Assembly: GCA_037176885.1 (NCBI GenBank)
Contig: JAWWNJ010000102.1
Location: 868,001-932,000, forward strand
DNA: 64,000 nucleotides
From: Favolaschia claudopus
Taxonomy: Eukaryota > Basidiomycota > Agaricomycetes > Agaricales > Mycenaceae
Direction: 5' to 3'
The notes below the pieces were generated by a model, which did no database searches, was not told the origin of the DNA, and worked only from the letters and a program-made list of their open reading frames with translations. The position numbers and the translations under genes are program-made. This document shows, piece after piece, positions 1 to 64,000 of the stretch; positions within the stretch are counted from its first letter, which is position 1; every line of letters starts with the position of its first letter.

Positions 1-1194
1 ACTCATATCCTCTCGCTTTTACATTACAAAGTATCATCCCAGACCAGGACCCCTGATAGTGCCTTTGGAACCTAGATCCCAAAAATCGCGAAATGGGGAG
101 AAAATGTCCGAACCATCATTTCGTTCCCACGCTTTTTGAGACCAATTTGGAGCTCCTCTGTACCAGTATGTATGTGTGTTTATGTGTTTCAAGACGCTCA
201 AGATGTGCCCACGTTGTCAAGCCACGTTCAATTCAAAACCACTTTTGCACCTTCAATATCCTCAAATCTGCTTGTGCTCCTCAATGCCGGACTCTCAAGT
301 GATCCAAGTCTCTGATTGCAATATCTCAATGCGACAATTCCTCACCGCGTCAATTCATCAACACCGGCGCTAAGATTTAGAGGCTGCTGCATACTCGTGC
401 GCGAAATGAGTGATGGTCACGTAGTTTTTGACCGGTTCTTGCCTTCCAGAAGACATTCTGGGGAGATCTCAAGTGCTGGATGTGTGTAATTGATCAATGG
501 CCATTTTATTGACACATCAATTGCATCAGAAAATGTTGATGTTATCAATAAAACACAATTTTTGCGAAAAAACCCATATATGGGAAAATTTAACAGCTTA
601 ATGGGATACTTTTTGCAACAAACCAAATGCACTCAAATGGAGGCCCAGTGATACCAAGGTGATGCCCAACTTAGTTTGAATAGAAAGCTATACTCGTTCA
701 GGTGCTAGAGCGCCCCGAAGTTGGCCAAAATCAGCCAAAAATGCCAAAAATGGCTCAAAATGGCCAAAATCGGCAGATTGTAACCGTTTTCGCGGGACAA
801 TGGTTACATAGTCATCGTTGTATGATGCCCCAAGATGTTGCGCACTGCAGCCAATGTCCACGGTATAGTATGTATGCTGTTGTGCTGGCGGCTTGCCGGT
901 AATTGATGGGATCCTACCCTATATAGTGCGTGGGAGCATTACATAAGCGGCAAACTTCGCTCTCGTCCCAAACCAAAATGGCTCCAATCGCTGAAAAACT
1001 CATTTCTGCATTCAAAAAAAAATGGGTTGGAAGAATGGTCTACTGCTCCATCACAAGATAGTATTTTTAAATTCTGAGACCAGGATTTGCTCAAATACAC
1101 CATTTCTAGGTCCCACTTTTTACCCTAATGTTTTGGGGCCAGAGCTTAATGGCTGTCACACTTTGGTCATGTGACCGCTTGTTGTAAGTGACTT
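1..1194. other. Non-coding stretch, no supported gene
   Basis: Only short random open frames occur. Positions about 720-775 contain a run of repeated GGCCAAAAT-like words, a style also seen in the central part of the inverted-repeat element at 38826-39517, so part of this may be an old MITE. No terminal repeats could be paired with confidence. Confidence 0.5.
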
Positions 1195-1733
1195 TATACG
1201 GGTTTTGATCTAGTGGCTCTCGCCCTTTTTTGCTTACCGCTGTTTGTTCATGAGTCCCAACATCTGTCGTCATCGAGCTCCAACCACGGTGGTGTGACTC
1301 CACAAGCTCCGCCATGGTCTAGGTCAAGTCGTTCCCGCAGCTCCGCCTGCAGCTCGTCAAGACTTACATCAACATCGGAAGCCAGTAAGCTTCGTGGGCG
1401 ACCCTTGGATACGGAGGGTACAATCCTTCACGCCTTGGGATTCGCGCCGGTAGCGACCCAAAATCTTCTCGACAGAGCTCAGGCTGATTCTGTGGTCAGC
1501 GGCGATGTCGGCTTGTTTGCGATGGCGGTTATAGTGTAGATGGACGACGTTCTGCTGTGTTTCGACTGAGATGTTTTTTCGAGGTCCTCGCGCCATGAGT
1601 AACAGTCACAGAGAGACGCATTGGTGAGCTGACGAGCGGTGGGGCGCTGTTGATGGGGTGGAGCGGATGCAGACTCATGAACAAACAGCGGTAAGCAAAA
1701 AAGGGCGAGAGCCACTAGATCAAAACCCGTATA
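1195..1733. mobile_element. Tc1/mariner-type non-autonomous element with perfect 60-bp TIRs
   Basis: Bases 1197-1256 and 1672-1731 are exact reverse complements over 60 bp (ends TACGGGTTTTGATC...). They are flanked by TA at 1195-1196 and 1732-1733, the target duplication of Tc1/mariner elements. The 535-bp body is far shorter than an autonomous element (about 1.5-2 kb) and keeps only the transposase N-terminus on the minus strand. The perfect repeats suggest recent movement using an enzyme supplied elsewhere. Confidence 0.9.
1369..1596 (-). pseudogene. Tc1/mariner transposase, N-terminal HTH fragment
   Basis: A 75-codon minus-strand frame starts MARGPRKNISVETQ and reads like the paired-type helix-turn-helix DNA-binding domain of fungal Tc1-like transposases (IAADHRISLSSVEKIL resembles a recognition helix). 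The DDE/D catalytic domain is absent. Lying wholly inside the TIR-bounded element, it is the remnant of that element's own transposase gene after internal deletion. A truncated DNA-binding domain could in principle still bind the ends and act as a repressor, but that is inference. Confidence 0.7.
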
Positions 1734-1748
1734 TTGTTTACAAAACGG

Positions 1749-2010
1749 CTGTATCAGACGGGCACCCAATGTTGATGTGGCTGTGGCGAGTGCTTGTGAT
1801 GGCTGCTGTCAATCGCTGCCTTTGACAAGATTGGCATGCCTTGACTGATGCGGCACTTTTCCGTGTGATCCACGACGGCTTTTAGTGATTGCAGCTGATC
1901 CCAAGTGATGAGAGCTGATCCAAGGTGATGGCATCGTAGTTACGAGTGATGTCGCCCGTATTTTGACTGATGTGTGTGCTCCCAAGTGATGTAGCCTCCC
2001 TTAGCCGTGC
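1749..2010. repeat. Dispersed repeat with GTGAT-rich array (copy 1)
   Basis: The segment from ATCAGACGGGCACCC through about 1810 is nearly identical to the one starting near 31077. Both then degrade into a series of GTGATC/AAGTGATG-like words. The common start (A then TCAGACGGG) would suit a Helitron 5' end (TC after A), but no matching 3' end is paired with it here. The stretch to 2309 holds nothing else recognisable. Confidence 0.5.
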
Positions 2011-2309
2011 CACATCATCTGCAATGAGTTGTGTCGCATACCGCATCCCCAAGTCCAACTCGCATAAATTACTCCAGCTCACGAGGATAGGACGAGTTTG
2101 AATAAATGTCTGTTTGTACTTTGTTTGCTCGCAGTCCGTCCCACCCCCGCACCCCCATAGCGGCGCTAAAGATATGGAATAAATTGCAAATGAGCCCTAG
2201 GATAGGGAATGTCCTCCGCCGATTTCCCAATTTTGGCCCCAAGGAATCCAGAACAGAAACGCGGAAATGGCAGGGAAATGGCTAGTGGCTCGAGATCCTA
2301 CACTCAAAG

Positions 2310-2505
2310 TGTAACGGATCTACCGCTCGCATCAGCTCACGGCGAGATTTGCCCGAGACGTCTCAATACACAGCCTCCATTTTCTAGTATAAGTAGTTAG
2401 CTGATTGTCGTAGATTCCTTTCCCTTGGTCAATCTAAGACTTACACCAGTTCTTTTTGTTTGATCCACTTGTGCCGGAACTCGACTCGCCTTCGCTTCCG
2501 TCACA
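2310..2505 (+). repeat. 5' LTR of gag-only element 1
   Basis: 196 bp, TG...CA bounded. It differs from the 3' copy mainly by an 8-bp shorter segment near 2357 (GAGACGTCTCAA against a longer form) and a single base at the TATA-like TAGTATAA(G/A)TAG. High identity implies a fairly young insertion. Confidence 0.9.
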
Positions 2506-2600
2506 TCTTTTGAACTCAACCAAGTCTCTAGACTGTCGACGCTCTTGACTACGCTTTCCCCCGACCTTCTCTGACCCCTCTGAGCTCGACACCGACCCCG

Positions 2601-4291
2601 ATGACTGATCCTGCTGGCCGCGCTCGTTACCCGCTTCGCTCTCACGCTCACCAAGCCGTCCCTGGACTGCCTGCGTCGACTGGAAGACCTGCTAGTGCTG
2701 CCAACACCGCGAGTCCGCGCTCTGGGACTCCCCGACCGGAGAGTCGTGCCTCCTCGACAAAATCACGCCCCGTTTCCCCTGACTTCTCATACAGTCAGGC
2801 GGTCTCGGGTGGAAGACCTTCCCCTCGTGTAGATACACCGCTGCCTTCGGGCAGCGAGACCCCATCACCTTCGGATGGTGAGACCGCTTCGCCTTCGGGC
2901 GTCGAACCGTTGCCTCTGGGCAACGAGACCTCATCGTCGATACCCTCGACGCATACCGAGCTCTTTGGGCCCGTCTTGACCTCAGCCGTGGATTGGGGGA
3001 TGCTCGACGAAGGCCTTGCCACGCCTCGCATGGCAACGCCCGGTCGTCATGTTTCGGTGGATTCACTCACTGTAATCAACTCTCAAAATGTTTTATCCCG
3101 TTCCACATCCACTGTCTCGCGTGCGATTCAGAATATGAGTGTTGATGAGCTTGTGAGTGTTGCTCGCCGCCACCAAGCTTTGGCACAGGAAGCTTTGGCT
3201 GCTGCGTCGGGGCGCGGGGTAACTATCCCGCGTGAGATCCCGCCCGTTGATGAGAACACGAACTTGATAGATATTGATGATAGATCGGCAGTGAATGTGC
3301 CTGAAACTATTGTCAGTCCGGCCATACCTTCTGGTGTTGGAACCTCCCGCCAGAAAGGTAAAGGTGCTGACCCTCGCAACTGGGGTGCAGCTAACCTCTC
3401 GGAAGATTTCTCAGAGCGCGATATCGACGCGCAAAGAACCGCTCTTGAGAATTTCGCCGAAATTCGCCGTGCTGTCAAAGAAGAACAGCTTTCACCGCCA
3501 CCTGGGTTCTTTGATCAAATGCCAATCACCTTGGCTTCTGAACGGACCGAACCCCGAACTCCGAGATCATTGCTCAAGCCGATGAAGGATTCAATTAACT
3601 CTGGCCAGAGTGTAGATGAAAAGATTGCTGATCTGCAAGCGCAGATCAGCAGCTTGCAACGTTCTCGGACGATAACGCCCAAGGTTAACTTAACCCGGGC
3701 ACAGACTGCTGTTAAAAACAGCATTGATAGACAGATCGGTGCGGATCACGGAGCTCGCGGATTCCGTCCCGATCCCACTCCTGCTGCACGCGTCGCGCCA
3801 GGCAGCTTTATAGAGCGTACGTTGCGCAATGCCGAGCGCGTAGATGGTTCACCCACCCCATCCGACCCATCTGACTCGTCGAGCTCAGACTCTGAGCCCT
3901 CGGATGGATCAGGTTCCGGGAAGTCACACCCGTCGCGTCATCGTCGCAAGCGCCGTTCCTCTAAGAAGAAACAGAGTTCTCACAGGAAAAATAAAATGAT
4001 TCTGAAGCCTATTCCTCCAAAGGAATATGATGGCTCACCGGATGCCATTGCCTTCCATCGATTCGTCAAGGAAGGATCAAATTATGTTCAACTCGGAAAA
4101 GTTCCAACCGATCAACGAGTGTTTTACTTGTCGTACTATTTGACGGCTCGTGCACTTGAATTCTACAACAGCAAGGTTGAGAATGATGAGCACGTTTGGA
4201 CTCTGAGTGAGTTTCTTTTGGGGTTTATTCAATTTTTGTTTCCCTGTGAATTTCCGTGAGAAGCAACGCACTCGATTGCGCTCTTGCCTTC
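2601..4291 (+). pseudogene. gag: Gag of element 1, N-terminal part
   Basis: The reading frame starts at the ATG at 2601, 95 bp after the LTR. The first ~330 residues are low-complexity Ser/Pro/Thr-rich. A predicted helix near residues 340-355 (DEKIADLQAQISSLQ) and a basic/serine tract (HPSRHRRKRRSSKKKQ) follow. The retrotransposon gag core starts near residue 465 (ILKPIPPKEYDGSP, then RVFYLSYYLTARALEF). The annotated frame ends at 4259, but the expected family sequence (NFREKQRTRLRSCL) continues in the neighbouring frame from about 4243 to 4291, so there is a one-base frameshift just before the insertion. The rest of gag resumes at 8568. Confidence 0.85.
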
Positions 4292-7200
4292 GAGACCGCA
4301 AAAAGTAACTTGAGGGTGGTTACTTGTACTTTGATGCCCGGTTATTTTGGCTGGGCGTACGTTGCGTTACTTTACTTTACTTTGATGTACTTTTCCCACG
4401 CTTGGCTAAAGTTACTTTGAGTTACTTGTACTTCTAGGCTTACAATATGACGGCAGAAAAAGACTTTATAGGTCACTTATAAGGTACTAGTAGGTCCTGT
4501 TGATGAATATAACGCGTCTTCACGCCTCTGTGCTCACTCTTTATGGCTAATACTACCGCACTTACTTATCTTCCTGTCCTACACCCCCTTGGCAATGAGT
4601 ATTTGACTTAATGTGGGAGATCAGAGCTGAGAATCTACCTCTGAAAAACAATAGAGCTTGTATTCATCCTGTTCAATTGCTTTTTGTGTCGGACTGAACT
4701 CGTACGGGTTCAACCAGTCAATTACCTAATCCGGAAATCTTCAACCTTGACCCGCAGGTACCGTGTTTCAGACACAAGATGTAGGCTAAAAGGTCAACAA
4801 AGCTCTGAGATGTCACTATCAAGTACAATCTGAGCTTACTGCATCTACTGTGCGTATGTGTATGGCATTTCGGCACTGACTTCTATCCGAACAGCAGCAA
4901 GTATTACTTTGCAACCGTTTGAAGTGCTTCTTACAGTTAAATAGTGCTTGGGGGTACTTTGATGCAACGGATTAGCACAAAGTAGCCTTAACTTGTGTTA
5001 CTTGACTTCAGATTACTTGTACTTTACTTTACTTACCCGCCCAAGTACATCAGCAAAAGTTACTTTTGCCATCAGATGGCATCAATTACCGCCAAGTACG
5101 CAAGTAAATGCAAGTAACTGTAACTTCTCACCCATAATTCGCTATGAAGTCATCCTAAGGACCATATGTAGTCTCCTATATTGTTTCGGAAGCTTCTGTG
5201 ACCTTTACTGGGAGCAGCAAAGCATGTCAAGTATTCCTCAAGGCTCATGCACTGATGTGCAACCGTCTGAAGCACTGTTTGCAGTTGAGAAGTAGCTGGG
5301 GGCGCTTAAAGTGAGGGTAGAGGCAGTGTATGTACCTTACTTTGCCATACTTTACTTGTACTTTGCTTTACTTACCACCCAAGTACCCGGGCAAAAGTTA
5401 CTTTTGCCATCAGATGGCATCAATTACAGCCAAGTAAGCAAGTAAACGCGCCATTTGAGCAAGTAACAGTGATTAAGGAATTGAAATTAGTGCGCATACA
5501 TTACTGAGCCTAATCTATAGCATACTAATTCATTTCTAGTGTTTCCCTGACTCCCTTGGCAAAAGTGTGCGGAATGTAATTTTGCTATCTCACGGTTCAA
5601 CTTCGGTCAAGTATAACTCTCAGTGCTAAAAAGCTGAAACCATAGTGCTGAAACGAAAAGAAAATTCATTCTACAATGAAGAGTGAGTAGTCTAGGTTGA
5701 TTCTCGAATGAATGTGTATCTACTTCTTTGTTGGTGAACTGGTCAAATAGTCTGGGTAATTCTGACGTTTGCCAGACATATTACATGTTCATGGCCATTT
5801 CCATTGAAGGCACTTGCCAAATCAAAGGTAGAGACAATATGACCCTTTGCAGTGCTTGAACACCGAAAAGCTTAGCTTCATCTCGGTGAAATCATAGGCA
5901 ATTGCAATACTCTCCCGGGGTTGCTGTTCAAATTGATCTCAGGAGTGGTGATATTCTGAACTATATTCCCAGCCTTTGCATTGCGAGGGTCACTGAGGGG
6001 CAGAGCACGCAGCTTTTTGGAGGTAAACCAATGAGAGAGGAAGTATATCAGGGTATCATTGCTTGGCTGCCAACACAAATAAATGTGTAACTTATAAGTA
6101 CTGGGGCAACAGTTTGAAACCAGGGACGTGATTTCATCGTGCTGGGGGTTATGGAGTCTGGATCGTATGGGAATAGAGAGTCAAGGTAAGCTCCTGGATG
6201 TGCGGTTTGATGAGGGACTCATCTCATGGAAGAATGCCTAGATTAATCGCCCCGCGAAGCCATTAGCAAGTTTCTCCGTGTTAATTAGAGCGCCATACAT
6301 CCAGACATCATAATCAAGCTGAATTGAATGGTATGTTTCGATAGTAATGATATCCAATATTGGTTGACACGTCTGACATTTCATGATTTTGATACAAGAT
6401 GCGCCTCCGCTTCGCTCCGGCAAATATTTGCCGGCTAACTCTCATCGAATGCTCGACTCAGGCTAACAACCAGCCCTGGGCGAGCGAGAAAGCCACAGAG
6501 CTGGAGGCTACCCAGGAGGAAACGCAGGGAGCAGGCCAGACTCTGACCCTAATTGAGTTTGAAATAAACGAACATCCCACCAGTAACGTCCCATAGCATT
6601 CTCAGTTTGTTGGGATTAGACTCAGACTGATGCACACATTACATAGATTCACTTGGTCTTGTTTTGACAACGGCCGTGCTGTCAAATGCTCCTCGACTAG
6701 GACTTGACTTTCAAGTTGGCGAAGCAAATATTCTATATCACTGAAGCTACGAGCTCGAGCAGAGTACTATCTTGGTTAAATTACTGTGTTGAATGCTATT
6801 GGGATTCGTTCATCACAACAAGTCAAGCCACCGGTCGTCGTAGTCGTTCAGACTGTTTAGGGAATGCCAAGTGCGCCCGTGAATGATCGGTTCTGGATTG
6901 TCGAAGATTGTCGATAGTGATGAATAACGGCAAGATGTGGGACTGTTGAAGAATGTCCGCTATAAAGACGTCTTAAAGAGCATCAGGGCAGTTTCTTCCT
7001 CAAGGTAAAACACTGAGCGACTTGATAGCAAATTTACCCTGGGCGTTGACATTCGCCCTCGTTTAAGGATTTAAATTCTTGTTGAATTAATAGATTAATA
7101 TTCTGAAATTAAGAGGGCAAACGGGACTGGACGGTGGACGGGACCGCCATGAGTGTTGAATATTTCTATACGAGTCTTCTTCGGAATTCTATGAGGTAAG

Positions 7201-8558
7201 GCTAGAAATGACATAAAAGTATGTTTTAAGGTCTTGCCTTTTCACTTCGAAAGTTTTCAAGAATCGAAAGTCGGATATCTACCAACGCCTGCGGTAACTT
7301 CCGGTGAACCCAAAACCGAGCAAAAATCACCCTTCCTCGGACAATCGGAGGGTCAGCGGGAACAAATGAGCTTCATGGCGACAACTTGAAGGAGACAATA
7401 TACAGTAGAGGAAGAATCGTTTAGAGGTTGAATTTGAATAGATTGATCTGATCAATAGCAAGTAAGAGCGTGAAGGGAATTACTTCCAGAAAAAGAGGAG
7501 AAAAGAGGACATACCAGAGGTGGGCCGGGCTAGACAATTTGCAAGCCATTAGTTGAGCAAATATTTGGAGCAGTGCTCGTGGAACCTTCAAGAAAATTGC
7601 GAGTTGATAAGGGGAGATAGCAGCAGTCTTTCATCCAACATTGTATATGTGGAATCGAAGCGAGAGCATCGGAGTAGATTGCGTTAGAGGAGGATCTAGG
7701 GGCACTAAAAATGGCAGTTTGGCTGTCTCAGGAGAAAGCAAAGGAACATGCATCAGTAAAGAGGTGGCGGATTTGCAGGAGACTAGATAAACTGGAGGCC
7801 TATCATGTACCTCTTAAGATCTTGACGCGATGAAAGATAAAATTTCGACATCAACTTGAACCCTCGAGGGTTTCAGAAATATTCAATGGTGATTTGAGGT
7901 CAAGGAGACAGTGGATTCCAAGAATTCCGGGAGCTATCAGTAGAATAGTAGCTTCAACGTTATGATGGGTAATCGAATCTGAACGCCGGCCGGAGTCAAT
8001 GACGGTTGAACTGTTGAAGTAAGTGAGTTGTCAGTGATAGAGCCACCCCTCCGAGCGGCTGAGTAGATGAGATAAGCGCGCCGCAAATTACCTAAACTCG
8101 AGTAGATTTTCATAAGGGAGCGACAAAGAGAATGCAGAGAAGAAGATAAGAGAGAAGACGAGCTGGTCAAATGTCACAAGTTTATGTTTCACGTGGCGGG
8201 GGCAGCGGCGAGGCGAGTTTTCAAGCTAGTTTGCTCGTTGCACTTCCTAGGTAAAGAGGAAGAATTGCTAGCTTGAATTAAGGCTCAACTGCAGCTCCCC
8301 CGACGCGTGGCGGCCGTCTGTTACACGATAATACACTTATTTCGTAGCCATTGCCGCGGCACGGCCCGCAAATCCCACTAAATATGAAGCTACTTGGTGT
8401 TGCTTCAAGTAACTTCGTGTAACTTGAAGTTGCTTAAAGCTGCTTAAATTTACTTTACTTGTACTTTTACTTTCAAAGTTTGCTTCCCCAGCCAAAAGTA
8501 ACGTAACGTACATTTTGGCAGGAGAAGTAAATTTAGCCAAGTTACTTTGGTAACCGTC
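4292..8558. mobile_element. 4.27-kb non-coding insertion in gag, hAT-like style
   Basis: CTTGCCTTC occurs immediately on both sides (4283-4291, 8559-8567). Joining the flanks there gives a continuous gag segment, so this is an insertion with an 8-9 bp target duplication. The inner ends share an inverted AAAGTAACTTG (near 4302 and 8540). Clusters of AAGTAACTT/TACTTGTACTTTACTT words crowd both ends and the 4900-5455 region, like hAT subterminal repeats. No transposase was found; the interior 5460-8330 shows only short chance frames. Several nested copies are likely. Confidence 0.75.
5012..5455. repeat. Direct repeats of a transposon terminus (two copies)
   Basis: Copies at 5012-5120 and 5352-5455 share TTACTTGTACTTT, GCAAAAGTTACTTTTGCC and ATCAGATGGCATCAATTAC in the same order. 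The upstream pieces (about 4900-4950 and 5255-5300, CAACCGT(T/C)TGAAG...CTGGGGG) are also alike, so an approximately 340-bp unit is duplicated head to tail. Confidence 0.7.
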
Positions 8559-8567
8559 CTTGCCTTC

Positions 8568-9169
8568 AAAGCACCAAGTCAGTATTGGTTCACAAGGCTG
8601 AATGGGAACGAATTTACAATACCATTGGTCTTGAAGCCAACCAGGAGAAGGTTGTGATGTTCTGGCGGAGCCTCAACGCCGACATACGCAAGGAAATGTT
8701 CCGGGATAAACTCGATCCGGAAACCTCCTCTTGGGCTGAAGTCACTGCTGGTGCTGAAAGCGCTGAAATTATCGTCAAGGTTGACGACGATAACGATGAA
8801 ATTGATATGGCTGAATCGAGTAAGACTCAATTCAAGCCCGATGACCAGAAACTGGACTCAGATTTGAACGGGAAACGTCGTACCGGAGGGCGCGTTATCT
8901 CGGTTTCCAGTGCTGAACCCGAACCTCCCAAGTCGAAATCTCGTGACAACGGCGGCCATTTGTCTGCCAAGCAGCGGAGTGAATACCTTGCAGCCGGCTT
9001 GTGCTTCAATTGCGGGGTGCATGGACACCTTTCCCGCAACTGTCCTGAATTGAACACAATGGTTTCCAAAGGTGGACCTCCTGGATTTGCGTCCCATGCT
9101 GTTGATTTCGCAATGACGGCTGATCGCGATGCTCTTTTGGAGAGCACGGAAGTTCTTGAACACTTCTAA
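8568..9169 (+). pseudogene. gag: Gag of element 1, C-terminal part with zinc knuckle
   Basis: Reading from 8568 the frame gives QSTKSVLVHKAEWERI, the expected continuation of the gag core before the insertion. At about residues 135-150 of this part there is a CCHC zinc knuckle, CFNCGVHGHLSRNC, spacing C-x2-C-x4-H-x4-C, which binds the RNA genome during particle assembly. The stop at 9169 is followed by about 165 bp of non-coding sequence, then a purine tract and the 3' LTR, with no pol gene. There is no ATG at the start; this is not an independent gene. Confidence 0.85.
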
Positions 9170-9336
9170 ATTCGCACGATTTCCTTCCTCAACATCGAAA
9201 TGGTCGTCGAGGAGGGCGAGGATACCAGAATGGTTTGATTTTGATTTTTCGAAGACCATTTCGGACGTTGAGTTGACTTTGAACAAGTTTATTTATTTTT
9301 CTGACTAGATATTGAGCTCGTCGTGGTCGACGATCT

Positions 9337-9346
9337 GGAGGGCGGA
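9337..9346 (+). promoter_or_regulatory. Polypurine tract of element 1
   Basis: GGAGGGCGGA lies directly before the TG of the 3' LTR, the usual place and composition for the primer of plus-strand DNA synthesis. Confidence 0.75.
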
Positions 9347-9550
9347 TGTAACGGATCTACCGCTCGCATCAGCTCACGGCGAGATTTGCCCGAGTCGTCG
9401 CCAAGACTCAATACACAGCCTCCATTTTCTAGTATAAATAGTTAGCTGATTGTCGTAGATTCCTTTCCCTTGGTCAATCTAAGACTTACACCAGTTCTTT
9501 TTGTTTGATCCACTTGTGCCGGAACTCGACTCGCCTTCGCTTCCGTCACA
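9347..9550 (+). repeat. 3' LTR of gag-only element 1
   Basis: 204 bp, TGTAACGG to TCACA, matching 2310-2505 apart from a short insertion and one substitution. It is followed by the duplicated CAAAG. Confidence 0.9.
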
Positions 9551-9555
9551 CAAAG

Positions 9556-10600
9556 TTTCTTCGAAAAATCGAGGCCTGAGGCTGGAGAAGGAACTGATGG
9601 AGGGTCAACATTTGATCTCCGCTACTTGCCTGTCACCAACTTTAGGTTCCGTTCTGAACGTAAAATAGAGCTCTGGTGGCTCTTCGTGCTCGATGGTTGT
9701 TTGAGCCTCCAGCTTAAAGTAGCCACTATATTATCCCATTTATGGGACCTACAAATAGTGGCCAAAATTACCCTGTGCCAGTCATCCAGTCCCGAGGGAA
9801 TTCAGCCACGAATGGCTACCACAAACTCTCTAATAAAAGCCTCCTGGCTCACAGAACTCCAAGCGGCACCAGATCTTGAGGTAAACCATGGCACAATTTT
9901 GGCTTGGCTTCACCTTTGCTTTGTATTTGGAAGTGAACAGTGGGGCAGCATCCTTACAAATATGCCTACTCACGTCGCAGCCGCCTGCCTTCAGGGCTTG
10001 TAAATCCTGGCTCCTGTGGCATTTACCTAGGTTCCAACCTATTCAGTTCCATTTGTGACAGTCACTAAAATATTCTAAGGGTTGTCCTCCATGTACTACC
10101 GCATACTTTGAGGGCGAGGGAATTTTTTTCCCGCTACTTTACATGAACGGTAGATTTTCTGGCGAGTTTCTGCCGTTTTTGGGGTAGTTGTGAGGTTCGA
10201 AGCAGAGTTCGGACAAAGCCTGGACAGAGGCTAGGTTAAAGGCAGAATTCGGACAAAATTTTGTATGTGGGACGGCGGAAAAGTTCGGACAATTTTTTTT
10301 ATTAGGGCCAAAATCTGTATGTAACCTCTCAGCCTATAAACATCGGTCCTGGGGTAGGATAGTATGCCCTGCAGGGCCAGCCGATGGAGCAAGGCACAGC
10401 TATAGATCGCCATGTCAATGTTTCTCTGGCAGTGCCATCTACACGGAGTGGGTGTGGTTGCTGTCTATTTGGTGCAAGGACCTTGACAGCTGCCGTCCCA
10501 AAATAGAATGCCGAAGGCGTGCCGCGGTGGCAGTGCTGTGGCTGTGGCGGCCAAATGTTCCAGCAGTTTTTCCAAAAAAGCATCCCAATCGGAGAGAAAA
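9556..10600. other. Non-coding stretch, no supported gene
   Basis: No frame here has a recognisable domain or fungal codon pattern. The segment 10100-10330 repeats the word TTCGGACAA several times, perhaps a worn repeat. Confidence 0.5.
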
Positions 10601-10652
10601 CGTAGGTTGTGTATGCCGGTTCCCGGCCTACAGGAGGGGGAGCTTGTGTGTA
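10601..10652 (-). repeat. Helitron-like 3' terminus, dispersed copy
   Basis: CGTAGGTTGTGTATGCCGG then TTCCCGGCCTACAGG and GGGGAGCTTGTGTG contains the hairpin GCCGG-TTC-CCGGC. The same unit occurs at 20700, 21612, 22033 and 54471 in this orientation and at 24083 and 31005 inverted. The 24083 copy sits 90 bp after a Helitron-type helicase stop codon, which is why I read these as Helitron 3' ends. Confidence 0.55.
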
Positions 10653-10725
10653 TTCTGTGTACGTTAGAGCCAAAATATAATGGGTATGATATTTGTGGAA
10701 GAAATCAAAAGGAAACAGTGTGTGC

Positions 10726-10857
10726 TACAGTGGCGGCGGGATCTGATGCCACCCCCAAAAAAATTGATGTGACCCCAATCGACTCTATTTGCATCAGAAG
10801 TTCAAGAAATGGGCTGTTCTATTTTTAGGGGTGGCATCAGATGGCGCCGCCACTGTA
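10726..10857. mobile_element. 132-bp Tc1/mariner MITE
   Basis: Bases 10728-10757 (CAGTGGCGGC...) and 10826-10855 are inverted repeats with two mismatches over about 30 bp. TA on both sides (10726-10727, 10856-10857) is the target duplication. Too short to code. Confidence 0.85.
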
Positions 10858-10870
10858 TGGAAGTTGCTAA

Positions 10871-11977
10871 CACCGCGCACTAAGCTCGCTCACGCTCTCC
10901 ACCAAGACCCACAAACGCAAGAAGGCCGAGGCTCCTCTTGCCAAGGCGGAGTTCGTCGCCGGAAAGGCTCCCGGTGGTACACGTACCAACCTGAAGCATT
11001 ACACCGAGACCAGCAAGAAACTCATCCAACGCGCACAGCACATCTACGAGGTCCATATCTGGACTCGCGCCGGATATCCGGGAGTGGAGCTCCAGGTGCA
11101 GGTGGGGAAGGAGATCTGGGATAGGGTTTGCATGGAAGCAAAGTCGCCGACGGAGCTCACCGACCGTATGCTTAACATGGTGCGCCGCTCTACTATTTCC
11201 TTTTTGGGACACTCTTCAAATCCTATGTCAGATCACGAATAGTCTCACCAAGTCAGACTCTACAAGATTTATGATAGTCGATAAATCTATTATATAGAGT
11301 CTGAACTTGATGGCGCCTGCCTCGGATTCTGTGACACACGTGCCAGTTCACACGGTCGGATAAGGAAATGACACGTCGTTCGGAAAACTTGGCGGTCCAA
11401 CTTGAGCCTTGACTTGAGCCCAATATGGAGCTTGTTGGCTGTATGGAGGGCTTAAAACCCCACATTTACATTTGCCGGGGTTATATTTACCATTGTGAAG
11501 CATCTGGGACTTTTGGACGGGGCCGTAATCCCGAAGATAATATACTCATTCCATGAACATAATATTACTTGATGAATATGGTCCCAAAACGTGAAGTAGC
11601 ACGGAGTTATGTGTATTTATGGGCTGGGCAGTCTTCTGATACTTCCCCAGGCTTGCGAAGCCTTCACAGTGGTGGTCGCTGCGTACCACAGCACCAACAC
11701 GCATACGTGTCATTCCCCATTGGGGCGTGGGGAAATGCACATGATGTTACAACTGTGACAAAACCGAGGTCCGGGTCGACCCCCGCCAACAATTTCAGAC
11801 TAGATCACGAAGTATGGGGTTCATGCTCGCAGCAGCCTTCGGGACAAGGTTCGCCCGCATGTCGCCGGACGCTACCAGTTCATGGCCGGCGATTCCGACA
11901 AAATCAAGAAGCGAAATGTCAAGAAGCACAAGATGCTACTCGGCGAATGCATGGAGCATGGGAACCATAGAGCATAA
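10871..11977 (+). pseudogene. DUF6532-type gene, N-terminally incomplete and split by a transposon
   Basis: From about 10901 the frame reads THKRKKAEAP..., then NLKHYTETSKKLIQRAQHIYE and PTELTDRMLNM. This resembles the N-terminal half of DUF6532 (function unknown, abundant in mushroom-forming fungi). An intron from GTGCGC near 11178 to the CAG before 11232 joins DRMLNM to ITKYGVHARSSLRDKVRPH, which matches the family order. The 563-bp element at 11240-11802 sits inside that second exon. The continuation 11803-11977 ends ...LLGECMEHGNHRA before a stop. No start codon is visible because a stop lies at 10868 just after the MITE. Family call is from memory of sequence style. Confidence 0.55.
11240..11802. 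mobile_element. 563-bp non-autonomous element, TAGTCT ends, 9-bp TSD
   Basis: It starts TAGTCTCACC and ends CAGACTA. GATCACGAA precedes it at 11231-11239 and follows it at 11803-11811, a perfect 9-bp duplication. Within its left end come, in order, AGACTCTA (11255), GATAGTCG (11273) and TATAGAGTCT (11293). The same ordered set is found at the right end of the 44246-50523 element read inward. It is probably a deletion derivative of that family. Confidence 0.8.
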
Positions 11978-13479
11978 GATGTGAGAAATATCTACAAGAG
12001 AAGAAAAGAAAAGAAAGAGCCGGGCCATAAGGCGCGGGTGTCGGCGGGGGAAGTGAATGTCGAACACGTGCTTGTATAATACGTGTTCCTTAATGTTGCT
12101 CGGTATCTACCTTGTACTTCCTTGTCCCCGTGAGTGAACAAGGCGTTGTTGAATGGTTTAGAGCCATAGTGGGGTCAGTCAAGGGCCAGTGCGAGCCACT
12201 GCGACATGTTGGCGGCGGGAAAGCATATTGGGAACACCTAATCCGGAAGACCGTGGAAAAAAGTGACGTGTCTCATTATTTTCCGGAATAGCTGTAAGCT
12301 GCCGAGGGAAGGAGCTTGTGGTGTATTGTCGAAACGATTGTCGTGATTGCGGGAAGAAGGGACAGGACACATCCTGCATTGGTCGTAATCCCAAATTCCC
12401 CAACTTGATGTGTGTGCAGGCTGTGGATCAAGGGAAATGGTAGTAGTATGTAGTAGTAGACTAGTAGTAAGAGGAGGAGGAGGAGGAGGAGGAGGAGCAA
12501 GTCGCCCTGAGATGACAGACATTTAGTTATCCTTTGTATTGTAGTTGATAACAATGATTCTGCGGAGCTACGGTGCAAGGAAAGCAAATTGCAAATCGCA
12601 ACTGTGCAGCCTTGCGCCGAATCGATGTCGAGGAATTCGAAGGCGGATGCGAAGGAGATAGCGAGAATGAACAACTCGTCGATGAAGATGAGAGACGACA
12701 GCGTCGGCTGCAAAATTAATGTCAGTGAGGCTGAAATCGAAGGCGCGGAGGTAACGGAGAGCGACAGAGTCGTCCGCAAGCGAAGACGTTGGCGAGACTG
12801 GCAAGTGGGATCCGTGTTCGGGAAAGTCGAAGGGCGGGGGTCAAAGGCGGGAAGGGACAGGACAGCGGGAAGGGATGGATACAAGTTAGATTAGTTGAGA
12901 TATAGAGAATGGAAATCGCGTTTGATCGCGATCGCGTATCTCTTCCTCTCCGTTTGCTCTCCGTCTTTCTTCGCTTTCTCGACTCTCGAAGTCTCATTGC
13001 GCACGAGGTCCATGTCTCTTTCAGCAACAGTTCCACTATCTCAGTCAGCTCCTCCCGCTCAACTTGCTTTGACGTTCCCGCCGAATTTTCCGGGTCGTCA
13101 TTTGGCCGATGGCACGGCAGTACCAGCGACAGTGAAGCAGCTGCGACCTCTATTGCCTCAGCATATCAAATTCAAAATGAACTGTATTTAACCAAGGCAG
13201 CTGCTCACTTTCGGGTCAGTTCAATCGAAGACTAACAACTTTGTAGTCGTCTCTATGCGATGAAACTCCCTCCAGTTCACCGTTGCTATCCACGTCCTCG
13301 AAGAAGTATGTTGTAGGAGACCCGTCGGTTCCGGTGCTGTCTAGGTATTGCTAAAGTACATACTGCCACGGCACAGCCAGCTCCAGCCTACGCAGTCACT
13401 CTCAGTCATTCGTCGTCTTTTTCCCATACATTCTATTTTATGACACTCACTATAATTTTTTTTTTCTGCCTGCGTCTTT
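11978..13479. other. Non-coding stretch with simple repeat, possible gene remnants
   Basis: No frame could be recognised. Plus-strand frames at 12589-12894 and 12909-13235 and a 202-codon minus frame at 12276-12884 exist, but the last draws its leucine run from a (GGA)n tract. Nothing supports a protein. Confidence 0.4.
12470..12498. repeat. (GGA)n microsatellite
   Basis: About eight uninterrupted GGA/GAG units. Confidence 0.9.
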
Positions 13480-14000
13480 TACAGTTGCGGCGAAATCAAT
13501 TTACTTACCAAATATGGAAATTCCGATCAATCCTCGTCTTTTTCCTGGATATGAATGGTTTTCTCAAGCAAGGGGTGAGCAGGATCCTTATCAATATCAT
13601 GGATATTGATGTGTGCACGGGATTCTGCCGTAAAGCACGTTCCCACCTGCTTCGAGTTCAGTTCAACGACCACAAAGATAATACTTATGAAGGGTACTTT
13701 TGCCTGACAAAAGTAAGGTAGGGTTCATTCATCAGGAACCTACCCCACGTGAGCTTGTGTGACGCTCCTTTTTGGGCCATTTCCATGTTTTCGACTCCTT
13801 TCCCCCTGATTATGGCATATTTCCATGGGTTTGGATACGAAGATTTACTGATATGGGTCACTTTATGATCTACATCTGGCTTTTGGCACAATATTGAAGG
13901 TCACTGATTTATTGAAAGGATTTCAGCTCAAAATAGCCATTTCTCTTTCAGTGATCCCAATTTCAGTTCAAATATTCGCACAATTCACAATAAATAGTGC

Positions 14001-14418
14001 TGTTAAAGATACGGTCGATCCTCGAGTTCGTCGTGGAAATCCGCAAGCGAAGGATGATGCCGAAATACAGTAGCGTTCCGCTTTACTGTATTTCTCCAGC
14101 AGAGAAGTAGACTAGTAGCTTCAAGCTTTACTAGTTACTTGAGAGTAGATTGAATGGAAGTGTTTGCACACAAAGTATGTTGAATGTAAGATGATATTAA
14201 ACGGAAGTATCTACGACTTCTTATACATGGTAGGGAGTCTCTGAGACAGGGATAAATGACATAGGAAACTAGGTAGGGTCTCAGGATAGGAATGATGAGG
14301 AGAGAATGGAATGCAGAGTCAAGGGATAAAAGATAGACATAGGAACAATATTCAAGACTCACGATCGTAGACTTGGAGCCGAGACATCCGTGCACCAAGA
14401 TGTCTGTGATCCATGACA
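14001..14418 (-). repeat. 3' LTR of gag-only element 2
   Basis: TG...CA bounded, 418 bp, matching 16859-17276 with very few differences (for example ATTAAACGG here and ATTCAACGG in the other copy). Confidence 0.92.
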
Positions 14419-14434
14419 TAGCCCCCCCAGTCTA
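14419..14434 (-). promoter_or_regulatory. Polypurine tract of element 2
   Basis: On the minus strand ACTGGGGGGGCTA abuts the 3' LTR, as a plus-strand primer should. Confidence 0.75.
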
Positions 14435-14446
14435 CGGTTGTGAGGA

Positions 14447-15772
14447 TCAGAACTCAACAGTATGTTCAACTTCTGTTTCCATCCAGTCCAGCGCTAATTC
14501 CAACAGTGTATCTTCGTGGAATGCGAGCGCGGCGTGAAACTCGACAACTTTCTTGTATTTCTGTGTCTCAAGCACGGTGCACCAATTGCGAGGAGCCCCG
14601 TTCATGACTTCAGAAATAACATCAGCGTCGCTGAGCGTGTAGACCGAACTGAGCAATTCTCGTTTGCGAATGAAATAATCGGTGGGTTTTTCCTTTGCAA
14701 ATCCGTGCTCTCGGAATTTCGCGCGCAGTGCCTTGGCCCGAGTCTTTTCAAGCCATTTGCTCGTAAGGAAGAAATTCGCAATCCCTTTGCGCATAGTTCC
14801 CCAGTCTTGCCGAATTTCTTGCTGATATTTTTCGCCAAGACTGAAGTACCAGCTCTTTGCAGGGCCAGTTAATGCCCGTGGAACGATGAGACCTAGTTGT
14901 TTGAAGGCGCGTTCTCCCCCCTCTGCGAATAGATTGATTTCCTGAATCCATCGCAGCAGTTTGTCCGGATCCCCATCCCACTTTGGAATGTCTGCGTCTT
15001 TGAGCCGCAGATCAAAGTATCGGCTTTCGTTGCTGTTGTCCTTCGGTTTATTGTTGTCCTTCTTCGATGATTTCAAGTGCCGTGCGCGAGAATTTCTTCT
15101 ATCCTCGTCACTGGAGTCACTGGAACTATCATCCGGGTCACCTGGATCGCCCGCGGCTGCACGACTCGGCGGTGGCTTGTTCGGCGGACCCCCTCCAGTG
15201 TTCCGAGGGTTGAAACTCTGTTGGCCGCGCCGATGGTCGCCTTTGTCGTCAGAATCAGACGAGTGGAAGCCATCCGAGTCACTGGGACCTTCCTGCCCAA
15301 GGATTGTAGCGGTTCGCGTTCCCAAAACGCTCTGCGATGGACGCGGATACCCCGGCACTTGAATTCCCAAGCTCGTAAAACGCGGGGGTGTATCGCGAGT
15401 TGTATCCCGCAATGCCGACAAATTTGGACAAGCGCTTTGTTTAGGCTCGAAAGGCATAGGCGCAAACGCAGCGTGAAAATGTGTAGGCGGGGTCGCGCGA
15501 GCTCTTCCAAAAACCAAATCGGAATCTGGAATTGAGACAGGTATGAATTTTGCGTCTTCAACGGCTGTCTCATAGCCAAGATCGTATTCATCGGGGACCT
15601 CCTTCATCTTTGTGCGGCGTACAGAGTGTCTGCGAATCGGAGGAGCATCTTCATCCGAGACCTCTTCAACAGCAGCGCGACGAGAATTGCCTTTGGAACT
15701 TTTTGATTTCTGGCTCATCAAGATGTCCGAAGTTGTTCTGCTCCGAATCGCGCTTGTCCTCGCTATTTCCAC
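14447..15772 (-). pseudogene. gag: Gag of element 2, core and C-terminal part
   Basis: The 441-codon frame contains an acidic/basic low-complexity region, then a retrotransposon gag core starting near IPKWDGDPDKLLRWIQEI and running through LTGPAKSWYFSL and FREHGFAKEKPTDYFIRKRE. It ends with WCTVLETQKYKKVVEFHAAL and a stop 28 bp before the LTR. No zinc knuckle is seen. The ATG at 15772 is probably not the true start: the frame appears to be the third piece of one protein whose earlier pieces lie in two other frames upstream (15666-15974 and 15991-16818). Confidence 0.8.
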
Positions 15773-15783
15773 TTGCTGGAACC

Positions 15784-16818
15784 GGAGGAGGCGATGGTGA
15801 AATTCGGCGGAGACGAGGGGTAGGTGAGAATGAAGTAGTGGAGTGTTCCACCGACGGCAACGAACGTCTGGTATTCACCGAGAATTGACGACTCGGATAC
15901 TGGTGGAAGCTATTCTCAGCTGATTCGCTGAATGCCCGAATTTCGTTCGTTCCAAAATTAAAGCACTGAGTCAACGCCGCAAGAAAGGCTTCAAGCTCGA
16001 TATGAAATGCCCAGAATTTCGAATTCGTTCGCTGCGTACCAAGCGAAAGGATCTTCCGAGCGCCCCCAGGTTGGCATGGAAGGCAAGCTTTGGCCCCAAA
16101 CTTGAAACGCTTCTGATGCGCACTTTCGAAGATCTTCGAGCTGCTTCAAAAGCATCCAAAATGTGTCGCGTCGAAGACGATAGACCTGTCCTGCGTTGTC
16201 CCGCAAATCCGTGCATTCCACCTCAGTGAGTGCTTCCAACAAGGCCTGCAATGCTTCATCGAAAATCTCTGCATGTTGAACCGAGAGTTTAGATGGATCG
16301 TTGAGGAATTGTTTCGCAAAAGATAAGGCTCCAATCTCAAGCGCATGAGCATGACGGGGAGCATATTCCGGGTGTTCGCGAACGATGGTAGAGAGGGAAA
16401 GGAAGCTAGGAAGTTCCAGGTGTCTATGAACAATTGGCGCGTGTTCGTCAACGGATTGAGGGGCGTAGCCTCCAGCATATCCCGTGAACTCAGGGATTGC
16501 GAAGCTCTCGTCTTCGACCGATTTAAGTACCGGAGGGGAACGTCTCGAGGGAGACGAGAGAAGCGAGGGTGAACGAGGCGGCGGGAGTGAACCCTGTGTA
16601 CCGGGATCAAACGGGAACTGAGTCGGAACAGGATCCTGCGGTGGTCCGGGACTCTCGTTTGGATGAAAAATCGTGGATGTAGCGACAGGATTATCGGCAG
16701 CGTGATCTGCTGAATTGTCCGGCGTGTTCTGAACAGAGCCGTGCCTTCCCTTCTTATTCTTCTTCTTGTTGTTTGTCATGATGAAGGATGGTTGAAGGTG
16801 AGTGGCGAAGTGTATCAA
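15784..16818 (-). pseudogene. gag: Gag of element 2, N-terminal part, frameshifted
   Basis: Frame 15991-16818 holds a likely initiator at MTNNKKKNKKGRHGSV (about 16779), just inside the 5' LTR. A Pro/Ser-rich region and a helical region (HALEIGALSFAKQFL...) follow. It stops at 15991. Coding quality then continues in a second frame (FNFGTNEIRAFSESAENSF, near 15970-15780) before passing to the main gag frame. At least two frameshifts therefore separate the start from the gag core, so this copy is dead although its LTRs are young. Confidence 0.7.
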
Positions 16819-16858
16819 AGGGATAAATGCTTAGCGGATTTCCCAATGCGTCCACCAA

Positions 16859-17276
16859 TGTTAAAGATACGGTCGATCCTCGAGTTCGTCGTGGAAATCC
16901 GCAAGCGAAGGATGATGCCGAAATACAGTAGCGTTCCGCTTTACTGTATTTCTCCAGCAGAGAAGTAGACTAGTAGCTTCAAGCTTTACTAGTTACTTGA
17001 GAGTAGATTGAATGGAAGTGTTTGCACACAAAGTATGTTGAATGTAAGATGATATTCAACGGAAGTATCTACGACTTCTTATACATGGTAGGGAGTCTCT
17101 GAGACAGGGATAAATGACATAGGAAACTAGGTAGGGTCTCAGGATAGGAATGATGAGGAGAGAATGGAATGCAGAGTCAAGGGATAAAAGATAGACATAG
17201 GAACAATATTCAAGACTCACGATCGTAGACTTGGAGCCGAGACATCCGTGCACCAAGATGTCTGTGATCCATGACA
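16859..17276 (-). repeat. 5' LTR of gag-only element 2
   Basis: 418 bp. On the minus strand it is followed after one base by TTGGTGGACGCATTGGG, a plausible tRNA primer binding site; I cannot name the tRNA. Confidence 0.9.
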
Positions 17277-17889
17277 AGTGCTGGGACTACTAGAAGAGAT
17301 CTTCGTATCCAATTCATGCACTGTGGCTACTGGGAGCACAAGGCAAGTGAGAAATGCCTTTGCGTCCCAAAAAGGAGCGTGACAATCAATCACGTGGGGT
17401 AGGTTCCTGATGAATGAGCCCTACCTTACCATAGGATAGTTTTATTTGAATAGTGAGCAGGTGAGGCCTGATGCTAAGATGCCGTCGTGGACTTCTCCGC
17501 CAGCAGAGCTTAGTCAGACTTGCCTTATTTGGGGGGTGGGTACCCCGTGGGTATTTTTCCATGATAAGCATTTCGCACACCTCTTGTTCTCAAGCGGAAA
17601 GTGGACAGAAACGTTGAGAGCCTCAAGCCGGTATGTTTGGTGTAGAAAGATATGTGTTTTTGTATTGATTTTGCCGAGCTGGCCGGCGAGCTTGTCCAGA
17701 AAAATCCCGCCAAAACCTGTGAGAAACATGACAGATTTGGCTTGTTTCTGCGGGTAGACCTACTCTACAGAAGGAATACATCCCGTCTATCCTATTTCCA
17801 CCGACCAGTGAGTCGTTTCTCGGTGCAGTAGGGCGGTTTTGATGGGAATTTCCATATTTGGTAAGTAAATTGATTTCGCCGCAACAGTA

Positions 17890-19240
17890 GTGACAGAGAT
17901 CGGTGATTTTGCTTGAATTTTACCCTAGGGTTCGGTAAGAAACTGGGATGTTAGTAACACATGTAAATAACCCACCTGTTAATTACCTGTTATTAGAAAA
18001 CGATAGACAGTTTCGATTTTAGAGTTCAGTTCGCGCCGCAGAGCTCCATCGCAGCAGATTATGATCAGAGCGCTGGAAATCACTACTCCAGCGTTGCGAG
18101 CACTGAGATTTGGAGCGAATTCTGCCGGCCCGAACTCAGCTCGAAAATCTAGAGTGTCTAACGTTTTCAAAATAGCTGGAACTCTCTTGCCTCTTTCCTC
18201 CATCCCCGTCGCCCTCGACCTGCGTCGTCGTCGTCGCCAGTCTGCCCGGTCCATCGTATACCCGTCAAATGCTCATATTCCATCCCTCAACCCCCTCAAT
18301 CCCCTTCAAGGCCCAAAACGCACCCTTACCGTCAAGCACTCAAGGCGTCAAACCCTGACATGGCTCGAAGCTCTCGAAGGCGTCAAATCTCTCGCCCAAC
18401 ACGGCAGCACACTCGTTCAAAGCTCATCAATCATCGTGCAACTATCTCAGCTCGTTACCTGGCGCACAAGAACCGCAAACTACTCCGTCATCCGGGTTAA
18501 GCTCATAGTACTATATTATGTCCACTGTCAATGATGACTCCGCAGCCGGACTCGCAAGACTCAAGACTTGACCCCCGTGGATGGATTTAGGTGCCCCTCG
18601 TATGTCTTCCTCCTCTCGACTTCTTTCACATTGCTCACTTTCTTGTGGCCCGGCGCCTCGGCTTAAACCCGCCCGCCCTTTGCCGGTCAGTCCACCCTCG
18701 CCCACCCTCTGCCACATTCTACTCCTCCACAATGCCAGCGCCCACTCTTTCCATGTCAAATAGTTCCACGTAAGCATCCTGCCTCCGGACAAGGATTCCG
18801 GCAAAGTCCGATATTCCCCACGGACTGAAACAATCGCTTCTCCACCTATGGTCCCCATCCCCAGCATGTTTGAGTCGGCCTTCTGGCACTTTCCGGCTCA
18901 ATCTACAACACAATGGCCATTGAATGTCGCATCAGAAAACATTTTTTTCCTCGACTCAGGGCCCAATGGCGCCTTGTTTCGGGCAAAATCAATCTTGTAC
19001 AGAAAGTTTTGCACCATTTGGTGGGCCGGATTTCCCGCCTTTCATGTCGACTGTATCGAGTAGATAATGCAAGCCTTACCTTTTGCAGATTTGGTGCCTC
19101 CGACCGAGCTCTGAGCAAAAAAGCATATCCCATCAACAAATCTACATACGTATTACATTAGCAACAGTTTCCCGGTCAATTATGTGGGCAACGAGTATCG
19201 CAGTCAGGGTTGTCAACTGGGTCGCAAGAGATACACTGAC
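17890..19240. other. Stretch without a recognised gene
   Basis: A 157-codon plus frame at 18061-18534 and smaller frames at 18581-19161 have Arg/Ser/Pro-rich composition and no identifiable domain. A (TCG)n-like run lies near 18222. The part next to 19240 may be the 3' end of the F-box-like gene on the minus strand. Confidence 0.4.
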
Positions 19241-19241
19241 G

Positions 19242-20306
19242 CTAAAGAATGCATGCGTCATAATCTTGCATGTTCGAGCGCCACAGTATATAGATAAACG
19301 TACCTGAGACTTCACCAGATCGCCGCTTCTGAACGAGCCTTTCTGAGCGAACCCAGTAATTCTCCCCGCCAATGGCCCCTGATCTCCAGTCCTCCAGGAC
19401 ATCATTATTATCGATTGTGATCACCGATCTAACATCGTCTGCAAAGCATTCGAACCCCAAGCCGTCTACCAGCGTTGTGATTTGATCATCCGTTATGACG
19501 AGGAGGACGAGGACACGGAGAGATTTGCTCTTTGAAAGAATTTCCCGACATTCCGTATTCCGAGGAGGGTTCTCATCATTGAACGACAAATGCGTGAGTA
19601 GGGGAAGTGAGCACAGTCCATCAACCCACCCATTTGCAGACGGAGGGTCGTGAAGATTAAGGTGTGTCAGCCCTTGGAAACCGGGGCCGTATAAGTCACC
19701 AGTGCGGTTGAGAAGGCCATCTATGCCTGCGGAAATCTCTAGCAGGGGCATTTTTTTAATGGCAGAAAGCCAAGAAGGATCTGTCCACATTGAGAATAAC
19801 GCCAGATGGGTGACGCGACTGCAATGATTGAGAATGCGAGGGGCGACATTGAATGGTATTAATTTGAGGGCCAGGAAACGGACACTGTCGCGAAAGAAAG
19901 TGGCCGGCTTTCGGTCCAGGAGCTCTAGGAAATCCTCCAGCGATAGCGTCCGAGTGCCGTGTGTCGCCGCTGACATGTGAACAGTCGATATAATAAGACT
20001 GCGATAAAGAACGGGTTCCGTCCTGAATTTCCTCTGAATTAACGAACCGCGGTTATAGGGAACCCCTCACCAAGTCTTTACTCGTTGGGCGACAAGCATT
20101 ATTTTTGAGATATACTGGGGGCTGGAAAAAGCTAGGGTCTCAAAGATTTCCCTTTCCACGTCCAACGGAAGTGTTGGGGCTGGATCGATACAAGCCATGA
20201 CTGGCACTGTAGAGCCTGTCGAGTGTTGGGGTGTTACCACCAGGTCGGCAGTATTTGTGGGCACCGCAGGCTGAGGATTGTGGGCGGTAGCGGCGAGAGA
20301 ACACAT
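19242..20306 (-). CDS. F-box-like, leucine-rich Agaricomycete protein
   Basis: Exon 1 starts at the ATG at 20306 and carries the motif TLPLDVEREIFETLAF typical of the short F-box-like N-terminus in a large mushroom-fungus family, followed by KIMLVAQRVKTW. A 48-nt intron (20023-20070; GTGAGG...TTCAG, phase 2) joins this to TEPVLYRSLIIS. The long second exon has leucine-rich repeats such as HCSRVTHLALF, FQGLTHLNLH and LPLLTHLSF, then VLEDWRSGAIGG and RLVQKRRSGEV near the C-terminus. A GTACGT at about 19297 may start a last intron, so the exact end is uncertain. Such proteins are thought to be substrate adaptors of SCF ubiquitin ligases. One of the few host-like genes here; no break was seen. 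Confidence 0.6.
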
Positions 20307-20655
20307 GCTGGTCTGGCGAGCCGTTTATACGGTTTCGGCAGTTGCTGCTCCGCTTTGTTAGCGTTCCATCAATATGCGACTATGACATGGATCGATCGTT
20401 TCCCCTTGATCGATTGATCCTCGGTCTCTCGCGGTCGGCTCAGCTCACTTGCTGAGCCAATGCTGAGCTCCCTGCCGTATCAATCATGCATTGCGGTTAC
20501 TGGATCTGGCTTTACATTAGTCTCTTGTAAGTTCCCCAAGGCCCTTCGGTGCACCCCTGGACCGTGGATCTGGAGACTGACTCGGATTTGATTCGTACAA
20601 AGAGCCATCAGGCCGAGTCTAACATTTTCGAAATTCGTAAATGCACGCCTCTATA
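20307..20655. promoter_or_regulatory. Upstream region of the F-box-like gene
   Basis: 349 bp on the 5' side of the minus-strand gene, without a coding frame. No clear TATA or repeat was identified. Confidence 0.3.
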
Positions 20656-21340
20656 GGGGAGCTCAATTCTTAGCTCCTCAACTCGTCTCGTCCATAGAAC
20701 GTAGGTTGTGTATGCCGGTTCCCGGCCTACAGGAGGGGGAGCTTGTGTGTATAGTTTGAGCCAAACAATTGTGGATAGGTTTCTAATACAAGATATAATG
20801 TGGATAATTGCAAGGCCTTGATATGTGGCATACTGAGTTGAAGGGTGTGGTATACTACTAAATTTGCAAAGTCCACATCGTGGAAGAGAGGAGGCTCTGC
20901 CACATACGGAATTTTGCCAACTTTCACTAATTCAGCCAATACTAAAATTTCAATTTGCTAAGTGCACATTCTTGAGTTGTGGCCAGGACGGATGGAATTT
21001 GAATAACTTCCAATCTTCAGCCGACATATGGATGATTTTTGGGTTGTAAAACTGACACTGTGGCCAGCCGGAGTTGCTTACAATTTAACTGAGTCAGTTC
21101 AAACCTCTCGTTTTTAGATCCTGCACCAGACAATTACGCGGCTTGAAACTATGATGGGGGACGTGACTTCTTGACAAACTTTTGTTGTGACGCTAATGAC
21201 TTGCGTGGCAGTCACTCAGATTTCCTGGATCGCTTCCTTTGAGAAGAAATGGGGAGTAGGATCACAGTCTCATCAGCTCATCATGGAATTAAATAATTTC
21301 CGAGACGAGACGAGCTGACGAGCTAAGAATTGAGCACCCC
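20656..21340. mobile_element. 685-bp MITE, possibly PIF/Harbinger
   Basis: GGGG(A/T)GCTCAATTCTTAGCTC at 20656 is repeated inverted ending at 21340, extending with gaps to about 36 bp (CTCGTCTCGTC). Flanks are ATA and TTA, near the 3-bp TWA duplication of PIF/Harbinger, and the GGG start also fits. The interior is non-coding and includes a Helitron-like end at 20700-20751. Confidence 0.6.
20700..20751 (-). repeat. Helitron-like 3' terminus, dispersed copy
   Basis: Practically identical to 10601-10652 over 50 bp, including the GCCGG-TTC-CCGGC hairpin. Confidence 0.55.
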
Positions 21341-22032
21341 TTATGCCAACTACTTAGGATGGGAACTCTTTCGCCCAATGGTATCAATTATCAAAAGCTG
21401 AAAGTTTGTGAGGTTTTGCTCTAGTCGCGCATCTTGAACAAATCCGGTTGGGACAGCCAAGTTCCAACCAGCGCGTTGGGTTAATAAGTTTCACTTGTGA
21501 GCTTTGTGGCAGGGAAATAGGAAGAGAAAACAACCGATATCAAGGCATCCTATGTCGGAAAAATGTAGTTTTGCTTGTCACGGATTGACCCGGATCACCG
21601 GTTGGAGAGGGAAGTATGTTTGTAATGCCGGTTCCCGGCTTACAGAGAAGCGGGAGCTTGTGCAATTCCGAAAGAAAGCTGACTTTCAGTTAGTGCGCAA
21701 AAAAAATACAAGGCAACATATTCTGATGTTCAGAACTTGTTTCACTACACCTTCGAACGGGAGGTGGTATTTTCATGATCGACTCTGCGAAATTGAGGCC
21801 AATTTGGCGATACAGTAATCCTCAGATGTTGGTAACATTTTGTATGTATTTAGTGTGGATATTTTCGCAGATGCTAGGATTTTTTTTCAACACTATACGT
21901 GCTCACAGTGAGTCGCAATTGAATTTACTGTCTGTATTGAGTTGTTGCAGTAGTTGAGATCAATTTTGATGGTGTACCCGTGGGAGACCGGATCCAGACT
22001 TCAAGTCTGTGAGTGCTTTGCCGGTGAGCCTT
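21341..22032. other. Non-coding stretch with one Helitron-like end
   Basis: Contains a further hairpin terminus at 21612-21663 and, at 21966-21987, the word GATGGTGTACCCGTGGGAGA that recurs at 24239. No gene. Confidence 0.5.
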
Positions 22033-24131
22033 AAGTATGTTTGTAATGCCGGTGCCCGGCTTACAGAAAAGGGGGAGCTTGTGTATATTCCGTGTTCATG
22101 CGTACTGAACAATCCTATCATTAATCCTCGAATACAAATTCGCCAAGGTCCATTCCATATGTATCTAAAGTACTGCTCGGCGCATCACATTTGCTTCAAG
22201 TATCTTCATTGACCCCGTCACATTCGCTCTCTGTAGTCTGCTCAGTGGATAAGGGGTACGAAATGCAACTCCGGACAATTTTTTGACCCGAGAACATACT
22301 TCCACCATACCGCAACCGGGGAAACATATATTGCAAATTTACCTGTGGTGGATTCTGAGAGACGGGGATGCGTGACGGTCCAGCTACAGGTTTTTGGCTG
22401 TTGTAAGCATTTCGAGAGGCCAATATTAATGCAGAACCCCAAAGACCACAAATAGTTTTCAGGGATATCCAAGTGGGGATACCTTTAATGAGAAACACTC
22501 CAGAGTATTTCACTATTAAAAATCACTGCAAGGCAGTGCCAGTGGAATATCCCAAAGCTTATTGACGTTCATTGAAACCCCCTTTCTGCTTAATGCAGGT
22601 GGAAGTGATAAGTTTGGCGTTGGAACTGAAAAAACTCGCCGGACTGTGTAAGAGGTCCAAGGCAACGAAGGACTATTAGGTCACAGGTGGGCATCTCGGA
22701 CTACGAACATAAGTTTGTGTTCGGTCGAAATGGTACGCCCAGGCAGACTTCGCACAGATTCCATTCTAACGGATTCGCACCAAGTAAGCAGCTATTCTCG
22801 GAGGGTTCTCAAGGCCGTAGGTGGCCGTGAGAGAAGGGGAGGGACGAGAGGGAGAGTACGTACGAAGCAGTCAAATGTGGCAAGCGCGATGCCAGCACTG
22901 ATGACGTACCCGTGAGAGATCAGGGCTGATGGTGAGGGGTTTTAAAGAGCGTCAATGAGCTTCGGAATATTCTCCTGGCACTGCCTTGCAGTGACTTCTA
23001 TTAGTGAAATACTCTGGAGTGATTCTCGTTAAAGGAGGCCCCTACTTGGATATCCCTGGACATTCTCTGAGAACTATTTGTGGTCTTTGAAACTCTCTGG
23101 TCAGCATTGTACGTATTGAACCTTTATACCATCCAAGATTCTATGATAATATGTGTAGCCCTTAATGCCAACCACTAATCCTGAGTTTCTGAAAGCTTCA
23201 CCAGCAAGAGCTGCCCAAGTTTGGCGTGACCGAAAACGATGGATGGAACACTCGCTGTTTTGCATCGTTGGGAAAACCTGTTTTGCTTTGTCGGGCTGAG
23301 CACAATAGCCGTGAAGCTAGCAAGGCTTCTGAAGAGGACGCTGGCAGTGATGGGTTGTAGCAAGAGGTGCTTATTGCTGAAGGAGCTCGGGTCATGATCA
23401 CTCGCAATGTTTGGGCATCAAACGGTATTTGGTGGAGATACTTGCCAAGCCGCAACTAATAATTCTTCGTCAATGGTGCTCAAGGGGTAGTCAAAAAGAT
23501 CTGGTTTTTTGCCAGGATCAAACCCACAATTGAAATTGGCAGCGGTCGTGTTTGTTTCATGTGATGATGGCGGTTATTCAGGTATTGTCTATGAGTAAAA
23601 CCCCCCAATTGAATGAAATTTGATCCACTCCAGGGTATTGATCCGAGTTGGGTTCGAATTGTCCCTGTTACTGCAAGGTGAGGATAAGATGGGGAAGTCA
23701 TGATCAAGAACACAACACAACTCCCCTTAACAGCAGCTTGGGCAATCACAATCCACAAGAGTCAAGGACTAACGCTGAAACAAGCGGTCACTGACCTTGG
23801 GCCCAGAGATTTTTCCTCGGGTCTTTCTTTTGTGGCCATTTCTCGGGTCAAAAAATTGTCCGGAGTTGCATTTCGTACTTACCCCTTTTCCACTGAGCAG
23901 ACTACAAGAGCGAATGTGACGGAGTCAATGAAGACGCTTGAAGCAGATTTGATGCGCCGAGCACAGCTTGGTTTTACTTTGGATACATAGGGAATGGACC
24001 TTAGCGAATTTGTATTCGAGGATTCATGATAGAATTTTTCAGTACATACTGAAATATGGTCTCAAGAACACGGAATCCACGCAAGCTCCCCCTTTTCTGT
24101 AAGCCGGGCACCGGCATTACAAACATACTTT
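22033..24131. mobile_element. 2.1-kb palindrome of two opposed Helitron 3' ends
   Basis: 22033-22300 is the reverse complement of about 23840-24131, including the hairpin terminus, the GAATACAAATTCGCC/GGCGAATTTGTATTC block and the helicase C-terminal codons. A second matching pair is about 22440-22570 against 22960-23090 (GGCACTGCCTTGCAGTGA and GAAATACTCTGGAGTG blocks). The two arms diverge by short indels, so they are two related copies in opposite orientation rather than a fresh inverted duplication. Confidence 0.75.
23360..23990 (+). pseudogene. Helitron Pif1-like helicase, C-terminal remnant
   Basis: Recognisable pieces in shifting frames: LIAEGARVMITRNVWASNG (about 23370), VNGAQGVVKKIWF (about 23470) and the best-kept part 23700-23990 with TQLPLTAAWAITIHKSQGLTL then DFSSGLSFVAISRVKKLSG. 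The last is the conserved C-terminal motif region of Pif1/RecD2-type helicases fused to Rep in Helitrons. Stops at about 23460 and between the blocks show decay. The Rep nuclease part is not present. The stop at 23990 lies 90 bp before the hairpin terminus at 24083, the normal Helitron arrangement. Confidence 0.8.
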
Positions 24132-24207
24132 CATACATACTCCCCCCGGCTGTCTGAATTTCTTACCCAACTCACTCGGCTCGGGGAATATTTTACAGGG
24201 CATCACT

Positions 24208-24262
24208 TTGGTCTCCCACGGGTACACCATTATTTTTGATGGTGTACCCGTGGGAGATCAGG
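24208..24262. repeat. Short palindrome, 20-bp arms
   Basis: TCTCCCACGGGTACACCAT and its exact reverse complement surround an 8-base loop. One arm also occurs alone at 21966-21987. It may be two abutted transposon ends or a small foldback element. Confidence 0.7.
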
Positions 24263-26050
24263 CCAGCACTTTGCACAGCCATACGGATTTCAGACAAAAG
24301 GGGGAAGCTCCCCCAATTACAAGCCGCGGGAAGCCGCTCCGCGGGGGATTATAAGCCGTGCGAAGCGGCGGTCAGCGGCCCAGCTGCCGTGTTCCCGGCA
24401 TAGGGGGCAACGAGGGTGTCAAGATATTTTGCATGCTACTGTAGTAGTATTTACCTGAGCTTTTGTAAGCGTAGTCGGTCGTATTCATCGTATCTTCGTA
24501 TCTTCAATCTGGGCGCCTCCGGGTGCTTCCGAACACCATTTGAGGCAATTTCACACGACTTCGCCTCACAAATAACGGGGCTGCTGCGGAAAGGCTCCCA
24601 CGCCTCTTCTCCCTCAACCACCACCACCATGACTGATCGATACCCGCCTTTCTGTATCGCCTCTACCGGCTCTTGTCGACGCATAGCGCAACAGTTCAGG
24701 TCGACAGAACACTCCACTAGTCGGCCCGGCCACGTCGTTGTCGCCGCATTCTTCGCGTGGTCGTCTGTCTTCCCAGGCGTTTAGGCGGCGAAGTTGAGCT
24801 GAGCTATGCTGGTGGTGAGTTGCTGTCCCTTATTCTTCGTTCTTCGTCAAACCCGCGTCCCACTTGCATATCGAGGTGCGTGCATTATGCTTTTACTCTG
24901 ACGGTCGGAGTCGCTCACTGAGTCACTGTCGATTTGAACTCAGATCGTCGAGAACAGTCACCCGTACGCCCGCCATCTTTCTTCCTCGTCTAAACTAACT
25001 CGCCGTTAGAGCCGCTTCTCTCCCTCACCTCCACTTTAAACTCTCCAGCGCCAGCCGCGACGCGCGCACGGGCCAGGACCCGCATCGCAGTGGGCCTGCC
25101 AGTCACAAATGGGCGAAGCTGCGATCAATATTACACTTAATGTAGTAGTATAACCCACAATATACTGTTTCTCATCGTAATATGGGCTGAATGGAGGCGT
25201 AAGCTCAAATAATCACCGGGAATCACTGGTATGCCCTCAATCCAGTGCATGTCTTAAGAGGGATTGAGACGGCTGGAGAGGTCCGTGACTATGAGTTGTA
25301 ATCCCCTTCTGGATTATGGGATTAGAAGGGCTTGTATCTAGGCTCAAGCCGTCGTAACCAGTTTAGGATTTTTCCGACATAGGGAAAGAAGGAAAGTTAA
25401 GTTTTGAATTTATAAGTACAGTCGACGAGCTCATAATGCATGAGCTCATATGTACTGCATAATTCTCATCTTGCATAGAGTTTGGCCATCCACCGACTTG
25501 GTAGGCGGGAGTTTATGCATTTTCCTCATGCATATTGCATAAGGTTTTGACTTGACGCAAAAAGGTTTCGCCTTCGACAAGTACTTTTTGGCCATCTTTG
25601 CGCCATCTAAAGCCATGATTCACACTCAAAGAATTACTTGGTCCAATCTGCATGATCTGCAACAATTTCATGCCAATTTTGGGCTGGATCACATATTAAA
25701 TTTGCGCAGGCTCGCGGCTTCTTTCGGGCCGGCCCGCGATCAAATCAGTGGAGTTCGCTGACAGCCTGTTCCATTGTCGGAAACATATTCCAACTGATAG
25801 AATACAGTAAGTGTTGAACTCAGTCGTGGAGGAAACGACTCGTGTATAATATACCTGATAGAATACAGTAAGTATTGAACTACCAGGAGAATCAGTAATC
25901 TGTAGGAACAGTGAATACGTAGGCACATACCTCAGTCGAAACGACTGAGGGCTGGTGCTATATAAGGAGTGTGCGACGCGTAACGACGAGGATCGCGAGT
26001 TGGAGAAATGAAGGAAGTAAGGTACGTGGAGAATAAATAAACACTCCCCC
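24263..26050. other. Non-coding stretch, transposon ends
   Basis: No supported gene. GC-rich hairpin-prone words lie at 24310-24410. At 25361-25379 CAGTTTAGGATTTTTCCGACA is the inverted form of the terminus at 54724 and resembles the ends of the element at 36800-38155. The bases 25740-26050 should include the 3' LTR of the minus-strand copia element. A 35-bp direct repeat (ACTGATAGAATACAGTAAGT at 25794 and its near copy at 25857) is visible, but no 5' LTR partner was found. Confidence 0.45.
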
Positions 26051-26829
26051 TCAACGAGCATCCGGTCGCAGAGCCATACCCAACATCTTGACAAGAGTCT
26101 TATGACGCGGCGCAGGTAATGGCTTCGTGAATAAGTCGGCAACGTTCTCGTCGGTTGGGACGTAAACGGGCAAGATGCAGCGATGGAGAACTGCTTCACG
26201 AATCCACCAGATTGCGATGTGGACGTGCTTTGTTCGAGCGGTGACTTCATCTGCGTTGACAATCATCCGGATAGTAGAGGTATTATCGATGGAAAGGGAA
26301 GTCGGTCCGGGAGTGAGGAAACCCAACTCGAACAGAAGTGAGCGTAGCCACATGAGCTCGCGCCCGACATGCGTGCCAGCGTAGAGCTCGGCTTCACCTG
26401 TCGAAAGAGCCGTGGAGGTTTGCTTCTTCGCTGACCAAGTGATTAAGCTGGATCCGATGAAGACCGCATACCCAAAAATGGATCGGGCGTGATCCTTTGA
26501 GTTCGCCCAGTCCGGGAGTGCGAGGTCGTCATTGCCGCCCAAAACAAGGTCAGAGTCGCGCGTGGTTTTCAAATACGCGATGATCCGTTTGACGGCTTCC
26601 CAATGAGCTTCACCGGGGTCAGAGCTAAATTGCGAAACAGCTTGGACTGGTTTAGTGATGTCCGGACGGCAATGGACAGCTGTATGCATAAGCGAACCAA
26701 CGGCGTGCTGATAGGGAACGTTGGATATGCGCTGTAGTTCTTCCGGAGTCTGAGGAGATTGAGACTTGGAAAGCGGAGCGGCCGACGTGTTGACTGGCGA
26801 GTACATATACGGGTCGTGCATCCTGCATG
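26051..26829 (-). pseudogene. pol: Copia reverse transcriptase C-terminus and RNase H
   Basis: The frame begins within the RT thumb region (MHDPYMYSPVNTSAAPLSK) and continues through SNVPYQHAVGSLMH and HCRPDITKPVQAVSQF. It then enters the copia RNase H with WSAKKQTSTALSTGEAEL and VPTDENVADLFTKPL, both hallmark motifs. It ends with a stop at 26051 next to the expected 3' LTR. This is the least damaged part of the element. Confidence 0.88.
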
Positions 26830-27385
26830 CGATACCGAGTCACAAGCGAGTCAATGTGTTTACGATTGATGCGCTTGTGTTTGCTTGCGCCTGTGTTTGT
26901 GAACGACGTGCTGGTTGTTTGCCATCTTCCCCCTCCCCAATTTGTGGACGATAGCGGCCGCCTGGTTCTCGACTGCGACCCCAGCGAACAATTTGACGCG
27001 ACTTGAATTGTTTTGCCGAAGACTCGGTGGGAGATGGTTTGGAGATGGATTGGAAATGGTTGGGAGAAGGACAGGACTTATCTTCATGGTTTGATGATGA
27101 GGTGCGTTGCTGGCATTTATGTGTCCGTGCGCGTACCGTGTCAGTGGGAGCTTGGATGCTGCGGCGTACGCGCTCAGTGGGAGTGTTGGAAATAGGATCG
27201 CGACGCCGCGCAACTGTCACTTGCCTTTGTTACCCCCCTATTCGTCGCCAACTCGCAGTACTCATAAACCCGTTGTATCCACCTGTTTCCGTAGTCTCTT
27301 GTATTCCCGTTCCTCCACTAATACTCGTTCCCGCAACTCACCTTCATGTGCTCGTCCCATTTCTACAATTTCGATGACCAAGAGA
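26830..27385. other. Probable insertion inside the copia RT
   Basis: Copia coding quality stops at SLLVIEIV (about 27380) and restarts near QDARPVY (about 26835). The 550 bp between have no RT-like sequence in any frame. A target duplication could not be made out, so replacement rather than clean insertion is possible. Confidence 0.5.
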
Positions 27386-28030
27386 GATTTCGACTCTCCC
27401 AAGTCCTTAATAGGGACCTGCTCGGAAATCTGCTTCTTTAGAAGTTTGACCTCTGCAACAGAGGAGCAAGATAGACCAAGATCATCGACATGAGCAGTGA
27501 TGATGGAAATAGCCGTCTTCAGGCGCCGAATGAAAACGCACGGATCAGCAATGCACACTCGGAAACCAAGCTTCGTCAAGATGGAACGTAGCTTCATATA
27601 CCAGAGGAGTGCGGCTTGCTTCAACCCGTAGATCCCCTTCTTCAGGAGACAAACGTAAGCCTCCTTTCCACGAACACGGAAACCCTGAGGACGCATGTAG
27701 GTCGGCGGTTCGTTTGGATCCGTCTCGCTGTTGAGAAAGGCAGCGACAACGTGAGATTCCCAATCCAGCTTCGCAGCTAGGGACGGGACGTAACGAAGCG
27801 ACGCTGACTTCACAACGGGGGCAAAAGATACCGAGAAACCAATACCTGGACGTTGGGGTGTGCCCTGAGCGCAAAGACGAGCTTTGTACCGAATGATAGC
27901 GCCGGTTCTGTCGTATTTCAGAGCATAAACCCAAACAGAACCGAGGGACGACACCAGGAGGAAGAGGGACAAGATCCCATGTATCCATGCTGACGACTGT
28001 GTATTCAGTCTCCATGGCGCTATCCCACTG
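27386..28030 (-). pseudogene. pol: Copia reverse transcriptase (RVT_2), frameshifted
   Basis: The start region appears in one frame as SMDTWDLVPLPPGV and the main body in another as RYKARLCAQG, SLRYVPSLAAKL, KKGIYGLKQAALLW and AHVDDLGL. The last is the active-site block, with AHVDD where copia normally has YVDD: the aspartates remain, the tyrosine is changed. At least one frameshift lies near 27975. Enzymatic activity is not expected. Confidence 0.85.
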
Positions 28031-28083
28031 GGGACATTCAGGCGACTCCTTCGCTTCTTTGTAGTTGCGAGGAACCTCACCCG

Positions 28084-29210
28084 TTACACCCGGGGCAATG
28101 ACGTGAGCGTATTCAAATTCGCTCCAGGACTCCGCAAATGCAGAATCCTCAGGTGTGCGGTCAGATTCGTCCGGAGCAGGGTCAGTAGCTCCCCCTGGAT
28201 CAGTGTTTGCTGCAGCTGCGGCAGCCTCACGCGCTGCGCGTTCCTGGATGCGCGATGATGGTTCACGCGGAGGCGGCAGCGGACGACGTTGACGAGGTGC
28301 GCGAGGAGATTTGGGTCGTGCGACAGCATCCGCAGGTCCCAGAAAGGGAGGGGATGGTGCGCAAGGTGGTACCGGAGCAGCAGTTGGAGGAATAGAAGTG
28401 AAGGAAGGAGGGCTGTAATCATCATCGTCAGACTTGTATGAAGACGATTTGAGAGAAGAGTAATCATAGGAATGTATCTCCCCCTCAGCCCGAAATTCCC
28501 CACAATTGGACTTGTCGTCGAACTTGATATGAGGTGACGATCCAAAGGTACGCTTTGAGGGGCGATAAACCTTCCAAGCCTTACGATCATCCGGATCCCA
28601 ACAAAAATCACTGGCTCGCCGTGATGGTCGAACTTTTTGCGGTTAGGATTATCGTTGTAGATGTAAGCCCTGCAGCCAAAGCGATGGAAAGACTTGTACT
28701 TCGGCTGTTTGCGATTTGGAAAACGGATGGAGAACTGAGGACGGAACTTGAGGGCGCTGTGCGGGTTACGATTTTTCATATGCACCAAATAGTTAGCAGC
28801 CTCAGCCCAAAGCGAAAGAGGTAGGCCAGCGTCGATGAGAATGGTGCGGACGCGGTCAAAAATAGACCGCCATCCGCGTTCGTTATCGACATGCCAGACC
28901 TTGAGCTTGCGTCCCGTCTCCCGTCTCCCGCTCCACCATCTCCACCCACTCCTTAAACGCGGTAATGGTCTCGTCTTTATGACGAAGATAATACATCCAA
29001 ATCCAGCGTGATGAGTCATCGGTGAGGGAAAGGGCATACTTCGGTCCGCTCATGGTTTGGCATGGAGCTTGCCAGAGGTCTGAGTGAACGAGATCGAGAA
29101 CATTTTCGGCATTCTCCTCGTCCGAAGGAGGAAAAGAGGCACGAGCCATCTTGCCCTCCATGCAAGACTGGCATATAGGCGGCTCAGCATCGATTGAGCT
29201 CTGCTTTGGA
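28084..29210 (-). pseudogene. pol: Copia integrase, frameshifted
   Basis: Frame 28883-29161 gives MEGKMARASFPPSDEENAEN, then VLDLVHSDLWQAPCQTMSG and LTDDSSRWIWMYYLRHKDE, the integrase core with its first two acidic positions. Frame 28084-29037 continues with LPLSLWAEAANYLVHMKN and KSFHRFGCRAYIYNDN, the C-terminal part, then a Pro/Ser-rich linker. A small tandem duplication of TCCCGTC near 28918 is probably the cause of the frame change between them. Confidence 0.8.
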
Positions 29211-29257
29211 AAGTTTCACGCCTGAAATCAGACCCTTCCGGACGAGCGTGCGCAGGT

Positions 29258-30205
29258 ACTAGTGGGTATGGGCACTGCCCTTGCCGAAAGCGGCAGCTTT
29301 GTACTTGTTTGTTCCCAGTCAACTCTTGGGTTTCCATGTTCCACTCTGTTCCGGCTTGCACAATACCCATAGAGACTAACTTTCGCGGTGAATGTTGTGT
29401 CAAATACCTAAACCTACTTGGACCCCCCACAAAAACAAAATTTTGCTCCCAAATACTCAATTTATTGTGCTACAACCAGCAGCTTCCCAACATTTTGTGT
29501 TCCATTAGCTTCAGAATCGGAAGATATTTACTCTCCATACATTTATGCTGCATCTGGGCAGTCTGGGTTGGCATCCTGGACCAACCTTGCCTTAAATTTC
29601 CGACTTGCGAAGAGGACTAACCAGTTTCGGCCGAACTGGCCGAAAGTTCGGATATAGTTGGTCTTCGCCTGTTTGAACACTGTTTGACTCCCTTTTCGTA
29701 GTCGGATAGTGTTCCCAGGGAAGGAAGTACAGTTTATGACATTGGCAGCGTGCATACCTGAGTGAAATTGGACGAGCAGAGAGGTGTATTGGCAGTACAC
29801 AGTAAGTGTGACATCTGTGACTCCCGCGTTCGAAGAGGGAACAGAATAAAATCCATCGTTTATTCAAAACACATCCTAGCCATATAACTTGAGGGGGAAA
29901 TATGCTCCATTTATATAGGTCCTCAAATGTTATCCCTTGAATTTGTAAAATTCCTTTGCCTTCCCCTCGAAATGATGTAGTGTTGAGAAAATGTAGCAGG
30001 TTTGAGATGAAGGTTGAGGGAGGACGTACCAAAAGGGATAACTTTTGTTTTTATGCCTCTTATGAAGATTTTACCTCAGGGGTACTAAGAGATTCACCCC
30101 ATTTTTCGGGCGGTGAAACCTTTGCAAAATTGGAACCAAGCGCCTCTGCGAACCAAACAAGTACAAAGCTGCCGCTTCCGGCAAGGGCAATGCCCGTACC
30201 CACAG
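29258..30205. mobile_element. 0.94-kb TIR element inserted in the copia integrase
   Basis: About 48 bp at 29266-29313 (TGGGTATGGGCACTGCCC...) are repeated inverted at 30155-30203 with only about three differences. The target word CAGGTA is present on both sides (about 29256-29261 and 30205-30211), with four extra bases CTAG at the left. Joining the flanks restores SYPYL-RTLVRKGLISGVKL, the expected integrase zinc-region sequence. The interior is non-coding. Confidence 0.75.
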
Positions 30206-30714
30206 GTAGGGATAGCTAAGATGCCCAAGACGCTGGTGCAGCTCTTCAAGTTTAGAAGTTGGAGGTCGAGATTCAGTGGAAAAAGTATTCTCGGTCAACG
30301 AGGAGGAATCGAGGTGGTAGAGTCGATCGCTGGCGTGAGAGGCGGTCAAAATAACCTTCTCAGACGATATGAGGTTGCGAATGAGCTGGCCGCTGTCACA
30401 TTTCTCAAAGGCGACACAGCGTCCACCACCAAAAACGGTATAACCTAGTCCGCCTGATCGAGCCGCGACACAGAAATGAGCGTCGGCTGAGCGTCGGCTG
30501 AGAGTCAGGGACGTGGCAGGTATCCTTCAAAGCAGTTTCAGATGCGTCGACACCAAGTAAATGGAACTCGAGCGCACCGCGAGCAGTTTTTTAGGTCCTT
30601 GATTTTACTGAGATCTTTCGGCACCGAGTCGGAGTCGGATTCGGAAGAACCAGTATCGTGGGGTGAGCCATGATGATGTGACTCATTGTCGGATTCGTGG
30701 TGAGAGCGCGACAT
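30206..30714 (-). pseudogene. gag: Copia gag start and pre-integrase region, internally deleted
   Basis: An ATG at 30714 opens MSRSHHESDNESHHHGS followed by an acidic Ser/Asp stretch, like many copia Gag N-termini. Most of Gag, its zinc knuckle and the protease are missing. Coding resumes near 30450 as YTVFGGGRCVAFEK and leads into the pre-integrase zinc motif LHQRLGHLSYPYL. The sequence GTCGGCTGAGC is tandemly repeated at about 30481-30505, near the deletion junction. Confidence 0.7.
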
Positions 30715-30826
30715 GGTAGAAATAGAGAGGGAGAGAGAATTTAATTGTCCAGTGATCGTCTGGGCAAATTTAGTATGCCATATCCTTCAACTTAGTACGC
30801 CTATCCACATCAAGTATATTTTCTAT

Positions 30827-30959
30827 TACCGTATAATTTCGGTCAATTCGTCTGTCACGCCTCACGCTCGACTTTCTTTATTGCGGCAATAACTTTTTCT
30901 CGATTTATGGTGCAAGTCGAGAAATCACGTGATGACGAATTGACCGAAATTGTACGGTA
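30827..30959. mobile_element. 129-bp Tc1/mariner-type MITE
   Basis: CCGTATAATTTCGGTCAATTCGTC at 30829-30852 is repeated inverted at 30934-30957 with one mismatch and is flanked by TA on both sides. Confidence 0.85.
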
Positions 30960-31004
30960 CTCAAGAGCCTCTGTCCAGACTCCAGAGTATGTTGGCTCAA
31001 ACAA

Positions 31005-31052
31005 TACACACAAGCTCCCCCTTCCTGTAGGCCGGCCACACACAATCTACGT
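31005..31052 (+). repeat. Helitron-like 3' terminus, dispersed copy
   Basis: Inverted form of 10601-10652 (CACACAAGCTCCCCC...CAATCTACGTT) with a damaged hairpin. The word GGGGGAGCTTGCTCCC follows at 31058. Confidence 0.5.
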
Positions 31053-31076
31053 TCATTGGGGGAGCTTGCTCCCTTT

Positions 31077-31290
31077 TATCAGACGGGCACCCAATGTTGA
31101 TGTGGCTGTGGCGAGTGCTTGTGATGGCTGCTGTCAATCGCACGGCGCAGTGATAAGAAGATCTTCCGCATGATACGGCGCTTTCCCGTGTGATCCACAG
31201 CATTCCCGGAGTGATCGTGGCTGATCCAGCACCATTGCAGCGTAGTTCCGTGCGATGTCGGGTGCCTTTTAACTGATGTGACCTCTAAAT
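31077..31290. repeat. Dispersed repeat with GTGAT-rich array (copy 2)
   Basis: ATCAGACGGGCACCC through the next 60 bp equals 1749-1810 almost base for base. The GTGATC words continue to 31290 with more divergence. Confidence 0.55.
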
Positions 31291-31386
31291 GAATCCTCCC
31301 AACTGTCTGGGTGGTGCAGACGGCACCAGAAATTGGGTTAACCAATCCCTCCAAAATTTCCCCTTCGGCTAGATGGATTCTGGGAG

Positions 31387-31450
31387 CTACAGTTGCGGCA
31401 AAATCAAATGTCCCTACCATAAAAGGAAATTCTAATCAAACCCGACCTTT
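31387..31450. repeat. Single terminus of the 13480-17889 element family
   Basis: TACAGTTGCGGCAAAATCAA and the following GGAAATTCTAATCAA match the left end at 13480-13540. No partner end was found downstream. Confidence 0.6.
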
Positions 31451-32395
31451 TGCCCAATCACACATACTTTGAAGCAGATTTCTGGTGATAGAAAGAATGA
31501 CGAGACATCTAGGATCTACCCTGAACTCTTGAACTTTTGATTTCACCCAGTAACGAGTGAGTTATGGCTCCAGCTATCTGAATACAATCTGAGGCAAACA
31601 AGGCGGAAACAACTGAAATAAAATTTGCTCCAGCGATGTGGTACCATATTTCTTGCCACACTATCGACCTGCATTCTCTGTTCGACCGAAGACCTCCAAT
31701 AATGTAGGAAAAGGGCGAGATTGATTTGAATTTCCAAAAGGCAAGACATTTGATCTTGCCGCAAACGTAACAATTTTAAATTTTGAACAAAGTTTGGACG
31801 ATGCATATGCCATATGCCGGCTGACCGCAGTGTTACTGTAATTTTGCAATCCAGAAAAATCATCCATCTCCAGAATCCAGATCTGAATATTGAATTTGAA
31901 TGCTCCAGGTCAGTAGGTTCACCGGTGGAAATTAGAGGAGCCATTGGAGCCATTGAATGGCTAACGATTTCCCGATTAGGAAACTTTGATGGCCCAAACA
32001 ATGATGTCGAGTTACACAAGAGCTGCCTATGGTGCGCATCGCGTAAACACCACCAAACAGGAACGAAATTTATTGCACCACATCAGAGCCTTCCCACGCT
32101 TGATCCTCTGGCCAAAACATAGTACTCCGATTAGATAGTTGCGAGCGAAGCGAGCAATTCTACCCTTTACGTACGAGATTGACTGGGGGCTGAGCCTAGC
32201 GTGCAAACACGAACAAATCGTTGCGCAGTTCTTGGCATTGGTCTCACCACGAAATGCCTTCAAAAACACTCATTTCTCTCGATATCGAGACGAAAATGGG
32301 CCAGAATGTGCGCACTTTCAAGGCGGTTCGAATGGTGCCGGTCTCGAGACCTAAAACGAAGGATGAAAATTCGAATAAGTAATAAGAGGGGGGGG
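31451..32395. other. Non-coding stretch with a dispersed repeat
   Basis: The part near 32028-32060 (TATGGTGCGCATCGCGTAAA...) recurs at 54578-54610 within a longer, weaker match. No gene. Confidence 0.5.
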
Positions 32396-33238
32396 GGATG
32401 TATTATACTCGCAAAACTATAGCGGATCTTGCGTCGCAGGTTGTGACGCTCACCGGCGAAGTCGCGAAGCGTCCGGCCGAGACTGCTCTCGAGCAGTTAC
32501 TTGGGGCCCCTGTTACTTGGGGCCCCTGCAAATCCCCTTGGGTTGCCCCCCGCCGCTAATGGTCAGTACCCTGCTCTCCTTACTTCGGTTTTGTACCCGC
32601 ACCTGCCCGCCGACCTCATTGGGCAAATTGGGAAGTTCGAGCTTCCCCCTACCTAACTCGGGCGTGTGCTTCCGGGCGCTGCTGCTCCTGCCTCCACTCC
32701 TTTCACCCTCACTGTGGGTCCTGGTGGTGTACCTGTGTTCACTGCCGTCCCTCCTGTTCCTGGCGCTACAACTCTTCTCCGCGACATCCACGACCTCACT
32801 ACGTTCATGGACGCTTGGTCTATTTTTACTGCTGTCTTGCAGAACGAGAACCCTTCGCTGCCAGTCTCTCAGGCTCTCAATCTGCATCTGGGTAACATCA
32901 TCGTCCTCTCGCGCTCGTACTCATGGCCGTCAGTGCTTGACTACCATGTCGCTTTCCTCCAGGCCCGCCGTAATGACCGCTTCTTCAGTCCCATCTTCTG
33001 GGGTAAGAGCGACTCTCACCTCCATACTATCCACCTCCTTTCCCCTCTCCACACCATCTCCTCCTCCTCCGCTGCCCCTGCACCACGTAGTATTCAAGTT
33101 TGTTATAATTACAACACTGCTGGTGTGGGCTGTGGGGGCTGCTTCCGCAAACACGTTTGTCGTGGTTGTGGTGGGGATCACCCGCAGTTCTCCTGCTCGG
33201 TGAGCCCTGCTGCTGCTACACCGCCCCCTGCTGCGTGA
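32396..33238 (+). pseudogene. DIRS ORF1, Gag-like protein with zinc motif
   Basis: It probably begins MYYTRKTIADLASQVV at 32399. A 16-bp tandem duplication (32496-32511 and 32512-32527) shifts the frame, and a TAA near 32655 follows LIGQIGKFELPPT. The rest is open: LLRDIHDLTTFMDAWSIF, ALNLHLGNIIVLSRSY, then VCYNYNTAGVGCGGC and RKHVCRGCGGDHPQFSC, a Cys/His cluster also found in copy 2 at 50541. The cluster is the likely nucleic-acid binding part. Two lesions make this copy of ORF1 non-functional. Confidence 0.75.
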
Positions 33239-33259
33239 AGCAGCATTCGGGGCAGTGCT

Positions 33260-35145
33260 TTGGTGCGGCGATCTCTGGCGGCGTCGCCCTCTTTGCACCT
33301 CACTGCCCCGTTGCCTGTCCTTTCTGCAGGCCCTAGCCGTCGGTCGTTGTCTCCGAATGTAGCTCGGTCAACCTCGCACCAGACTAGCCATCTGTGTGTC
33401 GTGCCTCAAGTACCGGGCCAGCGAGGGGGAGAGGTTGAACCCTCCCCTCGCTCTGCGAGGACGGAGGTCTCATTTCTCCCCTCTTACATTCAGGACATCG
33501 ATGCTAACTTTCTTCTTCCTGTTCTCTCCAAGCTCCTCACCCCTCGCCCCCCACTACCCGCCCGCCCTAATACCCATCTCCATTTCCCCCTCACCTCCCC
33601 TCACTCCTTCCCCATGCCCATTGTCAAGCTCCGGCCTCAGGTGTGGTACGATGAGCTGCGCTCCTACCCTGACCGCCTGTTTGCGGACTCTGTTGTGGCC
33701 GCTATTAAGTACGGTGTACATCTGGGCGTGGTTAATACACACATTTTACACCCTCCCTCCTTTGTCCCCCCTCCCCTCCCCTCTGCCCTTGAGTTACCTG
33801 AGTCTGTCGACGCTGACATTGACTTGGAAGTCTCCCTGGGTCGTATTGTGGACGTCTCTGGTACACCTGCTGCCTCCTCTGCCTTCCTTGCCCCTCTTGG
33901 CTCTGTCCCTAAGAAGTATTCCACCAAGCGTCGTCGCATCCACCACCTCTCCTACCCTCGGGGGCATTCTGTTAATGATGCCATTCCGCCAGAGTTTGGT
34001 GCGCTGGTGTATGAGGCTGTTCTTCAGGCTATTGATCGTATCCGTGCTGCGGGGCGCGGTGCTTTCCTTTACAAAGCTGACCTTGAGGCTGCTTTTCGTC
34101 ACATTCCCATCCACCCTGACGACTGGAAGTATATGGGGTTTTCTTGGAACGGCCGCACCCTCCTTGACATTTTCCTCCCCTTTGGCCTTCGTACTGCTCC
34201 TCGCCTCTACAACTTCTTTGCTGAGGCGCACCACTGGATCCTTGCTAACAAGCATGCATCCCTCAGTGATCTCCAGCACTACCTCGACGACTGGCTCAAC
34301 GTCACCTCCCCTTCCTTGGGTCGAGGCTATGCGCTGGCGGCTAGGGACGATTTTCGTCGCACAACACGCGCTCTGGGCTTTTCCCTCTCGGAGAAGAAGG
34401 AGGAGGGTCCTTGTCACTGCCTTGAGCTCTTGGGTGTGAAGCTGGACACCCTCTGCATGCAGGCGCGGCTCCCCCAGGATAAGCTCGACCGGCTCCTGGA
34501 CATGCTTCGTGTGTTCTTGGACCGGGGCTATGCTTCCTACCATGAGCTGGAGACACTCTGTGGCCACTTTGTGTTTGCCCAGTCCGTGGTACCGGTGGGC
34601 CGCTATTTCACTCGTCGTGTTCGCGACTTCATGCGCTCCCTATCCCATCTCCCCCACACCCTATTTCGTCGCATTCCGTCTGAGGCGCGGAAGGATCTCG
34701 CCTGGTGGCTCGAGTTCCTGCCGTGCTTCAACGGTGTCTACGAGATTTCCCCTCCCCCTCCTCAACTCGCTGTGTATACTGACGCCAGCGGAAAGCTCGG
34801 ACTTGGTGGCTTCTGGTCTGAGGGTGACGTGTTCTTTGCTGAACGCTGTCCTAAGCGCAGGATGACACTCCCCATCCATTGGAAGGAGATGCTGGCTGTG
34901 CTGCGTGCAGCTCAGCTTTGGCATGAGCAGTGGCGCGGGTTTGAGGTGGTATTCCATATTGATAACGAAGCTGTTGCTACCTGTCTCAACAGTGGCTCCA
35001 TTGACCACCCTCCTACCCAGGCACTCTTCCGCTCGTTGGCTTTATTGGCGGCAGGCGCGGGCTTCACTTTTCGTTCTGTTTGGATTCCTACTGCCGAGAA
35101 CGCAATCGCTGATGCTCTTTCTCGTTTTCAGTGGGCGAACCTAGA
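33260..35145 (+). CDS. DIRS-type reverse transcriptase and RNase H
   Basis: The frame is open without interruption. After a Pro/Ser/Arg-rich N-terminus the RT domain runs from about KKYSTKRRRIHHLSYPRG through FLYKADLEAAFRHIPIH (first catalytic Asp), LPFGLRTAPRLYNF and HYLDDWL (YLDD box at 34280-34291). RNase H follows with YTDASGKLGLGG, HWKEMLAVL, HIDNEAVATCLNSG and NAIADALSRF, keeping the acidic residues. The open frame continues to 35560, but true coding probably ends near 35145-35170 because the recombinase frame starts at 35131 in the +1 frame. No initiator is certain. This domain may still be intact. Confidence 0.85.
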
Positions 35146-36057
35146 CAGACTCCAGCCTCATTGGGCGCTCCCTCACCGGAGTGGATCGCGGCCTGCGCGC
35201 ATCTCCACCCAACCGTTGCGACCCTCCTCTGGTATGCGCTCAAGCCCAACACCCGCGCCAGCTACGAGAGTGTCCTCTCCATGTACTCTGCCTTTGCCCG
35301 TAAGCAGGGATTTACCCACCCTGACGGCAGTGTCCTCCCAGCCACTGCAGCGGGGGTTCAGCTCTTCATTGCTGAGAAGGCCCCGCTCGTGCAGCCTGCC
35401 ACTCTTTCCCGGTATGTCTCCAGCCTGCGTACCATTCACATCGAGCATGGCTGGCCCCTTGACGCCCTTGACAACCCCATCCTCAAGCGGCTCATTAGTG
35501 CAGCAGAGCGGCGTTATGGGACTGCTCCCCGCCGCCCCCGTCGCCCCATCACCAGGGTGATACTCGCTGACGTCCTTGCCCAACTTCCCAATGACCACGA
35601 TGGTAGGATGCTTGCCTCCGCTTTCACTTTGGCGTGGGCAGCCTTCATGCGTTGTGGGGAGTTCACCGTTGCTGACGGCGCTGCCTTTGACCCCTCGGTC
35701 AACCTCACCGAGGGCTGTATCTCCCACGTCACTGACTCCTCCCTGCTCTGCACCATTCAGGCAAGCAAAACCGAGCCTGGGCGTCGGGGCGCTCAGGTCC
35801 TTTGCGGAGCTGCTCCCGGTACAGTCACCTGCCCTGTCACGCGCTTCCGTGCGTATCGCGCAGCTCACCCCGCCACTTCTCCCTTCGCCCCGTTGTTCGT
35901 CACCTCCTCCGGTGCTCCCCTCTCACGCGCCTTCGCGCTTTCAGCGCTTGATGCCGCTCTCAAACGGGCCGGGCATGATTCCTCCCTGTTCAGTGGTCAC
36001 AGCTTCCGCAGGGGTGCGGCCGGCGCTGCGAGCGACCCCTCTCTCCATGCTCCGTGA
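35131..36057 (+). pseudogene. Tyrosine recombinase of the DIRS element, C-terminus lost
   Basis: The N-terminal SAM-like part (LLWYALKPNTRASYESVL...) and the catalytic part with AAFMRCGEFTVAD (first Arg) and GHSFRRGAA (His-x-x-Arg box, about 35994-36020) are clear. After HSFRRGAA the frame runs into unrelated residues and stops at 36057. The expected final block with the nucleophilic tyrosine (of the type GRW.SDAY..Y) is absent in all three frames. Pro/Ser-rich low-complexity sequence follows to 36430. Integration activity should be lost. The start at 35131 overlaps the RNase H frame. Confidence 0.8.
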
Positions 36058-36507
36058 GTTGTCCTCCAAACTCCATTCCTCCCCCTCCCTCCGTCCCCGA
36101 TCCACTCCTCCCTCTGGTACCCGCCCATCCGCTCCTGCCCCTACCGCCCGCCCCCTCTTTATTCGTCTCCCCCCTCTAGCGCCTACCATCCCTCCCCCTC
36201 CCCCCCCAACAATCCCCTGCCCCTGTCCCTCAAAAGCCGACTCGTTCCCCTCGTAAATCCGTTGCTCGTCCGCCTTCCCCTCGCAAACCCGCTGCGCGCC
36301 CTCCTGCACCTCCCTATTCTTCTGTCTCACGCTCCGCTTCTCGTCCCCGCACTCAGCCAAGGCCTCCTGCTCGTGCTGCCGCTGTTGAGCGCCAGGCTGA
36401 GTTAGCTCGCCTGAAGGAGGCGGGCTGGCGGTGATTGTTTTTTGGAGTGCCTCTGGCATCTGCGCTCTTCCTCCCCCACCATGGCTGGTCGCCCGCGCAG
36501 CAGATCT

Positions 36508-36628
36508 TTGGGCTGCCGAGGCCCTCCCTTTTGTAGAGGTATTGCGGGCTCAGAGCTGAGTCATCCGCCCAAAAGTAGCTAATACATCAGTTTCTCTCTC
36601 TCTCTCTCTCAGTGACTACGGCCAATCC
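36508..36628 (+). repeat. DIRS split repeat B1
   Basis: TTGGGCTGCCGAGGCCC ... AAAAGTAGCTAATACATCAG, a (CT)n tract, then AGTGACTACGGCCAATCC. It is the same as 38195-38310 apart from small length differences. Confidence 0.85.
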
Positions 36629-36799
36629 TTGTCGGTCTGGCAAGACCATAGGGATTGGCTAAGATCACATGCCTCCCTCTTTGTCAGCATTGTTCTTTTT
36701 CCTCTCCGCCCACATCCCTCTCGCTAGCTCCCCCTCCCTTCGCTACACTCCCCACCCCCTCGTTCTTTGTTGTCCCACCCACCATCCCCATTCTGCCTT

Positions 36800-38155
36800 T
36801 GTCGGAAAAATGCCGGATTGCTTCGAACGGCTTCTAACCAATTAGGACCTTCGAGAACCTTAGGATGGCTTAGAACCGCTGGCAGTGTGGCTTATAATCC
36901 ACCCTAAGCTAGCTCGAAGACCTTATAAGCCAAGCAGTGTCTTAAGGGGATTGGAGGTGTCAGGCCATCTGAACAAGTTAATAAAAATGGGAAAACATCG
37001 GTAGACGCTCGCCCCCGTGTAAATTCATGAAAATTGGCCGCACAGAAAACCGCAAAAACGTTTGAAGTCCAAATGCCGAGATGCCGAGTAATGACGTCAG
37101 CGCTCCACATCCGCAGCACACATATGCTGCGAACGCTGCTCGTCTCTCTTGTCTCCTCCCACCACCACCACGCCTCGACATCGTCGCCGTCAGTACCTCC
37201 CCCTCACCGCTCAACGACCCGCATGCATCTCGTACCCGCCCGGCGCCGCTGCTGCCGCTGCCGGCCGTGCACACGACGTCAGCAACTCGAGTCCGTATGG
37301 CAAAGTTAGCGAGAACTTACGACGAAAGGTGCGTCGATCATAGAGCTTTTCACCCTGTCCCTAATGCCTTCCTCACTAGGCTTGGCCGCCGCGTTGCAGT
37401 CAAGCTGCAGTCGACGTCTGACTGCCCCGAATCCGCCGTCATTACCCCAACGCAACTCCCCCAGAATCCCCCTTCTGCACCTCCATACATTCATAAATCG
37501 TGCAATGCTACCCTTTAGGTGAGCTGTCGACTTGTCATATTCTGTTCACATTTTTGATCCACACGTCGTGCAGGCCATCGAATGTTCAGACTAATCCCTT
37601 AGCGTGGATCACACGACAACGACGATGCGCCGGTATGTTTATCTGTTTTCGCCTTCGCTTTCGCCCTCCTCATCTCTACTTTTGCCAGCGTCAACCGTCG
37701 CAAGCCCAGTTATCTCAAGTGGTCTCAGGCGGGGCTGTTTCAATCCGGATTTTCTCGAGATCACTCGCCGCATGCTCGGTGTTCATCTCGTTGTGCTTCG
37801 CCCCCGCCGCGCTCGTCCGTGCGTCGCGGGAAGCAGCGCAGGTAGTTATACTGTACCACTATTTAGAATTGAAACAAAACTGTGTTCATCCCTCTTCATG
37901 TGTGATGTAGTACTGTCATAAATGCAGGATAACTACTGGATACCTATTGTGCAAGCCAGTGGATCCTAGCGGCTTCCAAGGTGCTGGAAGGCTCTAATCG
38001 CGTAATGGATTAGAGTGGCTTACAGGTCACCCGGGTGTCTTAGAGACCATCATGAGGTTTTAACTGTACATTATAAGAGACCCCGAGGCTTGGGGCCTTC
38101 GAACGGCTTCAAACTACTTACAGACCGCTATAAGCAATCTGGGATTTTTCCGACA
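36800..38155. mobile_element. 1.36-kb TIR element nested between DIRS repeats
   Basis: TGTCGGAAAAAT(G)CC(G)GATTGCTT at the left is repeated inverted at the right (...GCAATCTGGGATTTTTCCGACA). Close relatives of this terminus stand at 54724 and, inverted, at 25361. Internally it has (C)TTATAAGCC-like words near both ends and a segment at 37070-37180 related to 42425-42530. Small frames at 37081-37518 and 37604-37921 have no recognisable domain. No clean target duplication was seen. Confidence 0.7.
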
Positions 38156-38194
38156 TTTGTCTTTTGCATACCTGTGTAGTTTAGTAGCTATACG

Positions 38195-38310
38195 TTGGGC
38201 TGCCGAGGCCCCTTTTGTAGAGGTATTGCGGGCTCAGAGCTGAGTCATCCGCCCAAAAGTAGCTAATACATCAGTTTTTCTCTCTCTCTCTCTCAGTGAC
38301 TACGGCCAAT
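38195..38310 (+). repeat. DIRS split repeat B2, right end of the element
   Basis: Matches B1; the sequence after CGGCCAATCC diverges (CCGTCATC here, TTGTCGGTC after B1), marking the element end. Confidence 0.85.
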
Positions 38311-38825
38311 CCCCGTCATCTTGGTGCATTTGGAGTGTGTAGCTCAAGAGGTGTTCATTCTTAAAATTTTCCATACAACGTCGGAAAAGTGGATTAAGAG
38401 CCTTTTGTCCCTCCCTGGCTACGTAATGCTGATGTAAGCTTGCCTAATACAGTAAGTTATTGACAGTTTTCTCACGATCTGAGGATACTTATTACTTTCG
38501 CTCAAAAGTGCCTGGTTTGGAAATAATTTGCCGCCAAAAACCCGTCGTAAAATGATCCCTTGGTTTGTTGTGCCTTTCTGGCAGAAAATTTCCTCCATCT
38601 GGCTGGGGTCGGGGAACTCGGCAGATGGTTAGTATTATGTAATCTACTACATTTTTTCGCTCTTTTTTTCTTGACCCTCCCAAACGTGTTTTTGAAGCAT
38701 TCCGCACCTTTGTCCAAAAAGTGAAATAAGAGGTCCGGGACCCACCCTCCCTCCCAAGGCTGTGTCTCGGCTTTTGCCGGTGAACACCTCTTGGTGTAGC
38801 TCATAGAGTCGTATCCAGGAATTGA
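38311..38825. other. Non-coding stretch
   Basis: No gene or repeat recognised. Confidence 0.5.
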
Positions 38826-39517
38826 TACTCGTTATGGACAGAAGTGATGGACGGTGGGCTTTTGGACGATTCTCGGCCATTGAGTATGCGTTTTGCATGA
38901 TTTGAAGTGCTGGAGGGATTTTGGAGGACCAGACATGTATTTCTGACCCATCATTTACATCAAAATCCATTCATGTATTGCCAAATTAGGCAACATTCTG
39001 AAAATGCGATTTTTCAGCTTGCACAGCGGATGCAGGTGGGAAAAATGAAACCGCCTTGATTGTAGCCCTAGTAGCACTAATCAATATACCAAGTTGGTTG
39101 AGGGTGAAATCTGTAGTGGTTGGTGAGTTCTGAGGGCTCCAAGTAGGTCATTTCTGCTGTTTTTGGCCTATTTTGGCCATTTTGCGACTTTTTGCCTGAT
39201 TTGAGCGCCCTGTAGCTCAATAACGGCTAGGGCTTTTGATGCAAGTCAACTTGGTATATCCATCAGTGACCCCTCGGCTACAATCTGCGTCATTCCATTT
39301 TCGCTGAGAAAAATGTCTCCATGAGTTGAAAAATTGCATTTTCAGAATGTTGCCCAATTTGGCAGTACATCAATGAATTTTGATGGAAATCATGGTTCAG
39401 AAATACGTGTCTCGTCCTCTCAAGTCACTCCAGCACTTCAAATCATGCAAAACGCATACTCAATGGCCGAGAATCGTCCAAAAACCCACCGTCCATCACT
39501 TCTGTCCATAACGAGTA
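38826..39517. mobile_element. 688-bp foldback MITE with ~190-bp arms
   Basis: From CTCGTTATGGACAGAAGTG at 38828 about 190 bp are repeated inverted, ending CATAACGAG at 39515, with about 85-90% identity. TA flanks both ends (38826-38827, 39516-39517). The loop has GGCCAAAAT-like words. The right arm ends about 170 bp before a copia gag start. Confidence 0.85.
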
Positions 39518-39683
39518 GGTTATGGGGTATTGAGCTCGTTGTCTTCGAACACGAGCACTTTCCTCGATACCTCTTCCTCGCGATCTCTCGCCCAGTGACT
39601 GCCAGGTCATTTACGTCCTCTTTACGATCTCGCGCACCGCGCAACGTCTTTCCCTTTCAATATCGTCTTCTTAGACACCTCTC

Positions 39684-41216
39684 ATGGCGACCCTCCGTCC
39701 TTCCTTCTCCGCCAATAATCCCTTCCGTCCGTCCTCGTTCGACGACCCTGCGCCCTGGGGGACTCCGTTCAACCAGGCTTATGGCGTTGTCGGCGACGAC
39801 GCTGCGACACCGACGCGTCCTACCGTTCCTCCAAACTCACGCGTTCATCGTCAGTATAACCGCTGGCAAGGCCGCTCTCCTTTCGACGGCGACTCTGATG
39901 CCTCAGACTCGGAGAATGTACCTCCCCACCATCCCGTCCACCCTGCTCGCGTCCATGAATCCGCCTCTGGCTTTGTCAGCGAGAGGGGTCTATATTTCAA
40001 ACCCATCTCGCCGAACCCAGGGACGTGGAAGGAGGAGGATAAGCTGGCACTAGAACGTGGCAACTACCGGGAGTGGGCAACGAAGGTGTGGAACTTCATC
40101 GGCCTCAACTCCGGCGCCACTCGTTGGCTCGACCCGAACGAACGCCCGCCATCCTTTGAGAGGTACCCCCACGCATGCCGTGTCTGGCAGGACAACGACG
40201 TGGCGATTCGCTCGTTCATCGTCCTCACCTGCGCCTCTTCAGAGCACTCTTATTTCGAGGGGGTGTCTTCTGCAGCGGGCGTATGGTTGACACTCCGCAA
40301 TCGCCACACTAAACGCGGACCGCTGGATCAAGTCAACAAATTACGCGCGGCAATGAACGTCCAATTCGCTGACGATCCCGAAACGTGGGGCAGCACCATT
40401 GATAAGATCTCCGAACTCAACAAAGCTGTCTGGGCTGGTGAAGCACCCACCGCCGACGGCATCCTCACTGTCCTCCTGCTCCATGCTCTCTCTCCCTTCC
40501 CTTCTTTTGTCGACTCCTTACTCGCTGTCCCCGATCTGAACCCGTCCTACATCATTACACGACTCGGGGCCAAGCAGCAGATGCCTATACCGCCTTCATC
40601 GCGTCCAAAGAGAAACCTAAAAAGCGCGACCACTGCAACAATCCCTCGTGTAAGACGCCGACAGGACACACGTACCCATACTGCGTGGCTCCGGGTGGGG
40701 GAATGGCAGGGAAGTCGGTTGAGGAGGCTGTTTCCAAGAAGAAGGCAGATGCGGAGGGCAAAGGAGGAGGAGAGAAACCACGCGGCATCAGGGTGAACAA
40801 AGATAAGGAGGGGTTTGCATGCATTACCATTGGCGGCACCGAATTCCGTTTGGCTCCCTCCGACACCCGCACCCATCGCTCAGTTCGCGCACACCGCCGA
40901 CTATATGAATTTAGCCACTGACGACGTCTCCGCCGCGATATATGACTACGAATCTTTCCACGTTGAGGTTGACCCTCGCGTGTCTCTCGATTGGGGGGAA
41001 TTTACCGCCAACATGACGTCTCTGAACGATTATTCCCTCTACTCTGACTCTGGAGCTAATATACACATTTCCCCCTACCGCGAGGATTTCGCCACTTTTA
41101 CGCCTATAAATTCGTCCTCCATAATGCTCTATATGTCCCCAACGCCTCCATTCGTCTCATGTCCGTCGCCAGCCTCTGCAAATCCAATGCGTACACTTGA
41201 GCCGATTCCGCGCTAA
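39684..41216 (+). pseudogene. gag: Truncated Ty1/copia gag-protease
   Basis: Gag starts at the ATG at 39684 and shows the copia Gag core: LERGNYREWATKVWNFIGL, IVLTCASSEHSYFEGV, AAGVWLTLRNRHT and DKISELNKAVWAGEAP. A frameshift near 40570 moves coding to the frame of YCVAPGGGMAGKSVEEAV and a second one to the frame of 40815-41216. There the protease active site LYSDSGANIHISP (D-S-G-A) appears near 41050, followed by LHNALYVPNASIRLMSVASL, the usual sequence after the protease. A gap of protease residues precedes this last block. Stops begin at 41205 and nothing further of pol is readable. No LTR found. Confidence 0.82.
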
Positions 41217-42133
41217 CGAGCGCCATGCTCCAGACCGAGTAAGCCAGCGGTAGACCACCACTGAATCCCGTCGAGTTGTCGAGTATCCGGTGTCCAAAAT
41301 ACACGCACCGCGCAACAGCGCTGACCCAACCAACATCAACGTAAAATCCGCACCCCCTCGAACCATAACCCAGCCCAAATCCACCACCAGCACATAAGCG
41401 TCGCACCTGTATGTCGTGGATGTACCTGTTCCCAGCACCGGCATCATGCCTGAATATCCGTGGGACTTGTACCGGCCATCGTCCGTCGAGTGCGCCCTGC
41501 GTTTACGACCCAACCTGCAGCTCCTTCAAGATCCGAGAGTCGTAGCGAGCACCTGTGCGCTAGCAAAACTCCGCCGCGCTGCTCTCCTCTCCTCGTCGTA
41601 CGCCGCTGCCCAGTCGTTCCGCAGTTGTGAGCTATGAAGCTGCCCACGTCGTCCAGCTGTTCCTCCGGACCCAATCCAGCCTAGGCGTCGCCAGATGAAT
41701 GTGCTGCGCTGAGATCCGCCGCGCCAGCACCGCTGCTGCAAGCCCCACGAAGTTGTCGCTGCTGTCCAGGAGTACGGGGTCGACAAGCAAACAGCACAGC
41801 AGATAAGAAGGGATGCCAGCCCCGACGCGTTTGTGTCAGAAGTATTGCCGCCCTCCACAGTCCACAGAGTCCAGGAAAGTCGATTCCAATAGTCAAGCAA
41901 TTCCGCTACAGAGGGTACAGAGAGGGACGAGGGGTTGACTTGACTTGACTTGACTTGAAGTTCTATTATATGCCGTACCTGGCCAGTAGTGAGGCTATGC
42001 GGCAGTACAAGAGGGGAGGTTAAGGTTTCATGATCACTGGTAGGTTACGGGACGATTGTGGTAAACAGATTACAAACGCGTGAAGACCTTCACGCAGACT
42101 ATCCGGTATATATGGTTGCGGACCGAACTTCGT
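41217..42133. other. Unrecognised stretch, possible worn copia remainder
   Basis: Both strands show overlapping GC-rich frames (for example 41526-41900 minus) without a known domain. A pentanucleotide microsatellite (CTTGA)n lies at about 41933-41959. No supported gene. Confidence 0.35.
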
Positions 42134-43327
42134 GACACACTGTGAGAAGTATTTGTCATGAAATTCAAGATCATCGTCTTGAAATTCAAGATTCATGACG
42201 TTTTGTTAGAATACACGTCATGAATTTCAAGACTGGTTTCATGATGCTCCAAAACTTCTAAAAGTTACAATGTGTGATACCGCACCCATATTCAACTGTG
42301 GGACCACATTACAGGATAATGCATATAATTCTCTTTCAAAAAGTGAAATAACAATCTTGAACCTACATTCACGACGAAACATCACGAATTTCGGCCTCGA
42401 AAAACCAGCAAATTTTTGTTCAAGTCCTGCGGCCGAGCTGCCGAGTCAATGACGTCACTTACAGCATTGCTCCACATCCGCAGCACACATATGCTGCAGC
42501 CGCCACGACGCCTCTTGTGTCCCCCCACCATGACCTCCCTCCAAGTCACCATCGTAGAGCGCCGCCGCCGCCGCCACTCTCGCCAACACACTCTGCTGTA
42601 ACGGACCACGCCTCCTTCCCTACGTCACCGCCCTCTAGGATCAATCCACACCGCCGTAACCGAACTTGAACCGAACTACATCTCTCTGCAGTGCGCAAGA
42701 CTCTCAAAGGATTAAGGAGTGGCGAAGGATGAGCCGGGATGAAGTGGTTGGGCAGGGTATTATGGTGAGTGATACTGCGAGAGTGCATTGCAGCTCATTA
42801 GTGTGCTCTTTCCCTGTCGTGGTAATTTAGCTCTTTGATGACGACAGAGCATTCAGTGATCTGCCCAACCCGGTGAGTTGCTTCCCTTCTCTACCTCTTT
42901 TTCATTCTCCGTAGTGTGTTTCCGAGCCACGCAAGCTGATAAAGTACGGCTGATCGTGACGGTGGCGAAATTTTGAAGGTCAGAGTATTATTATACTCGT
43001 AGTACTGCAACTGTATCGTCCAGTACTTGAAATATATCCTGTTTTATACCTCTTCCATGGAGTTTGATAAGGAGTAAGGCGTCGGGATAGCTGGCTACCT
43101 TGGTTGTACTTCCGGACGAATCATTGCTAAGATCATGACAAAATGTCATGAAAAAACGTTAGGAACGGGCCCACAGTCGTTAGGAATTTCAGGACCCCGG
43201 ATCATAACGTTTCGTCATGAAACCCGACAAAAGATCATGAAATTCAACACAAATGACGACGAAATACCTAACACAAGGTCCTGAACAACATCATGAATTT
43301 CAAAACCTTCCCTCTGCACAGTGGACA
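42134..43327. mobile_element. 1.19-kb element with TCATGAAATTC subterminal arrays
   Basis: CACTGTG at 42138 and CACAGTG ending at 43323 are inverted; GACA stands on both sides. Next to each end lie several copies of TCATGAAATTCAA/TTGAAATTCATGA (42153-42255 and 43135-43305). Such clustered subterminal words are typical of hAT transposase binding sites. The middle, 42420-42530, is related to 37070-37180. No coding region. Confidence 0.6.
42425..42530. repeat. Dispersed block shared with 37070-37180
   Basis: Shared words in order: CGAG(C/A)TGCCGAGT, ATGACGTCA, GCTCCACATCCGCAGCAC, ACATATGCTGC and (A)CGACG(C)CTCTTGT. The upstream 60 bp are also similar but more diverged. Confidence 0.65.
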
Positions 43328-43844
43328 AGTCGCAGTCCCAATTTGGTAATTGACATTGTCACGTCAGTTTTCATTGAGACATCCTGGGATTGTGTAAATA
43401 GCATTGCAAGAAGGTAAACTACAAACGGACTGGAGCAAAACTTCGAAAAATTGGGTTTCCATGTTTTGCACGGCAATTTCGCGCTTTTGATTGCGGATCA
43501 CTCGGACCGGTGGCTGTGCAGCAGCATCAATGTCGCCTGTAAGAGACTTCACTTTCACTGTGGGGTCCGGAAGTCGGGGTTGCAGAGGCAGAATGCAGAG
43601 AAAGACTTGATTAGCTGCCTCAAATTCGTGAGTTTAGTACACACAAGTTTGGTTTTTCGCTGTTCAAATTTCGCGTTTTGTAACCCTAAGTTAGGAGTAC
43701 CTCCGATTCCTCTAAAATAAAAATTTCGCCTATAAACCATACCCTAGTTCCGGCTAAATCTCGAATCCTGAAGAATTTTGAGCAAAATTGGGACTGGTCA
43801 TGAAGTTTTGGCCGCAACCATACTACGTTGCTACGAGCTGAAAA
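43328..43844. other. Non-coding stretch
   Basis: No gene recognised; only short overlapping frames. Confidence 0.4.
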
Positions 43845-44374
43845 GTCTGGCAAGACTACCGGGATTGGCAAAAGTGATCCGCATCATCACGTGCTCTCAT
43901 CCTCTTTTCGTCTCGCCCGCCTCCACCACTCGTGCTATTTGGCTCGGCGACTCCCTCCCCCTCCCCCGTCGACATTTCGTCTTCTTCATGACCATAGTCT
44001 CGTCCCCCTGCTCCTAGTCTCCATCTCCGTCTGTCAGCATTTTTTCGTCTTCTCTCTTTCCTTTTTTGGGTGCTTGCGCTGCCCTCTTCGTATTCTCCCC
44101 CACCTTCGGCTGGTCGACCTCGATGCCTTCCCTCCGGCCTGGCAGGCTCATCAACACCAACGGACTCCTGCAGTGGCACCATGACGATCGAGGACCTTGG
44201 ACTCCTCCGAGTGATGGAAGAATTTTGATGGAAGCGGTGCGTTTATAGTCATGGACGTGTCACCCCCCCGCTCTGAGGAGCGACAGCGATCAATGATCTG
44301 AGCGTTCGCCGTGATGACGGCTTCCCGTTTGGGCAATATCCGCTCAATAAGGAAGTACCTCCGTATTTTCAGAG

Positions 44375-44702
44375 TAGTGTTGCTGCGAGCTGAGGTGAAG
44401 GAAGTTGGAGGTGCTGATGTATCAAAACTTGATCCACCTCGAGCTGACGTCATCTCGTCCTTGTTTGGAAGTTTGCCCTCAAAAGTTACTTTTTTTGCTT
44501 TGTTTTTATTGCCTGAGTTGCTAGCAGTTTGGATATGCTCCTCAGGAGGAAGCATCTCGTTTTTCTGGTGCTAAGAACTGTTTTTGAGTAACAGATCCAA
44601 AACCGGTCTCGAGGTGCCATCACCTCGATTACCATACGTGGTGGGACTGTACGAGTCGAGGTGAGTTCAGCTCCGAGGTACCTCCACCTCGCGGCAACAC
44701 TA
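44375..44702. mobile_element. 324-bp MITE near the left end of the transposon
   Basis: GTGTTGCTGCGAG(C)TG at 44377 is repeated inverted ending at 44700 (...CACCTCGCGGCAACAC), with TA on both sides. It lies between the transposon's left end and the helicase start codon and so replaces or lengthens the helicase upstream region. Confidence 0.7.
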
Positions 44703-44780
44703 TTTCAGAGCTTCGTCTTGTAGCTCACTCTATGGACTCCCTCTTGTCTCTACTACCCTAATCTACGCATAATACTCAAC
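44703..44780 (+). promoter_or_regulatory. Immediate upstream region of the helicase gene
   Basis: 78 bp between the MITE and the ATG; pyrimidine-rich (CTCTTGTCTCTACTACC) as is common just before fungal start codons. No TATA recognised. Confidence 0.35.
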
Positions 44781-46989
44781 ATGGAATCACATTCGCTCGC
44801 TCAGACGACCTCGTACCCTCAAAATTCAGTGCAATGGATGGAGCACATCTTGTGCACAAGCTGCAAACTCACCCAACTACGGCCCTTCCAGCTCGAACTA
44901 GCAGTTGAAATAAACAAGAAAAACCACGTATTCTGTGTCATCGCGACCGGCATGGGTAAAACTGTGGTTCTCATGGCTGGAGCACTCATGGCCAATGCCC
45001 GAGGAGAGAAGGGTGTCGCGTTACTTATCGTGCCGACAAAGGTTCTGGTGGAACAGCAGGTGTGTTCCTGGACCACTATTATATTCCTACAAGGGCTAAA
45101 CACGCTTTTTCAGGCCGAAGTCGCGTCGCGTCGCGGTCTGCGCGCACTTCCAATCAATCAAGACACGGTTCGTGATGCACGTCTCGCTGGACGTGATCTC
45201 TTCAAGGAACTGGCCGAAGGCGACGATGTCCGTGTGGGGGTGATGACCCCGAAGATGCTCTTCGAATCGGAGATGACGGCGCTTCTCAAGAGCAGCACAT
45301 TTTCCAGCAAAGTCCGTTGGGTTTCCATCGATGAAGTGCAGCTCGTCCGACAGCCGGGAGTCTTTCAGGCCGGCTATAAATCACTCGTATACTTGCATAT
45401 TCGACTTCCGAGCTCTACACTGTATGCTCTAGTCACCGCGACAGCGCCGCCTGCCGAGGCCATCGCCATAGCAAAATCTTTGGGCCTTCATCCAGGCAAA
45501 TATAAAAATGCTCGTTATTCTATCGATCGCCCGAATATCAAGTACATTCCCCGCTTTTTTCAGCACGCGACCTCCAACGGACAGTTCCTGGATGTCAGCT
45601 TCGTCATCCCCATCGACATGGAGGCTGCGGCCGACATAATCCTTACCATCATCTTCGCTGACACCATTATTCGTGGAGACCAACTCATGACGTTCCTGGA
45701 CCCCCTCATCCCAGCGCACATTCCGGGTCGCGAGAACATCATCAAGATGTATAACTCAATCTGCACCTCCGGTTACCGAACACAGCTGAAGCAGGATTTT
45801 GAGTCCGGAAAAGTGCGAATCCTTATTGTAACCGACACGGCAACATACGGATTCGATGTTGCGGGAGTGCGCCGTGTCGTCGTGCTTGACCTCCCCAAAG
45901 ACTTTGGAAAACTTGAGCAGCAGTTGCGTCGCGCAGGGAGGGACGGCCAACCGGCAGAAGCAATCGCGTTTGCTCCCGAATGGGTTCGGGAGCCAGCCGA
46001 AGGCTCTGTTGACGAAACTGTGAAGGGGAAGACTGATGCTGCCCGTCGTGCAGAACTTCCTCCGTCTCTTCTGCGCTGGTTCAATCCCACGCCGCTCCTC
46101 TGCCCTCGGGGAGTCTCGTCGGAGCACAATAATGATGAATTTCAGCCTCGGGGACGTGAATGTTGTGCACCAATTCATGATCCTGACGGGAGCAAAGCCG
46201 ATTTGAATATGGTAGCTCGATGGGTGGAACACTTTCAAGCCAAAGTGGCTAGCGAAGCAGGACCACGGCTGCGCTCAAATGGGACCTATCCGGCACTTGA
46301 GACAGCAATGAAAGAATCCCTGGGTCAGTTACTTGATCGTTGGCGGCATCGGATTTGGGCAGACATTAGACCTTCCGATGACGACCCGTGCGAGTGCTTT
46401 TTGCCGAAGTATGTGATGGATGCAGTTGTAGAGAAGGCGCATGTCTGCACTTCGCTGGAGAATTTGCGTGTTCTTGCAGATGGCTTTGACTACCTGGATG
46501 AGTATGGCCCACAGCTCTTGGTGTATCTAACACACATCCTTGATGGATTCAAGCAAATCTTTGTAGATCGCATCCAAGATGCTAAGCTCAGCGATTCCGA
46601 ATCTGAATCCGAGTACCTCGAGGGATCGGCCTCCTTCAGCGTGGCGCTACTTCAAAACCACGCCACTATCCCGGTTCTCAAACATTATTGTCGGCTCCTC
46701 AATCTCGCAACTGGCGGTGTGAAGTCTGCACTTGTGGATCGGCTCTCCACGGCATTCATTGCGTACACTCTATTTCTTATTTTTATCCTGCATTACACTC
46801 AATCCTCCGATTTGCAGTACCGGACAACAATTTCCCACCAAGGCTGAAATTGCCGACGTGAAAAATAGTCTCATGCAAGTCGATGAGGCCCCGCTGTTAA
46901 ATGTAACCAATCGACCTACACCACCCTCTCCCCTGAAAAAACAAAAACGAAAGCGCGGTGTGGCCCGCGCTGATCTGAAAGAGAACTAA
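44781..46989 (+). CDS. RecQ-like ATP-dependent DNA helicase
   Basis: Starts at the ATG at 44781. An in-frame 54-nt intron (45060-45113) joins VLVEQQ to AEVASRRG, and a second (46763-46817) leads to a basic tail with PLKKQKRKRG, a likely nuclear localisation signal; unspliced, it would stop at 46847. Helicase motifs: Walker A ATGMGKT (about residue 57), SIDEVQLV (motif II with DEVQ for DEAH), TATAPP (motif III), RILIVTDTATYGFDVAGV (motif V) and EQQLRRAGRDGQPAEA (motif VI with both arginines). The family unwinds DNA 3'-5' using ATP. The C-terminal half has an acidic Ser stretch (SDSESESEYLEG) and a possible SAP-like piece (LATGGVKSALVDRL). No break was seen. It lies convergent to the DUF6589 gene inside the transposon and may serve its transposition. 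Confidence 0.8.
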
Positions 46990-47078
46990 TACTTTACTAA
47001 TCACTTTACATTCAATTTGTCTATATTACGAAGTCGCAAACCCAGTTATAAAATTGTCTACTTGACCAATCCCATCAG

Positions 47079-50000
47079 TCATCGTGACTGGACAAGCTGG
47101 TCAGACCATTCATAGAGGAAATTGCAAGCCAGTTCAAGGAGCTCATTTCCGTAATTGGTTGAACCGGCACCCCAAAATGAAAATCGCAGAAGCTAGTGTC
47201 GATAAGCGTAATGATACAAAGATTATCATATTATGACACCTGCCTTAATGACTTCAAAAACACGACCGATATCGCCCTCTGCAACGGCGGAACACAGTTC
47301 AAGATACCAAAATGTCATTCGCATGAAATTGCAGAGCGTGACCATTACTTGATCTCCAGCATCGAGAAAATTGCGCGCAGGTGCAGCGCTTACTTTTGCT
47401 CGGGCTCTTTTCTTTTTTCTAGGTGGAGCAGTCGACTGTTGAGGTGCCTCAGAAGCGATGCCTGCAAATTCAACAATCAATTAAATGATAACAAACTGTA
47501 TTCAGCCGTACCTTCATTATCCGACTCGTCAACCGTGCTGCTGCTATTCCATGCCGGACCATAGATATCTGGGCGATCCTTGTGTCCCAGTGCCACCTCG
47601 GCTGCTGCGTTGGTCATGTATCGTTTATAAACAGTGTCTGCCAGTTCCTCGAGTTTCTCGAACGAGCAGTCCTCGAAATGCCCCTGCGGGCTAAAATAGG
47701 GTTGGATAGCATCAAGCAATTTGATTTCGGGTTCGTTCGCAACACCAGTTGCCTCCTCGCATAGCAATCTGAGGATCCGGATGAACAAAGGTATAATACA
47801 ACTGTCCAAATTGACTTACCGTAAGGCATCTAGGACCACAGTTTCAAACCGATCCTCAAGGATGTGATGTGCGGGATAAAAATCGCATTTTTCAGGATTG
47901 AACTTCCCGCGATCAAGCAGCTGGCAGTCATAGTGCAGCCCAAAAATGCCAGTTCCGAGTTCGTGATGCCAATGAAGACGAAAAATACACTTTTGCCAGT
48001 TCCATTTGAGGTGCCACAGTTGAATGACAGGAAACGCCCATTCATATCGCTCGAAAGGATTATTTCCCTTTCGGCTGCACCAGCGTAACTTCCGAATACG
48101 ATCGATTGTGAGTTGATCGCCACAGATCATAATCCGCCATCGGTCGAGAGTTTCTGGAATTATAGACAGTTGACCAAGCAGATTTAACAGAACAGAGGCG
48201 ACACCCGCAGTGGAAGATTCATCGATGTTGGTGGGACGCGCTGCATGTATCTCAGACTTGCGTAACTGGAGAACATGCTTTCGATATTTTGACAAAAACA
48301 AATTTTCCACCGCAGATCGGTGGGAGTGTAGAGCTGGGATGTACTTGAGCCAGATTCGAAGGACTGTGCCTTTTCCGATCCCCCGAATGTGCACCCAATC
48401 GATGTCATCATACAATTGTTTCACCGTCAGGTTTTTCCGCTTCTTCTCTTGAAAAGCCTTCCGCAAAGGCTCTGAGAGAAATGCGCCAGCGCGAACACCA
48501 ACCAGACGAATTACAGTTGCAGCTGTACCACTTTTAACCTCATCTTGATGGCCCAAAGTGGGCCGCCATGCTCGTTTCATTTTATTGACATTGTCAAAGA
48601 GGAGGAGAAACAGGGGGCCTGCATTTGGATTAAATGCCCCCAGCAGACGCAGTTGGGAAGCTGAATCCGCAGCAAGGACATGAAGTTGGGCCAGGATCAT
48701 GGAATACGAGACCGAGAGACCCAGCCGACATAACAAAGCGATGATGTCGCGGTGGGCGTTGCACGTGAAGAGGAAGATACCGACAACGATGGGAAGAAAG
48801 ATTGCAAAGCGGTTTCGGAAAACCAACAGTGCGAGAATGAACACTGTGACTGCCTATGAACGAATATTAATATTCCAATCATCGTAATTTGAATAACAAA
48901 AACATAGCACCTGCCAAGGATCCCGTCTTCCAAGAAACTCGGGAAAGATTTCAGATTGATCATTCTGTTCATTTTCTTCGCTATCTGAGTCGTTCTCGCC
49001 ATCCGATTCCTTTTCAGAGCTACTAATTGACTCGGGACTCGGCCTCGAGGGCGAACCTTGATCAGAAGAGCCTTCCGACTCGTCCGAGCTGGGTGCAAAT
49101 GGGAGGGGGTCAGGTGGCCCTGCAGAATCGAGATTCGAATCCTCTGGTCGATCTGGGTTTGCAATAAGCCCTGCGGTGGCTTCGAGGTTGGCTCGTGCAT
49201 TGCGATTGACGGCGATTGTTGTAAAGAGGGTGAAGATGGCGGGCGCGTGAAAAGAAACAGTTTCTTGTGTGCGCAACATGTCCAAGAGCAATAGCATGTC
49301 CCAAGTAAGCGGGGCATCCTTCTTTCGACGCAGAAATCCATGAGTAGGAAGGAGAAGCTCCCGAGTTTCTATTTCAAAACGCCTGATCATGCCCAATTGA
49401 TCATGGCATTACGGGTCGTATTCTCGGCAGGAGATGGGATAAGAGCTTCGAGTCGAACAGATGGAGGTAGTGCATAACGGGGAACCTCAAAGTTGGGTTC
49501 CACGGGCACACCGTCAATGTAATCCTGGGATTTCCGATGCTCAAAAATGAGCTTGATGATGGCAATGGGATGGTTTTGAAGTCGCTTCTCCTTCGCTCGA
49601 AGAAACGATGCTATAGTGTGATAAACTGTCGGATGCTTGTTGAAGTCATTGCGGAATAATTCCGCTAGAAATTCCCCGAGAGTCGAGAAGCCGGCTCTTT
49701 TGATTGCTCGCAGCACCACTAGAACTCGATCCTCCACAGAAACCTCAATCCCCGGGGGCCATTTGAATTGTGTACGTTGGCGTCCTCCTAGAGCTGTGTC
49801 TGGAATGATCCCGTTGAACAGATCATGCGCAAAAGCCTCTGCCATTTGTTTCCTAAGGCTTTCAATCGGTGTGACAAGCGCAACGGAATTCGGTTCCGAT
49901 TCGACGTCGGGTTCGGTGGATTGATCTCCAGACTCGGTGGATTGAGCTCCCAGTTCAGCAGAATGATGATATAGAGGTGTATAATGAACAGGGTGAAACC

Positions 50001-50295
50001 CATACAGAGGACTCTGGAAGGAAGAAGTAGCAGCATATGTAATCAGAGATGGCTGGTATAGCTGAGGTGTTGGGCCAGAGAATGAACTTGTATGGCCAGC
50101 ATAGTCGGCGGGGACCCGGGAAGGTGTCTCGGGTGTGTGTAGTAGCTGGAATTCGTGTATGTAGTGCATGTACGACTCGGGAGAGGTTGTAGCTGATTCA
50201 TCTCGATCCCGGCCTTCACTCGCATTATTGACTCGGAATTGGTGCTGTATAGGCGAAGAGGTGTCAAAATTGATAATCGACTCCTCCCCGGACAT
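47079..50295 (-). pseudogene. DUF6589 protein, candidate transposase, decayed
   Basis: Exon 1 (ATG at 50295) is Ser/Pro-rich, then VEDRVLVVLRAIKRAGF and PVEPNFEVPRYALPP. The frame stops after NTTRNAMINWA (49387) while family-like sequence continues one frame over (IRRFEIETRELLLP...), so a one-base frameshift lies near 49393. Introns at about 48845-48909 (joins DPWQ to AVTVFILAL), 47766-47818 and near 47470-47515 keep the frame, as does 47193-47239. The core has LFLLLFDNVNKMKRAW, VKSGTAATVIRLVGV, DIDWVHIRGIGKGTVLRIW and MICGDQLTIDRIRKL; acidic positions in FDN and GDQ could be catalytic. It ends SFWGAGSTNYGNELLE...SDQLVQSR, short of the family's C-terminal part (from memory). Family recognised without a search. 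Confidence 0.65.
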
Positions 50296-50459
50296 GGTAG
50301 CAAGAGAAAACGCGGAAGAACGCGAGGTAGTTGTAAAGTGAGCGCGTCTCGGACGTACTTCCTTTTTGAGTGGATTCTTCCAAAACGGGCAGCCGTCATC
50401 ACGCCGACCTGTTCATCATTGATGGATGTCGCTCCTCAGCGTGACCCCTCGACAAATCC

Positions 50460-50511
50460 AAGACTTTATATACGTTTGAACGACTATCTTCAAAAGAGTA
50501 TATAAAGTCTT
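50460..50511. repeat. Subterminal palindrome of the transposon's right end
   Basis: AAGACTTTATATAC (50460-50473) and GTATATAAAGTCTT (50498-50511) are exact inverted repeats around a 24-base loop containing CGACTATC. The corresponding motifs occur in the same order at the left end of the 11240-11802 element. Confidence 0.8.
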
Positions 50512-50532
50512 GTTACGAGACTAGTGCGTTTA

Positions 50533-51453
50533 CAGATTTGCTGGGGTCACAACCGTTTGGGAGGCTACTGGGATGGACGCCGCCGGTGCCCGCGACGCCA
50601 TGTCTGCTCTCATTGCGGGAGCTCCCACCACACTGCACCCTTCTGCGCCCGTCGGACCTCGAAACCCCCGGAAGTAGCTCGGCCAACTCCGTCGCAGGAA
50701 AATCCCCCTGACGGCGCGTTATCAAAGCCGGGTGAGCTGTCTGTCTCGAGGTTCTGCCAGTTACCATGACCTCGAGCAATTGTGCGGCCATCTGGTGTTT
50801 GCCCAGTCCGTTATACCTGTCCGTCGCTTCTTCACTCGCCGCATCCGCGACTTCATGCGTACCCTTGCCCTCCTCCCTCGCCATCTCCGACGTCGCCTCC
50901 CCTCCCCCGCCAAGCTCGATGTTGTGTGGTGGAACACGTTTCTGCCCACCTTCAATGGCATCTTTGAGATTCAACCTCCTCGAATCAGCTTCGAGGTCTT
51001 CACTGATGCTAGTGGGAAACTCGGTATTGGTGGCCATTGGAAAAGCAGTGACATCTTCTTCACTGAGCCGGTGCCAGCCAGGTACCGCCGACATCCAATT
51101 CACTGGAAGGAGATGTATGCGGTCCTTCGAGCTGCGGAGATCTGGGGTCACTGTTGGTCAGGTTTTGAGATTGTCTTCCGCATTGATAATGAAGCTATCT
51201 CCACCTGCCTGCAGTCTGGCTCCATTGATCACCCTCCCACTCAGGCCCTGTTCCGCTGCCCTTCTGGCGGTACGCCACAACTTCGCCTTCCGCTTCCTCT
51301 GGATCCCAACCGACGAGAACTCGGTCGCTGATGCTCTCTCGCGCTTCAAGTGGCTTTCCCTCAGCCAGTCGCATCCCCACTGGCCCCTCCCAAAATCTGG
51401 AACGCGACCTGCTCATGTTGCCATAGCTGTCCCGTCAATTGTTGTTGACATCT
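50533..51453 (+). pseudogene. DIRS copy 2: ORF1 zinc cluster and RT/RNase H remnant
   Basis: LQICWGHNRLGG...RCPRRHVCSHCGSSHH is the ORF1 Cys/His cluster. About 100 bp later the frame enters YHDLEQLCGHLVFAQSVIPV, the end of the RT domain, then FEVFTDASGKLGIGGHW, HWKEMYAVLRAAEIW and FRIDNEAISTCLQSGSID of RNase H. The catalytic RT core and everything between ORF1 and RT are deleted. A frameshift near 51265 interrupts RNase H before the expected DENSVADALSRF in another frame. No recombinase follows. Confidence 0.82.
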
Positions 51454-51720
51454 AGCCTCTTCCCTCCCCTCCTCCTGCTCCCTTCCCTTCCCCTCCCTGC
51501 TCCTGCTCCCTTCCCTTCCCCTCCCCACCCTCCCCTGCTCCCTCTTTCTGCCTTCCTCCCTCCCTTGTTTGTGGAGCCTGTGGCGCTTCACCCTGTTCTC
51601 GCCCGCCTGTGGCTGCTTCATGGTGAGCTGTTGGTTGTGGGCTGCCTTGGCTCTCCCGTCTGTCTGGCGGAGCGCAGCGAGCTCCGGTTTTCGGAGTTCA
51701 AGCCCAATAAATAAATGGCT

Positions 51721-52347
51721 TGGCTTACAAATCCCTCTCTGTCATGAACTACAGTTGTGGACATACAAAACTGACAAGAAAATTTTTCCCACCCAATTTT
51801 TTTTGAAAAGTGCACCAATCGATAGATCTCGTTGAACGCTCTCTATCCATATATAAATCACTCAAAACTATCGAGCGGTTGGGCCGCAAATAGCCGAACA
51901 AGTTACGTGACACTCAAAATTTTGGCTGCCGTCATAATTTCATGATAAATTGATGAAAAAATATATAATAGACGCAGATTGGCTGGGAGAATATGATTCT
52001 GAATAAAAGAAAGGATTCTATCGAGCCGTTGTGGAGATATAAAATGTTTTTGACTATTACATCACCTGTCAAACAGCTACAGTCTTTCACCGGTCACTGA
52101 GACAAACATTTTCAGATCCCAATTTGAAGTCTACCTCTTACCTAAACAGCCACATAAAGTAGACAGATATGTGTACATACATTGTATATATGTTGTCCCG
52201 GACTCTCAGAATTTTATCCAGCATATTGCGAGAGCTCTTCACTGAACGACTCGAAATGCCCGATTCCCGTATCAATGAGACAGTCACAAAAGTTTTGATG
52301 GCCGGCGTATCACGCTGTGACATCACGCAACACGTCTTGTCACCTCC
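51721..52347. other. Non-coding stretch with a Tc1-like end
   Basis: TACAGTTGTGGACATACAAAACTG at 51751 matches 63043 over about 28 bp, and its TA start suits a Tc1/mariner terminus. The opposite end was not found. The rest is AT-rich. Confidence 0.5.
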
Positions 52348-52720
52348 ATGTCCTCGACGCGCCAGGCCAGTCCACACCGCAAAATCAAGGCTGAAGAGGA
52401 TGGGGACAAAGAGAACAGAGTTCACACACCTCATTCTGCCCATCAATCCTCCCGGAAACGTGTTCGTATGGACTCGGCGGCCAGTGGTGGGACATCAACG
52501 CGCTCTAGTGTGGACGAGGGGATGCCAGGTGTGTGGTTATCTTTTTCAGGGCGGCATATTCATCTAATTCAACTCATTGACAGCCTCTTCAAATATCAAT
52601 GAAGCCTCCACGCCATTGACACACACAGTCGGCGACTTCAAACGCCTTCAACAACTCCTTGTGGACTCCATAGTCTTTCGGGAACACCTCAATGACGAGA
52701 ATCAACGTCTTCTCGCCTAG
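52348..52720 (+). CDS. Small basic/acidic protein of unknown function
   Basis: Two exons, 52348-52528 and 52584-52720, split by a 55-nt intron (GTGTGT...GACAG, phase 1), give 105 residues. The N-terminal half is Ser/Lys/Arg-rich (RQASPHRKIKAEEDGDKEN, SSRKRVRMDS), possibly nuclear. The C-terminal half, TVGDFKRLQQLLVDSIVF then REHLNDENQRLLA, is predicted helical. The stop lies 13 bp from the stop of the minus-strand gene at 52734. I do not recognise the family. The correct splice frame and clean exons make it more than a chance frame. It could be a small component of an element or a host gene. Confidence 0.45.
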
Positions 52721-52733
52721 ACGTGCACGAAGG

Positions 52734-54243
52734 CTAAGCCAACTCCTTCGATTGGGTCGACCTTTCAGCACGCCCTGTAGGAGCTGGCTTTGTCGACGCA
52801 ATGGATTGGTTAACTGGCGAGCTTGGGGAGGGAGGGAGAATTGGCAAGGAAGCGGGAACGGTAACCGTAGCAGATGATGATGGTGACGTGGCGGCGACGG
52901 CGGCGGGAACTTTCGACGTGGTAGTGGCAGCCTGGGCAGTCTGACACACCTTGGGTGAGTCACGGCCTGACGGTGCGTCCTTGAATGCGGCATCTACTGC
53001 CCGCCTCTCCGCGGCCACAACGTCGTCCACACCCATAGCGTCGGCAGGCGAGTCTTCGGCGTTGGGGAACATGACGTCGTCCCAGTGCTTGAGGAGTTCC
53101 ACCGCCCACGGCTTGTTCTCGTTGAGTCCTTGACGAATGCGCTCGATGTAGTCAAGATAGCGCTGGGCGTAGTAGATGCCGGTCTGGTCGCCGCGCTCCA
53201 GGAACTTGGTGTCTGCCGAGTACAGCCAGATGGCCTGAGCGGGTATGGGATCGGTACGGCGTGGAGAGAAATAGCGGCGAGGATGAAATAAGGATGGTCG
53301 GTGAAGAGACCGGGATGCACGCGTATATCTGTGATACAATTTTAATTGAATAGAAAAGGAAGAGAAGTCGGACTTGCCTTGAGCAAAAGAGGGTTGCGGA
53401 AGATGCGACGTCGACCTCCCCGTGGAACTCGTCGTACAGAATGGCGGCGGTGAAGGCCGAATAGTGGGCGCCATGGGTGTCGGTAGCCTGTACGTACCCG
53501 ATACGGTCCTTGAAGGCTTGGAAGCGGCGGTTGCTGGACACGAAATCGGCCAGCTCATTGGCCTCGGCGAGGTGACGGAGGCTGGCTTTCCGCAACCGGC
53601 TAGATTCCGAGGAGCGTTAGCCACCCATACCGTCCATATACTAAACGAGATATCAGGCTATACATTATCAAGAAGAAAGCACACTCACCGCGCCAATGAT
53701 CCAATCCTCCGTGCGGATAGATCGCGCCTCCTTCGGAGAAATTCGATCGATGTCGTGGATTCGGGCTTGGATCCGATTCTCGTTGGAGTCAAACTCGGTG
53801 GAGAGATCGAACTCCTCGTCCACCTCGCCAGTCAGGACGGCTTCCTCATCGACGAAGTACAAGCCATCGTCGACGGTGAAGCGACGGCCTGCTTTGCGTA
53901 CACGCTCTTCAAGCGTATTGGGGTTGTCGACCGCCTCGTCGGCGTCGTGGGCACGATGGAAGCGGCGGCGGCGTTTTCGGGAGGTAGCAGGGAGGACCTT
54001 GTTGGATAGCTGCGCGATTTCGGTGTTCTGTTCGGTGAAGGCGTCCTCGGCGGTGTTGAGGAGAACTTCCTTGACCTGTGGGAATAGAGATTAGAGAAGT
54101 AGTTTAGAGGTGTGCACAGCGACGCACCCCGCGAATAGCACGATCGCTTTTGCTGGGCGATATCTCTTGCAGCAGATTGAAAATGTCGGCCAGAGGTGCA
54201 TTGCGAGAGCGCACTGGGGTGGTCGGTGGGCTGTCACCCAACC
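52734..54243 (-). pseudogene. Decayed paralog A of an unnamed Agaricomycete family
   Basis: The first recognisable exon (to 54128) has PPTTPVRSRNAPLADIF and LLQEISPSKSDRAIRG but no in-frame ATG. Introns at 54076-54127 and 53641-53688 are regular. Exon 2 has RAHDADEAVDNPNTLEERV and EFDLSTEFDSNENRIQARI. Exon 3 meets an in-frame TAA at 53617-53619 (YMDGMGG, stop), where the paralog at 54982-56750 has a glutamine codon, and loses one base near 53415. Then come IWLYSADTKFLERGDQTG and PWAVELLKHWDDVMFPNAED and a Ser/Pro/Ala-rich tail. A GC-AG intron is likely near 53330-53380. Function unknown. Confidence 0.6.
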
Positions 54244-54723
54244 AGTCGTTGCTATGATGTCATCGGCTAGACTGCGCAGTAGAGGACATGTCGTCTTAGT
54301 CGTCGCCAGAGAATACTGAAGCGAGAGGGGGGAAACCGCTGCGACGCTGTCGCAGATGGGGGCAGAGAGCAAGAGGCAGTGTGACATTGTGGCATCGTGA
54401 CAAATTGCGTCTTTAACGCGGGGTACCCACCGGCAAAAGCCGGGTCAGAAAAAAAAATGTGCCAAAAATACGTAGGTTGTGTATGCCGGTTCCCTTGGGC
54501 CAATAGCGAGTTTGGGATGCAGCCATTGGATGGCTAATGGGAAATTCCGGCGCATCGACCAAGGCTAGCCTCATTCTATGGTGCGCATCGCGTAAACACC
54601 ACCAAATAGGTCCCATCACTGATGCCATCATTGATTTCTCAAATCGCCCAAGAACAAAAAACCAAATTTTATATTGCACTTTACGCATTGAATTCTGATG
54701 TACTTAAGACATATCCAGAGCGC
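54244..54723. other. Non-coding stretch with dispersed repeats
   Basis: Holds a broken Helitron-like terminus at 54471-54494 (CGTAGGTTGTGTATGCCGG) and the block 54560-54620 related to 31990-32065. Confidence 0.5.
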
Positions 54724-54945
54724 TGTCGGAAAAATCCTAAACTGCTCATATCGGCTGAGAAGCCGATATAAGCCGATATAAGCCCATAATCCATAAGGGG
54801 ATCATATCGCATAGGTGTAAACCGTATAATCCCATATAATCCCGTATAATCAGCCCGGGAGCTTATACCTATGTAAGCCATTATGCCGCGTTAAGTGGTA
54901 TTATGGCACATTAAGAGTAATTGACGGCAAAAACATGAGAAAACA
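54724..54945. repeat. Single left terminus of the TGTCGGAAAAAT family
   Basis: TGTCGGAAAAATCCTAAACTG is the exact inverted form of 25361-25379 and is akin to the ends at 36800/38155. Short words GCCGATATAA and ATAATCCC(G/A)TATAATC repeat inside it (54765-54850), like subterminal binding sites. No right end was found nearby. Confidence 0.6.
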
Positions 54946-54981
54946 ATGATATTCTGGCTACAAATAATACATGGACTTTGC

Positions 54982-56750
54982 CTAGCGACGGAGAGTCGCA
55001 CGGCGCTTCGACCCACGAGGAGGTACTTGAGAGCTGCGACCCGAGTCACCCGCACGACTGGTAGATGCAGCGGGCGGCGGCGAGCCCGCCGGTTCTTCGG
55101 TGCGGCGACGGTTACGTGGGGGTTCGGGGGTTGGGGCGGTAGGTGTAGGCTCTCGTTGCCTTACACGGGGGATGGTGGGAGTCTGAAAACGGATCAGTAG
55201 GCGGTTCGCGTCGCATATAAGTGACACTTACAGATTCCGCTTGGCCGTTGTTCACGTCGTTGTCGTCGTCGTCGCCTTGATTTTCGTTGCCGACGTCCAG
55301 ACTCTGTTGCTTCGATAAGGAAAGAAAGACTGTCAATGGATGTTACTCACCGCAGGGGTACTCTGACGCGATGGCACATTATCGAAGGCCTCCATGGCGG
55401 ATTCCCTCTCAGCAATTTGTCCCTCTCCTCCTCGCGCATCAATATCGTCATCGGCGTCTGGGAAGAGGACGTCGTCCCAGTACTGGAGGAGGTCGATGGC
55501 CCAGGCCTTCTTCCTCGCGAGGGCTTTGCGGAGCTGTTCGGCGTAGTCAAAGTAGCGCTTGACGTAGTTGATATGCGTCTCAGGGCCGCGGTCGAGGAAC
55601 TTCGTGTCTGCGGAGTATAACCATATTGCCTGCGAGGATGTAAGGAGCAAAGTAAGCCGACGATATGAGGCGTACCCAGACAGCCGAATTGGCGATGGCG
55701 CCGGTGGTGGTGCGCTTGATGCGATGGAGTTTCTGAACGTGCCCACCCTGAACTGGGTGGGGATGATCCGTGAAGAGGTCCTGCCCGCCGTCCGGGCCAC
55801 GCAAAATGGAAGCATGAATCTGACAATAATATTGGACTAGACAATAAAAAGTATCGATAACTTACTTGCAGAAGGAAGGGATTCCGGAACAAATGTTGGA
55901 CGTCGATGTCCCCGTGAAACTCGTCGTAGAGGATTGGCGCCAGGAACGTCGAATAATAGGCGCCTTCGGTCTCGGTGGCGGCGATATACCCGATGCGCTC
56001 CTTGAAATGCTGGAAGCGGCTGCTCGAGGAAGAAAAATGCTTATACTCATCCTTGTCGCAAAGGTGGATAAGGCTGGGATGGCGCAAACGGGTGACCGTA
56101 GCGGAGCGCTGGCCACCCGTGCCATCTGCGAACTGCGAGAGATTAGTTACAGAGATAGAAGAAAGGAGAAACACGCACTGCGGAAGCAATCCACTCCTGA
56201 GTGCGAAGAGGCACTGCTACTTTAGGCAACAGCCGGACAACGTCGTGAATCTGGGCTTGTATGCGGTTCGCCTTGGAGTCGAATTCTGTGGCGAAGTCGA
56301 ACTCGTCGTCAGCGTCGTCGGTAATACCGCGGCCTCGGCTTCAAGCCAGACCGCCTCGTTGACTTGCATGTGGCGGCCGGCTTTTCGGACACGCTCTTCT
56401 GGAGCGCCAGGGGCTTCGACAGACTCATCAGCGTCGTCTGCGCGATTAAAACGCTTACGACGTCGCTGAGATTTGGCAGGGACGAGTTGATTTGAAAGGT
56501 CAGCGATCTCGCTTTCCTTCGCAGCATACTCGTCCTCTGCCTCGCTGACGACGACCCCGAGTTGCTCGTGCAGCTACAGCGCATTCAGCAGTAAGAATAT
56601 AAAGAGAGGAAGGTCACGAACCGCGCGCCCTTGCCGATCGCTCTTACTGGGAGTGAGTTGCTGAACGAGATTGAGAATGTCGCCCAAAGGTCCCTGCGTG
56701 CGGGGCGGATCAGGTGTGGTTGGTTCGCTGAGGATACGGCGGGGAGGCAT
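54982..56750 (-). pseudogene. Paralog B of the same unnamed family, one frameshift
   Basis: Starts MPPRRILSEPTTPDPP at 56750. Intron 56574-56621 joins ...SDRQGRA to LHEQLGVVVSEAEDEY. One base is out of place near 56320 (between EAEAAVLP and DDADDEFDFATEFD). The sequence then runs QAQIHDVVRLLPKVAV, intron, FADGTGGQRSATVTRLRH, RIGYIAATETEGAYYSTF and DVQHLFRNPFLLQ. Later exons carry QAIWLYSADTKFLDRG and DLLQYWDDVLFPDADDD. The tail is acidic (NQGDDDDNDVNNG), then Pro/Arg-rich, ending at 54982. It is better kept than paralog A, which lies 740 bp away in the same direction; the two arose by tandem duplication. If the frameshift is a sequencing error this could be a live gene. Function unknown. Confidence 0.6.
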
Positions 56751-57029
56751 TCGAATGTGGGCGTTGATAGAAGAGAAGAGAAGAGAAAGACGCACCTTAA
56801 GTCATTTTTCGTCGAACACTCCACCTGCCCACCTACTCCACCGTACTGGTAGTAATGATGTCATTGTTGAGACTGCGCAATGGAGGGCAGATATCGGCGG
56901 CGGCGGAGGATCGCATACTGCTGAGGCGCCTGGAGTCGTCGTCGTCGTCGATGTACATGAGAGTAGAGAGGAAGAGGCAATGTGACTTTGTGACTATGTG
57001 ACATTATCGAGATCAACACTCTACTAGTA
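56751..57029. promoter_or_regulatory. Region between paralog B and the small gene
   Basis: Upstream side of paralog B and downstream side of the gene at 57030. A (CGT)n/(GTC)n run lies near 56937-56955. No coding. Confidence 0.3.
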
Positions 57030-57472
57030 CTATTTCTCGACCCCAAGAGTACGGTCTGCTGTTGCTTCCAACGAATCTATTGCCTCGAGCAGACGATCCA
57101 GGTCATTATCAAGGTCCTCCAGTACCGCATCTGACACTGAGGCCGACTGAATATCACCCAACGGTGAATCTCCCCCAACACATTTGTCGACCATGATCAG
57201 ACGCCGTTTTCGAGGTCTGGCTGAGTGCGACCTTTGGTTCACTGCAAAACAGCGGCGGTCAAACTCCCTGTACTAAAGGCAAATTTACTGGCATCCACAG
57301 ATTTCATTCCATTTTCCCGATCTTCCGATTCCGAGCTTTGAGGTCCAATATTTTCAAGTTCTCTCGCTCGCCGACGCTTCGCTCGTCGTTCTGCCCGCGA
57401 CCTGACTCGCAGGGCTTGTCTCTCCGGTTCTGAATCAGAGACATGGGTGACATCTGAGCTGGCGCGGGGCAT
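57030..57472 (-). CDS. Small charged protein, unknown function, divergent to Plavaka
   Basis: Starts MPRASSDVTHVSDSEP at 57472. The first exon is Arg/Glu-rich (RSRAERRAKRRRARELEN), with nuclear-signal-like clusters. An intron beginning GTAAAT (about 57291) and ending TTTTGCAG (about 57243) joins it to NQRSHSARPRKRRLIMVD. The acidic C-terminus is SDAVLEDLDNDLDRLLEAI followed by DSLEATADRTLGVEK, predicted helical. It shares the 137-bp interval 57473-57609 with the divergent Plavaka transposase gene, so it might be a second gene of that element. Not a family I recognise. Confidence 0.45.
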
Positions 57473-57609
57473 TGTCGTGTGTAACAGTGTAAGAGAGTAT
57501 GCGAATCGCCAAGTGTCAAGTCCTGCTGGTGGAGCTGAATGACGTCAGCCCGTAACGCGGTCTCGTGCGGTCGTTTCTTATCTTTCTTTCTTTTCCTGCT
57601 CTTCCCACC
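57473..57609. promoter_or_regulatory. Bidirectional promoter interval
   Basis: 137 bp between two divergent start codons (57472 minus, 57610 plus). It contains TGACGTCA at 57540, a perfect CRE-like palindrome, close to the middle. Promoter function is inferred from position. Confidence 0.45.
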
Positions 57610-58209
57610 ATGCCTTCCAAACCCAAACCCAATAAGCACCGTGCTCGTCGGCATGCATCGCAGTCCGAACTTACTTTGCGCAAATGCAAGTTCTGTAAAG
57701 ATCATGTCGCTAATCTTATCCAGCACGAACAAATCTGTAAAATCGACACGAAGAACCGGAAGCAAGTGTTGGATTACCTGAGACAGCATCGTCCGCGAGA
57801 AAGGCGTCTCACATCTGGACCTCGAGGCTTGATTACCGTGGTGTGTGTCTGTGTTCATCTCTTTCTTCACCGAGGTTTATACCAATTTTCAGCCTCCTCC
57901 CGCCAGTCCCAGTGCTCTTCCACCCGGCTCACCAATGGAAGTAGACAATTATGGGGCATTGGAGGATGATCTAGGCGTACCTGACCCAGACAATGGTCTT
58001 GTCGAAATTGAATCCACTGTTCTTCCACCGGAGAGGTTCATCTACGTTCGACATCATCCCAACGCCGAAAAACCGCTTCCAGAAATCATCCCCCTTGAAA
58101 GTTCATCCTCGTACATTCCTCCGTCATCTTCTGGATCCCCAGCTCACCCCACCGGTCGCCCGTTTGCCCCATTTCGCAACTTTGCCGACTATCAATTCGC
58201 CTCTTGTGC

Positions 58210-58306
58210 TAGTCTCGTACGCACGACCCTCATGACATCCCAATTTGGGAACCTCATGACAGGGCTCCCAAATTGGGATGTCATGAGGGTCGTGCGTACG
58301 AGACTA
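58210..58306. mobile_element. 97-bp MITE, TAGTCTCGTA ends, 9-bp TSD, in Plavaka
   Basis: A perfect 41-bp inverted repeat (TAGTCTCGTACGCACGACCC...) surrounds a 15-base loop. CTCTTGTGC is duplicated at 58201-58209 and 58307-58315. Removing element and one duplication restores the transposase reading FASCA-VKRPMPKADI. The terminal ten bases equal the right terminus of the 44246-50523 element read inward. Confidence 0.9.
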
Positions 58307-60087
58307 CTCTTGTGCCGTCAAGCGCCCTATGCCGAAGGCGGACATCGATGAAGATTTGCGACTGCACCACAGCGGCGTATACTCTTCCGAGTGTTTGATT
58401 ACGTTTCGCAACCATCGCGACCTTAATCAGTCCCTCGCCGCGGCTCGCGTCACCAATGTCGCAGTAAGTAATCTACGACGAATGCTTGAATAATACTCAC
58501 GCGATTTCCAGTTTGAATCGAGAACATTTGTTGTTAAATTCAAGGGGAAGAGCTACAACATTGACGTTGAATTCCGTGACCCATGGAAAGTCATGAAACG
58601 TTGGATTCGCGATGAAGCTCTCGCGTCCGTCAGCACCTGGTATTCACAAGAAAAGTATCTGTGCTTGAACGGCGAGATCGATTTATCCAATCCACTCTAC
58701 GACGAACCCTGGACGGGAACGGATTGGCGCGAGATTGATGTGAGTCATTCATATATCACTGCAGCTGTGGCTGTCGTAGCTAACTTTATACAGGATAATC
58801 TCCCGGAGAAAGCGAAATACCCGCCTTGCTTTGCCGGCCTTCACATCTGGCTGGACAAAGGTCTTGTTTCAACGAAGGTGAAGATGCACCCCCTCCTCAT
58901 CCGAGCCTGCTGGATCGCGTCAGAAACTCGAAATGGTTCTGGGAATGGTGGTGGGACATTGGCGGGATTTGTTAGACTGGTATGGCAGATTGTATCCGTT
59001 GTTCATTAAGCTGGATTTCTAACATTCAGATCTCAGCCACCGGAATTGCGTGAAATTGACCCCAAGACACTGAGCGGCTCCGCGCGCTCCGAGTATGATC
59101 AACTCAAACGCCAGATTTATCACGCAGTTTGTGGCTTGATTTTGTCCTCGTTGCGAGAGCGCTCGAAGGGTGGAGAGACGTTCAAATTTGGGGACGGGGT
59201 CATCCGTACAGCATATCCAGGAATTCTTATCGAGTCAATGGACTTTGAAGAAATCGCGGCTTGGCTTGCAATTCGGAACTCGAAGGAATTGCATCCATGC
59301 CCGCAATGCCTTGTTCATCGAGACGAGCTTCACCATCTCTCCCACGAATACCCGGCCCGTACAGCAGTCTCGACGAAGCGTGTTATGGCGGACGCACCAC
59401 CGGGACCAAAGACTGCCCGGGAGGAATACCTGAAAGAATACGGTATGCATGATTTTAAGGTGCGCTTTTTCGGGTTCCCTTTGAAAATTGGTTTATACCG
59501 TTGATTTTATAGCACTTTCTGTGGGAGTTTGGGAACTCAGACCTGTACAAAGCCGTCAGTTACGATAAACTCCATTTCTTCGACGGCGGAATATTCGGAC
59601 GACATGGCTGGGGTCTTTTGAAAGAATATCTTCAAAACAATCAGCTTGCCTCCACATTCAACCAATCGTACGCCTCCTCTTTTCGTTCCCGCATTCTGCT
59701 CAGATCAAGATATAGGATGGATCGGTTTCCTCGCTGGCGCAACTTGAAGCACATATCCGGCGCTACCAACATCAACTATTCGGAGGGCCAGACATTTGTC
59801 GACATCCTTAAGGCCTAGGTATGCTTAAATCATTAGCTTCACGAAAACATATCATATTGATCCTGTTCCTAAGTGTGTTCTACCGTGTCTCGTGCAATTG
59901 GTATCATCCGACTCCGGGCTCGTTCAATTCATGCGCGCACTTCAAAAAATTCAAGTGATGCTCGGGTTGGAAGTCACGACAAAGTCACGCCTCGAATATC
60001 TTAGGGAGCTGCAGATCGAATACAAAGCCTGCTGCGAGGTGAGAACGTCTTCATTTCCAGTTCAAGCTCGATCTACTCGTGCTCACA

Positions 60088-60737
60088 AAAAGTGATGGCG
60101 TCGCTGGTTTTTCACATTTCTGGACGGTGGATGAATGCCTTTGCCCAAATCAAAGTGCTAGGCAGTGTAGAATGACTACGCGCATATTCCTAGCACCATG
60201 ATTTGATCAATAAATTGTGATGCGCGATCAAATGTCCGAAAAAGGCAAAACACCCAAAATTCAGCTTGCCGTGGGATGTTTTTCACCAAACTTCAGATCA
60301 GCCAAATTGTAGCCCTGAAGGAGTAGACAGACCTGGCACTTTGAACCATCCGAAAATATACATGCAATACCGAGATATGTGGACTTCAAAGTCGGGAAAA
60401 TTAGCAAAAATGGCCAAAATTGACCAAAAACACAATATTGCACGGGTTATAGCGACAGAACCGATGCATATTTTTGCCCGATTCGAAATGCCACATCTAT
60501 CTACTCATTGAGGGCTACAATCTGGCTCATCCAGATTGTGACGAAAAACATCTTGCGCCAAGCTAGATTTTGGTGGTTTTGCCTTTTTCAGCCATTTGAT
60601 GGCATATCATGATTGTTTGATCAAATCATTATGCTAGAAATATGCAAATAGTCATTCCAGCCACCTAACACTTCGTTTCATGAAAAACCCTCCATTCAGT
60701 GTCCAGAAATCCAAAAAAGAAGCGGCGCCATCACTTT
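60088..60737. mobile_element. 650-bp MITE in the 3' part of the Plavaka gene
   Basis: AAAGTGATGGCG(T/C)CGCT near 60090 is repeated inverted ending at about 60737. Shorter matches continue inward (TTTCTGGACGGTG/CAGTGTCCAGAAA, CATGATTTGATCA/TGATCAAATCAT). The loop has GGCCAAAAT words as in the 38826-39517 element. No clear target duplication. Confidence 0.7.
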
Positions 60738-60960
60738 CCGTGACACCGAGGAACCAACATTTTGGTGAAGAAAATAACCGAGAAATACGGCAAATCCTTC
60801 AACTACCTCAAACATCACTTCCTCAGCCACGCCATTGACAACTTTCAAGGAAAGGGGACAAGCCGAAATCAGAATACACGCGTCGGAGAGGGTTTCCAGC
60901 AGGAGGTCAGCGAGATCAAATTACCAACGGCAAGAACTTGACTATGAACTGCATATAATA

Positions 60961-61436
60961 TTTGCTGATGAGTTGTTTGTTTGTGTTGTCTCATCGCGTG
61001 CGTCGTGACATCTGTGACACTCACATCTCTCAGGCTCGGGGTCTTCTGGCGGAAGGGGCTTGTCTATCTTAGCTTAACTGAGTCGACAGAATGCTTCAGT
61101 GCAGAAGGGACAAAAATCTGACTAGCTGCGATAGGTATGATATTTTGAACTTACCTTTATACGGCAATTTGCTGTGCTTGCCCCAAGCAGGCCACTGATT
61201 GGCTCGGAGCGGCTCATCAATCTAAAGGTATTATCGCTTGTTGGTGTGTAGAATCCATTACACTGGCAATTCTGTGAAAAGATCTAGGTTGTACAATATC
61301 AGAGGAGTAAGAGTCATGGATTTTGTCTGTTGTGAAACAATAGAATAGGATACTAGTGGGCAACTGCTCAAGATTCAAGGAATGAATTCTCGCGTACATT
61401 CAACTCGAAAGCTCAACCAAAAGCCAAACAAAACTA
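60961..61436. other. Non-coding stretch
   Basis: No gene recognised. Confidence 0.4.
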
Positions 61437-61712
61437 CTACAATAGACCGAGTGCAAGTCGCTGGTCCATACTCATCCTCGTCTTTCTGACTTTCGCTGGC
61501 CGATCAGAACCCTCGGCCTCATTTTCCTTGTCCGCCTCCAGGGCTCTCTTCCGAGAGCGAGTTGTCGAGGCAGCAGCGAGCTGCTTCTTGAGTTCAATCC
61601 GAGAACTCTCTCCTAAGGATGGCCGTTGTTTGCCCGCCGTTGGGGCAGGAAGAAGGCGACCCTTCAAATCGCGTTCTGTGTGAAACTCAGACAGGGAGGG
61701 ATCGCCGTACAT
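61437..61712 (-). CDS. Small nuclear-type protein or 3' exon, unknown function
   Basis: A 91-residue frame starts MYGDPSLSEFHTERDL, continues with KGRLLPAPTAGKQRPSL and a helix (SRIELKKQLAAAS), and has basic clusters TTRSRKRALEADKEN and DRPAKVRKTRMSMDQRL, which look like bipartite nuclear signals. Codon choice and composition look protein-like, unlike the neighbouring sequence. Whether the ATG is the true start or the frame is a last exon with upstream exons beyond 61712 cannot be told. Not a family I recognise. Confidence 0.35.
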   Translation of the reverse strand: MYGDPSLSEFHTERDLKGRLLPAPTAGKQRPSLGESSRIELKKQLAAASTTRSRKRALEADKENEAEGSDRPAKVRKTRMSMDQRLALGLL

Positions 61713-62139
61713 CAGGAAAAAAACCGCAGCCTATGAAGCCATACATAGCCCTGATAGTCATTGTAGTCCCGTAGCTTAACCCCTAAAATATAGCTCTCAC
61801 CCAAGTTATATAGCACACTGTAGCTCGGCTATAGCATCCCATAGCACCATAGTTCTATAGCACAGTAGCAGATGTAGTCCCACATAGCTCTAGATATTTG
61901 TGTAGTTGACCTCTGCAGACAAAATATAGTGAACAAATGTTCATTGAACAACGATAGAATTACAGGAATATATACACAACTACAACCTAAACGGGAGACG
62001 GCGATGTGTAAGGTGGACACGGGATGAGGCATGTCTCGCCAGAGCAAGATGGAAAGGCGTACAGAAAGGGGTAGAAGGAAAGGGAAGGGTATGAGCTGAG
62101 ATGGCGAGCGCGCACGGGTGTGAAACAAAACAAAACAAT
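61713..62139. other. Non-coding stretch with TATAGC words
   Basis: The words (C)TATAGC and TGTAGT(C)CC recur about ten times at 61750-61890, perhaps subterminal repeats of a transposon end. No gene. Confidence 0.5.
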
Positions 62140-63041
62140 TCAGTCAGGTAAGGTAGCGGACACACAAATACAGTTGACCAACGTGATCGAGCCTTTTTGA
62201 GCGGAGGTGGTCAGTTCAAGCTGTAGTCCGTTGAGTTCGTCATAAGTTCCTTCATTCCAAGCCTCTTCGTCTGGTGATTCCATAGCTTCTTTATAATTAC
62301 GTGGGTCATCTGGGTATTCGACGTTAATTGGGTTTTCACATAAGTAAGAATTAAGTTGGGCATATAACTTAGCCTCCTCCCCATCGTCATCCTCTGGAGT
62401 CGCGGCCTCCGTCTCCAACCACTCATCTAAGATCGCCTGCTCTCCGCAATCCTCCACAGGGTCAGGTTCAGCTGATAGGGCACCTGGAGGGCGGGCGGGG
62501 CGTCGAGGACGTTCTGAGCGGCGGAGTGTCGGCGGTGACGGCGCTCCAGAGGTGGCGGGTTCTTCGGAGGCAGTTGATGTAGGTAAAGATACTGGTAATG
62601 AGTCGGGGGAAGGGGGGAGTGAGGTCGTTAGGGAAGGGTCGTTTGAGGATTGGTCGCTGGGGACGGTGGAGGACTCAGGCGGGGAAGTTTCGGATTGACG
62701 AGTCGCCAACAAGTCTTTCTTCAACTTCACCCGGACTGTGTCGTTCGACTCAATAAAACGGACATCAAGAGAGTTGTAAACTATGCCGGTGGATCGTTCC
62801 CAGCAGCGGTACGCCTTCGCCTGTGGTGCATATCCAATGAGGACGCATTCGATGGAGCGTGCATGAAGTTTGGGATTATGTCCACGGACGAGAACGAAAG
62901 CCCTACAACCAATCTCACGAAGATGCGAGATGTTTGGCTTCTTCCCTTCGAATGACTCGTACGGTGTGTTAGCATTCGGCTGTTAATCGGGTATGCGGAA
63001 CGCGCCTGATGCGCGGGTGTCGGAGATGCCCGGATGGGCAG
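62140..63041 (-). pseudogene. pol: Ty1/copia pol fragment (integrase end to RT start)
   Basis: Reading from 63041 downward: TPYESFEGKKPNISHLREI, GCRAFVLVRGHNPKLHAR and KAYRCWERSTGIVYNSLDV are the integrase C-terminal region. A Pro/Ser linker with TLRRSERPRRPARPPG follows, then DDPRNYKEAMESPDEEAW, the start of the copia RT (RVT_2). Frames change once near 62780. Copia homology ends near 62210 and the frame stops at 62140. The 5' side is cut by a Tc1-like end at 63043. Confidence 0.82.
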
Positions 63042-63284
63042 TGTACAGTTGTGGACACACAAAACTGACAAGTCACGTTACGACTGATCTAGAGTTATTT
63101 GGGACCGAATTTTAATTTTCCTGGACTCAGAATTACCCAAAGAGCTCAAAAAACATGCTCCGAAGTTTTTCCTACGAGAAAGTTGCGGCGGCCAAATTTT
63201 TAGCCCAGAGCCGTTTCCCAGATTTGCTGTTTGAGGCGATTTCCGAGGATCGAAAAAAATGAGTTTTTTGGGCACTGCCACCTA
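63042..63284. mobile_element. Tc1/mariner-like left end
   Basis: TACAGTTGTGGACACACAAAACTGACAAG begins here, the same terminus as at 51751. It interrupts the copia fragment. The other end is missing, apparently cut by the hAT element beginning about 63285. No coding. Confidence 0.55.
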
Positions 63285-64000
63285 ATGTTGCCGTGACTTA
63301 AAAAGTCGGGTCGCGACTTGGCAAGTCGACCAAGTCGAGGATTTGACTTGACTCGACTTGACGCAAGTCCGACCAAGTCACTTGAAGTCACTTCAAGTTG
63401 ACTGGAGTCGTTCAAGTCAAAGACATATCTCACTGGATGTTGAGATCGTATGTGCAAGTCACAGGATAGAAGAGAAAGACGGTCAAACTATATGTAAAAC
63501 ATGTATATAATCAATCACATTTCTTCTGGCATCGGCAGCTCGTCTGCCTCCATAAACTCACAACTATCTGCGATTTCGCGTCGAATATCAGCCCTTTGAT
63601 CCTCTGCTGCTGTTACCCAATCACGCAGCCAGTCTTCCTCATCTCCCTCAATCGGCGGTGCCTGCCAGTCGGCCACAAAGTTTAGCCGACTTTTCTTGAA
63701 ATTGAATTTGAGCATTTGAAGCGCTTCCATCAGCATTGGACTGATACGATTCCGTCGCTTGGTGTCCGTCTGAGCTGATGACGAGAAGACTCTCTCCGAA
63801 GGGACAGAGGTCGCCTGGATGGGAGCGTAATCAGTGAAAAGGCGGTAAATTCTCGGCCACGTCGTTTTCCCGTGATTCTGATATTCAAGAACATCAAATT
63901 GAGTAAACGGAGGACGTTTGAGAAACAAACCATCCAGTATCCAATCATATCTGTCGTCTGCCTTGGAGGTATCGGGCTCGCCATATAGTTATTGATTTCT
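63285..64000 (-). mobile_element. hAT transposon, one end, continues beyond window
   Basis: After (A)TGTTGCCGTGACTT at 63285, AAGTC/GACTT words recur about fifteen times to 63425, as in hAT subterminal regions. A hAT dimerisation domain on the minus strand follows. The element leaves the window at 64000. Confidence 0.75.
63515..63990 (-). pseudogene. hAT transposase, C-terminal dimerisation domain
   Basis: The minus-strand frame ending at 63515 reads WPRIYRLFTDYAPIQATS, VPSERVFSSSAQTDTKRR, ISPMLMEALQMLKFNFKKS and an acidic tail (EGDEEDWLRDWV), the hallmark hAT C-terminal dimerisation region. Upstream residues around DMIGYWMVCF (63930-63984) are in another frame, so a one-base frameshift lies near 63925; a missing residue in LEYQNHG also hints at damage. 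The RNase-H-fold core is outside the window. Confidence 0.82.

Follow-up and report, generated by a model that had tools for sequence, protein, structure and literature searches.

The locus examined here raises the question of whether a 6,278-bp segment within a 64,000-nt stretch of the Favolaschia claudopus genome (hereafter the window) is a DNA transposon and, if so, which of its two genes moves it and to which lineage it belongs. An earlier reading of the letters alone (the sequence-only reading) had noted a segment limited by TAGTC and GACTA, and had proposed that a protein of the DUF6589 family is its transposase and that a RecQ-like helicase assists.

Element boundaries and terminal structure

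The proposed limits were confirmed in the window sequence, where the transposon starts with TAGTC at 44246 and ends with GACTA at 50523, and the same perfect 9-bp word lies on either flank. The boundary features are as follows:

44237 to 44245, no strand: left 9-bp target-site duplication GTGCGTTTA, read from the sequence and present as a single copy at paralogous sites
44246 to 44374, no strand: left transposon end (TAGTC...), element bases 1-129, defined by copy comparison
44273 to 44363, forward strand: left subterminal inverted repeat, pairing with 50350-50439
44375 to 44702, no strand: nested 328-bp MITE (TAGTGTTGC...GCAACACTA) with its own 8-bp duplication
50350 to 50439, reverse strand: right subterminal inverted repeat, pairing with 44273-44363
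50440 to 50523, no strand: right transposon end (...GACTA), holding a 15-bp inverted pair (50459-50473 / 50498-50512)
50524 to 50532, no strand: right 9-bp target-site duplication GTGCGTTTA, read from the sequence

The diverged inverted ends described earlier were also recovered. They are mostly subterminal (element positions 28-118 against 6105-6194, 83% identity) and consist of two blocks, 44273-44297 / 50415-50439 at 92% and 44306-44363 / 50350-50407 at 84%, and the inverted match at the extreme tips extends over only about 5 bp. Element bases 1-129 were complete, or nearly so, in every deletion derivative having a left end.

The nested MITE is flanked by the 8-bp duplication TTTCAGAG (44367-44374 and 44703-44710), is placed upstream of the helicase start and is missing from the C120 copy. 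Together with a frame change in the DUF6589 gene (see below), it amends the earlier description in two places.

Copies, derivatives and empty sites in the host genome

The host assembly (264.6 Mb, 460 contigs) was searched with the element DNA. Among the best 40 of 613 candidates, at least three whole-length copies were found: the window copy, C102:940063-946341 (99.99% identical to it over 9.3 kb, flanks included) and C141:439088-445343 (99.5% identical, with a 22-bp deletion). A 4.6-kb copy was located on C120 in the same search, and the two ends recur in a set of short derivatives, of which the 11 that were fetched measured 593 to 1357 bp. Given that full-length copies and many shorter copies with the same ends occur in its own genome, segment 44246-50523 is a genuine DNA transposon rather than a chance arrangement. 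The C114 derivative (L048) retains only the last 51 bp on the right side, which places a bound on the right-end sequence needed in cis.

Both ends were present in 16 of 21 regions (20 fetched plus the window); L044, L045, L049, L052 and L057 have one end only and stand outside the duplication count. The sequence-only reading had proposed a search for further copies with 9-bp duplications, and such a duplication was found in all 16 (those of L055 and L056 were read from flanking sequence). The second C102 copy has the same flanks as the window copy and was treated as a duplication of that site, so that 15 sites count as independent. After C86 and C59, two relatives of the C1 element, were added, the 9-bp duplication was present at 17/17 independent sites, the ends of these 17 insertions having been placed by homology. 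Two more distant elements with a DUF6589 and a helicase gene (L061 and L063) have a perfect terminal inverted repeat of at least 40 bp; their 9-bp duplications confirm the anatomy and not the length, because the search demanded an exact 9-mer.

That same reading had named gene pairs lacking terminal repeats or duplications in many genomes as one outcome that would speak against its proposal. In this genome, three fetched loci with both genes (L059, L060 and L062) gave no ends under a strict filter, which failed to detect the ends of C1, C86 and C59 as well. This filter, which makes for a weak negative, likewise gave no ends for the short DUF6589 loci, namely L031 (4.7 kb) and eight of 4.1-4.6 kb (L001-L008).

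Empty sites were sought by joining the window flanks. Of 40 listed matches, 36 are at other places in the genome (73-86% identity) and read across the junction with no element between. Four of these 36 sites were read: the duplicated word is present once in L064 and L065 (with an extra T in L065), both of which have nine additional bases slightly upstream that are absent from the window's host copy, and L070 and L071 have diverged at the junction word. The site of the C64 derivative is empty on C11 (97%) and C16 (96%), with GTCTCGGCC single on C11. The single copy predicted for empty sites was thus found in the genome itself, at L064, L065 and C11. For the C120 copy, no spanning empty site occurred among 44 matches listed.

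The RecQ-like helicase and DUF6589 genes

The two genes of the window element are convergent, in agreement with the earlier description:

44781 to 46989, forward strand: RecQ-like SF2 helicase gene, three exons, 699 aa, reading frame intact
47079 to 50295, reverse strand: DUF6589 (PF20231) putative transposase gene, NCBI model R3P38DRAFT_2800870 (end coordinate 47079 counted from the exon start)
47133 to 47144, reverse strand: candidate catalytic glutamates (NYGNELLEL), in a predicted helix
48116 to 48118, reverse strand: second putative catalytic aspartate (GDQLT), directly after a predicted strand
48593 to 48595, reverse strand: first putative catalytic aspartate (FDN), in a predicted core strand
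49385 to 49395, reverse strand: reading-frame shift in DUF6589 relative to the related C1 element, common to the C141 copy

Positions of the putative catalytic residues come from a manual count beginning at the exon start, and that of FDN was checked against the sequence.

The helicase gene, which had been called apparently intact, has an open 699-aa frame interrupted by two GT-AG introns (45060-45113 and 46763-46817). Its protein matches DEAD, Helicase_C and a C-terminal SAP domain, and contains the words GMGKT, DEVQ, TATAP and QLRRAGRDGQ, which we take to be helicase motifs I, II, III and VI, respectively. The nearest solved chains in a PDB chain comparison are RecQ proteins. Compared with four relatives (C1, C86, C59 and C30), dN/dS was about 0.10-0.13; these values are rough because dS was at least 1.7. 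The gene is under purifying selection.

The DUF6589 gene has exon blocks 50295-49391, 49390-48911, 48853-47820, 47768-47512, 47461-47244 and 47192-47079, with an apparent GC-AG intron after block 47461-47244 and a frame change near 49390 without a recognisable intron. Its main exon matches PF20231 in Pfam (E 2.2e-48). Against the same four relatives, dN/dS was 0.03-0.22 in exons with unsaturated synonymous change, and DUF6589 is likewise under purifying selection. Single stops interrupt RecQ and the main DUF6589 exon of C86 as well as the first exon of C59.

Structure prediction gave DUF6589 an RNase-H/DDE-transposase fold, as the sequence-only reading had suggested looking for. The closest solved folds identified by Foldseek were the hAT (Hermes) and P element transposases, a comparison that covers Foldseek-ranked folds only, so that the absence of other folds from it is uninformative. 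The aspartates singled out in that reading proved to be conserved and fall in or just after predicted core strands: in two alignments, the FDN aspartate is D in 54/56 and 61/63 rows (the remainder being gaps) and the GDQLT aspartate is D in 54/56 and 63/63 rows. The NYGNELLEL word, in a later helix (residues 683-699 of one predicted structure and 898-914 of another), has two glutamates at a spacing of three residues, either of which is a candidate, and each is E in 54/56 and 61/63 rows. Judged by the predicted fold and these residues, DUF6589 is very probably the RNase-H-fold DDE transposase of the element. The DUF6589 profile had 0 matches to PDB sequences up to E 10, and scans of viral contigs with profiles from the two alignments gave 71 and 27 pattern matches, none of which was confirmed.

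Pairing of the two genes across the genome

In order to define DUF6589 loci, 117 matches (best 102 of 601 candidates) were merged by hand into 102 loci, a set that leaves out the window's own element, C120, C86 and C59:181540. RecQ-like matches were taken from the best 65 of 364 and the best 150 of 297 candidates. A RecQ-like match lay within 5 kb of 66 of the 102 loci versus about 0.75 expected by chance, on which basis a chance neighbourhood was rejected; the DUF6589 and RecQ-like pair sought beyond the window is therefore recurrent. The count is a lower bound because only best candidates were used and because the helicase of L063 was missed, this locus being scored as a miss although a helicase domain adjoins its DUF6589. 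Of the 66 pairs, 54 are convergent, 12 divergent and none same-strand. Ten of the divergent pairs are clear, including the C26/C22 subfamily, and the other two lie in the C24 tandem array, where a RecQ-like match is about equally near on either side. For this transposon family, a reading as independent host genes without an element was rejected by the ends, duplications and empty sites.

Classification of the element

AcademH was reportedly recognized by Kojima in 2020 as a lineage of the Academ superfamily. A member of it would be expected to have relatives both in fungi and in animals. RecQ helicase in Academ was listed among transposon-encoded proteins by 2013 (in a passage of PMC3627910), and a passage of a 2019 paper (PMC6416283) states that most fungal Academ copies have recognisable domains, such as DEAD/DEAH helicase and recQ_fam, and owing to these are often annotated as host genes. 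Excerpts of later papers describe AcademH as having a helicase and 9- or 10-bp duplications, versus 3-4 bp in AcademX (PMC10045372, citing Kojima 2020), as being present in Basidiomycota, Ascomycota and Mucoromycota (PMC10799480), and Academ as encoding a DDD/E transposase (PMC9587614). The statement in the sequence-only reading that no described superfamily has this pair was consequently mistaken, RecQ in Academ and AcademH being already in print in the passages of PMC3627910, PMC6416283 and PMC10045372.

The present element resembles AcademH in being a fungal helicase-encoding DNA transposon. It makes a 9-bp duplication at each of the 17 independent sites, a RecQ/SF2 helicase gene is present in the window and beside 66/102 DUF6589 loci, and the predicted fold and conserved D-D-E residues correspond to a DDD/E transposase. 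Because RecQ in Academ/AcademH, 9-10-bp duplications and fungal occurrence had already been published, the element was filed as an AcademH-type class II transposon, a placement by features matched to published descriptions that we hold with considerable confidence; published fungal families may likewise carry DUF6589. Similarity to the fungal Academ copies in the passage of PMC6416283 lies in a transposon-encoded RecQ-type helicase often annotated as a host gene, a comparison that covers the helicase domains.

A separate, undescribed DDE superfamily, unrelated to Academ transposases and resembling AcademH in RecQ and 9-bp duplication by convergence, was the strongest of the alternatives and is nevertheless unlikely. 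In the literature searched no paper named DUF6589, and the sole PF20231/IPR046496 paper was off-topic; its identity as a transposase may therefore be unreported, which would suit such a superfamily. DUF6589 is also without mention in PMC12730594, and database members among the matches listed are annotated as hypothetical or DUF6589 proteins. Homologues with species names among those matches were all from Agaricomycetes, a range resting on the best matches listed (120 in each of two listings). KolobokH shows that a further superfamily has also taken up RecQ (in a passage of PMC9587614). Against this, a DDE-type transposase, a RecQ-like helicase and a 9-bp duplication coincide with AcademH, and AcademH is reported from the same phylum (in an excerpt of PMC10799480). 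Were the alternative to hold, an Agaricomycete DUF6589 superfamily would have joined with RecQ apart from Academ, making at least three recruitments (Academ, Kolobok and DUF6589), and the helicase may set the 9-bp stagger; we regard this scenario, too, as improbable.

A Mutator-like (MULE) or hAT/P-type element with a captured host RecQ gene is highly improbable. MULEs commonly produce 9-bp duplications and the closest solved folds are those of hAT (Hermes) and P. The Pfam model for MULE / MuDR is the MULE transposase domain, and PF20231 was the sole Pfam match at the thresholds used (E ≤ 0.1 in P0002 and P0118; E ≤ 0.01 in P0123 and in P0121, the window's own model). P element duplications are 8 bp, and we know of no hAT or P element with RecQ. 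Those of hAT are usually 8 bp and those of Zisupton also 8 bp (in a passage of PMC12730594), versus 9 bp in 17/17 here, by which hAT, P and KDZ/Zisupton were rejected. A one-off capture is further opposed by the RecQ-like match beside many divergent DUF6589 genes and by selection on RecQ.

A Kolobok-type element (KolobokH), although a fungal DNA transposon lineage with a RecQ helicase, was rejected as having a negligible chance of being correct, since the relevant passages of PMC9587614 give a 4-bp TTAA duplication and a RecQ downstream of the transposase domain, whereas here the duplication is 9 bp at 17/17 sites with no TTAA rule and the helicase is on the opposite strand in 66/66 pairs. Helitrons, which have neither TIR nor target-site duplication (in a passage of PMC4522978), were rejected by the inverted ends and 9-bp duplications. 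Subtelomeric fungal RecQ helicases are similarly multi-copy RecQ-like genes; in the passages of PMC7473861 and PMC4522978 they are telomere-linked, with no transposase or duplications reported, whereas the RecQ gene here is inside a bounded transposon.

Activity and proposed mechanism

The 99.5% identity of the window and C141 copies indicates recent movement. These two copies are identical across the DUF6589 frame-shift stretch, and in the C1 element the frame reads through near the window's shift, with no stop in the exons examined. Judged from its frame, the transposase of the window copy is probably broken. Because this frame is shifted, the simplest account is that transposase was supplied in trans by another copy, and the family of the window copy has probably moved in this way.

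For an AcademH-type element, movement would be by cut-and-paste rather than by replication. Assemblies of DUF6589, whose second aspartate and glutamate are predicted to be separated by an insertion that is largely helical, would bind and recognise TAG(T/G)C-type ends, and cleavage by its D-D-E site at those tips would excise the element. The freed ends may then attack target strands staggered by nine bases, with gap repair giving the 9-bp duplication. A conserved accessory, the RecQ-like helicase from the gene on the other strand, would most likely open the ends or resolve or repair cut or gapped intermediates; alternatively, its task could be stripping of the transposase complex.

Implications

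PF20231 (DUF6589) is a large family, with at least 102 loci in this genome. If DUF6589 is a DDE transposase, many supposed mushroom host genes, and neighbouring RecQ-like genes too, would be transposon genes. This family, in which ends are conserved and short derivatives occur together with long copies that are nearly identical, would provide a system for asking why DDE transposons retain RecQ.

Insertion site and nested MITE

The host DNA around the RecQ/DUF6589 element (window 43800-44245 and 50533-51331) is itself a repeated element: when the joined flanks were searched against the own genome, 36 of the 40 matches fell elsewhere. Nine bases a little 5' of the target word, the host 9-mer duplicated at the insertion, are present in two paralogues of this repeat and missing from the window's host copy. 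An ORF in the right host flank (50678-51331) was judged by eye to resemble an RNase H domain; a search for a Pfam match to it returned none.

The element in turn contains a MITE, with the RecQ start a short way downstream of it:

44375-44702, nested MITE, 328 bp, TIR TAGTGTTGC...GCAACACTA, 8-bp duplication TTTCAGAG

At least 13 more matches to this MITE were listed in the own genome by DNA search (best 40 of 613 candidates), 10 with 97-100% and three with 91% identity. The MITE is absent from the 4.6-kb C120 copy of the element and, among the fetched loci, from derivatives (short deletion copies) retaining its junction; at this junction L055 carries different sequence.

Related loci and copies

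The RecQ-like partner of DUF6589 is divergent, not convergent, at L059 (C26), C22, C29, C73, C59:598708, C117, C141:91131, C42, C190 and C9. Element ends and duplications were not found at L059 and L060 using a strict filter, which also missed the ends of C1, C86 and C59.

On C102, the window's contig, the element (912246-918523) recurs at 940063-946341 in opposite orientation with 99.99% identity. This inverted repeat takes in at least 1.5 kb of flank on each side, has its symmetry axis near window 61,293, and represents either a palindrome created by the assembly or an inverted duplication of large size. In three derivatives, L044 (C54), L045 (C80) and L052 (C128), the right end is missing and the left flank is the same; they are probably a single insertion spread as passenger of another repeat.
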